DNA of 32,943 nucleotides. It comes from a virus. A program made the translations under genes and the position numbers. The DNA lies in IMG/VR virus record IMGVR_UViG_3300046488_000111, positions 1 through 32,943 of that record. One strand, given 5' to 3'. This document shows positions 1 to 32,943 of this stretch, piece after piece (the first letter of the stretch is position 1; every line of letters begins with the position of its first letter). The notes beneath the pieces are model-generated. The model had not been told where the DNA came from, did not search any database, and was given only the letters and a program-made list of their open reading frames with translations.

Positions 1-2
1 CC

Positions 3-743
3 CTGATCACCGACGCCGAGGCCGAGGCCATTCTGGAGCGCCTCGAATCGAACCCGCACCGCGGCAAGCGCGGTGCATCGCACGCCTATCTACTCACTGG
101 CATCCTGGTCGACCCAGACGGCCGCGCCTGGCACGGCGATCGCGGCGGAGTCTATTACCGCGCTGGCAAAGGCCGCAAGGTGCGCGCCCCGGACATGGAC
201 CGCCTGGTGGTGGACAAGGTGTTCAAGGATCTGCGCTCGAACGATTTCGCCAAGGCGCTCGCCCGTGACGCCCGTAAGATGGCCGCAGCGCACGCCCCGG
301 CGCATGAGCTCGAAGCCGGCCGCGCCAGGCTCAAGGTCCTCGGCGGCAAAATCAAGCGCTACTCCGATATGGCCGGCGAAACGAAAGCGCCGCGGGCGTT
401 CTATGAAAAGATCGAGGAGCTGGAGGCCGAGCGCACGGAGATCGAGCGCGGCCTGGTCGAGCTCGAGCGCGAGGCGCTCGACCGTACCATCCTGTCGGCG
501 ATCACCGAGCGCGACATTCTGGCCGTACTGGATACCCTTGCCGACACCCTGGACGGCATCGACCCCGGGCGGATGAAAGACATGCTTTTGAACATAACCG
601 ACCGCATCGTCCTGAATCCGGCAGACTTAACCTGCCGAATTCATTACAAAATCCCCGCTTCGCGGGGGGAATGCGTGGCGTCCCCAGGGCGTGCCACATC
701 TTTCCCCCTGCTCCGGATCTGGCGTTCGCTAAAAGCGGCATAA
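3..743 (+). CDS. Large serine recombinase (integrase), C-terminal part
   Basis: The reading frame is open at the left edge, so only the C-terminal ~246 residues are visible; the catalytic serine domain lies outside. The visible part begins with a stretch like the recombinase zinc-ribbon region (LLTGILVDPDGRAWHGD, then VYYRAG), followed by DMDRLVVDKVF and a long charged helix (about codons 95-165) typical of the coiled-coil arm of large serine integrases. It ends with an ITDRIVLNP segment common near the C-terminus of this family. The zinc-ligand cysteines usual in the ribbon are absent. Such enzymes integrate and excise phage genomes at att sites. The gene converges with the minus-strand late operon, so it is probably the prophage's own integrase at one end of the element. 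The tail after about codon 220 is low in similarity to anything I know. Confidence 0.8.
   Translation: MITDAEAEAILERLESNPHRGKRGASHAYLLTGILVDPDGRAWHGDRGGVYYRAGKGRKVRAPDMDRLVVDKVFKDLRSNDFAKALARDARKMAAAHAPAHELEAGRARLKVLGGKIKRYSDMAGETKAPRAFYEKIEELEAERTEIERGLVELEREALDRTILSAITERDILAVLDTLADTLDGIDPGRMKDMLLNITDRIVLNPADLTCRIHYKIPASRGECVASPGRATSFPLLRIWRSLKAA
644..667 (-). terminator. Hairpin with short T tract, minus-strand reading
   Basis: CCCCGC (653-658) pairs with GCGGGG (662-667) around a 3-nt loop. Read on the minus strand the stem is followed by ATTTTG. It lies inside the end of the integrase frame and could stop minus-strand transcripts that read past the main late terminator. Stem is short; weak call. 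Confidence 0.3.
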
Positions 744-771
744 TAGCCGCTCTTGTACGAGGAGATGAAGC

Positions 772-966
772 ATGGAGACCCTATCGAACAGTCCGCCCGA
801 CTACCGCGGTGTTCTTGTGCGACGTGGGCAGCATGATCTCCAGCGCTTTATCAAGGCTGCCGCCCTGCTCAGGAATGATTCCGAGAAAGTAGCGTTGGCT
901 AACAAGCTCTTCGGTCGAGAAGGCATCGACGTCATCGCCGCGTTGAAGTCCGTTGACTCGATGTAA
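772..966 (+). CDS. Small hypothetical protein downstream of integrase
   Basis: The product is a 64-residue protein beginning METLSNSPPDYRGVLV and rich in charged residues, with no membrane segment or motif I recognise. The start is supported by GAGGAG ending 7 nt before ATG. A perfect inverted repeat (AGCGGC 734-739 / GCCGCT 746-751) spans the integrase stop codon and precedes this gene; it could be a partial terminator or an operator. The gene has the same direction as the integrase and ends just before the late-operon terminator. By position an excisionase-like or regulatory role is possible, but nothing in the sequence shows it. Confidence 0.5.
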   Translation: METLSNSPPDYRGVLVRRGQHDLQRFIKAAALLRNDSEKVALANKLFGREGIDVIAALKSVDSM

Positions 967-970
967 ACGC

Positions 971-1005
971 AAAAAAGCCCCGGCCCGCCGAAGCGGAGCC
1001 GGGGC
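971..1005 (-). terminator. Intrinsic terminator ending the late operon
   Basis: GCCCCGGC (977-984) and GCCGGGGC (998-1005) form a GC-rich stem. On the minus strand it is followed directly by TTTTTT (976-971). It lies 23 nt past the stop of the last lysis gene and closes the whole late block. Confidence 0.9.
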
Positions 1006-1027
1006 CGCACTGCACCCGCCAGGGTTC

Positions 1028-1384
1028 TTATTGACAGACTTGCTGCGCGCCTTCCAGTTTCGCCTCGTATCCCCGTCGCTGCTCGAGCTCGGCGCGAATC
1101 GCGCGGCTCACCAGGACAACATCGGCTGTGTTCGCCCGCTCGGTCTCCCACGCCGGCCGCTCGACCGGCGGGATCTTGCATAGCACCTGGACCGGCTTTT
1201 CAATAGTCACGGTCTGGACGATTGGCTTCTCCGGCAGCGTCTGGCAGCCGGTGATACCGAAAAGGATCACCAGCAGCAGGAATAAGGCCAGCGCGGCCTC
1301 GAGGAACTCAGGTGAGACCAAGCGTATGGCCCAGCGCATAAGCAGCGCCTGGAGGCCACTATCGTTGTTGACGGGCGCGTACAT
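1028..1384 (-). CDS. Outer-membrane spanin subunit (Rz1-like lipoprotein)
   Basis: The protein of up to 118 residues has one hydrophobic stretch (AALALFLLLVILFGITGC) ending in a lipobox-like ITGC, with cysteine 47 as the lipidation site. A proline-containing periplasmic part follows (LPEKP, IPPVERPAW). This is the plan of Rz1-type o-spanins, which join with the i-spanin to fuse inner and outer membranes at the end of lysis. The gene overlaps the 3' end of the Rz-like gene by 26 nt in another frame, the usual Rz/Rz1 arrangement. The true start may be the internal methionine 16 (position 1339), which would give a normal-length signal peptide. The presence of spanins implies a Gram-negative host. 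Confidence 0.8.
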   Translation of the reverse strand: MYAPVNNDSGLQALLMRWAIRLVSPEFLEAALALFLLLVILFGITGCQTLPEKPIVQTVTIEKPVQVLCKIPPVERPAWETERANTADVVLVSRAIRAELEQRRGYEAKLEGAQQVCQ

Positions 1385-1763
1385 AGTCAGCTTCCTCCTG
1401 GATGATTGCAGGGCATTCCTGGCCAGCCGCGGGGCGCGGCGCGGTCATGATCTTGGCCGCTTGGTCGAGGTGCGCCTTCGACGTGGCTGCTGCGGCTGCA
1501 ACCGCCGCCTTAACGAGTTCGACGCGCTTGGCCTCGGCCGCCTGCCAGTCGGCGAACGCTTGGCGCACGTCTTTCACGTCGACGGCGCATTTTTCGTTCG
1601 CCGGCTCGAGCACGGCGACCCGGGCCTGGGAGTTGGCCAGCTCAACCTCGAGGTCGGCGACTTTCGAATTCAACCGCCAGCCGTTCAGGCCCCAGCCGGC
1701 GCCGGCGCCGGCCGCGAAGATCGCCGCGACGATGGCGACGCGGATCCACATTTGCGGAGTCAT
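1359..1763 (-). CDS. Inner-membrane spanin subunit (Rz-like)
   Basis: The 134-residue protein has an N-terminal membrane anchor (about residues 7-26, alanine/glycine rich) followed by a long alanine/glutamate/lysine helix, predicted coiled coil, from about residue 32 to 105. It ends with a short segment containing CPAIIQEEAD. This matches type II i-spanins, which span the periplasm and contact the Rz1 lipoprotein. It begins 2 nt after the stop of the upstream small membrane protein and overlaps the Rz1-like gene, so the pair is translationally linked. Confidence 0.8.
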   Translation of the reverse strand: MTPQMWIRVAIVAAIFAAGAGAGWGLNGWRLNSKVADLEVELANSQARVAVLEPANEKCAVDVKDVRQAFADWQAAEAKRVELVKAAVAAAAATSKAHLDQAAKIMTAPRPAAGQECPAIIQEEADYVRARQQR

Positions 1764-1765
1764 AA

Positions 1766-1987
1766 TCAGAGTTCTCCAAAGAAGTGAAACAGCGAGTCGC
1801 TCAAGCGCCAGAGCGAATAGAGCGTCACGATCACCAGGCCGATGATTGTGATGCCGATGCCGGCGACGATCCTGGTCGTGCCGTATTCCTCGCTTTGGCT
1901 CAATGTGAGCCGTCGATCCGCGATAGTGGCAACGATGGCGGCCGCTGCGCCGGCGAGAAAGATGAACAATCCGAGCCAGAGCATCAT
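1766..1987 (-). CDS. Small two-helix membrane protein of the lysis cassette
   Basis: The 73-residue protein starts MMLWLGLFIFLAG and has two clear transmembrane stretches (about residues 3-20 and 41-60) separated by a charged segment (DRRLTLSQSEEYG). The start codon overlaps the stop of the M15 peptidase gene in an ATGA arrangement. Position between endolysin and spanins suggests a second holin or antiholin. I do not recognise a family, so that role is inference from location and topology only. Confidence 0.6.
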   Translation of the reverse strand: MMLWLGLFIFLAGAAAAIVATIADRRLTLSQSEEYGTTRIVAGIGITIIGLVIVTLYSLWRLSDSLFHFFGEL

Positions 1988-2421
1988 GGCAAGAACGTCA
2001 CATGTCCGGACGGCGGCGCGCCGTCCTGCAGGTGGCACCAGCCGACGGTCGCGCTGGGTGCCTCGCGCGCCATGCCCAGCGCGCGCAACTCCTCCTCGTT
2101 GGCGTCGCACCAGCGGTCGGCCTCGCCGTTGGCGTCCTTCACATCGACCGCCTTGCCGCGCTTGTGCCGGCTCGCTGGTGCGCCGATCGGACACTCCGGC
2201 GGGCGCCATCCACCGTTGCCGGTCCCGCTGATGAACGAGCCGAATTGCGGCGTCTCCTCATGCCTGTTCATTTCGAACGTGACGCCGGCCTCTTCCATCA
2301 TGCCCATCACTTCGTTTACCTTAGCCAGCATCGCGTCGGCGGCGCTGCGGATCTCGTCGGTGATCGCCGGATGGTTCGGGTAGGCGGCGAAATATTGCTC
2401 CGCGGTGATATAGGTTTTCAT
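1984..2421 (-). CDS. Endolysin, M15-type peptidase
   Basis: The 145-residue protein carries the zinc-peptidase signature SxHxxGxAxD as SRHKRGKAVD (residues 84-93) and a downstream WCH (128-130). H86, D93 and H130 are the likely zinc ligands, as in the M15 / VanY / L-alanyl-D-glutamate endopeptidase families, which cut peptide bonds in peptidoglycan. No signal peptide is visible, so release should depend on the holin encoded immediately upstream (start overlaps its stop by 4 nt). The N-terminal ~50 residues are helical and not assigned. Function as the phage endolysin follows from motif and context. Confidence 0.75.
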   Translation of the reverse strand: MKTYITAEQYFAAYPNHPAITDEIRSAADAMLAKVNEVMGMMEEAGVTFEMNRHEETPQFGSFISGTGNGGWRPPECPIGAPASRHKRGKAVDVKDANGEADRWCDANEEELRALGMAREAPSATVGWCHLQDGAPPSGHVTFLP

Positions 2422-2804
2422 GGGGCGTCTCGCGGGTCGCCCGGCTGCGGTTCGCCATGCAGGGGTTCGATGCGGGGCGGATACATGGGGGGCGTCTGGC
2501 CCAAAATACGCTGCTCGAAAAAGCGCTCCATCACGAAGATAGCGCGACTACCCATATGCCCGGCGATGCCCACCAGTGCGGCGGTCATCAGCCCATGAAA
2601 TTGCGCCGACTCGCATAGGTAAAAGGTAATAATGCCGGCGAATGCCGAGGTGAATAATTCCCCGAGCAATTCAGTGAGATTGAACCAACGCGCCATGCCG
2701 GTGCGCACCTTCGCCGCGAATGAAGTGGCCCCCCCGAGACAGGCGAGCGCGAACACCCAGGCGTAGGTCAGTAGCCCATAACTTGTGGGGTCTTTGTCAG
2801 GCAC
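2418..2804 (-). CDS. Holin (LydA / superfamily III-like)
   Basis: The 128-residue membrane protein has hydrophobic stretches around residues 9-22, 43-60 and 66-82 (AFAGIITFYLCE; GLMTAALVGIAGHMGSRA), resembling LydA-type holins. Holins permeabilise the inner membrane to let endolysin out. I chose the GTG at 2804 because GGAGG lies 6 nt upstream; a longer frame would start inside the terminator stem at 2822-2852. The stop overlaps the endolysin start (ATGA), making a holin-endolysin-membrane protein-spanin cassette. Length fits the family. Confidence 0.75.
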   Translation of the reverse strand: MPDKDPTSYGLLTYAWVFALACLGGATSFAAKVRTGMARWFNLTELLGELFTSAFAGIITFYLCESAQFHGLMTAALVGIAGHMGSRAIFVMERFFEQRILGQTPPMYPPRIEPLHGEPQPGDPRDAP

Positions 2805-2815
2805 GGTATTCCTCC

Positions 2816-2852
2816 AAAGAAAACGCCCGCAAGGCATGGCCAGGCGGGCGTT
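2816..2852 (-). terminator. Intrinsic terminator before the lysis genes
   Basis: AACGCCCGC (2822-2830) pairs with GCGGGCGTT (2844-2852). On the minus strand TTTTCTTT follows the stem. It separates the tail/DGR transcript from the holin gene, so lysis genes either depend on read-through or have their own control. Confidence 0.8.
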
Positions 2853-2873
2853 GAAGCGGAAAAACGGTTTAGC

Positions 2874-3152
2874 TTATGGTTTGACAGACCGGAAATTGAA
2901 CAGCACCACACCGATATAAATTAGGACCAGAGCACCTAGCACCCACGGCTCCGACATACAGAAATACCAGGCCAAACCCACGACGATCGTCCCCTTGACC
3001 GCGAGCGCCGGAACCGTACCGGCGCGCGCGATCGCGTAGCGCATTGCAGGATTCAACTCGCGGCCGCCAGCGCTGAGGACGCGCCATGTGGTCCAAGCAT
3101 CGAGCGCCTGCAGCAGCGCCAATGCGATGAGGAGTAGGACAGAAATCGCCAT
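2874..3152 (-). CDS. Small membrane protein, DUF5658-like
   Basis: The 92-residue protein starts MAISVLLLIALALLQALDAW and has three hydrophobic segments (about 2-17, 43-60 and 66-84). The arrangement of an Asp near two Thr/Trp residues in helix 1 (DAWTTWRVL) followed by GGRELNPAM is like bacterial DUF5658-type membrane proteins, whose role is unknown. The start was chosen because it forms a 1-nt TGATG overlap with the upstream gene. It sits between the DGR-side genes and the lysis cassette and is followed by a terminator. A lysis or superinfection role is possible but unshown. Confidence 0.6.
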   Translation of the reverse strand: MAISVLLLIALALLQALDAWTTWRVLSAGGRELNPAMRYAIARAGTVPALAVKGTIVVGLAWYFCMSEPWVLGALVLIYIGVVLFNFRSVKP

Positions 3153-3565
3153 CACAGCCCCAGCTTCACTTTCTCGTTCCGGCCCCAGTTCCGGCACTCT
3201 TCGGCATACGCGTTGTAGGCGATCATTTCAGGGCTCGGCGCGGTGCGCAGCAGCTTGATCTCGTCGGTTACGGAATAGCGCTCCGCGATCGCTTCCCGCA
3301 CGCGCGCGTCGATGATCTTGCAGTGCGGGCTGGCCGCACGCAGCGTCTCACGCAGGGTCTCGGTCATGGTCACAGCCTGCGGCACGATGCCCTCCGGCTG
3401 TTCTCCTGGCAGCGTGACGCCATCGGGCAGCACGTAGTAGGTCAGGCCGTCGATCTCGGCGATCTCCATGCCCAGAGGTTGATGCGTGGCCGAATCTTCA
3501 GGCCGGCGCAGATCCCGCGTGGTGACTGCGTCGATAAGTTTTCGGTAGGCGACAATAGAGGGCAT
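3152..3565 (-). CDS. Phage protein, possibly tail-fibre-associated
   Basis: The 137-residue soluble protein has no signal or membrane segment. The C-terminal part (IKLLRTAPS, then AYAEECRNWGRNEKVKLGL) is reminiscent of short conserved tails in phage fibre-assembly or fibre-adjacent proteins, but I cannot name a family with confidence. GGAG lies upstream of ATG at 3565. Its first 68 nt overlap the 3' end of the reverse transcriptase gene in another frame, so it is transcribed with the DGR. A chaperone role for the DGR target or fibres is only a positional guess. Confidence 0.6.
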   Translation of the reverse strand: MPSIVAYRKLIDAVTTRDLRRPEDSATHQPLGMEIAEIDGLTYYVLPDGVTLPGEQPEGIVPQAVTMTETLRETLRAASPHCKIIDARVREAIAERYSVTDEIKLLRTAPSPEMIAYNAYAEECRNWGRNEKVKLGL

Positions 3566-4517
3566 GGCTCTTCTCCAGGATGTGGCTCAACATGTGCTGC
3601 AGGGAGTGCGTGCGCTTGGCGTGGCCGAGGATTGATGTCACTGATTCCAGGCGGCCGGCGCGCACCGCACGACGAAAGTTGTACAGGCTGCGGCGGCGCA
3701 CGAAGCGCTTGCCCGCCCAGGTTCTATAACCTACGAAGTTGACGCCGCGCGCCAGGGGCGCAATAGTCCATTTCGAATATTCCAAGTGCAGACGTGTGCG
3801 CAGAAACGTTTCGATCTGCTCCTTGCATTCGGCCGCCCGCTCGCGGGTGAGGCCGAAGAGCATCAGGTCGTCGACGTAGCGCCCATACCATTTGACCTTC
3901 AGCTCGCGCTTGATGAAGTGATCCACTGGATTGAGGTAAATCAGGGCATAGAGCTGCGAAAGTAAATTGCCAATCGGCACGCCCACATCGCCGTCCATAT
4001 TCGCGAACGCCATCATCAGGTTGACCATGCGGCGGTCCTTGATGCGGCGCTCCACGAGCGTGCGCAGGATGCCCCGGTCGATGCGGTAGAAAAACCGTCG
4101 CACGTCGAGTTTCAGGGTGTAGCTATCCCGTGGGCAGGCCTGCAGCGCTTCTTGAGCGTAATCGGCCGCGGCGTGCGTGCCCATGCCCACACGGCAGGCG
4201 AAGCTCTGATCGATGAAGCCGCGCTCGAATATAGGGCCGATCACGCGGTAGATCGCGTGCTGGACTACGCGATCACGAAAAGCCGGCGCGTGGATCAGTC
4301 GCGCCTTGGGTTCGTAGACCCAGAACGTGAAATAGTCCCGCGGCTGGTAAGTGTCGGCCGCCAGTTCCTCCTCCAGGCGCCCGAGATTCCAGCCTAGATG
4401 CCGCTCGAATTCAAAGCACGAGCGGCTGCTGCGCTTGTTCCGGCGTGCGTCCTGGTGGGCGTCCAATAGCGCATTTAGGCCGAATGCGTGCTGGTATAGA
4501 TTACCGTGGCGGTGCAC
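3498..4517 (-). CDS. DGR reverse transcriptase
   Basis: The 339-residue reverse transcriptase has motif A as LKLDVRRFF (D138) and motif C as YVDD (residues 214-217). In place of the usual QGxxxSP it has IGNLLSQ (182-188), the signature that separates DGR enzymes from group II intron and retroviral ones. GVNFVGYR (258-265) is the usual downstream motif. The protein makes mutated cDNA of the template RNA, misreading adenines. It starts with GTG at 4517, with AGGTG a few nt upstream. It lies 130 nt past TR and two genes after the target gene, in the same direction. There is no maturase or endonuclease domain, as expected for a DGR. All catalytic residues are intact. Confidence 0.95.
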   Translation of the reverse strand: MHRHGNLYQHAFGLNALLDAHQDARRNKRSSRSCFEFERHLGWNLGRLEEELAADTYQPRDYFTFWVYEPKARLIHAPAFRDRVVQHAIYRVIGPIFERGFIDQSFACRVGMGTHAAADYAQEALQACPRDSYTLKLDVRRFFYRIDRGILRTLVERRIKDRRMVNLMMAFANMDGDVGVPIGNLLSQLYALIYLNPVDHFIKRELKVKWYGRYVDDLMLFGLTRERAAECKEQIETFLRTRLHLEYSKWTIAPLARGVNFVGYRTWAGKRFVRRRSLYNFRRAVRAGRLESVTSILGHAKRTHSLQHMLSHILEKSHALYCRLPKTYRRSHHAGSAPA

Positions 4518-4647
4518 CGCTCACCTGACCTTCGCGGCGAAGCCGCTACCGGAAAGGCGGCGGCATCCCGATTTCGCGGCTGTACAAGCCCGCGGGAAAG
4601 CGTCTCCCTCTGATCTACCATCGCGTTGCCGCGTGCGAAGCAAACCG

Positions 4648-4764
4648 GAGTCCGCCCGAAACCCGTAGTTGTTGTTCGAGTCCGCGCGCGTGTTGTTCAA
4701 ATTCAGCGCCCACACCCCAGCGTTCGCAGCGTTGTTCCAGTTCCCGCCAGAGATCGGGCACAGC
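4648..4764 (-). repeat. DGR template repeat (TR)
   Basis: A 117-bp near-copy of VR lies 3 nt after the avd stop codon and upstream of the reverse transcriptase. Read on the minus strand it has 25 adenines, clustered in AAC triplets within the mutable core. Sixteen of these differ in VR and nine are kept; no non-adenine position differs. The outer boundary on the RT side is set where non-adenine mismatches begin (4647 and beyond). A 4-bp stem with a GCAA loop (4622-4633) follows TR. Confidence 0.97.
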
Positions 4765-4767
4765 ATG

Positions 4768-5169
4768 TTAAGACGCCTCCCCGAGCCGCTCCGCCCGAAC
4801 CCAGCCGCCGATCATGCGCCCCAGCTCGTCCACCAAACGCGAAACGGCGACATGCCGGTGGGCGGCGAGCCGCCTCGGCGCATCGTCGCTGCGCGCCCCG
4901 TCCTTGAACTCGAAGTAACCGAGTTCCTGGGCGAGATTGATGAACATGCGTAGTTGCTCATGCCGGACGTTCAGGTTGGCCAGAGTAGTTTTCTTGTGAA
5001 AGCGCTTTTGCGCCTCCACGATCATTCCATACACGTCATAGGCGGCCTGGCGGATCTGCTGCGACAGGCCGTACTTCTCGGACTTCGGAAAGTGGTTTAA
5101 ATACACGTTCAACAATTTTGCGAACTCCATGAATTTACGGTTCAGCTCAGCTTCCGAATGCAGTCCCAT
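4768..5169 (-). CDS. avd: DGR accessory variability determinant (Avd-like)
   Basis: The 133-residue, mostly helical, basic protein has no membrane segment. Segments such as FMEFAKLLNVYLNHFPKSEK, then QQIRQAAYDVYGMIVEAQ and RMFINLAQELGYF, match the four-helix-bundle pattern of Avd proteins. Avd proteins bind template RNA and the reverse transcriptase and are needed for mutagenic homing. Length is close to the family's usual ~120-130 residues. It lies between the VR-bearing gene and TR, the standard place. The ribosome binding site is weak (GAAAG), and a small hairpin (5184-5197) sits just upstream, so translation may depend on coupling with the target gene or be deliberately low. Confidence 0.88.
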   Translation of the reverse strand: MGLHSEAELNRKFMEFAKLLNVYLNHFPKSEKYGLSQQIRQAAYDVYGMIVEAQKRFHKKTTLANLNVRHEQLRMFINLAQELGYFEFKDGARSDDAPRRLAAHRHVAVSRLVDELGRMIGGWVRAERLGEAS

Positions 5170-5183
5170 GTCGCTGTTCTTTC

Positions 5184-5197
5184 GGCGCTCCCGCGCC
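5184..5197 (-). promoter_or_regulatory. Hairpin with GGGA tetraloop 3' of VR
   Basis: On the minus strand GGCGC (5197-5193) and GCGCC (5188-5184) form a 5-bp stem with loop GGGA, 20 nt beyond the VR end and 10 nt past the target stop codon. Known DGR targets carry a hairpin or cruciform with a GRNA loop just after VR that raises homing efficiency; this fits loop and place, though the stem is shorter. Confidence 0.6.
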
Positions 5198-5207
5198 TCT
5201 CACAAAG

Positions 5208-6524
5208 TTACAAATACGAGGCCGCCCGAAACCCGCAGAGGCCGTTCGAGACCGCGCGCGCGCTGCCCAAATACAGCGCCCACACCCCAGCGTCCGCAGC
5301 GGAGGTCCAGTTCCCGCCAGAGATCGGGCACAGCTCATTCGGACGAGCTACATAGAAGTAGTCATTGCCGAACAAGTTGGAACCCCCAATGCCCGCGGTC
5401 AGCGGCGCGCCGAGTCCGGTCCATTCCCACAGCTGGCCCGAGGTCGCTTCGGACAACACCTGCGAGGCTGAGCCGAAACCCTTGTTTGCGTCGCCCGCGG
5501 TCGCGCCCTGGTAGACCCCGGCCGCGCCGATCGCCGTGTATAACGCAGCGATTCCGGTCGCGCCCCACAGGTCGGTGGCTAGCGTGTTGCTGCCCGTGAC
5601 GGTCTTCATTTGCACCGCGCTTTTGAGGATGTAGTAGTTGGTGCCGTCGGAGGTAAGTCCGGGCGTGATCTCCCACAGGTTGCCATTCAGGTCCGCGATG
5701 CCGCAGTTCTGCCCGTTGTGCGTAGTCTTGGCCAGGGTGACGCCCGAGCCTGCCTTCGATTGGCTGGCGTAGCTGCCGATGGTGAAAGTGACGCCAGAAT
5801 CGTTGATGTCCACCAGTGTGTTGTTGTTGCCCTTTGGGAAGTTGGTAGCGCCGGCCGAGTACCAGGCGCAGTAAGTGGTGGCGTTCGCCGCCTGACCGTG
5901 CGCGGTGGCGAGCATAGCCAGCGCAGAGAAAATAAACCGACTGTTGCAGAAGAAATTCGCCCCGCGCGATTTCGCTGCCGCGATCGCGCCGCCGAAGTTA
6001 TTGGCCGGCGTCCCGGTCAAATCGGAGAACGGATTGCTGCCGGCCGCGGACGAAAGCGGATTGCCGAGGTAGATCGAGCTCGCCGTGGTGCCGTTTTTTG
6101 AGCACAGATACTTGTCCACGAACACGCCGCGCTGCTTGAGGCCACCATCGTAAAAGGCGCGGTGCAGGGCATAGCCGCTCGCGTTGGCAGAGGCCACGCT
6201 GGCGAAGTAGCTCTCGGCCTTGATGTCGATCAGATTCAGCGTCAGGCCATTGGCGCCGGTGCCCACCTTGTAATAGAAGGCCGGGATCCACACCATGATG
6301 CTGCCATCCGAGTATTGGTAGTTGCCGTAATCGTCCGCGCCCTTGGTGCGCGTGCCGGGCAGCTCGGCGTATCCGGCCGGCACGGCCGGACACACGCCCA
6401 CCCCGAACCCTTGGCCGCCGGCGACGCCGATGTGGTTCACCGCGCCGATGGCCGCGTCCCAGAGTTGATTCATCAGATCGCTGTAGTTGGGTACACCAGG
6501 ATAGAAGATGGTGGAAATTGTCAT
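5208..6524 (-). CDS. DGR target: variable C-type-lectin-like tail protein
   Basis: The 438-residue protein has VR at its extreme C-terminus. The last ~60 residues (GNDYFYVARPNELCPISGG onward, then GVWAL and GFRAA) are the C-type-lectin/formylglycine-enzyme-like fold seen in DGR variable proteins; repeated ANLNGNLWE- and GQLWEWTG-like motifs before it belong to the same fold. The N-terminal half (starting MTISTIFYPGVPNYSDLMNQ) has PAFYYKVG and VDKYLC-like strands and is probably the attachment domain. No signal peptide is present, as expected for a virion protein. Its ATG overlaps the stop of the upstream tail gene by 1 nt (TAATG). By family and position it should be the receptor-binding tip whose binding surface is diversified. 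The actual ligand cannot be read from sequence. Confidence 0.9.
   Translation of the reverse strand: MTISTIFYPGVPNYSDLMNQLWDAAIGAVNHIGVAGGQGFGVGVCPAVPAGYAELPGTRTKGADDYGNYQYSDGSIMVWIPAFYYKVGTGANGLTLNLIDIKAESYFASVASANASGYALHRAFYDGGLKQRGVFVDKYLCSKNGTTASSIYLGNPLSSAAGSNPFSDLTGTPANNFGGAIAAAKSRGANFFCNSRFIFSALAMLATAHGQAANATTYCAWYSAGATNFPKGNNNTLVDINDSGVTFTIGSYASQSKAGSGVTLAKTTHNGQNCGIADLNGNLWEITPGLTSDGTNYYILKSAVQMKTVTGSNTLATDLWGATGIAALYTAIGAAGVYQGATAGDANKGFGSASQVLSEATSGQLWEWTGLGAPLTAGIGGSNLFGNDYFYVARPNELCPISGGNWTSAADAGVWALYLGSARAVSNGLCGFRAASYL
5218..5334 (-). repeat. DGR variable repeat (VR)
   Basis: This is the recipient copy of TR, ending 7 nt before the TAA stop of the target gene. The 16 differences from TR change 12 codons, for example Asn to Thr, Ser, Asp, Tyr, Gly and Leu, Thr to Ala, Asp to Val and Tyr to Cys. 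The invariant 3' core GGGTTTCGGGCGG (5222-5234 region) is the likely initiation-of-homing segment. Confidence 0.97.
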
Positions 6525-7366
6525 TATGCGAACTCCTCAAAGGTCGGATCGGCCGCCCAGTTGCCAAAACGTGGATGTGTGAGCGTGGGTTCGGCGGTGA
6601 AGGCGCCCCATAGGGCATAGATCTGCTGCAGCGGCGTGTCGTCGGCCTGCGCCGGCCAACCAGCCACCCACATGGGCCGTCCTAGGCCCGCGGCGGCCAG
6701 AGCGAGCAACCGGTCCCGGTCGGCGGTCGATTGAATCCAGTCCAGCTTCATCACCAGGCGCCGGTAGCGGCTCAGGTACTCTGTCCGTAGATCGCCGGAT
6801 TCGGCCCGCCCCGGCTTGGCGCGGTCCACCCACTGCACCCCCATGCCGTAGCTCATATTGGTGGCCAGCTCCCAGCGCATGCCGCAGGCAATGCGGCTCA
6901 CCTGCAGGTAGCCGTCGGCGACATCGTTGTCGGAGATATCGAGCACGAGCTTGCGCGCGGCGACGCCGGCGGAGAGCCAGATCTGCTCGTGCTGCGGCGA
7001 ACCGGACTGAGCGGCGCCGGAGCGCGCCAAGGGGAATTCGTCAAACACGAAGTGCCCGAAGGGCTCGGGCGGATCGGGCTGGTAGGTGATATCGATGAGC
7101 GGCGCGCCGTCGGTGACGTTCGTATAGGGCCGCACCCGCACCGTGGCCGAGCTGGAAAAGTTGGTCCAGAAGAGCGCAATCGAGTCGATCGCCTGGGGCG
7201 CGGCCCACGTGAGCGTAAGCGTGGCCGTGGGCTCGGTCGAGCGCCAGACCTTCGCCTTTTGGTCGACCTGCATATTCGCGGGCACGAGCGCACCCGCGGT
7301 CGCCGACGCGGTGATCGTGGCCGTGTCGGCGGCGTTGTTGGCGACGATGCGAAGGTTGGCGCTCAT
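6524..7366 (-). CDS. Tail-tip/baseplate structural protein
   Basis: The 280-residue soluble protein has an alternating beta-rich N-terminal half (ATLTLTWAAPQAIDSIALFW, then VRVRPYTN) resembling a galactose-binding or discoidin-like jelly roll, and a C-terminal half with YRRLVMKLDWI and PMWVAGWPAQ. I do not recognise a named family. It lies directly upstream of the DGR target with a 1-nt stop/start overlap, and downstream of fibre genes, so it may be the adaptor that mounts the variable protein on the tail. That role is inferred from gene order. Confidence 0.65.
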   Translation of the reverse strand: MSANLRIVANNAADTATITASATAGALVPANMQVDQKAKVWRSTEPTATLTLTWAAPQAIDSIALFWTNFSSSATVRVRPYTNVTDGAPLIDITYQPDPPEPFGHFVFDEFPLARSGAAQSGSPQHEQIWLSAGVAARKLVLDISDNDVADGYLQVSRIACGMRWELATNMSYGMGVQWVDRAKPGRAESGDLRTEYLSRYRRLVMKLDWIQSTADRDRLLALAAAGLGRPMWVAGWPAQADDTPLQQIYALWGAFTAEPTLTHPRFGNWAADPTFEEFA

Positions 7367-7707
7367 TATCGCTTCAGCAGAGACGCATCGAGGAACACAC
7401 CGGGGTACACTTCGCGCCTGCCGTCTGGCTGAAGATTGACGGATCCCGGAAACACGGGAACAGTCGGCAATATGATCGGCGGCGTGGAGATGGAACCAGG
7501 CACCAGAAACCCCCTCTGCGGCGAGGGTGTCGAGGCGAAATAGGGAACGACTACGCGCGGCGGCCGCGCTTGCGGAATGATCTCTGGCGCTTTCGGCGGA
7601 ATCGGATATTTAGGCGCCCCCGGAGTCGGCGGCGTTGCGAAATTTGGCCCAGCAGCTTGAGCGGGGTAGGCGATCAGAAACATCATCGCCAGCAGCGTGT
7701 ATCTCAC
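7366..7707 (-). CDS. Secreted proline-rich small protein
   Basis: The 113-residue protein has a signal peptide (MRYTLLAMMFLIAYPAQAAG, cleavage likely after AQA). The mature part is rich in proline (PPTPGAPKYPIPPKAPE) with almost no predicted helix. I chose the GTG start at 7707 because GGAGG sits 6 nt upstream. A Sec-exported protein among tail-fibre genes is unusual, since virion parts assemble in the cytoplasm. It may act in the periplasm of the infected or lysogenic cell. The function is unknown. Confidence 0.6.
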   Translation of the reverse strand: MRYTLLAMMFLIAYPAQAAGPNFATPPTPGAPKYPIPPKAPEIIPQARPPRVVVPYFASTPSPQRGFLVPGSISTPPIILPTVPVFPGSVNLQPDGRREVYPGVFLDASLLKR

Positions 7708-7708
7708 C

Positions 7709-7987
7709 TCACACCTCCACTGCCGCGTCGATATCGGCGATCAGCGCGTCGCAGTCCGCGAGCAACGCCACAGAGTCCGCAGCCACCTTATCTCGCAGAC
7801 TCTGGACCACCTCCCTGCTGATCGGGTGGCGCTCCGGGGTCGGGACAGGCTGCCCGTTCCTGTCCGGTTCGGCATGAAACTTCTTCAGGCAGTACAGCAC
7901 TTGCCCGTCGAGTTTGATGATCCGGGTTACGCCTTTGCCTTTGGCGTCCCGATATCCTGTAACTACCAATGTCGTTTGTTCGGCCAT
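7709..7987 (-). CDS. Hypothetical small tail-region protein
   Basis: The 92-residue protein has a beta-like N-terminal part (TTLVVTGYRDAKGKGVTRII) and a helical, acidic C-terminus (LLADCDALIADIDAAVEV). There is no signal or membrane segment. GAGGAAAG lies 8 nt before the ATG. It is transcribed with the tail-fibre genes. I do not recognise it; small genes here often encode fibre-assembly helpers, but no motif supports that. Confidence 0.55.
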   Translation of the reverse strand: MAEQTTLVVTGYRDAKGKGVTRIIKLDGQVLYCLKKFHAEPDRNGQPVPTPERHPISREVVQSLRDKVAADSVALLADCDALIADIDAAVEV

Positions 7988-8002
7988 AATTTTCTTTCCT
8001 CG

Positions 8003-8305
8003 TTACTGGAAAAGTCGGTTAATTCGATCTTCCTGCGCTGCCCTTCTTAGCTCCTCGGCCCACCGCGCCTGCTCTATGGCGGCAAGAGCATCCGCCGCCG
8101 CTTTTGACGATTCGTCGCTAGGCAACATGCCGCGCGGCTTGTACCCCTCGGCATCCTTCGCGGCGCGGTAGGCCGCCACGTGTTTCTCGCGCCGGCATTT
8201 CGCCAGCACCGCCTCCGGGCCGACCGTTGCGAGCGCGTGCGCTATCCACGCGTCCGAATCTTCGACGAGGTGCGCCAGCACGGCTTTGTCGGTGTCGGTC
8301 AGCAT
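8003..8305 (-). CDS. Hypothetical helical protein next to tail fibre
   Basis: The 100-residue protein is highly charged and almost wholly helical (LVEDSDAWIAHALATVG, ALAAIEQARWAEELRRAAQE). Its start overlaps the stop of the C1q-like fibre gene by 7 nt, so it is translationally coupled to it. Size, coupling and place immediately after a fibre gene suit a fibre chaperone or assembly protein. No family signature was recognised, so this is a contextual suggestion. Confidence 0.55.
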   Translation of the reverse strand: MLTDTDKAVLAHLVEDSDAWIAHALATVGPEAVLAKCRREKHVAAYRAAKDAEGYKPRGMLPSDESSKAAADALAAIEQARWAEELRRAAQEDRINRLFQ

Positions 8306-9702
8306 GCGAGTTCCCCCGAGAAGAAGGTTCCGGTACCACTAAGCACGTCAGCATTCGCCGCGCCCTGGCCGCTCACTGTGACGATCACTTTGGCGACATC
8401 GCCGGCGTCCATGTCTGCGAGCACGCTGCCGCCGACTGACCAGCTGGTAGCCCAAGAACCTTCCAGGTTTGCGACGAACCAGTTGTGGTTGCTCGTCCAG
8501 ATCTGCGCGTCAATGGACGTAGCGCCCGACAGCCCCCCGATATGGGATCCAGTGGAAAGGCGGTATTTCCCTGTCACTGGCGCCGTGAATTCACCGGTGG
8601 CGTTGTTGTAGTTGGCCGCCTGGTCAAATATCTCGGTGTCACAAATGACGGTGTAATCGGTACCGTTCCCGGTGACGTTGTTGTCCGCTGCCGAGTTGTA
8701 GGCAAGGAAAGCGGGTTGGCCCAGAGCCGCAACACCCTGGAGAAGAACAGGATGAAAGGCAGTCGCATCAAAATATTCCAGCCTGTATGACCCATCGACA
8801 TACAAATCGCCGGGATTTCCGACAGACGGCGCGCTGTTCGCAACAATGTTGATCGCCGCCCTGGTGGCATTGGTAGTGAATTGAGCTGCGTAGTTAGAAC
8901 CGGATTCAAATAATCCGCCGATCCCGGAAGTGGACCACCCGCGCACCCCGTAACTTTGGTCAGATAAACCGTACACGCCATAGCTGGAATGTGATTCTCC
9001 CAGCACCCCATAGGCCGCGTGCGACTGTCCGTAGACGCCAACGGCCGAATAGCTTCTTCCGTACAGCCCGACCTTTGAATTACCCGAGTTCGTTGTGCCG
9101 AACAACCCGATTATCGAATCGAGCCCGACGGCGTTTATTCCGATGCTCGCCAACGCCTCGACCGTACCGTCTCCGCGATCGCCGTAGAACGTCATTTCGT
9201 TCGGCGTGGTGACGTTTATGTCCATGCGCTTGCCGCTTGCCGCTGTACTGAACAACGCGCCGGTCGCAGCGAGAATCCCCGCCTGGGTGATCGTCACCGT
9301 CGGCGCGCCCGTCGGCCCAGCGGAGAATGCGGTCGCGCCCGAGGATAGAATGGTCTTGTTGCCACCCGCCGTTGCCGACAGATCGGTCGCGCCGATCGTC
9401 CAGCCGCCAATCGCCCCCGCGACAGCCGTAATCGTGCCAGCCAGCGACACATCCCCGGTGCTGGCGTCGAGCGTCAAGGTGGGCACGCCGGCCTTAGCAG
9501 CGAAGATCCCACCCTTGTGCATCACCACGCCGGTGCCGGAGGTGACCGCGCCGGTCGCATGGTCCCAGACGATAGACCCCGACTGGATCGCGCCCACGTA
9601 GTTGGCAGAATCGAACGTCACCGTTTCGATCAGCGGCGAGGTGCCGACCCGCGGGCTGACCGCCGCGAGCCTGAGCATGCGCGTGGAGACGACGGCAGCC
9701 AT
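8299..9702 (-). CDS. Tail fibre/spike with decapeptide repeats and C1q-like tip
   Basis: The protein has 467 residues. Residues about 208-257 form five tandem decapeptides of pattern xxxxGVxGxS (for example YSAVGVYGQS, HSSYGVYGLS), likely a rigid trimeric shaft. From about residue 329 the sequence resembles a C1q/TNF-type jelly roll (QPAFLAYNS, then FTAPVTGKYRLS), a fold used as a trimeric binding head. The N-terminal ~120 residues (ending near GAIGGWTIGATDLSA) look like the part that attaches to the tail. Start overlaps the upstream baseplate gene by 1 nt (TAATG). It is a second, non-DGR adhesin, so this phage carries a fixed and a variable receptor-binding candidate. Confidence 0.8.
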   Translation of the reverse strand: MAAVVSTRMLRLAAVSPRVGTSPLIETVTFDSANYVGAIQSGSIVWDHATGAVTSGTGVVMHKGGIFAAKAGVPTLTLDASTGDVSLAGTITAVAGAIGGWTIGATDLSATAGGNKTILSSGATAFSAGPTGAPTVTITQAGILAATGALFSTAASGKRMDINVTTPNEMTFYGDRGDGTVEALASIGINAVGLDSIIGLFGTTNSGNSKVGLYGRSYSAVGVYGQSHAAYGVLGESHSSYGVYGLSDQSYGVRGWSTSGIGGLFESGSNYAAQFTTNATRAAINIVANSAPSVGNPGDLYVDGSYRLEYFDATAFHPVLLQGVAALGQPAFLAYNSAADNNVTGNGTDYTVICDTEIFDQAANYNNATGEFTAPVTGKYRLSTGSHIGGLSGATSIDAQIWTSNHNWFVANLEGSWATSWSVGGSVLADMDAGDVAKVIVTVSGQGAANADVLSGTGTFFSGELAC

Positions 9703-11201
9703 TACACCAGCACACCCATGCTTACGCCGGGCGGCAGCCAGCCATGATCGGCGAGGCAGATCACGCCCGGCGCACTGCCGCCGGACAGCCGCGGATGCTC
9801 GAGCGTGATGCTGTCGCCCAGCTCCGCGTCGAGCAGTTCCGGGTAGCCGTCAAAGCCCCACAGCACCCGCGGCACTTTCCAGAGGTCTTTCAGGCGCCCG
9901 GCTTCCGTCGCGAGTTCGGACTCGACCACCATGTAGGTCTCGACCGGATCCGGCGTGCCGTTCTGCCGGTAATAGCTGAGCACGGTCGCGTCGGTCGCGA
10001 GCGCGTAGGTCCACTCGTCGCCCAAGATCGACGTGTTCTCGGGCATCGCGACGACCGCGCCGGCGAGATCCGTTGTCTGCGGCGTCCAGTTGCGGCAGCC
10101 GGACAGATGCTGCGCGCCGACCGGCGTAAAGTACGCGAGCGGCTTGAACGAGCCCTCCTTCATGTTGGCCGGGCCGATCGTGCGCGTCGGCGCGCCGAAC
10201 GCGAGGCGAACGATACGCATGAGGCCGGCGGCGCTCGTTGTCACCGTCGCCCCCACGCTCGCGGCGATCTGGTCCATCACCTGGCGGCGGTTCGTCCGGC
10301 CGGTGATGTAGACGCCGAGCGATTGCGTGCAGGCCGCGCGGAAGGCCGCGAGCTGGGCGGCATCGATCTGCGCGGGATCGAGCATCTGGCCGTCGCCCAA
10401 TACCGTCGCGACCCATTCGATCAGGCCGCCGGCGTCCTTGCGCCAGTCGCCGGCGATCTTCGCGCCCTGCACGTCGCAGGTGATCGTGCCGAAGCGCTGC
10501 TTGGTCAAGGTGAACATGCCGTTAGCGACGTACTGCGTCGCCAGCACCGGGATCCCGTTGTCGCGCACCTCGACGACACTTTCAATCGCGGCGTCCAGAT
10601 GCACGCCGTACGTTTGCGTCGCCGCGTCGAGCAACAGCGGCGTGACGTTGAAACACTCGCCCAGCGATTGCGGCCGCAGCGCGTCTTTGTTGTCGGCGAT
10701 GCCGCCCACCACGGCGGTCGAGAGCGTATCGTTCAGCACCGCAAGCGAATCGAGCAGGTTGAGCGACAACGTCGAGCGATCCTTGCGCACCAGATCGTCG
10801 ACCGTGCCAGCCCATATCACCTCGAACTGCGCGAGCGGCCAGCGCCCGGCGCCCGTGACCGGATCCCCGCCTTCGCCCAGGCGCAGCGTGATCGAGCGCC
10901 GCGCCCAGATATCATCCAGCCAGGCGGTAATGCCGCCGTCGGTATCGTCCAGGTCAATCGAACCCGACGACAGCGACCCGGCCTGATTCGGCAGCGCGAG
11001 CCGCCTAGAAAACGTGATGCCGCCGTTGAGCCGCGCCTCGTAGTAGGTATTCGCCGGCGCGTCGGTCGCGCCGGTCGCAAAGCCCGTGTTGGAGATGCGC
11101 CGCGTGATCTCGACGCCGCCAGAGCGGCAGCCGATATCAGCCAGGAGCACCCGGTTTCCTGGCTTGGCCAGCCAGGCGATAAAGGGAGCGGAGAGGCTCA
11201 T
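9702..11201 (-). CDS. Tail baseplate/hub-like protein
   Basis: The 499-residue soluble protein lies directly after the tape measure with a 4-nt overlap (ATGA). The N-terminal third (FIAWLAKPGNRVLLADI, then ARLNGGITFSRRLALPN) and central beta-rich part (TRTIGPANMKEGSF) look like phage tail hub or minor tail proteins that cap the tail tube. I cannot assign a precise family by eye. Its location between tape measure and fibre gene fits the distal-tail/tail-hub position of siphoviruses. Confidence 0.7.
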   Translation of the reverse strand: MSLSAPFIAWLAKPGNRVLLADIGCRSGGVEITRRISNTGFATGATDAPANTYYEARLNGGITFSRRLALPNQAGSLSSGSIDLDDTDGGITAWLDDIWARRSITLRLGEGGDPVTGAGRWPLAQFEVIWAGTVDDLVRKDRSTLSLNLLDSLAVLNDTLSTAVVGGIADNKDALRPQSLGECFNVTPLLLDAATQTYGVHLDAAIESVVEVRDNGIPVLATQYVANGMFTLTKQRFGTITCDVQGAKIAGDWRKDAGGLIEWVATVLGDGQMLDPAQIDAAQLAAFRAACTQSLGVYITGRTNRRQVMDQIAASVGATVTTSAAGLMRIVRLAFGAPTRTIGPANMKEGSFKPLAYFTPVGAQHLSGCRNWTPQTTDLAGAVVAMPENTSILGDEWTYALATDATVLSYYRQNGTPDPVETYMVVESELATEAGRLKDLWKVPRVLWGFDGYPELLDAELGDSITLEHPRLSGGSAPGVICLADHGWLPPGVSMGVLV

Positions 11202-14200
11202 CGATAGGGCACCTGACGCACGCGCTGCTCGTGCGCGATCTCGCGGTGCGCCTGCGCCACGCCTTCGGTGGCCTGGACGTTGGCTGTGTCGCCGGCCGCC
11301 ACCTGGGCGGTGAGGCGCGCCACCTCGGCCCGCAGCGCCTTCATCTCGGTCAGCAGGTCGTCATTCGCCGCAGGGGCGAACATCCCGCGGGTCTGATCGG
11401 CGGTGTACACGCGGCCAGGCGTCTGAAAGTCGACCATTTCCCGCCCGATCTCGCCGACCATCGACCAGCCGCTCGCGAGGCCGCCGGTAGCATGACTTGG
11501 CGCGGGATTTGTTTCCCTCCAGATAGCCATTTGCTGATCGAACACAGCGAGGGTTCCATTTGACACGAGGGTCCCACTTGACGGCAACAGCGAACGGACC
11601 TCCGCGTCAAGGCGTGCCGCATAATTTTGATCTAGCAACTGTCCCAACAATCCAGCGGCGTCATTTGACCCTTCACCCAACTTAGTGCTGATATCGTTCA
11701 GAAGCGTTACGCTCGCATCGTTCTTGACGGCATCCTGTATTGCGGTCGCCAAGTCTTGAAGCGTGGCCGTATTCTTATCGAACGTCGCCGCCAGTAAGTC
11801 CTGGTTGTTGCCCACCATCCCGCCGATCTGCTCGGCCTTCGCCAACATCGCCTGCGCTTTGTCGTAATCGCTGGTGAATTGCTGCCCCGATGCGTTTTGC
11901 GCGCGGCTGGCGTTCAGGAAGTCCGTTGCTGCCTGCGGAAGCTGAGCGAGCGCGGACTCGCGAATCTGCTGATTACCGTAAACCACCTGCTCATAGATCG
12001 CGTCGAGCGACGTACCGGCCGCTGCGTATTTTTGGCCAGAAGTGAGCGGCGACAACGCGCCACCGCTCAACTGGTGCATCGTGTCGGTGATCGACTGCGC
12101 CAACTGGTGGAATGACTGGGCCGCCGACCTGTAGGAATCCGCCGTCTTTTGCGATGCCTGAATCTGGGCATCGGTTGCATCTTTAGCAGACGTCTGCGCG
12201 GCTGTGAACGCAGTGGCAAGATCCTGCGCGGCGTAAATCATGTTCTGCAGCGGCCGCAGCGTGGCATCCAATGCCTTCAGTTCATCCTCACGTTTCGCGG
12301 CGAGGGCTTCGACCGCGTTCCCCTGCGCCTCCATCAGCGCGATATCCATCGTCCGGCGCTGCGCGTCGAGCGCGGCCTGCGCCGCGGCGAGGCGGAGGAA
12401 GGTCTGCGCCAGGGTCTCGCCATTTTGCTGGAGATCCTTGATGTTCGGTATCAGCTTGAGCGCAATAGCGTCCGCGGTGTTTTGGAGAGCGAGCGCCATG
12501 TCGGCCTGCACGCCCTGCGTCGTAGTGCCGGCACTGACCACCAAATTCTGCAAGTCCGTCGTCTGCAGGCCTAGCGTTTGGGCGGCGGTGGTCATCTGGG
12601 CGAATACGATCGAGATGGCTTTGTTGAAAGCGGTCAACTGATCTTGCGGCAAAGAGGCAGACGTAGACCCTCCCCACAAATCAGTCATGCTGGAGCCCCA
12701 GGCGGTATCCACGGATCCGGTGTATCCGCCGGCCGTGATACGCCCATTGAGGCCAGCCCATTGCGCGGAGGCCGGCCCCCGGTCATTACCGCTCAGTAGG
12801 TACGCTCCGACCGCCGCAGCGGCAAGCGCGGCCCAGCCGTAGACGGGGATCGCCGCGAGCACGCCGGTTGCCGCCGCTTCTCCTCCGGCCATTATCGATC
12901 CGCCAGCAGCCGCCTCGGCAGCGTTAGAAGCCGCGACCGCGCCAGCAGCACCGGTGCCGAATGTGTAGGCGCCGGTCCCGGCGGCCGCGTCGGCCGCGTT
13001 GTACCAGGCGGGGGCTTGGCCCATTCCCAGGAAGTTGGAGGCGCTCGAAAGCAGGTTAAGACCGCTCCCGCCACTTCCCGTGGTTGCGGCATTCGCGAGG
13101 CCTGCCGAGGTCATTGCCGCGTTGGCGATGCTCGTGAGACCGAGCGAGCCGGCGGTGCCGGCGATAAGCTGCAGCACGATCGGCCGCGCGAAAAACATAT
13201 AAATTTGATCCGCCACGAGTTTCTTGAACGATTGCACCATCGACTTCAAGAACCCCTCCCAACCCCCGCCCAGCTTGTCAAACATGCGGGTGAAGCCCTG
13301 GTGCACATCCTTGTCGATGGTCTCGACCGTCTTCTTCGCTTCGGCCTCGATCTGGCGCTGGGCCTCGTCGATCGCCGTGCGGTCGGCGAGCTTGGATTGC
13401 TCGGCGGCCACTTTGCGCAGGATGACGATGCTGGCCTCGAGCGCGGAGGTTTCCGTCGCGGTCGCGCCGACGAAGTTGAGCGTGGCGAGCTGGGCTTCTT
13501 TTTTGGCGATGGTGAGCTGCGTGATCTGGGAGGCGGATTTACCGTATTCATCGTTCGCCTTGATCGCCGCATCGAGCGCCTGCGCGTCGGCGTCGAGCAT
13601 TTCGCGATCGGTCTTGATGCGGCGCAGGGCATCTTCCTTATCGATGTATGCCTGCAGATCCGTCGAGGCGCGCGTGAGGAACGCGATGCGGTCGCGCTCG
13701 CGCAGATCGAGGGCCAGGGTAGCGACCTCGTCCGCGCGTTTCGCCGCGGCGTCCATGCCGAGCTGACGCGTTTCTTTTTCCATCTGATCAAGATACTTGT
13801 TGGCGTTGGCGAGTAGTTTCTGATACTCGTCTTCGGCCTTGGTGTTGATCTTCACCTTGTCCGTGTGGTTCTTGACCGCTGCCGCTGCCTTGTCCTGGAA
13901 GAGCTCGTAATACACCATCTCGCTGGTGATCGCGCTGATACCGGCGAGGTTCTTGTCCAGTTCACCTTTCAAGGCGGCCTGTTCTGTACTGAAATCAGTT
14001 GTCCCGATAGCAGCGGACCGAAGCGACGCGGCGACCTCATTGATGAACGCCGCCGGCTTGCTCATCCCGGGCAGCATCGAAAGGCCGCTGGCGAAGAGCT
14101 CAAAAAATGCGGCGAGCTTGTTCTGGATCGACCCAATCACTTCCATAAATGCTGTCTTGACGCCGAGCCAGGCAAGCTGCCCGCCGTATTTGAGATATTC

Positions 14201-15259
14201 CCAACCTTTCAGCATTGAATCGATAAAGACAATTCCGGCGATCCGCGCCTCTACAAAATTACGCTGGAGCCAATCACCAATTACCCAGCCCCCCCAGCCC
14301 GCGAATAACACGCTCGACGCCACGGTAAGTGCCCCTATTGCGCTGGCGGTGGCCGTCGTCCAGAAAAAGGTTCCGCTAAGCATCAAATTCATCGCAGCGA
14401 ATCCCTCGGCCATTTTTCCAGCCGCAAACGCGCCTGCTGCAAGCGACACCGAAGCCGAAAGCGCGCCAAACGCCGCCACGGTTGGGGCAATGAGCGCCGG
14501 CGCCACCACGAACACGGCGAACGCTGCTCCCAAGACCACCGCCATGGGTTTCACCAGGTCAAGCATTTTCGTCAGCGTCGGCAGCAGTTCCGAAGCGAGG
14601 TGCATAAACCATGCCCTGCTCGCCGATTGCAACTTGGCGATCGCAACTTCGAAGTTATGCGCCTCGTCGGCCTGCTGTTTGGTGACTTTGGCGTTGTCGA
14701 GGCCACGCTCGGCGAGCAGCATCAGGAACGGCAGCAGGGCAGCGCCGGCCTTGCCGAAGAGCGCTTGCGCGTAGGCGGTGCGCTGGGTCTCGTTCGACAT
14801 TCCTGCGAGGCTCTTCGCCACTTCGAGCATCATGGTGTCGGAGGTCTTGAGCTGGCCGCTCGAATCGAGCACGGATAGCCCCAGCTCGTCGAACGTGGCG
14901 CCTGCCTTGCCGGTGCCGCGCGCCGTATCGAGCATGTTTTTGGCGAGTTTCGCAGCGCCGTTGGCGACGCCTTCGAATTCGACGCCGGATTCCTTGGCGA
15001 TGCTGCGCATCGCGGACAGCGATTCCACCGACTGTCCAGTGATGATGGACATCTTGTGCAGCTCGTCCATGGCCGTGATCGAGTCGCCGATCAGCTTGCT
15101 GAAGACGCCGACAGAAAACCCGCCGGCGAGCAGCTGGAACGCCCCACCCAGCGAGCCCACGGTGCCGATCATTTCCAGCACGCGCCGCTTCATGGAGTCG
15201 AACGCCGCGGCGCTCTTGTCTTCCGCGGTGAGTTCGAATCGCTGGATCTGCACGGCCAT
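11198..15259 (-). CDS. Tail length tape measure protein
   Basis: The 1353-residue protein is mainly helical. It begins MAVQIQRFELTAEDKSAAAF, a usual opening for tape measures, with FGKAGAALLPFLMLL near residue 170. Hydrophobic blocks lie near residue 240-290 and again near 790-830 (IPVYGWAALAAAAVGAYLLS), and long coiled-coil stretches are rich in Ala, Gln and Lys. It sets tail length and helps DNA pass the inner membrane. Tail length would scale with its size. The start ATG follows directly after the TAG of the frameshift chaperone product. The C-terminal ~150 residues include GGLASGWSMVGEIGREMVDF, a motif common at the end of tape measures. Confidence 0.93.
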   Translation of the reverse strand: MAVQIQRFELTAEDKSAAAFDSMKRRVLEMIGTVGSLGGAFQLLAGGFSVGVFSKLIGDSITAMDELHKMSIITGQSVESLSAMRSIAKESGVEFEGVANGAAKLAKNMLDTARGTGKAGATFDELGLSVLDSSGQLKTSDTMMLEVAKSLAGMSNETQRTAYAQALFGKAGAALLPFLMLLAERGLDNAKVTKQQADEAHNFEVAIAKLQSASRAWFMHLASELLPTLTKMLDLVKPMAVVLGAAFAVFVVAPALIAPTVAAFGALSASVSLAAGAFAAGKMAEGFAAMNLMLSGTFFWTTATASAIGALTVASSVLFAGWGGWVIGDWLQRNFVEARIAGIVFIDSMLKGWEYLKYGGQLAWLGVKTAFMEVIGSIQNKLAAFFELFASGLSMLPGMSKPAAFINEVAASLRSAAIGTTDFSTEQAALKGELDKNLAGISAITSEMVYYELFQDKAAAAVKNHTDKVKINTKAEDEYQKLLANANKYLDQMEKETRQLGMDAAAKRADEVATLALDLRERDRIAFLTRASTDLQAYIDKEDALRRIKTDREMLDADAQALDAAIKANDEYGKSASQITQLTIAKKEAQLATLNFVGATATETSALEASIVILRKVAAEQSKLADRTAIDEAQRQIEAEAKKTVETIDKDVHQGFTRMFDKLGGGWEGFLKSMVQSFKKLVADQIYMFFARPIVLQLIAGTAGSLGLTSIANAAMTSAGLANAATTGSGGSGLNLLSSASNFLGMGQAPAWYNAADAAAGTGAYTFGTGAAGAVAASNAAEAAAGGSIMAGGEAAATGVLAAIPVYGWAALAAAAVGAYLLSGNDRGPASAQWAGLNGRITAGGYTGSVDTAWGSSMTDLWGGSTSASLPQDQLTAFNKAISIVFAQMTTAAQTLGLQTTDLQNLVVSAGTTTQGVQADMALALQNTADAIALKLIPNIKDLQQNGETLAQTFLRLAAAQAALDAQRRTMDIALMEAQGNAVEALAAKREDELKALDATLRPLQNMIYAAQDLATAFTAAQTSAKDATDAQIQASQKTADSYRSAAQSFHQLAQSITDTMHQLSGGALSPLTSGQKYAAAGTSLDAIYEQVVYGNQQIRESALAQLPQAATDFLNASRAQNASGQQFTSDYDKAQAMLAKAEQIGGMVGNNQDLLAATFDKNTATLQDLATAIQDAVKNDASVTLLNDISTKLGEGSNDAAGLLGQLLDQNYAARLDAEVRSLLPSSGTLVSNGTLAVFDQQMAIWRETNPAPSHATGGLASGWSMVGEIGREMVDFQTPGRVYTADQTRGMFAPAANDDLLTEMKALRAEVARLTAQVAAGDTANVQATEGVAQAHREIAHEQRVRQVPYR

Positions 15260-15625
15260 CTACTTCTCCTTGCTCTTTTTCGCCATATGATCCAGGTACG
15301 TGGAATCGAGCACCCGGATCAGGTGGAAAAACGTCTCGACTTGCTCCAACCCGAAGAGGTCGCAGTAGGCGCGAATCTCCGACACCGGGATCGCCCCCAG
15401 GCCGAAACCGATCTGCCGCGACGGCGAGAGCCGGTGGAATGCGATCAGATGCTCGGCGTTGTCGTCCCACAGATCCGGCGGCGGGAGTTCGTTCGAGTTG
15501 GCCTCGATGTACTCCTCGATCGCCGCCTCGTCGTAACCCCAGGCGCGCAGATCGCGCCGGAGGTCCTCGTTTGCGGCACTGTTGCGCTCGCCCTGGGCAA
15601 GCTGCCAGCGCAGGGCCGCTACAAG
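15260..15625 (-). CDS. Tail chaperone extension, gpT-like (made by -1 frameshift)
   Basis: An open frame of 121 codons runs from the slippery site to TAG at 15262-15260. It has no plausible start codon of its own, but reading on from the gpG-like frame after a -1 shift gives LVAALRWQLAQGERNSAANE and further charged, helical sequence (DLRRDLRAWGYDEAAIEEYI, ending MAKKSKEK). This is the lambda gpGT layout: the fused protein recruits tail tube to the tape measure. Predicted fusion is about 253 residues. The stop abuts the tape-measure ATG. Confidence 0.82.
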   Translation of the reverse strand, partial: LVAALRWQLAQGERNSAANEDLRRDLRAWGYDEAAIEEYIEANSNELPPPDLWDDNAEHLIAFHRLSPSRQIGFGLGAIPVSEIRAYCDLFGLEQVETFFHLIRVLDSTYLDHMAKKSKEK

Positions 15626-16020
15626 TTTCCCGCGGCGGCCTCGGTGCTCGCTTCCTGGTACAAGGCCAGATCGGCGCTGAAGACCGCAATCTGATCCCGG
15701 AAATCCTTGTACTTGGTGAGGTATGCGACGCCCTGCTCTTTCGTGTAGGCAGGCAGCGGCTTGCCTTCATCCTCCAGGCCACCCCAGTCGAGCAGAATGG
15801 TCTCTGACATTGCCTTGATGGTGAGCTTTTCGAGCACATCATCTGGCAGGCGGTCGGAACGCAACGCCGCCTTATGCGGCGCGATCAGCCGCTTGAGCAT
15901 TTTGCGGTTCTCGGGGTTACCCGCGCGCGCGACCTTCACCCATCCGCCGTCGCCGAGATCCACCACGACGCCTTCCACTTCCAGCTTGGCGGACGTGCCA
16001 AATACTTTTTTCAAATCCAT
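15619..16020 (-). CDS. Tail assembly chaperone, gpG-like
   Basis: The 133-residue acidic soluble protein starts MDLKKVFGTSAKLEVEGVVV, with GGAG 7 nt upstream. It lies between tail tube and tape measure, the fixed position of gpG-like chaperones in siphoviruses. Its end carries GGGAAAC two codons before the stop, so a fraction of ribosomes should continue into the gpT-like frame. Family assignment rests mainly on place and the frameshift signal; the sequence motifs (GNPENRKMLKRL) agree with phage tail chaperones. Confidence 0.8.
   Translation of the reverse strand: MDLKKVFGTSAKLEVEGVVVDLGDGGWVKVARAGNPENRKMLKRLIAPHKAALRSDRLPDDVLEKLTIKAMSETILLDWGGLEDEGKPLPAYTKEQGVAYLTKYKDFRDQIAVFSADLALYQEASTEAAAGNL
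15625..15631 (-). promoter_or_regulatory. Programmed -1 frameshift slippery heptamer
   Basis: On the minus strand the codons read GCG GGA AAC TTG TAG, giving heptamer G GGA AAC of the X XXY YYZ class. Slippage by one base leads into a 121-codon open frame. Lambda uses GGGAAAG at the same place. Confidence 0.85.
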
Positions 16021-16119
16021 AGTTGTCTCCTGATTGCCTGAACCTGAAAGAGAAGCAGCGGGAAAACGCGCTCAGGCAAACGCGCTTGTCGGCCGGCCGG
16101 CCTATCCCCGCCGCAGGGG

Positions 16120-17052
16120 TTACAGCACCGTGATCTGTACCTCATCGTTGCCGGTGCTCGTGGGATCGACCGAAAGGCCCAGCTGCAGCATCTGCACGCC
16201 GTCCTGCTCCGAATACGCCGGCTTTTCGAGCTGCACCGAGGGAAGGTCCAGCTTGAACTTGTTGCCCGCGGCGGTGCCATGCGTGAGCGATAGCGTGGAG
16301 AGCGTCGAGTTCTTGATGGAACTCCACCAGTCCTTCGTGCCCACCGTCGTGGCCTCGAAGGTCACGCTGCCCGACGGCTGGCGATCGGTGATGATCACGC
16401 TCTCCGAACCAACCAGGTTGCGATACACCACGTTGTTGGCAAGATCGACGGACAGCGACGCAAGGATCGCGGCGATGCTGTGGATGGTGAACGCCGACGT
16501 GTAGGCATTGACCATCGGCAGCGGCTGCTGGAAGGCCGTGAGCGTCGGCGTGGGTGCGGCGGCATCGGTCGGCACGGTATAGAGGCCGGTGAACTTGAAC
16601 GCCATCACCGGGATGCCCTTGGTGTCGAACTTCATCGAGAAGCTGCCGCGCGCGCCCAGGAGCGCGTGCTTGAGGCCATCGACGTTGAACCAGAACGTGA
16701 GCGATTCGAAGCCGGTGGAGACCGGCTTGTAGACCGCGCTGGTGCCGACGGAGAGCGTTTCGCCCATGCCGCAGCCCCGCAGCAGCGGGGCATAACCCGG
16801 CGCGTTGCCGGCCGTACCGGCGCCGGCGATCTCCACGTCGAACTCGAGCACCACGGTCTGGCCGGCGACGATCGACTGTTTGTTGCCGAGATAACCCTGC
16901 ACGTTCTGGCGTTCGACGGCAACCGCCTCCAGCGGCGAAATTTTGGCATTCGACACCTGGATGGCGTTGGCGACGCCGGTGGGTGTCGGGTCGGTGCCAT
17001 AACCGGTTTCGATCTTGGCGAGCAGCACCAGTTTGCGGGCGAGTAGCGGCAT
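16120..17052 (-). CDS. Major tail tube protein
   Basis: The 310-residue beta-rich protein starts MPLLARKLVLLAKIETGYGT, with GAGGAG upstream. Features such as VVLEFDVEIAGAG, GARGSFSMKFDTKGIPVMAF and ITDRQPSGSVTFEATTVG are typical of siphovirus tail tube subunits. It stacks as rings to form the tube. It lies between the tail terminator genes and the tail chaperones, and a strong terminator lies just upstream at 17072-17098. Confidence 0.82.
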   Translation of the reverse strand: MPLLARKLVLLAKIETGYGTDPTPTGVANAIQVSNAKISPLEAVAVERQNVQGYLGNKQSIVAGQTVVLEFDVEIAGAGTAGNAPGYAPLLRGCGMGETLSVGTSAVYKPVSTGFESLTFWFNVDGLKHALLGARGSFSMKFDTKGIPVMAFKFTGLYTVPTDAAAPTPTLTAFQQPLPMVNAYTSAFTIHSIAAILASLSVDLANNVVYRNLVGSESVIITDRQPSGSVTFEATTVGTKDWWSSIKNSTLSTLSLTHGTAAGNKFKLDLPSVQLEKPAYSEQDGVQMLQLGLSVDPTSTGNDEVQITVL

Positions 17053-17071
17053 ATCGTTCTCCTCTCAGAAA

Positions 17072-17098
17072 TAAAAAAAGGCCGCGGGTGGCGGCCTT
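17072..17098 (-). terminator. Intrinsic terminator upstream of tail tube gene
   Basis: AAGGCCGC (17078-17085) pairs with GCGGCCTT (17091-17098); on the minus strand the stem runs into TTTTTTTATTTC. It falls inside the late operon, 20 nt before the tail tube start. Confidence 0.85.
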
Positions 17099-17121
17099 CG
17101 GGCTTGCGGTTGCGGGGCGGG

Positions 17122-17343
17122 TTAGGAGCTGTAATCTTTGTCCGCAGCGCGTTGGGCGAGTGCAGACGTATCGACCGATGCGGCCGCGGTGGCGGCTATA
17201 GGCATAATTGCAGCCGGTCGCGCCGTTTGTGGGCTGTCCGGAGGCGCAACCACCTGTACGCGCCGGCCGGTGGCCTGGTCGATCACGTAGCTGCCGCCGA
17301 CGCCTTCGTAGGGGTCCGGCGTGGGCTCTGGTTTCGTGGACAT
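17122..17343 (-). CDS. Small phage protein between tail genes
   Basis: The 73-residue protein, low in hydrophobic residues, starts MSTKPEPTPDPYEGVGGSYV. It contains ATGRRVQVVAPPDSP and an alanine-rich C-terminal part. AAGGAGACAAC precedes the ATG. Short proteins of this sort often lie between tail-terminator and tail-tube genes in related phages; their role is unknown to me. No signal or membrane helix is seen. Confidence 0.6.
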   Translation of the reverse strand: MSTKPEPTPDPYEGVGGSYVIDQATGRRVQVVAPPDSPQTARPAAIMPIAATAAASVDTSALAQRAADKDYSS

Positions 17344-17352
17344 GTTGTCTCC

Positions 17353-17787
17353 TTATTGCGTCAGATCAGTTGCGCTCGTGCGATAACGCACGACATACAA
17401 GATCGAGACTTCGACGGAATCCTTCTCGGCCTGGTCGAAGCGCCAGGATGTACGGCCTTCGTAGATATCGATTGCGAGGCCGCCCAGGGTGCGGTCGGCC
17501 ATGATTTTCGCGTGCGCGCTGATGATGGTCGGGTCCGCCAGTGAATCCGGGACGTCGCCTTCGGTAAGCACGAGGATCTCGACATCGAACTCGCGATTGA
17601 CCTTGCCGTTCGTATCCTCGTTCGGTATGTCGTTCTGCCCCGGGCGCACGATGATCGCCGGCAGCATGCTGCTTGTCAGCGCCTCCAGGCGCGAGCGGTA
17701 GACGTTGGCGCCCGCTGGCGTCTGCGTTGCGGCGAGCAGCACCGTCTTGAACTTGGCCAGGACCGCTTCGCGCACGCTGGTCGTCAT
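17353..17787 (-). CDS. Tail terminator/minor tail protein (gpU-like)
   Basis: The 144-residue protein starts MTTSVREAVLAKFKTVLLAA and contains SMLPAIIVRPGQND and REFDVEILVLTEGD, a pattern typical of gpU-type tail terminators that cap the tail tube and define its end. It overlaps the stop of the upstream head-tail gene by 4 nt (ATGA). Assignment comes from gene order between head-joining and tube genes plus the strand-helix pattern. Confidence 0.72.
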   Translation of the reverse strand: MTTSVREAVLAKFKTVLLAATQTPAGANVYRSRLEALTSSMLPAIIVRPGQNDIPNEDTNGKVNREFDVEILVLTEGDVPDSLADPTIISAHAKIMADRTLGGLAIDIYEGRTSWRFDQAEKDSVEVSILYVVRYRTSATDLTQ

Positions 17788-18074
17788 AATTTGAGCCGCA
17801 GCGTGGTCAGGCCGGAGACGCCATCGGGCTCGATGCCGCCCACCGTGTAGGTAATGCCGCTACGCACGATCGGATCGCCATGCTTTATGCCGGCGAGGTC
17901 GCTCGTGAGGCCGACGAACCCCGGTTCGCTCGATTCGATCAGACCGCCATCGAGGCTATGGAACGGTTTCAGAAAAACGCCTCGCACCGTTGCCGCCGTT
18001 CCGCCGAACGGCGTGCAGGTGGCATCCTCACCCAGTTGGGTAAGGATGCGCTGCATGTGCGAGGCCCAGTCCAC
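17784..18074 (-). CDS. Head-tail joining protein (gpFII-like)
   Basis: The 96-residue protein with GTG start MDWASHMQRILTQLGEDATC contains GTAATVRGVFLKPF and GDPIVRSGITYTVGGIEPDG, a small beta-barrel pattern characteristic of lambda gpFII-type head-tail connectors. It begins 13 nt after the stop of the capsid-fibre gene and overlaps the next gene by 4 nt. An ATG 18 nt further in is possible but would cut the first strand. Confidence 0.75.
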   Translation of the reverse strand: MDWASHMQRILTQLGEDATCTPFGGTAATVRGVFLKPFHSLDGGLIESSEPGFVGLTSDLAGIKHGDPIVRSGITYTVGGIEPDGVSGLTTLRLKL

Positions 18075-18087
18075 GAAAGCCGGCTGC

Positions 18088-18555
18088 TTAGCGTGCCGGT
18101 TCGTTCAGGCGGGCGCGCACAAGGACTGCTGCGGTGCCCGCCGTCGACGTTGCGATGCCGACTTCGAGCGCCGAGCCGGTGCCGCTGGTGGTGCACACCT
18201 TGTTGGTGTCGTCCCAATAGACGGGCGCGCCGGCGGCGAACGAGATGGCAGTCGCCTTGGCGATATCGAACACGCCCTCGGTGCACATGACACCCGCTAC
18301 CCCGCTCCCATAGGTGTCCACCGCGATGCCGAACAAGCGGGCGCCAACCAGACAGCCACCGCCCGAGCTGACGGCGTAGGGCGTGGTGATGTCGATGTGG
18401 TCGCCGCTGTACACGTAGTTGGTGATGTGCAGCACCAGAAACTTCTGCACATAGTCTTCCACCGGCTGCAGCATGGCGGTGATGAATCGCTTCGGACCGA
18501 TAGCAGCAATGGCGACTGCCACGGCAATGACCAAGAACAGGATCAGCATTTTCAT
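18088..18555 (-). CDS. Capsid decoration/fibre protein, DUF2190-like, with membrane-type N-terminus
   Basis: The 155-residue protein has a C-terminal 110 residues (NYVYSGDHIDITTPYAV, then AKATAISFAAGAPVYWDD, VGIATSTAGTAAVLVRA) that match DUF2190 capsid-cement proteins, which decorate phage heads. The N-terminus is odd: MKMLILFLVIAVAVAIAAIG is a good membrane or signal sequence. The start at 18555 is supported by AAAGGA 8 nt upstream, so the hydrophobic part is likely translated. A downstream start at the MLQPVEDYV methionine would remove it. It follows the capsid gene directly. Confidence 0.72.
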   Translation of the reverse strand: MKMLILFLVIAVAVAIAAIGPKRFITAMLQPVEDYVQKFLVLHITNYVYSGDHIDITTPYAVSSGGGCLVGARLFGIAVDTYGSGVAGVMCTEGVFDIAKATAISFAAGAPVYWDDTNKVCTTSGTGSALEVGIATSTAGTAAVLVRARLNEPAR

Positions 18556-18581
18556 TTCAATTTCCTTTAATGAGATCGGAT

Positions 18582-18609
18582 TCGGGCGCACGCACTGACG
18601 CGCGCCCGA
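18582..18609 (-). other. Inverted repeat after the capsid gene
   Basis: TCGGGCGC (18582-18589) pairs with GCGCCCGA (18602-18609) between the capsid gene and the next gene. There is no T tract, so it may tune the high-level capsid transcript (stability or attenuation) instead of ending it. Confidence 0.4.
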
Positions 18610-18651
18610 TAGCGATCGACTGCGATTTAACGATGAAAGAGATGTGCCCGG

Positions 18652-20679
18652 TTATGCGCCGGCGTTCTTGTAGAGCCCGCGGAAGTCGAGTGCCTTGGCC
18701 GCGAAGTCCTCGCGCACCTTGATCTCGAGCCCGTCGACCTCGAAGCCCATGCGCGATTCGAGGTACACGCCCTGCTGGCCTTCCAGGTACGCATACTCGA
18801 TCGTGTCCACCTGGGCCGGGTCCGCGGCCAGATACCAGGCCGTGGCGCTGTTGGCGTCGAGACGGGCCTCGGTGATGGGCGTCAGCGCCGCACGGCCGCC
18901 TTGGGCGAACGGGTTGATGCTGCTTTGCACATTCGCCTGGTACGCGTTGCTGGTGAATTGCTCGGCAAGCGATTCCTTCGCCGCCGGGACGATCAGGTAG
19001 GTCGGACGCAGATTCAGCACCCGCCCTTCCAGCCCGGTCTGGACGCGCATCGCCGCGCGGCCCACCCCGAGGGACGCGACCGAGAGCGCGGTGCCGGACG
19101 CGGTATAGTTCTTGTGCGTGGCCGAATCGAACAGCGCCGTATTGTCGACACCCAGTGCGGCGTTGGTGGTGACGATGCCGTAGACCGTATCGGATTCCAG
19201 GTCCGCGGCGGCGCGCGCGCACAGTTCCGGGATCCGGGTGAAGGCGCCCATGTCATCGTTGATGATGGTCTGGCGGTTGATGCCGATGATGCGGGCATAA
19301 CTCGCCAGGTTGTAGACTTCTTTGCCATCGGTCACGACGCCGCGCTTGATCTCTCCGCCCGATTTCACCTCGAGCAGCGAAGGCGCGCCCGACATCTGAA
19401 TGCGGTTGATGTTCTTGAAGTCCGGCGCCGTGGATTCGCGCGCCCAAGCGACGAACGTGCGCGGGCTGGAATCATAGGCGCGACGCAGCGATTTGTTCGC
19501 GGCGTCGAGCACGATCGCGGGCAGGTCGGAGCCGGATTCGTAGGTCCGTTGCCACATCAACACCGGCGACATCCCCATGGTGCGGATGCCTTTCTGCTCG
19601 AGGCAGAAGCGCATCATCTCGCGCAGCGTCATGCCGGCGTATTGTCTGGCGGCCTCGTTTTCCTTGGCGTTCAGGTTGTAGGTGCGCGGGTCGTGCCGGG
19701 CGAGCAGTGCGACCGACATCGCCTCGCGGCGAATGACCGTCTCGTCGCCGGTGACGAAGATCGTGCCGCCGTCGCCGGAACGCACCGGCGTCGCCGTGGT
19801 CTTTTTCGCGAGTTCATCGAGTACCCGCTGGCGCGCCGAATCCAATGCGATGTTCTCGTTGATCAACGTATCCTCGAACGCGCGATCGAGCTTGTGCGCG
19901 GCGCAGAGATCGCGGATGCCCTTGACGCGGGTGCGCTCGGCTGCGGTGGCGGCCTCGGTCGCCGCCCGGGTTGTCTCGGCGGCTGCGGCGCGGGTGCGCG
20001 CTTCCTCTTCGGTGGTGCTGGCGGCTACCATGGCGGCCGCCGGGGCTGCTCTTTGCTGCTGGTCCATAGTGGACTCCTCTCGTGAAATGGCGGGGACCGC
20101 CGGGTTTTGAAACGAAACAGCGTCGATAAACTCGCAGGGGTAAGTGCGCTGCTGCTCGGTGCGGACCCCTGCGCCAGCGTCCGCCCCGATCGGAACCAGG
20201 GAAATTTCCATCGGCTCCCAATCCACCGCGCGGTAGATGGGCAGGCCGTTGCTCGCATCGTCGGGCGGCAGTATTTCCACGCGGTGCGTGATGTAGCCGG
20301 CCGACACGTTGCGGATGATCTTGTCCTGCACGTCCTGGAAAATCGGCTCCACATCGGCGCGCGAAGAAAAGCGCACCGTGGCAGTGCCCTCTCCGCCGGA
20401 GAGGGCCGCGCCGTCGACGACGCCGATCTGATCCTCCAGGCTCCAGCGGTTGTGCGCGTTCAGGAGCGGCGCGCCGCTCTGCAGCCGGCCCATGCGCACG
20501 TTCGCCGGACCGAGCGATAGCTCCTCGAGGTAAGTCCGGTCGCGCATCCAGTCGTAGCGCATCACGCGCGCGCCCGTGGTCCACACGAGGTCCGCGGTGC
20601 GGGTGGCCTTGTTGACAGTGCCGATCGGCGCGAGGCGCGTCTGCATCGGCATGTCGGCGCGGCGGGTCTTGTCGTTCAT
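18652..20679 (-). CDS. Prohead protease-major capsid protein fusion
   Basis: The protein has 675 residues. Residues ~1-175 match the HK97-type prohead protease: PLLNAHNRW gives the catalytic His (about 76) and RNVSAGY the catalytic Ser (about 126). Residues ~205-255 are an Ala/Glu/Arg coiled coil, likely the scaffold (delta) domain removed on maturation. The rest (LRRAYDSSPRTFVAWARES, IIGINRQTIINDDMG, ESRMGFEVDGLEIKVREDF) is an HK97-fold capsid protein. The ATG at 20679 is set by GGAGG 6 nt upstream and a terminator behind it. One polypeptide thus supplies protease, scaffold and shell. No stop or frameshift separates them. Confidence 0.9.
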   Translation of the reverse strand: MNDKTRRADMPMQTRLAPIGTVNKATRTADLVWTTGARVMRYDWMRDRTYLEELSLGPANVRMGRLQSGAPLLNAHNRWSLEDQIGVVDGAALSGGEGTATVRFSSRADVEPIFQDVQDKIIRNVSAGYITHRVEILPPDDASNGLPIYRAVDWEPMEISLVPIGADAGAGVRTEQQRTYPCEFIDAVSFQNPAVPAISREESTMDQQQRAAPAAAMVAASTTEEEARTRAAAAETTRAATEAATAAERTRVKGIRDLCAAHKLDRAFEDTLINENIALDSARQRVLDELAKKTTATPVRSGDGGTIFVTGDETVIRREAMSVALLARHDPRTYNLNAKENEAARQYAGMTLREMMRFCLEQKGIRTMGMSPVLMWQRTYESGSDLPAIVLDAANKSLRRAYDSSPRTFVAWARESTAPDFKNINRIQMSGAPSLLEVKSGGEIKRGVVTDGKEVYNLASYARIIGINRQTIINDDMGAFTRIPELCARAAADLESDTVYGIVTTNAALGVDNTALFDSATHKNYTASGTALSVASLGVGRAAMRVQTGLEGRVLNLRPTYLIVPAAKESLAEQFTSNAYQANVQSSINPFAQGGRAALTPITEARLDANSATAWYLAADPAQVDTIEYAYLEGQQGVYLESRMGFEVDGLEIKVREDFAAKALDFRGLYKNAGA

Positions 20680-20690
20680 TTCTGGCCTCC

Positions 20691-20719
20691 AAAAGAAAAG
20701 GCCCGGAAAGTCCGGGCCT
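20691..20719 (-). terminator. Intrinsic terminator between portal and capsid genes
   Basis: AGGCCCGGA (20699-20707) and TCCGGGCCT (20711-20719) form a 9-bp stem with a 3-nt loop; TTTTCTTTT follows on the minus strand. It should limit capsid transcription from upstream or set its level with a local promoter. Confidence 0.9.
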
Positions 20720-20741
20720 CTGGTGATTGAGAATATCCGCT

Positions 20742-22241
20742 TTACGGCTTGGCGCTCGTGCTGGAAGCGCTTGCCGCATCGCCTTCTGCGGCCGCGGTGT
20801 CTGCGGGTATGGCGGGCCGGCCGTTTACTGCGACCGCGGCATCGGAGTCGACGACGACATTGAGCGCTTTCAGTTCCTTTAGTTCGGATGCTTTTTCCGC
20901 GAAGACTTCCTGCGGATCGTCGCCGTTCTGGCGAATCTTCTCGGAGAGCGAGGACAGGCCGCCGCGGATCTCTTCCTTCATGGCCTGGATATCCTTGAGC
21001 GGATCCACATACGGCCACTTCGGCGCGGTCCAGAGGGCCGTGTAATTGCGCGTGCGAATGCTGCCAGCCGTCCAGGCGGCGTCCATGAACCATGCCTCGA
21101 TGCGGTTGCAGACCACGGGAATGAAATCGATCCAGCGCCACTGATCGATCATGTCGCGGAAATCGTTCTGCCCGGCGCGGATCGAGGAGAAATTGACCTG
21201 CGACAAATCGCCGGTCAGCAGTTCGTAGGTCACACCCGCGCCGGCGGCAATCGCGTGCAGCTGCGTCTTTGTATAATCGCCGTATCCCGAGGAACTCGAC
21301 GGGCTGCCGAAACTGACCTCCTCGTTTTGCCCGAGGTATTCGATGATCCCGGGCGATAGCGTCTCGTTGCGCTTCGCCGGCGTGACGCTCGTATCGGTGC
21401 TCGCTTCACCCAGTGGCGTGTTCGGATTGCCACCGTGCACGAAAGCGACGAAACAGGCCTCGATCTTTTTGCGCACCAGCTCCGCTTCCTCGTACTCGTC
21501 GAGATCGCGCAGTTTAATGATCGACGAAGCCAAGCGCGGCATGCCGCGCAGCTGTCCCGGGCGGCGCTTTTCGTAAAAGTGAATTACTTCCGACGCATCG
21601 ACGCGGTGACTCCACAAACTGCGCGGCAGCAGCACGTTTTCGCCGGGGTGTTGGTCGTAGAGCCAGTAAGCGACGACCTGGCCCTGCAGGTTGATCTCGA
21701 CGCCGGCGATAGCATAGTTGCCGTTCGCCTGCGGGCCGTAGCGCGTCGGGTCGAGATAGTCGGGCTCGAGCACCTGCAGCTGCAGCGGCACATCACCGCT
21801 GGTCTTGCGGATGCGGCGAATCAGGACCTCGCCGGACTCGAACGCGGCGCGCGCGGCCAGCATCTGGATGCCATATAGGTCGAAATGGCCGTCGAAGTCG
21901 CAGCTCTTGACCCAGTTCTCCCACACCTTCTTCGCGCCCTTGTCCATGCGCGCGCGGATCCCGGTACCGACGCTCTTGGACACGAGCGCGTTGAGCGCCT
22001 TGGTCGCGTAGGGATTGTTGCGCACCAGGTCGCGCGAACGGTCGCGCGAAATCCTGAACGCCGGGCCGATCTCCGCATTCGCGGAGGTGCTGGTCGCTTT
22101 CCAACCCGAGGTGCGCCTATCGATACGGGCGGCGTCATAGGCGCGCGACTGCGTGATGACGCCGAGCGCGGCCCGGGCCCGCACTCGGCGCAGGCCTGCC
22201 TCGGGCGCGAGGTAACCGATGGTCTTATCGAGCCAGTTCAC
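20742..22241 (-). CDS. Portal protein, lambda gpB family
   Basis: The 499-residue protein starts with GTG at 22241 (AAGGA 7 nt upstream), beginning MNWLDKTIGYLAPEAGLRRV. SRDLVRNNPYATKALNALVS, GVTYELLTGDLSQVNFSSIR and RAGQNDFRDMIDQWRWIDF are hallmark segments of lambda-family portals, the dodecameric ring through which DNA enters the head. It lies 3 nt after gpW, as in lambda (A-W-B order). The C-terminal ~60 residues are Ala/Ser rich and probably disordered. Confidence 0.92.
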   Translation of the reverse strand: MNWLDKTIGYLAPEAGLRRVRARAALGVITQSRAYDAARIDRRTSGWKATSTSANAEIGPAFRISRDRSRDLVRNNPYATKALNALVSKSVGTGIRARMDKGAKKVWENWVKSCDFDGHFDLYGIQMLAARAAFESGEVLIRRIRKTSGDVPLQLQVLEPDYLDPTRYGPQANGNYAIAGVEINLQGQVVAYWLYDQHPGENVLLPRSLWSHRVDASEVIHFYEKRRPGQLRGMPRLASSIIKLRDLDEYEEAELVRKKIEACFVAFVHGGNPNTPLGEASTDTSVTPAKRNETLSPGIIEYLGQNEEVSFGSPSSSSGYGDYTKTQLHAIAAGAGVTYELLTGDLSQVNFSSIRAGQNDFRDMIDQWRWIDFIPVVCNRIEAWFMDAAWTAGSIRTRNYTALWTAPKWPYVDPLKDIQAMKEEIRGGLSSLSEKIRQNGDDPQEVFAEKASELKELKALNVVVDSDAAVAVNGRPAIPADTAAAEGDAASASSTSAKP

Positions 22242-22244
22242 GCG

Positions 22245-22454
22245 CTAGTCCTTGGAAAACGAGGTATAGACGCGCCGCGGTGTCGTGTCCGTCACCAGGC
22301 CGATAGCAACGAGTTCGGAGCGGATCAGGTCGCGCGCCGAGCGCAGATCCGCGATGCTGCGATAGACGACCTTCTTGCCCTCAAACTCGACCGTGAGTTC
22401 GCCCGTGCCGATCGCGGTTTCGATCGCGTTAAGTTGGGCAATGCTGAATGCCAT
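22245..22454 (-). CDS. Head-tail joining protein, gpW-like
   Basis: The 69-residue protein starts MAFSIAQLNAIETAIGTGEL and contains VEFEGKKVVYRSIADLRSAR, the pattern of gpW-type proteins (helix, strand pair, helix), which close the head after packaging. Size, and place between terminase and portal genes, agree. GGAG lies 8 nt before the ATG. Confidence 0.8.
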   Translation of the reverse strand: MAFSIAQLNAIETAIGTGELTVEFEGKKVVYRSIADLRSARDLIRSELVAIGLVTDTTPRRVYTSFSKD

Positions 22455-22466
22455 GCAATATTCTCC

Positions 22467-24275
22467 TCACGCCGCCTGTCGCAGCGCCTGCGGCGCCCGG
22501 ATACGCATGTATTCGCGCACGACTTTGACCACGCTGGCCGGCGCGATTACCGCCTGGCACAGCGCCTTGCCGGTTGCCGCATCAGCGGTGCAGTGGCCCA
22601 TGTGGTGATGGATCCGGTGGCAGGGCCAGCATGGCGCTGCCTCCGGCAGAATTTCCACCGCATTAACCCAGTGTAATGTCAGGTCGCCCGGCGCCGAGTG
22701 GGTCAGCAGTACCACCTTCAGCATGGGTGCCATCGCCACCGCATTCAGAATCCCGGTCTCCTGCCCGACGACCGCGTCAGCGAGCTGCGCGAACGCAAGC
22801 AGCTGACGCAATGGCCAACTGGTGCCGACGAGGCGCACGCCTGGCGCGGTCTTCGCATCCTTCAGATCGCCGAGATCACCAGCGATGAGGACGTTGACGC
22901 CCTCGGCCGCCAGCGTCTCGGCGAACGCGAGCACATGCGGCCAGTATTTGGTCGGAGACGAACCGGACGCCGCCACCAGGACGACTGGTCCCTCGATCTT
23001 GTCACGTTCTGCCCGCGCCCAGGCAACTTCCTCCGCGCTCGGGTAGAAGCGCTGATGGAAGTCCGCCTGCACCAAGCCCGGCACGCCGGCGAGCGCGTGC
23101 AGGCGCTCGAGATAGTTGCCGCCGAAAACCTGCCGCCGCAGCGCCTGCGGCCAGTAATAGCGTAGATCCGCCTCGATCGCGATCATGTTCTTTTCGATCG
23201 ATTCGTTGAGATTGATCACGCGATCGTACTTTTTCGTCTCCCGTTCGATGAAGCCGGCAGCGACGTTGCCCGGCATCTCGTGGTACATGACGATCGCATC
23301 GACGTTCGGATCGTGCCGCAGCATTTCCTCCCCGCGCTGCTCGGTGTAGACCGTGACGTGGTAGCCCTCCGCCTTCAGGTGCGGTAGAACCGAACTCGCC
23401 ATGATCACGTCGCCGTAGGCACCCGGCCGGATCACGGCCACCCTCTTCTGCCCGGGCGCGGGGTCGCGATCGTTGCGGCCGATCGGCGCGAGCGCGCGCC
23501 GCCAGTCGTCGGCCGGGCCCGAGACCTCGCACAAGGCGATGCGCGCGGCCTTCTCGCGCGGCACGCACAGCATATTGATCGAGACGATGCCCGGGAAAAT
23601 GTTGTCGCGGTTGCCGCGGACATTGCCCGGGTTAAACAGCGGCGGCAGGTGCCACCACATCTGGTAATCAAGTGCCGCGATCACATTGATCAGCGCCGCC
23701 GATTTCTCGGCGCGGTCGTTTTCCACGTACAGCGTCGGGCGCAGCCGGTGGATGGTGTCCACCGCGCCGGCGATAACCTCGGCCTCCATGCCTTCGACAT
23801 CGATCTTGAGCAGGTGCAGCGCGTCCAGGTTGAGGCTGTCGATGGTCACCAGCGGCACCGATTCACCGTTGCCCGCGCCGAGTTCGACGCCGCCGAAATT
23901 GCCGACCTCGCCATAGTTCACTTCAGGTACGGCGATCATACCGGGGGCCGCCCCGACGGCAGCGTGGACCGCCATACTGTTCGCGCAACCGTTCTCGCGC
24001 AGGTTCGCAGCCAGAATCTCGTGGATGGCGCGCTGCGGCTCGAACGCGATCAGCCGACCCTCGGCGCCGATGTGCTTCGCCAAGTGCACACTGTGGGCGC
24101 CGATGTTCGCACCGACCTCCACAATCACCTGGCCGGGCCGTGTCAACTGCTCGAGCAGCCCGGCTTCGGCATCCGAGAATTCTCCGTACTGTTCGAGCGA
24201 CATGCCGATGAACTTATCGTTCGGCGGGTACCGCAGCACGCCGTGCTTGCAGCGTGCAATTGCTGTTTCGATCAT
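22467..24275 (-). CDS. FkbM methyltransferase-GT9 glycosyltransferase fusion
   Basis: The protein has 602 residues. Residues 1-~250 are an FkbM-type SAM-dependent methyltransferase: VGANIGAHS (54-62), AFEP (77-80) and KIDVEGMEAEV (157-167) are its SAM and core motifs. Residues ~278-600 form a heptosyltransferase-like GT9 domain: VAVIRPGAYGDVIMASSVLP at its start, then VAASGSSPTKYWP and VGQETGILNAVAMA. Both domains look intact. The gene lies between large terminase and gpW, with GGAG 7 nt before ATG, and shares the operon's direction. It is a cargo gene that could modify host LPS or capsule or virion sugars. GC and style match the neighbours, so it is not obviously a recent insertion. Confidence 0.85.
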   Translation of the reverse strand: MIETAIARCKHGVLRYPPNDKFIGMSLEQYGEFSDAEAGLLEQLTRPGQVIVEVGANIGAHSVHLAKHIGAEGRLIAFEPQRAIHEILAANLRENGCANSMAVHAAVGAAPGMIAVPEVNYGEVGNFGGVELGAGNGESVPLVTIDSLNLDALHLLKIDVEGMEAEVIAGAVDTIHRLRPTLYVENDRAEKSAALINVIAALDYQMWWHLPPLFNPGNVRGNRDNIFPGIVSINMLCVPREKAARIALCEVSGPADDWRRALAPIGRNDRDPAPGQKRVAVIRPGAYGDVIMASSVLPHLKAEGYHVTVYTEQRGEEMLRHDPNVDAIVMYHEMPGNVAAGFIERETKKYDRVINLNESIEKNMIAIEADLRYYWPQALRRQVFGGNYLERLHALAGVPGLVQADFHQRFYPSAEEVAWARAERDKIEGPVVLVAASGSSPTKYWPHVLAFAETLAAEGVNVLIAGDLGDLKDAKTAPGVRLVGTSWPLRQLLAFAQLADAVVGQETGILNAVAMAPMLKVVLLTHSAPGDLTLHWVNAVEILPEAAPCWPCHRIHHHMGHCTADAATGKALCQAVIAPASVVKVVREYMRIRAPQALRQAA

Positions 24276-24290
24276 TGCCTGATCTCCTGA

Positions 24291-26441
24291 TTAACGCCGC
24301 AGCCAGTTATCCCGGCGCGGCAGCCACTGCTCCCGTACCGCTGGCGGCGGCATCGCGGGTGCAGACGTTTGCACAACCTCATGCGGATCGATCTCCACCT
24401 GGGCGCGTGTTTCGTTCGGCGCCGCCGCGGAATCCGCTCCGAGCTCGGGGGCTGCGTCCGCGGCGATCGCCTTCCTTTGCTCTTCGGCGCGCCGCGCCGC
24501 GACGAAGAGGTCCTGTGCCGTCGCGAGCAGCGAAGCCTCGAGGCGGTCCCAATTGATTCGGTTCAAGCCGGCGTAGATTGCTGCGGCGTACGCGTAGACC
24601 TCCAGGTCCAGCGGCTCGTTGCGCTCGGTCTCCTCTTTCTCCCAGGAGCCCTTGAGGAAGCCCTTCACGTACTTAGTGATGAAATGCTCCGCGACCAGCC
24701 CGCGGAAATACTCATCCGGCAGCCCGTCGGGGAAGTGCATGTACCCCGGGCCTGGCTGTTCGATCTTCAGCCGCGCGTAGATCTCGTGCTTGGCTGTGTC
24801 GGCGCCGACCGGCCAGAGGTCGATCCCATTGGGAATCTTCTGGCCGTTGTGATCGATATCCTGTTTCGTCGGCCGGCCAAGCACCGTCTTGCCGGACTGC
24901 GTTTGGCCGCGTACGGGAAACACGTGATACATGAGTCGTGGCCGGCAGTAATCGTAGACCACCTGCGTGCGGTAGCCAGCGTCGACCGCGATGGCGGTAA
25001 TGCGGAGTTCCGCGCCGCTCTCGTGCGGAAACTTCTTTTTCCGGTATTCGTCCAGCGCCGCCCAGGGCCCAGTCGGGCCTGCGTTCTCCGTGTCCCCAAA
25101 AATTACCTGGTAGTCGACCAGGCAGCTTTCCTTCTCGCGCCCCCAGCCCTTTACCTTCACTTCCAGGCGGTTGCCCTGGACGTCGACGGAGCCGGTGAGC
25201 AGCAGGGCGAACCTTGGCGCCGTGCCGAGACGGTAGGTCTTCGCGCGGTCCTTCAGCGTCAGGTCGGAGATCGTCTCGCCGGTGTCGACGTACGGCTCCG
25301 CGGCGACCGTATTCATCCACAGCTTCAGCCGCGACTTCGTCGGGTCCTTGTCCGCGAGCAACCGGGACTCGACCACCTGTCGCCAGGAGAACCACCCGAG
25401 CGGAGAATAAAACGCCGGCAGGTGGTAGCCCTTGTGATTCCTGACTTCCGGCCGCTCCGGAACCCAGCGTCCGCGCGGCAACATGTATGATTTGTGGTGC
25501 TCGTCAATGCGCGCGTGGCAGTGCTCGCATTCGTACCAGACATCGAGCACCTCGCCGGTGTCGCGCGCCTTCGCGTCCGGCGTGCCCTCTGCGACTGCGA
25601 CAATTTCGCCGCTATCCGCGTCGACGATCTCCCAGCGCTTCTGCGTCTCCCAGCGAAACTGCACCCACTTAAGCACCTGCTCGGCCTCGCAATGCGGGCA
25701 CGGCAACCAGCGCTTACGGCGGTCCGAGCGCTGATAATGTTTCCATATCTTCGAGCGCCGGTCGGTGCACGAGCTAGCGCGGTAAATCTTCTTCCGCAGC
25801 TGATATGTGTCTGTGCGTTTCTCCGCGAGTTCGTCCGCAGGACCCTGCCCGTCGACGTCGTCCGGATATTCGTCGATCTCATCCTCGAACAGCCAACGGA
25901 CGGGCGTGGACTTCAGCTCCGCCGCGCTGTTCGATCCGGCGATCACCAAGATGCCGCCGGGGAACACTTTCAACGAGGCGGAGTTCGTGCTGTCGCGTGA
26001 CTGGTCGCTCACCTTACTGCGCAGTGACGGCGTCGAATCGATCATTTTCGACAGACGCGTCTTCGAGTTGCGCTTGCCGGTGGCGGATGTCGGCAGGACC
26101 ATCATGCCCGGGCCGCCGCCTATGTCCATGTTGTAGCCAACGAAGTTGTTGCCTATCTCCGTCTTGGTCACCTGCGTGCCGGCGACGAATGTAACCTCCG
26201 GCGTCGGGTCGCTCGGCGAGAGCGCATCCATGATTTCCCGCGCATGCGGCACGCGGTCTGTGCGCCACGGCCCCGGCTCCGCGGAACTTTCCGGCGTCAG
26301 CACGCGATTCGCATCCGCCCACTCGGAAATAGTCAGATCAGGATCTGGCCGGATCGCCTCGGCGAATGCTTCGCAGTCAAGCAACCATGCGTTCGGCAAC
26401 CCCTCGGGCAGCCTCGGCGAGTGCATCATCGGAGAGTTCAT
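24291..26441 (-). CDS. Terminase large subunit, GpA family
   Basis: The 716-residue protein contains TISEWADANRVLTPESSAEP near residue 40, as in lambda gpA, then VTFVAGTQVTKTEIGNNFVG (ATPase region), LFEDEIDEYPDD (acidic Walker B-like) and a zinc-ribbon (CPHCEAEQ; CEHCHARI). The C-terminal half has nuclease acidic motifs (TGSVDVQG, AIAVDAGYRT). It cuts and pumps DNA into the prohead. The start overlaps the 3' end of the small-subunit gene by 65 nt; internal methionines at residues 5 and 6 are alternatives. Length is slightly above lambda gpA (641). Confidence 0.93.
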   Translation of the reverse strand: MNSPMMHSPRLPEGLPNAWLLDCEAFAEAIRPDPDLTISEWADANRVLTPESSAEPGPWRTDRVPHAREIMDALSPSDPTPEVTFVAGTQVTKTEIGNNFVGYNMDIGGGPGMMVLPTSATGKRNSKTRLSKMIDSTPSLRSKVSDQSRDSTNSASLKVFPGGILVIAGSNSAAELKSTPVRWLFEDEIDEYPDDVDGQGPADELAEKRTDTYQLRKKIYRASSCTDRRSKIWKHYQRSDRRKRWLPCPHCEAEQVLKWVQFRWETQKRWEIVDADSGEIVAVAEGTPDAKARDTGEVLDVWYECEHCHARIDEHHKSYMLPRGRWVPERPEVRNHKGYHLPAFYSPLGWFSWRQVVESRLLADKDPTKSRLKLWMNTVAAEPYVDTGETISDLTLKDRAKTYRLGTAPRFALLLTGSVDVQGNRLEVKVKGWGREKESCLVDYQVIFGDTENAGPTGPWAALDEYRKKKFPHESGAELRITAIAVDAGYRTQVVYDYCRPRLMYHVFPVRGQTQSGKTVLGRPTKQDIDHNGQKIPNGIDLWPVGADTAKHEIYARLKIEQPGPGYMHFPDGLPDEYFRGLVAEHFITKYVKGFLKGSWEKEETERNEPLDLEVYAYAAAIYAGLNRINWDRLEASLLATAQDLFVAARRAEEQRKAIAADAAPELGADSAAAPNETRAQVEIDPHEVVQTSAPAMPPPAVREQWLPRRDNWLRR

Positions 26442-27033
26442 GGAGCACCTGCTTGATCGCTTTGGTCAGGATCGCGTGCACCTGGGTTGAGTCGCGCTCC
26501 GCAGCCAGCACCGCGGCCTCCCTGTCCGCGATCCCGAGCAGTTTGTCCCGCATGCCGCGGTAGCGTCTGGCCTTCACCGTCGCTTCATCGGCGCGCGATA
26601 CCACCAGGCCAAGGTCCTTCAGATAGTTGAGCTCGGCCTGCGCGGACTTGAACCGCTCGGTCTTTGCCCGGTGCTCAAGGTAACCGTGCGGGTCCTTACC
26701 GTCAGTCGGCGAAGCCGCGTGAGCCACCCCGGTTTTTTCGCCATCGGGCGGCTCTGCGGGCAAGCCCAGATCCAGTTCGCCAGGCTGAAGCGACTCCGCT
26801 TGCGAAATTACCGACGGCGCCACCGACACGGTCCCGCTGCGCTCGGCCTGGGTGGGATCAGTGTTGGCGGTCCACTGTTCGCTGCCCGCGATGTAGTCGA
26901 TCGCCGTGAGTCGCCCGCGCGCATCGCGCTTCACGGACGTCACGCGCGCGGCGGCGATCGCCTTCTGCACGGCAGACAGCCGCACCTCGCGGCGGCGTGC
27001 GAACTCGCGCAAGCTGATCCACTCTTCGGCCAT
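26377..27033 (-). CDS. Terminase small subunit
   Basis: The 218-residue protein starts MAEEWISLREFARRREVRLS, an N-terminal helix-turn-helix-like region suited to DNA binding. A Gln/Pro-rich linker follows, and the C-terminal part (RRYRGMRDKLLGIADREAAV, then ELSDDALAEAARG) resembles Nu1/gp1-type small terminases. I chose the ATG at 27033; a frame extends further upstream but runs through the TGACCAC array. It would recognise the packaging site and recruit the large subunit, which follows in an overlapping frame. Confidence 0.8.
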   Translation of the reverse strand: MAEEWISLREFARRREVRLSAVQKAIAAARVTSVKRDARGRLTAIDYIAGSEQWTANTDPTQAERSGTVSVAPSVISQAESLQPGELDLGLPAEPPDGEKTGVAHAASPTDGKDPHGYLEHRAKTERFKSAQAELNYLKDLGLVVSRADEATVKARRYRGMRDKLLGIADREAAVLAAERDSTQVHAILTKAIKQVLHELSDDALAEAARGVAERMVA

Positions 27034-27034
27034 G

Positions 27035-27082
27035 TGACCACCCCTCAGAGTGACCACTTGACCACCTGCCAGAAGTGACCAC
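27035..27082 (+). repeat. Four TGACCAC direct repeats, candidate cosB/pac site
   Basis: TGACCAC occurs at 27035, 27051, 27059 and 27076, all in one orientation within 48 bp directly before the small terminase start. The outer copies share GTGACCACCCC. Lambda's small terminase binds repeated R sites just upstream of its own gene, so this is a plausible terminase-binding site. Confidence 0.55.
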
Positions 27083-27111
27083 CCCATGAAATACAACTGA
27101 CTAGTGATGAA

Positions 27112-27132
27112 ACGGGGTTCGAATAACCCCGT
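27112..27132 (-). terminator. Hairpin after the 27157 gene
   Basis: ACGGGGTT (27112-27119) and AACCCCGT (27125-27132) form an 8-bp stem with a 5-nt loop; minus-strand reading gives GTTTCATC after it. It lies between the gene at 27157-27945 and the terminase genes, so it may insulate them. The T tract is short. Confidence 0.5.
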
Positions 27133-27156
27133 GTTGGCGGCCCCCGGGAGGACCCG

Positions 27157-27945
27157 CTAGTTTCGCGAGCCGACTGCCTCGCGGAGGGCCTGGGCCAGGC
27201 GACCTGGGAACTCGGCGGCGGCAACACGCTCCGCCACTTCGAAGAACGGAAAGCGCTTGCGATACTGCGGTGCCTTGTTGACGAAGATCAGGAGCGGCTT
27301 CACTGCTGATCCACGGGAGAACTGATAGCGTGCCCACACGCCTGGCACCAGCTTGCCGTGCGTCTTGTTGATTACGAAGATGCGATAGCCTTGCTTCTTC
27401 ACCGCCCGGGCGAGCTTCTTCGCATCCTTCGATGCGCCACCTATACGCGATTCGTATCCGCCCGTGCGTTGTGCCCTCAACTGCGACAAGATCTGGACGA
27501 TCTGGCCGGCGCTCATGTTGCCGTAACTATCGAGCTTCGCCGCGGCGCCAGGCACGGCGAACATGCCTTTCGGCATTGCGCCGGCATAGATCAAAGCCAG
27601 TTCGAAGCGCTTCGGCAATCGAGCGCCACCATAGACTTCTGCCGCGAGGAAGCGATCCGCCGGCGTTCCCTTGCCCGCTTCATCTTTCAGCCAAACGAAA
27701 GCGTGCGGATCTATCGTCGTCGCACCCTTCATGAACACGCCGCCCGATGTCCAAGGAGTGGGCCTGTCGAATACCTGTCCGATCTCTAGGACCTCAGCAG
27801 CCTTCACGTCTTGAGCCGTACGACTCAAAGCAACCGCGGTGGCGTAGGGCAGCTCGCGCTTCTGCAATGCGTCTAGGCGCGCGAGCATACGGTCCAGGTC
27901 ATGCTTTATCGTGACCGTGAAGGGAGGCAAGGCCATGCGCGCCAT
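27157..27945 (-). CDS. Phage protein upstream of terminase, function unknown
   Basis: The protein has about 262 residues if started at 27945 (MARMALPPFTVTIKHDLDRM); a later ATG at 27936 is equally possible. The longer frame upstream would read through a hairpin (27954-27985) and was rejected. It contains YATAVALSRTAQDVKAAEVL and GVWARYQFSRGSAVKPLLIF, a basic, mixed alpha/beta protein. It faintly resembles minor tail protein Z-type sequences (an Ala-rich helix after the N-terminus) but the location beside terminases argues for a head or packaging role. I do not assign it. Confidence 0.6.
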   Translation of the reverse strand: MARMALPPFTVTIKHDLDRMLARLDALQKRELPYATAVALSRTAQDVKAAEVLEIGQVFDRPTPWTSGGVFMKGATTIDPHAFVWLKDEAGKGTPADRFLAAEVYGGARLPKRFELALIYAGAMPKGMFAVPGAAAKLDSYGNMSAGQIVQILSQLRAQRTGGYESRIGGASKDAKKLARAVKKQGYRIFVINKTHGKLVPGVWARYQFSRGSAVKPLLIFVNKAPQYRKRFPFFEVAERVAAAEFPGRLAQALREAVGSRN

Positions 27946-27953
27946 CCAAATGC

Positions 27954-27985
27954 GAAAGCCCGCAGGGCGTGCCATGCGGGCTTTC
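27954..27985 (-). terminator. Long perfect hairpin after the early operon
   Basis: GAAAGCCCGCA (27954-27964) and TGCGGGCTTTC (27975-27985) form a perfect 11-bp stem with a 10-nt loop. Both strands give CTTTC at the stem end, so it can act in either direction. It lies past the last early gene, a likely site for antitermination by a Q-like protein. Confidence 0.7.
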
Positions 27986-28024
27986 TGATCGTCTAGTGAT
28001 GACTTCACACCAGCTTAGCGGCTT

Positions 28025-28462
28025 TTATACGCTTTGGTTAGGGCGGCTGTCAAGTTTATTTTGTGATAGCGTCGACTCGGTCGCTGGCTTCGATCTGGCA
28101 GCCAGGTCATTCAGGGTTCCCATGATGCGCCAGTGCGCTCGGCCGATACGGGCGAACAGGGTGAACTTCGATATGCCCAGACGCTTCGCGGTCGAATCCG
28201 CTGTTCCAATCCGGGTGTAATACTCAATCACAGCGGGCCGCAGATCGTCTGGCAGCGCGCACACGGCTTTATCCGTCTCGCAGCATTCAATGTCATTTAG
28301 CGGAACGAGTGTTCCCTGCTGGCGCACGGTCTCGGTCGAGTCAGATTCGCCAATCATCTGTGGCCAACAGCTCTTGGCTCCGAGCATGTGCCTCAATGTC
28401 GCCCGATCCGATACTTGCCAACGCGCCCAGTCGTTCAAGCGCTTGTTGATGTAATCGATCAT
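28025..28462 (-). CDS. Phage regulator, possible late antiterminator
   Basis: The 145-residue protein has a sigma-like helix-turn-helix in its C-terminal half: ALPDDLRPAVIEYYTRIG then TADSTAKRLGISKFTLFARI and a final helix. Q-type antiterminators and RinA/ArpU-like late regulators share this design. It starts with an ATGA overlap (28459-28462) with the gene before it and is the last gene before a strong hairpin terminator leading into the late block. Place and fold suggest control of late genes; no closer match is recognised. Confidence 0.6.
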   Translation of the reverse strand: MIDYINKRLNDWARWQVSDRATLRHMLGAKSCWPQMIGESDSTETVRQQGTLVPLNDIECCETDKAVCALPDDLRPAVIEYYTRIGTADSTAKRLGISKFTLFARIGRAHWRIMGTLNDLAARSKPATESTLSQNKLDSRPNQSV

Positions 28463-28656
28463 CGCCTCCCCTTCAATGCTTCCTGCACCAGTTCACGGAT
28501 CCGAAGCCGGCGCATGTTACGCACCGTTCCGGGTGTAAGGCCCTGCTCTTCGGGCCGCCTGCCTGCCTTCGCTTCCCGCACTATCTTCGCCTGCGCTTGC
28601 AATTCCATCCGCTCGACCACCAGGGCCGGATCGCCGTACATCCACGAGGGCAGCAT
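28459..28656 (-). CDS. Small basic phage protein
   Basis: The 65-residue protein starts MLPSWMYGDPALVVERMELQ (ATG 28656, or GTG one codon upstream), followed by helices rich in Arg and Lys (AKIVREAKAGRRPEEQ, NMRRLRIRELVQEALKGRR). A longer frame exists upstream but overlaps the preceding gene without a good start. Basic charge suggests nucleic-acid binding. The stop overlaps the antiterminator-like gene by 4 nt. The function is unknown. Confidence 0.55.
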   Translation of the reverse strand: MLPSWMYGDPALVVERMELQAQAKIVREAKAGRRPEEQGLTPGTVRNMRRLRIRELVQEALKGRR

Positions 28657-28661
28657 CACGC

Positions 28662-28934
28662 TCACCGCTTCACCTTCGGTTTCGGCGCGGCGATAACCAT
28701 CTCGGCCAGACTGATGGCGTTCGCCGGCTTGGCGACCGGGGTGCCGATCTCGTTCCCGTTCTCGGTCGCGTAAAACGTGCCATCGTCTAATCCCTCGCGC
28801 ACCCATTGCGTCACGTCGGCTTTACCGAACGCAAGGCGCAGATCGTCGATCCAGGCGCTCACTATCGGCATCGCTTCCCGCATGTACCCGTTTGCCGGTC
28901 CGTCCTGTTTATCTATCCGTCCCATATGTCCCAT
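28662..28934 (-). CDS. Hypothetical early protein
   Basis: The 90-residue protein starts MGHMGRIDKQDGPANGYMRE (a start at the second methionine, three codons in, is possible). The central part (SAWIDDLRLAFGKADVTQWV) is helical and the C-terminus is basic (APKPKVKR). The start is preceded by AGGA and by a long alternating purine-pyrimidine tract with a palindrome (28945-28974). It is cotranscribed with the VapE gene. Not recognised. Confidence 0.55.
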   Translation of the reverse strand: MGHMGRIDKQDGPANGYMREAMPIVSAWIDDLRLAFGKADVTQWVREGLDDGTFYATENGNEIGTPVAKPANAISLAEMVIAAPKPKVKR

Positions 28935-29003
28935 TGGTTATTCCTGTGCGCGCGCGCACGCGTGCGCGTATACGAGGCGTCCCAAGGACGTAATGGGACG
29001 GAT
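28915..29003. repeat. Inverted repeat enclosing a Z-DNA-prone palindrome
   Basis: ATCCGTCCCAT (28915-28925) and ATGGGACGGAT (28993-29003) are perfect inverted repeats. Between them lies a 30-bp strictly alternating purine-pyrimidine tract (28945-28974) that contains the 16-bp palindrome CGCGCACGCGTGCGCG. It fills the gap between the VapE gene and the next gene. A replication origin or regulatory role is possible; nothing proves either. Confidence 0.6.
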
Positions 29004-29010
29004 ACAGTTT

Positions 29011-30300
29011 TTAGAACGGGTCTGCACCGTTTTGGTGCTCCTTGTTGGTAATTGGACGTTCAGGGCGCTCATAAAACCACTCGCGTGAGCCATCCGAATC
29101 CCGCTTCCGTAGCCAGCCGAGACCCTTCATGATCCGGCCAACATCCTGCTGCATCGCAACGGTCATTTTCGATTTCTCGACCGCCAAGCCTTCGCGCAAC
29201 ACGTCGAACGAGGTCACGCGCGGATTGATCACCACCGACGGAGAGGCCAACCACGCCCTGATAGGCTCCATCCAGGGATGTTCCACCACCCGGGCCTCCT
29301 GCTCCGGCCCGAACAGCTCCAGGTGCTCCTCCTGCGTCGGATAACAGCGCTCTCCCTGGCGCACCAGCACCACCGCCTCGGCAAAGAGCTGCTCGCGCAT
29401 GCCTGCCAGGACCTCGAGGTTGATTGGCTGCGCTTCCCCGCACAGAAACGGCCAGAAGCGCGTGTTGCCCGTCCAATCCTTCAGGTATAGGTTCTCGTTG
29501 GTAGTGCCGGCGAACACCACCTGGCGGTACACCGTGACCCGGCCGCGGATGTATTTCGGCACCCAGTTGTCTTTCACCGAGCTGATGAACTGCTTGACCC
29601 GGTTCGCCTCCGATTTGTTGAATGACGCCATTTCGCCGATCTCGTACAGCCACACGCCCTGAATCAGCTCGTACACGTCCTTGCCGCTCACGTCGAAATG
29701 CGAGTCCGAGAACCACGCGTCCGAGGCGAGTATCCGCAGCGCCGTCGATTTGCCCGTGTCCTGCGCGCCTTCGAGCACCGGCACGCTGCGCATGATGCAG
29801 CCAGGTTCGTATACCCTGCGCACCATGTTCATCAGAAAATAGCGGCCGCCGGCTGCCGAATAGGGCGAGCGCTTCACCCCGAGGCAATCTGGCATCCATT
29901 CGGCGAGCCGCGGCCGCTGGTCCCACTCCAGGCTGTCGAGCCACGAAGTAACCGGGTGGTGCTTGTTCAGCTGCGCGCAGGCGACCACGCCCTGTGATAC
30001 GTTGCCCAGCGCCTTGATCACCATCTTCATGTGCTGCGCGAGCCACATACCGAGCAGCGTGTCGTCTTCCGCCATCCACGGGCCTGCGCAAGCGCCAGTC
30101 GGCGCGCGTTTCATTTTCACCGGCATCTGCGAGAACGTATCGAATGCCAGCACGCCCTTCCAGGCCGGATGGTGCTGTAGGACCAGGTTCACGTTCTGCC
30201 AGCAATCGATCGGCTTGCCGGTATCCGACTTCACCAGGTTGCGCTGCCATGCGTCTGCGGCAAAAAGCTCCCTGACAACGTCCGTATCGGAATCTTGCAT
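29011..30300 (-). CDS. VapE-type primase/helicase
   Basis: The protein has 429 residues. The P-loop GAQDTGKST lies at 178-186, Walker B-like VWLYEIGEM at about 216-224, then RVKQFISSVKDNW and YRQVVFAGTTNENLYL (sensor region) and GNTRFWPF, all of the Virulence-associated E / superfamily 3-like helicase domain found in phage and satellite replication proteins. The N-terminal ~170 residues (CWQNVNLVLQHHPAWKGVL) are the part usually found in front of it. It starts 2 nt after the upstream stop. It should drive phage DNA replication with a partner primase. Confidence 0.85.
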   Translation of the reverse strand: MQDSDTDVVRELFAADAWQRNLVKSDTGKPIDCWQNVNLVLQHHPAWKGVLAFDTFSQMPVKMKRAPTGACAGPWMAEDDTLLGMWLAQHMKMVIKALGNVSQGVVACAQLNKHHPVTSWLDSLEWDQRPRLAEWMPDCLGVKRSPYSAAGGRYFLMNMVRRVYEPGCIMRSVPVLEGAQDTGKSTALRILASDAWFSDSHFDVSGKDVYELIQGVWLYEIGEMASFNKSEANRVKQFISSVKDNWVPKYIRGRVTVYRQVVFAGTTNENLYLKDWTGNTRFWPFLCGEAQPINLEVLAGMREQLFAEAVVLVRQGERCYPTQEEHLELFGPEQEARVVEHPWMEPIRAWLASPSVVINPRVTSFDVLREGLAVEKSKMTVAMQQDVGRIMKGLGWLRKRDSDGSREWFYERPERPITNKEHQNGADPF

Positions 30301-30302
30301 CG

Positions 30303-30848
30303 TCAGGCCGGCTCATGTTCGCCGGATAGCTCGCGCCGCACCCGCGCGCGCACTCGATCGAATTCTGGACGCGAAAACACGCCGCAGGCGCCCACCAGCG
30401 CGCATGTGCGCCACCAGGCGAAGGTCTCGCGGAAAGCGCTGTTCAGCGGCACCGCCCGTGGCCACGAGGTCAGCACCTGCGGTCCGGCGCGCGTATAGGT
30501 CAAATCGGCGGCCGAGGCAGACCGGCCAAGTTCGTCCACGCACCATACCAGCCCCGGCTCGCCACGCTCGAAGATGGCGGCGAGGCCCAACTGGTGCATG
30601 TGGCGCGCGGCCGTCAGGCTCAATGTTTCCGGCTTGAAGCAAGACACAAGAACGTCGAGCCCGCGCAGGATCGCCAGGTCGCCGGTGTCGAAGGGATAGT
30701 CGAACGGCAGGCCGATGCGCGCGACGCCCGCCTGGCCTTTCAATGTCTGCGCGTCGATGATGTGCCCCAGCGCAACCACCACCACCCAGGGCACCTTGCC
30801 CGCTTCGCGCAACTTCAGTAACGCCTTGCCGTAGGCGGGCAATCTCAT
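30303..30848 (-). CDS. Hypothetical early protein upstream of VapE
   Basis: The 181-residue protein starts MRLPAYGKALLKLREAGKVP with GAGGGG 5 nt upstream. It has beta-like PWVVVVALGHI and a central part resembling a nucleotide-handling fold (ILRGLDVLVSCFKPETLSL), ending in a helical, basic tail. It directly precedes the VapE gene and is divergent from the 30933 gene, with the 76-bp repeat between. It may be the primase partner, but no primase motif is evident. Function not assigned. Confidence 0.6.
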   Translation of the reverse strand: MRLPAYGKALLKLREAGKVPWVVVVALGHIIDAQTLKGQAGVARIGLPFDYPFDTGDLAILRGLDVLVSCFKPETLSLTAARHMHQLGLAAIFERGEPGLVWCVDELGRSASAADLTYTRAGPQVLTSWPRAVPLNSAFRETFAWWRTCALVGACGVFSRPEFDRVRARVRRELSGEHEPA

Positions 30849-30859
30849 CGCCGCCCCTC

Positions 30860-30935
30860 GAAAAAGGCGGAGGCCCCAGCCGTGCTAGATTGTCGATTCC
30901 CCAACCGATCAACCTTCACGAAAGGAGCCTCCATG
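30860..30935. repeat. 76-bp leader repeat, copy 1
   Basis: It shares 74 of 76 bases with 31626-31701 (differences at 30875 and 30913). It lies between divergent genes and ends with the ATG of the 30933 gene. It contains the Shine-Dalgarno AAAGGAG. Confidence 0.9.
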
Positions 30936-31151
30936 GAGCTGACTCGAGAACAGGAAATGCAGGCATACACGGATGCGCTAGGCGCCATCGTTACCGCCGT
31001 CGCCTGGCAGGTCGACCCGATTCGGCTCCTGGCCGACCTCAAGCTGCTCGCCGGTATCAGCGCCAAAGCAGGCAACGGGCCATCTGCGGGATTGATCGAC
31101 GAATTGGCGCGGACCGTCGAGCGCCGCGTCCTTGGGAGCAAAGCTCACTGA
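30933..31151 (+). CDS. Small plus-strand early protein A
   Basis: The 72-residue helical protein starts MELTREQEMQAYTDALGAIV and contains IRLLADLKLLAGISAKAG. It has no membrane segment and no recognised family. AAAGGAG lies 5 nt before the ATG within the 76-bp repeat that also precedes the gene at 31699. It runs against the surrounding minus-strand genes, so it is expressed from its own promoter, possibly within the repeat. Its product is unlike the 31699 product. Confidence 0.65.
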   Translation: MELTREQEMQAYTDALGAIVTAVAWQVDPIRLLADLKLLAGISAKAGNGPSAGLIDELARTVERRVLGSKAH

Positions 31152-31183
31152 GCAAGGCCATCTTCTCTCCGTGAGATCCGGGG

Positions 31184-31582
31184 TCATGCACGCCTCCCCT
31201 CGATGGTGAGTATCTGGACACCGCCGGAGAGCGCGGGCGGCGTTCCCGTCGGCGCATAGGGCCAGCCCCGCAGCTGAGACCCGCTCTGCGCGAAACCAGA
31301 CACACGTGGCAGCGGGCGCTTGCCGATCCTTTGCTTGCGCTTCGGGACCAACCAGACCACCTTCGGCGCGCCAGACTTCGGAATGCGCCTCGCCGTTGAA
31401 TCGATCTCCGAAGCGACGGCGCCGGTGCGCTCGAACACCAGGACCAGATTGCGGATGGTGCTCAGCGACAAATCCATCTTCGCCGCCAGCGCATGGATCG
31501 TGCTGCGCGGCTTGTCGCGCAACAACTGCAAGAACTCCTCACGCCGGGCCGGATCTCTGCAAACCCATGCGCGGGTTCCCAT
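31184..31582 (-). CDS. Winged-helix/HTH regulator
   Basis: The 132-residue protein starts MGTRAWVCRDPARREEFLQL and contains STIHALAAKMDLSLSTIRNL, a good helix-turn-helix with recognition helix at STIRNL. A wing-like basic strand follows (TARRIPKSGAPKVVWLV) and a long disordered tail. The ATG at 31582 was preferred to a longer frame that would start inside the 76-bp repeat. It is divergent from the 31699 gene with the second repeat copy between, so this repeat is a candidate operator for this or another phage regulator. Confidence 0.65.
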   Translation of the reverse strand: MGTRAWVCRDPARREEFLQLLRDKPRSTIHALAAKMDLSLSTIRNLVLVFERTGAVASEIDSTARRIPKSGAPKVVWLVPKRKQRIGKRPLPRVSGFAQSGSQLRGWPYAPTGTPPALSGGVQILTIEGRRA

Positions 31583-31625
31583 GGCCGCGCGCCTATTCCA
31601 CCTGCGCGCGCGGCGCGCGACGGTG

Positions 31626-31701
31626 GAAAAAGGCGGAGGCTCCAGCCGTGCTAGATTGTCGATTCCCCAACCGATCAATCTTCACGAAAGGAGCCTCCAT
31701 G
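31626..31701. repeat. 76-bp leader repeat, copy 2
   Basis: Near-identical to copy 1. GGAGGCTCC (31635-31643) is the exact inverse of GGAGCCTCC (31690-31698), which holds the Shine-Dalgarno sequence. An mRNA hairpin could hide the ribosome binding site. In copy 1 one base of this stem is mismatched. Confidence 0.9.
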
Positions 31702-31935
31702 TCTGGTTATTGGCGCTATGCAACGAAAATCGGCGTGTTCTCGATCATGCAGAATCGTGATGGCCGTTGGCACGCCACATTCGAAGACGGCAGCCTTGGC
31801 AGCTATCATTCTCCCCAGGCGGCACTGGAAGATTTGGTTGGTGGTCACGTCGATTTCCCCGATTCCAGCGTCGACACGTCCGCGCTTGGATTACCGGACG
31901 AGCTTTCTGAATGGGAGGCCGTTAGAGCCAAATAG
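31699..31935 (+). CDS. Small plus-strand early protein B
   Basis: The 78-residue protein starts MSGYWRYATKIGVFSIMQNR and continues with a strand-rich GRWHATFEDGSLGSYHSP and then a helical AALEDLVGG and acidic tail (DELSEWEAVRAK). The N-terminal pattern is that of a small WxY/strand-turn phage domain; no named family recognised. AAAGGAG 5 nt upstream, identical leader to the gene at 30933. Its last 91 nt overlap the 3' end of the minus-strand gene 31845-32102, so the two are convergent. Confidence 0.65.
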   Translation: MSGYWRYATKIGVFSIMQNRDGRWHATFEDGSLGSYHSPQAALEDLVGGHVDFPDSSVDTSALGLPDELSEWEAVRAK

Positions 31936-32102
31936 GGCTCGGCAAACTCACGGATCGATTGCGCCAGGTTGATCGCGCCAGGCAGGTCAAGCGCCAGGCG
32001 CGCAATCGATCCATCTGGCATATCGAAGCTAACACCGATAACGCTGCCCTTTGTGTTGGTCGTACCACGCCAGGTTGCCGACTTAAAATCTGGATGGAGC
32101 AT
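31845..32102 (-). CDS. Hypothetical early protein
   Basis: The 85-residue protein starts MLHPDFKSATWRGTTNTKGS with GGGAGG just before the ATG. The central part (VIGVSFDMPDGSIARLALDL, then GAINLAQSIREFAEPYLALT) reads like a strand-rich domain followed by a helix. It begins 8 nt after the stop of the CII-like gene. Overlap with the opposite-strand gene at its 3' end makes the last ~30 residues less certain. Not recognised. Confidence 0.5.
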   Translation of the reverse strand: MLHPDFKSATWRGTTNTKGSVIGVSFDMPDGSIARLALDLPGAINLAQSIREFAEPYLALTASHSESSSGNPSADVSTLESGKST

Positions 32103-32110
32103 GCGCCTCC

Positions 32111-32515
32111 CTATTTCACCTGAGCGAGCGGCGCGCGGGTGAGTCGCTCCATTCTGTCAATCAGCGCCCGTTGCGCGGAAACGCTATCGATGAAGGTGCG
32201 CTGAAGCGCCGCTAGCTCATCAGTTGGCTCAATCACCTGGACCGCATAGCCCATCTCGGCAGCGAGAAATTGCGCCGGTGCGTGATGGCCAGCATCGTGC
32301 GCCATGCGTAGAATCCTGAGGACCTGCGAAAGCGCCAGTTTCTCGCGCCGCTCTGCGTTCAGACAATCCTTGAGCCACGCTCCGGAATGGTCCGGCGCCA
32401 GATCCGGCCGGAGCGAATGGCCTACCGTCTTGGTGCCTCCGAGCACACGCACCGCGTCGCGGATCGCATCCAAATCATCCTCGTAAATCGCAAGCGAGCC
32501 CTGGCTGGCTGTCAT
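32111..32515 (-). CDS. Phage CII-like regulator (tentative)
   Basis: The 134-residue protein starts MTASQGSLAIYEDDLDAIRD (ATG 32515; AAAGGGGG a few nt upstream). An earlier in-frame GTG has no ribosome binding site. AIRDAVRVLGGTKTVGHSLR, then RREKLALSQVLRILRMAHDA and APAQFLAAEMGYAVQ form helices resembling phage CII-type DNA-binding proteins of proteobacterial prophages. The likely role is a lysogeny or early switch regulator; the sequence match is by pattern only. Direct repeats at 32536-32554 lie in front of it. Confidence 0.6.
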   Translation of the reverse strand: MTASQGSLAIYEDDLDAIRDAVRVLGGTKTVGHSLRPDLAPDHSGAWLKDCLNAERREKLALSQVLRILRMAHDAGHHAPAQFLAAEMGYAVQVIEPTDELAALQRTFIDSVSAQRALIDRMERLTRAPLAQVK

Positions 32516-32535
32516 GTCCGCCCCCTTTCCGCAAA

Positions 32536-32554
32536 GCGCGGACACGCGCGGACA
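32536..32554. promoter_or_regulatory. Tandem GCGCGGACA repeat upstream of the CII-like gene
   Basis: GCGCGGACA occurs at 32536-32544 and 32546-32554, exactly 10 bp apart (one helical turn), with a third partial GACGCGG at 32555-32561. The inverse half TGTCCG overlaps the start codon (32515-32520). An AT-rich stretch (32565-32630) beyond them is the likely promoter. Confidence 0.35.
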
Positions 32555-32636
32555 GACGCGGCCCGGTTAAAAAAAGAGAATGTACTGCATGAAACCGTTA
32601 AATTTTTGGGACTTATATACTTAACTCCCACGGCGC

Positions 32637-32943
32637 TCATGCGAATAGCCGCGCGTTCCGCTGCGCGTCCTCAATCCGCTTGCAAGCCGTGGCGAAATGC
32701 GCTTCGTCCGCCTCTATCCCGATGAACTGACGCCCGCCTTTGAGAGCAGCCACGCCTGTCGTGGCGCTCCCCATAAACGGGTCACAAATTGTCTCGCCAG
32801 CGTCCGTAAAATCGGCCACCAAAGCGCCCATTAACCCCTCAGGCTTCTGCGTCGGGTGCGACTGCCGGTAGGCACCATCATGCAGAGACGTATTCCAGTG
32901 CCAGCAAGCAGCCCGACCGCCACCATTCCACCGTTTGCGGCCC
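32637..32943 (-). CDS. DNA adenine/cytosine-N4 methyltransferase, C-terminal part
   Basis: The frame is open at the right edge; about 101 C-terminal codons are visible. The conserved HPTQKPEGLM segment is the typical signature near the end of N6-adenine/N4-cytosine DNA methyltransferases, followed by DPFMGSATTGVAAL, the SAM-binding DPF-GSG-like motif, then RQFIGIEADEAHFATACKRI. The order (HPTQKP, then DPF) is that of the permuted beta class. It would modify phage or host DNA, for instance to resist restriction. The catalytic (D/N/S)PP(Y/W) motif lies outside the window. Confidence 0.85.
   Translation of the reverse strand, partial: GRKRWNGGGRAACWHWNTSLHDGAYRQSHPTQKPEGLMGALVADFTDAGETICDPFMGSATTGVAALKGGRQFIGIEADEAHFATACKRIEDAQRNARLFA

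Follow-up and report, generated by a model that had tools for sequence, protein, structure and literature searches.

We find that the window, by which we mean the whole 32,943-base stretch analysed here (virus contig IMGVR_UViG_3300046488_000111, classed as linear), almost certainly carries a complete diversity-generating retroelement (DGR) of the BPP-1 type. All the parts of such an element lie on the minus strand within 3498-6524 (Table 1), together with an adenine-only mutation trace and a conserved spacer RNA fold, and VR turnover is observed in sister populations. The gene order (VR gene, avd, TR, RT) and coordinates given in an earlier note on this DNA hold. So does its main claim, that a tail adhesin carries the adenine-mutagenesis trace of a complete DGR, on which RT, Avd, the TR/VR pair, its boundary, the target and the behaviour of relatives all agree. 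As further support we add a corrected TR/VR boundary, a hairpin past VR and a structured spacer RNA, the latter two absent from that note; the window thus offers an intact phage DGR in which each of the known cis elements has been located. Three points speak against this full reading: the hairpin stem has five pairs, Avd scores under its NCBIfam cut-off, and VR turnover is seen in sister phages only.

Table 1. Positions in the window of the DGR parts and the adjoining gene.
Feature	Position	Strand	Description and basis
Target (VR) gene	5208-6524	-	438 aa; predicted lectin-like tail adhesin (PHROG 5302, AlphaFold2 model)
VR	5218-5334; mutable part 5222-5334	-	Re-alignment to TR
GGGTTTCGGGCGG, IMH-like VR end	5222-5234	-	Putative priming/homing end, by analogy with BPP-1
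GRNA-loop hairpin GGCGC-GGGA-GCGCC	5184-5197	-	20 nt past VR
avd, accessory variability determinant	4768-5169	-	133 aa; Pfam, PHROG
TR	4648-4764; templating part 4652-4764	-	Re-alignment; boundary from relatives
Structured spacer RNA, including TR 3' end	4517-4668	-	Covariance model built without the window
DGR reverse transcriptase (RT)	3498-4517	-	339 aa; IGNLLSQ, YVDD; profile searches
137 aa gene overlapping the RT end	3152-3565	-	Not a DGR part

Metagenomes have yielded a catalogue of more than 30,000 DGRs, in which three mainly phage lineages seemingly diversify attachment proteins (PMC8144416). The window DGR is a well-preserved member of a large, well-described group and no new kind of system; the DGR mechanism itself is already well established. 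The comparative set assembled here (more than 60 TR/VR pairs, VR swaps within the same virus, a covarying spacer RNA and relatives that lost the cassette) makes the RNA priming model and DGR loss testable.

Re-aligning TR and VR over 117 bp without gaps, we found 16 mismatches, every one at a TR adenine of the coding strand (16 of 25) and none at the other 92 positions, exactly as had been claimed. The changes are 8 A>G, 4 A>C and 4 A>T, and the chance of all 16 landing on adenines is about 1e-13. They alter 12 codons, each with an amino acid change and none silently, which bears out the claim that every mismatch changes an amino acid. The likeness of the two repeats, which are spaced 570 bases apart, ends abruptly at both flanks.

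The earlier note counted all 16 mismatches as homing trace; 15 of them stand. The 3'-most mismatch (TR A4651/VR C5221, the A of GACTC) is, judged by comparison among relatives, a fixed IMH*/IMH difference and not a homing mutation. At this base, VR carries C in 59 and T in 1 of 60 non-redundant loci ending in GACT (window included), while C occurs at 15% of ordinary adenine sites. Since A4651/C5221 is fixed in relatives, the homing trace amounts to changes at 15 of the 24 adenines in a stretch of 113 bp (TR 4652-4764, VR 5222-5334). The fixed differences begin at 5221 in the window and likewise in relatives. The adjoining GGGTTTCGGGCGG at 5222-5234 shows zero TR/VR differences in the window, and in relatives the fixed differences come directly after it. 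By analogy, this 3' end of VR would act as the IMH. A fixed A>C at the TR/VR boundary can mimic a homing mutation and is a pitfall in counting DGR traces.

To collect relatives, we scanned with an RT alignment and kept the best 80 of 308 viral loci and 16 genome loci; a genome scan with a single RT sequence had returned nothing, and the RT alignment then gave those 16. A script located TR and VR in nearly all relatives with sufficient flank. Across 63 non-redundant TR/VR pairs from the listed relatives, 57% of TR adenines were changed compared with 1.1% of other bases. T>G was the commonest of the rare non-adenine differences in relatives, and these gave no sign of a second mutation class in the window.

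Some relatives are the same virus sampled from different metagenomes (L018/L020/L024; L043/L045/L047/L048; L049/L051/L053/L057/L058; L013/L014/L015). Within each set no difference is seen in TR, in RT or over the 600 bases upstream of VR, and VR itself varies at up to 22 sites, which are TR adenines in nearly every case. Constant TR and RT with differing VR in repeatedly sampled relatives indicate that the DGRs of this clade are at work in nature. That RT replaces VR and leaves TR as it is can be seen only indirectly, from sister genomes whose TRs are identical and whose VRs differ. The TR conservation with VR divergence that the earlier note looked for among close relatives is found in the sister phages, not for the window phage, and its wording "is or was recently active" applies in the same way to sister populations. 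Because no second isolate of the window phage was found (an exact TR/VR pattern search matched zero viral contigs), we can only infer its own present activity.

It is conceivable, if unlikely, that the DGR formerly worked and is now inactive in the window phage, with VR as its frozen product. Relatives lose the cassette by deletion yet keep adhesin and hairpin, and the 115 bits of the window spacer RNA compare with 139-153 in several relatives outside the model. Set against this, every gene has an open frame and no cis element is missing, zero non-adenine TR/VR differences have accumulated, and RT retains all invariant motifs.

Profile searches matched RT to RVT_1 (9.8e-15) and PHROG 1423 (1.2e-100), and the nearest solved chain is 8ub7 (9.6e-56). 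In a four-sequence alignment the reported motifs IGNLLSQ and YVDD are both retained, YVDD being invariant at all four residues. With [IVL]GxxxSQ and YxDD motifs, PHROG 1423, 8ub7 and homology to BPP-1 brt, the protein fits the DGR group by sequence. That the RT belongs to a different system, such as a group II intron, a retron or a defence RT, and lies here by chance is highly improbable. NCBIfam does give group II, Drt and retron RT matches, but all are far under their cut-offs, the top one (group II RT) reaching 110 bits against a cut-off of 300; 8ub7 is the best match of known structure, the best phage hits include BPP-1 brt, and IGNLLSQ, avd and TR/VR are all in place. Avd scores 61.1 bits with Pfam bAvd (cut-off 40), matches PHROG 3206 ("Avd protein of DGR") and reaches 75.5 bits with the NCBIfam Avd model, slightly under its cut-off of 80; above the Pfam cut-off and within the PHROG family, it qualifies as the Avd of a DGR. 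An old gene-fragment duplication diverged through ordinary mutation or selection would account for two similar stretches 570 bases apart, but it has practically no chance, as zero changes at 92 non-adenine positions (about 1e-13) refute it and more than 60 relatives show the same adenine pattern.

Among known systems, the DGR of Bordetella phage BPP-1 (mtd, avd/bbp7, TR, brt) shares with the window its gene order, adenine-only TR/VR differences, Avd, GRNA hairpin past VR and lectin-fold target, at 36% identity for RT and 18% for Avd. The nearest annotated phage RT (58%) belongs to Pseudomonas phage Bise (OR683401), which has the same gene order and GACT boundary, and in which our model found the spacer RNA with 71 bits. 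Unlike the window phage, Bise has a contractile tail, a target only 32% identical and no 137 aa gene after RT. Uncultivated IMG/VR phages (L002/L028, L003, L007 and others) come with RTs 57-67% identical to that of the window and with the same gene order, boundary base, hairpin and spacer RNA; they are different phages, and their hairpin is mostly GAGC-GATA-GCGA with G.A pairs.

The target belongs to PHROG 5302 (tail protein) and matches no Pfam family above cut-off. VR occupies codons 397-436 of 438, which is the C terminus. The AlphaFold2 model, built from 41 sequences, has a pLDDT of 86.5, and its best structural match is Thermus aquaticus TaqVP, itself the variable protein of a DGR (5vf4, E 1e-14), followed by weaker matches to formylglycine-generating enzymes (FGE) and BPP-1 Mtd. 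TaqVP aligns with nearly the whole target at a TM of about 0.6 to the chain and a sequence identity of about 18%, and the target is closer to it than to BPP-1 Mtd. On this model the target is a predicted C-type-lectin-like fold with VR at its C terminus, the usual arrangement for DGR targets (PMC8144416). A diversified tail adhesin, as had been proposed, is supported; diversification "against changing host receptors" goes beyond the evidence, and host binding would be its purpose by analogy, from the fold and gene position.

The spacer RNA was found at full length (115.3 bits, E 5e-36) by a model that excludes the window. Aligning the spacers of 38 relatives, we obtained seven helices with two-sided changes in 17 of 29 pairs. 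In these relatives 96.5% of cells pair, and covariation reaches 0.517, compared with 0.158 when shuffled and at most 0.088 when slid. Covariation in relatives and the 115-bit match together place a structured RNA between TR and RT. Rfam 15 gave no match over 4400-5400 of the window, spacer RNA included, and the model of the window's clade did not find the BPP-1 spacer.

In the predicted fold, the boundary A is directly followed by a CT that pairs with AG in the spacer. In BPP-1, a spacer adenine primes cDNA within the 3' junction of TR (PMC12875486). The pairing of this CT fits a cDNA start just upstream, as in BPP-1, by analogy with which a putative priming base can be placed here. We regard it as an even call whether the TR-spacer transcript is one of a family of structured RNAs, so far uncatalogued and common to a large clade of phage DGRs, with the last TR adenine sitting at the edge of the fold, outside the template. 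If true, that position would explain why the boundary A is never copied into VR, and would fix the cDNA start clade-wide.

The hairpin downstream of VR has a GRNA loop and five perfect stem pairs. Phage DGRs are described with GC stems of 7-10 bp and 4-nt GRNA loops, 4-34 bp past VR, and these hairpins are required for efficient homing (Guo et al., PMC3240598). The window therefore has a GRNA hairpin with a stem shorter than reported. When perfect stems were demanded, 12 of 65 loci had such a hairpin; a loose rule (GRNA loop, G.A pairs allowed) gave at most 62 of 65, an upper figure since a two-pair stem suffices under it. The commonest hairpin among relatives (for example L007 3296-3365) is GAGC-GATA-GCGA, with two G.A pairs flanking a two-pair GC stem, a form different from the simple GC stems of 7-10 bp on record for phage DGRs.

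By analogy with BPP-1, the steps would run as follows. RT and Avd would bind the TR-spacer transcript, whose spacer fold would set cDNA synthesis to begin at the 3' end of TR. RT would insert varied bases opposite TR adenines, and the cDNA would then take the place of VR, where the adhesin gene has its 3' end; the conserved GGGTTTCGGGCGG and the downstream GRNA hairpin would guide it there. The outcome would be new residues on the lectin-like tip of the tail adhesin, with TR unaltered.

The 137 aa gene has homologues after RT in 90 of the 95 listed relatives, and we initially read it as a DGR accessory gene for that reason. Its window copy is covered by no Pfam, NCBIfam or PHROG family, and no match turned up in 50,697 phage records. 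Of 64 family members, 6 weakly match a PHROG of tail assembly chaperones (best 0.0011), and our guess from these matches is that the product may be a tail-fibre assembly chaperone for the adhesin. Its predicted structure has a pLDDT of 97, and a PDB search gave no clear fold match. Scanning for the gene family with a closer subset of its diverse alignment, we also found loci that lack RT. In five of them (L252, L268, L271, L280, L301) a 137 aa-type gene begins within 100 bases of the adhesin end. This direct adjacency ruled out a new DGR accessory gene; the arrangement indicates that the gene goes with the adhesin, and that avd-TR-RT sits between both and can be lost.

Traces of such loss are visible at the junctions. 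L252, L144, L265 and L253 have the start of avd and then a small remnant of the RT C terminus; L289 retains avd with the RT body gone. L252, L253 and L289 (upstream of position 5001) have had avd-TR-RT deleted or replaced and still possess the adhesin, the GRNA hairpin and the 137 aa-type gene; the junctions differ among the three, which points to several losses. L144 (1688-2369) and L265 (149-830), RT-less contigs from different metagenomes, share one avd-RT deletion scar. They differ at 0 of 300 positions downstream of VR and 2 of 137 upstream (2 of 437 in total), and at 18 of 113 positions within VR. Either an RT in trans still rewrites VR, or VR is exchanged by recombination, or the assemblies mislead.

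The window also holds genes for a lambda-type portal, gpA-type terminase, capsid protein, tail tube, holin and primase/helicase, which indicate a long-tailed phage. The C-terminal fragment of an integrase at 180-743, the left end of the window, suggests a temperate phage; the earlier term "prophage" exceeds this evidence, which includes neither host DNA nor an attachment site. The closest match of the portal in our scan is just 57% identical, so that no near relative of the window phage is at hand, and the sole match in a megablast of the window against phages was an RT fragment at 73%.

Elsewhere in the window, the protein of a tail-module gene three small genes from the DGR adhesin (8299-9702, minus strand) ends in a C1q-like domain slightly under the Pfam cut-off. 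An Rfam int-alpA RNA match (RF02996, 40.1 bits) lies at 16043-16112 (minus strand) amid tail genes, an odd location. Between the terminase and portal genes, a 602 aa protein (22467-24275, minus strand) combines an FkbM methyltransferase domain with a C-terminal part weakly matching heptosyltransferase. Two ORFs on the minus strand (30313-30912 and 31184-31678) have near-identical starts, MIGWGIDNLARL(G/E)PPPFS, a likely sign of a short local duplication.
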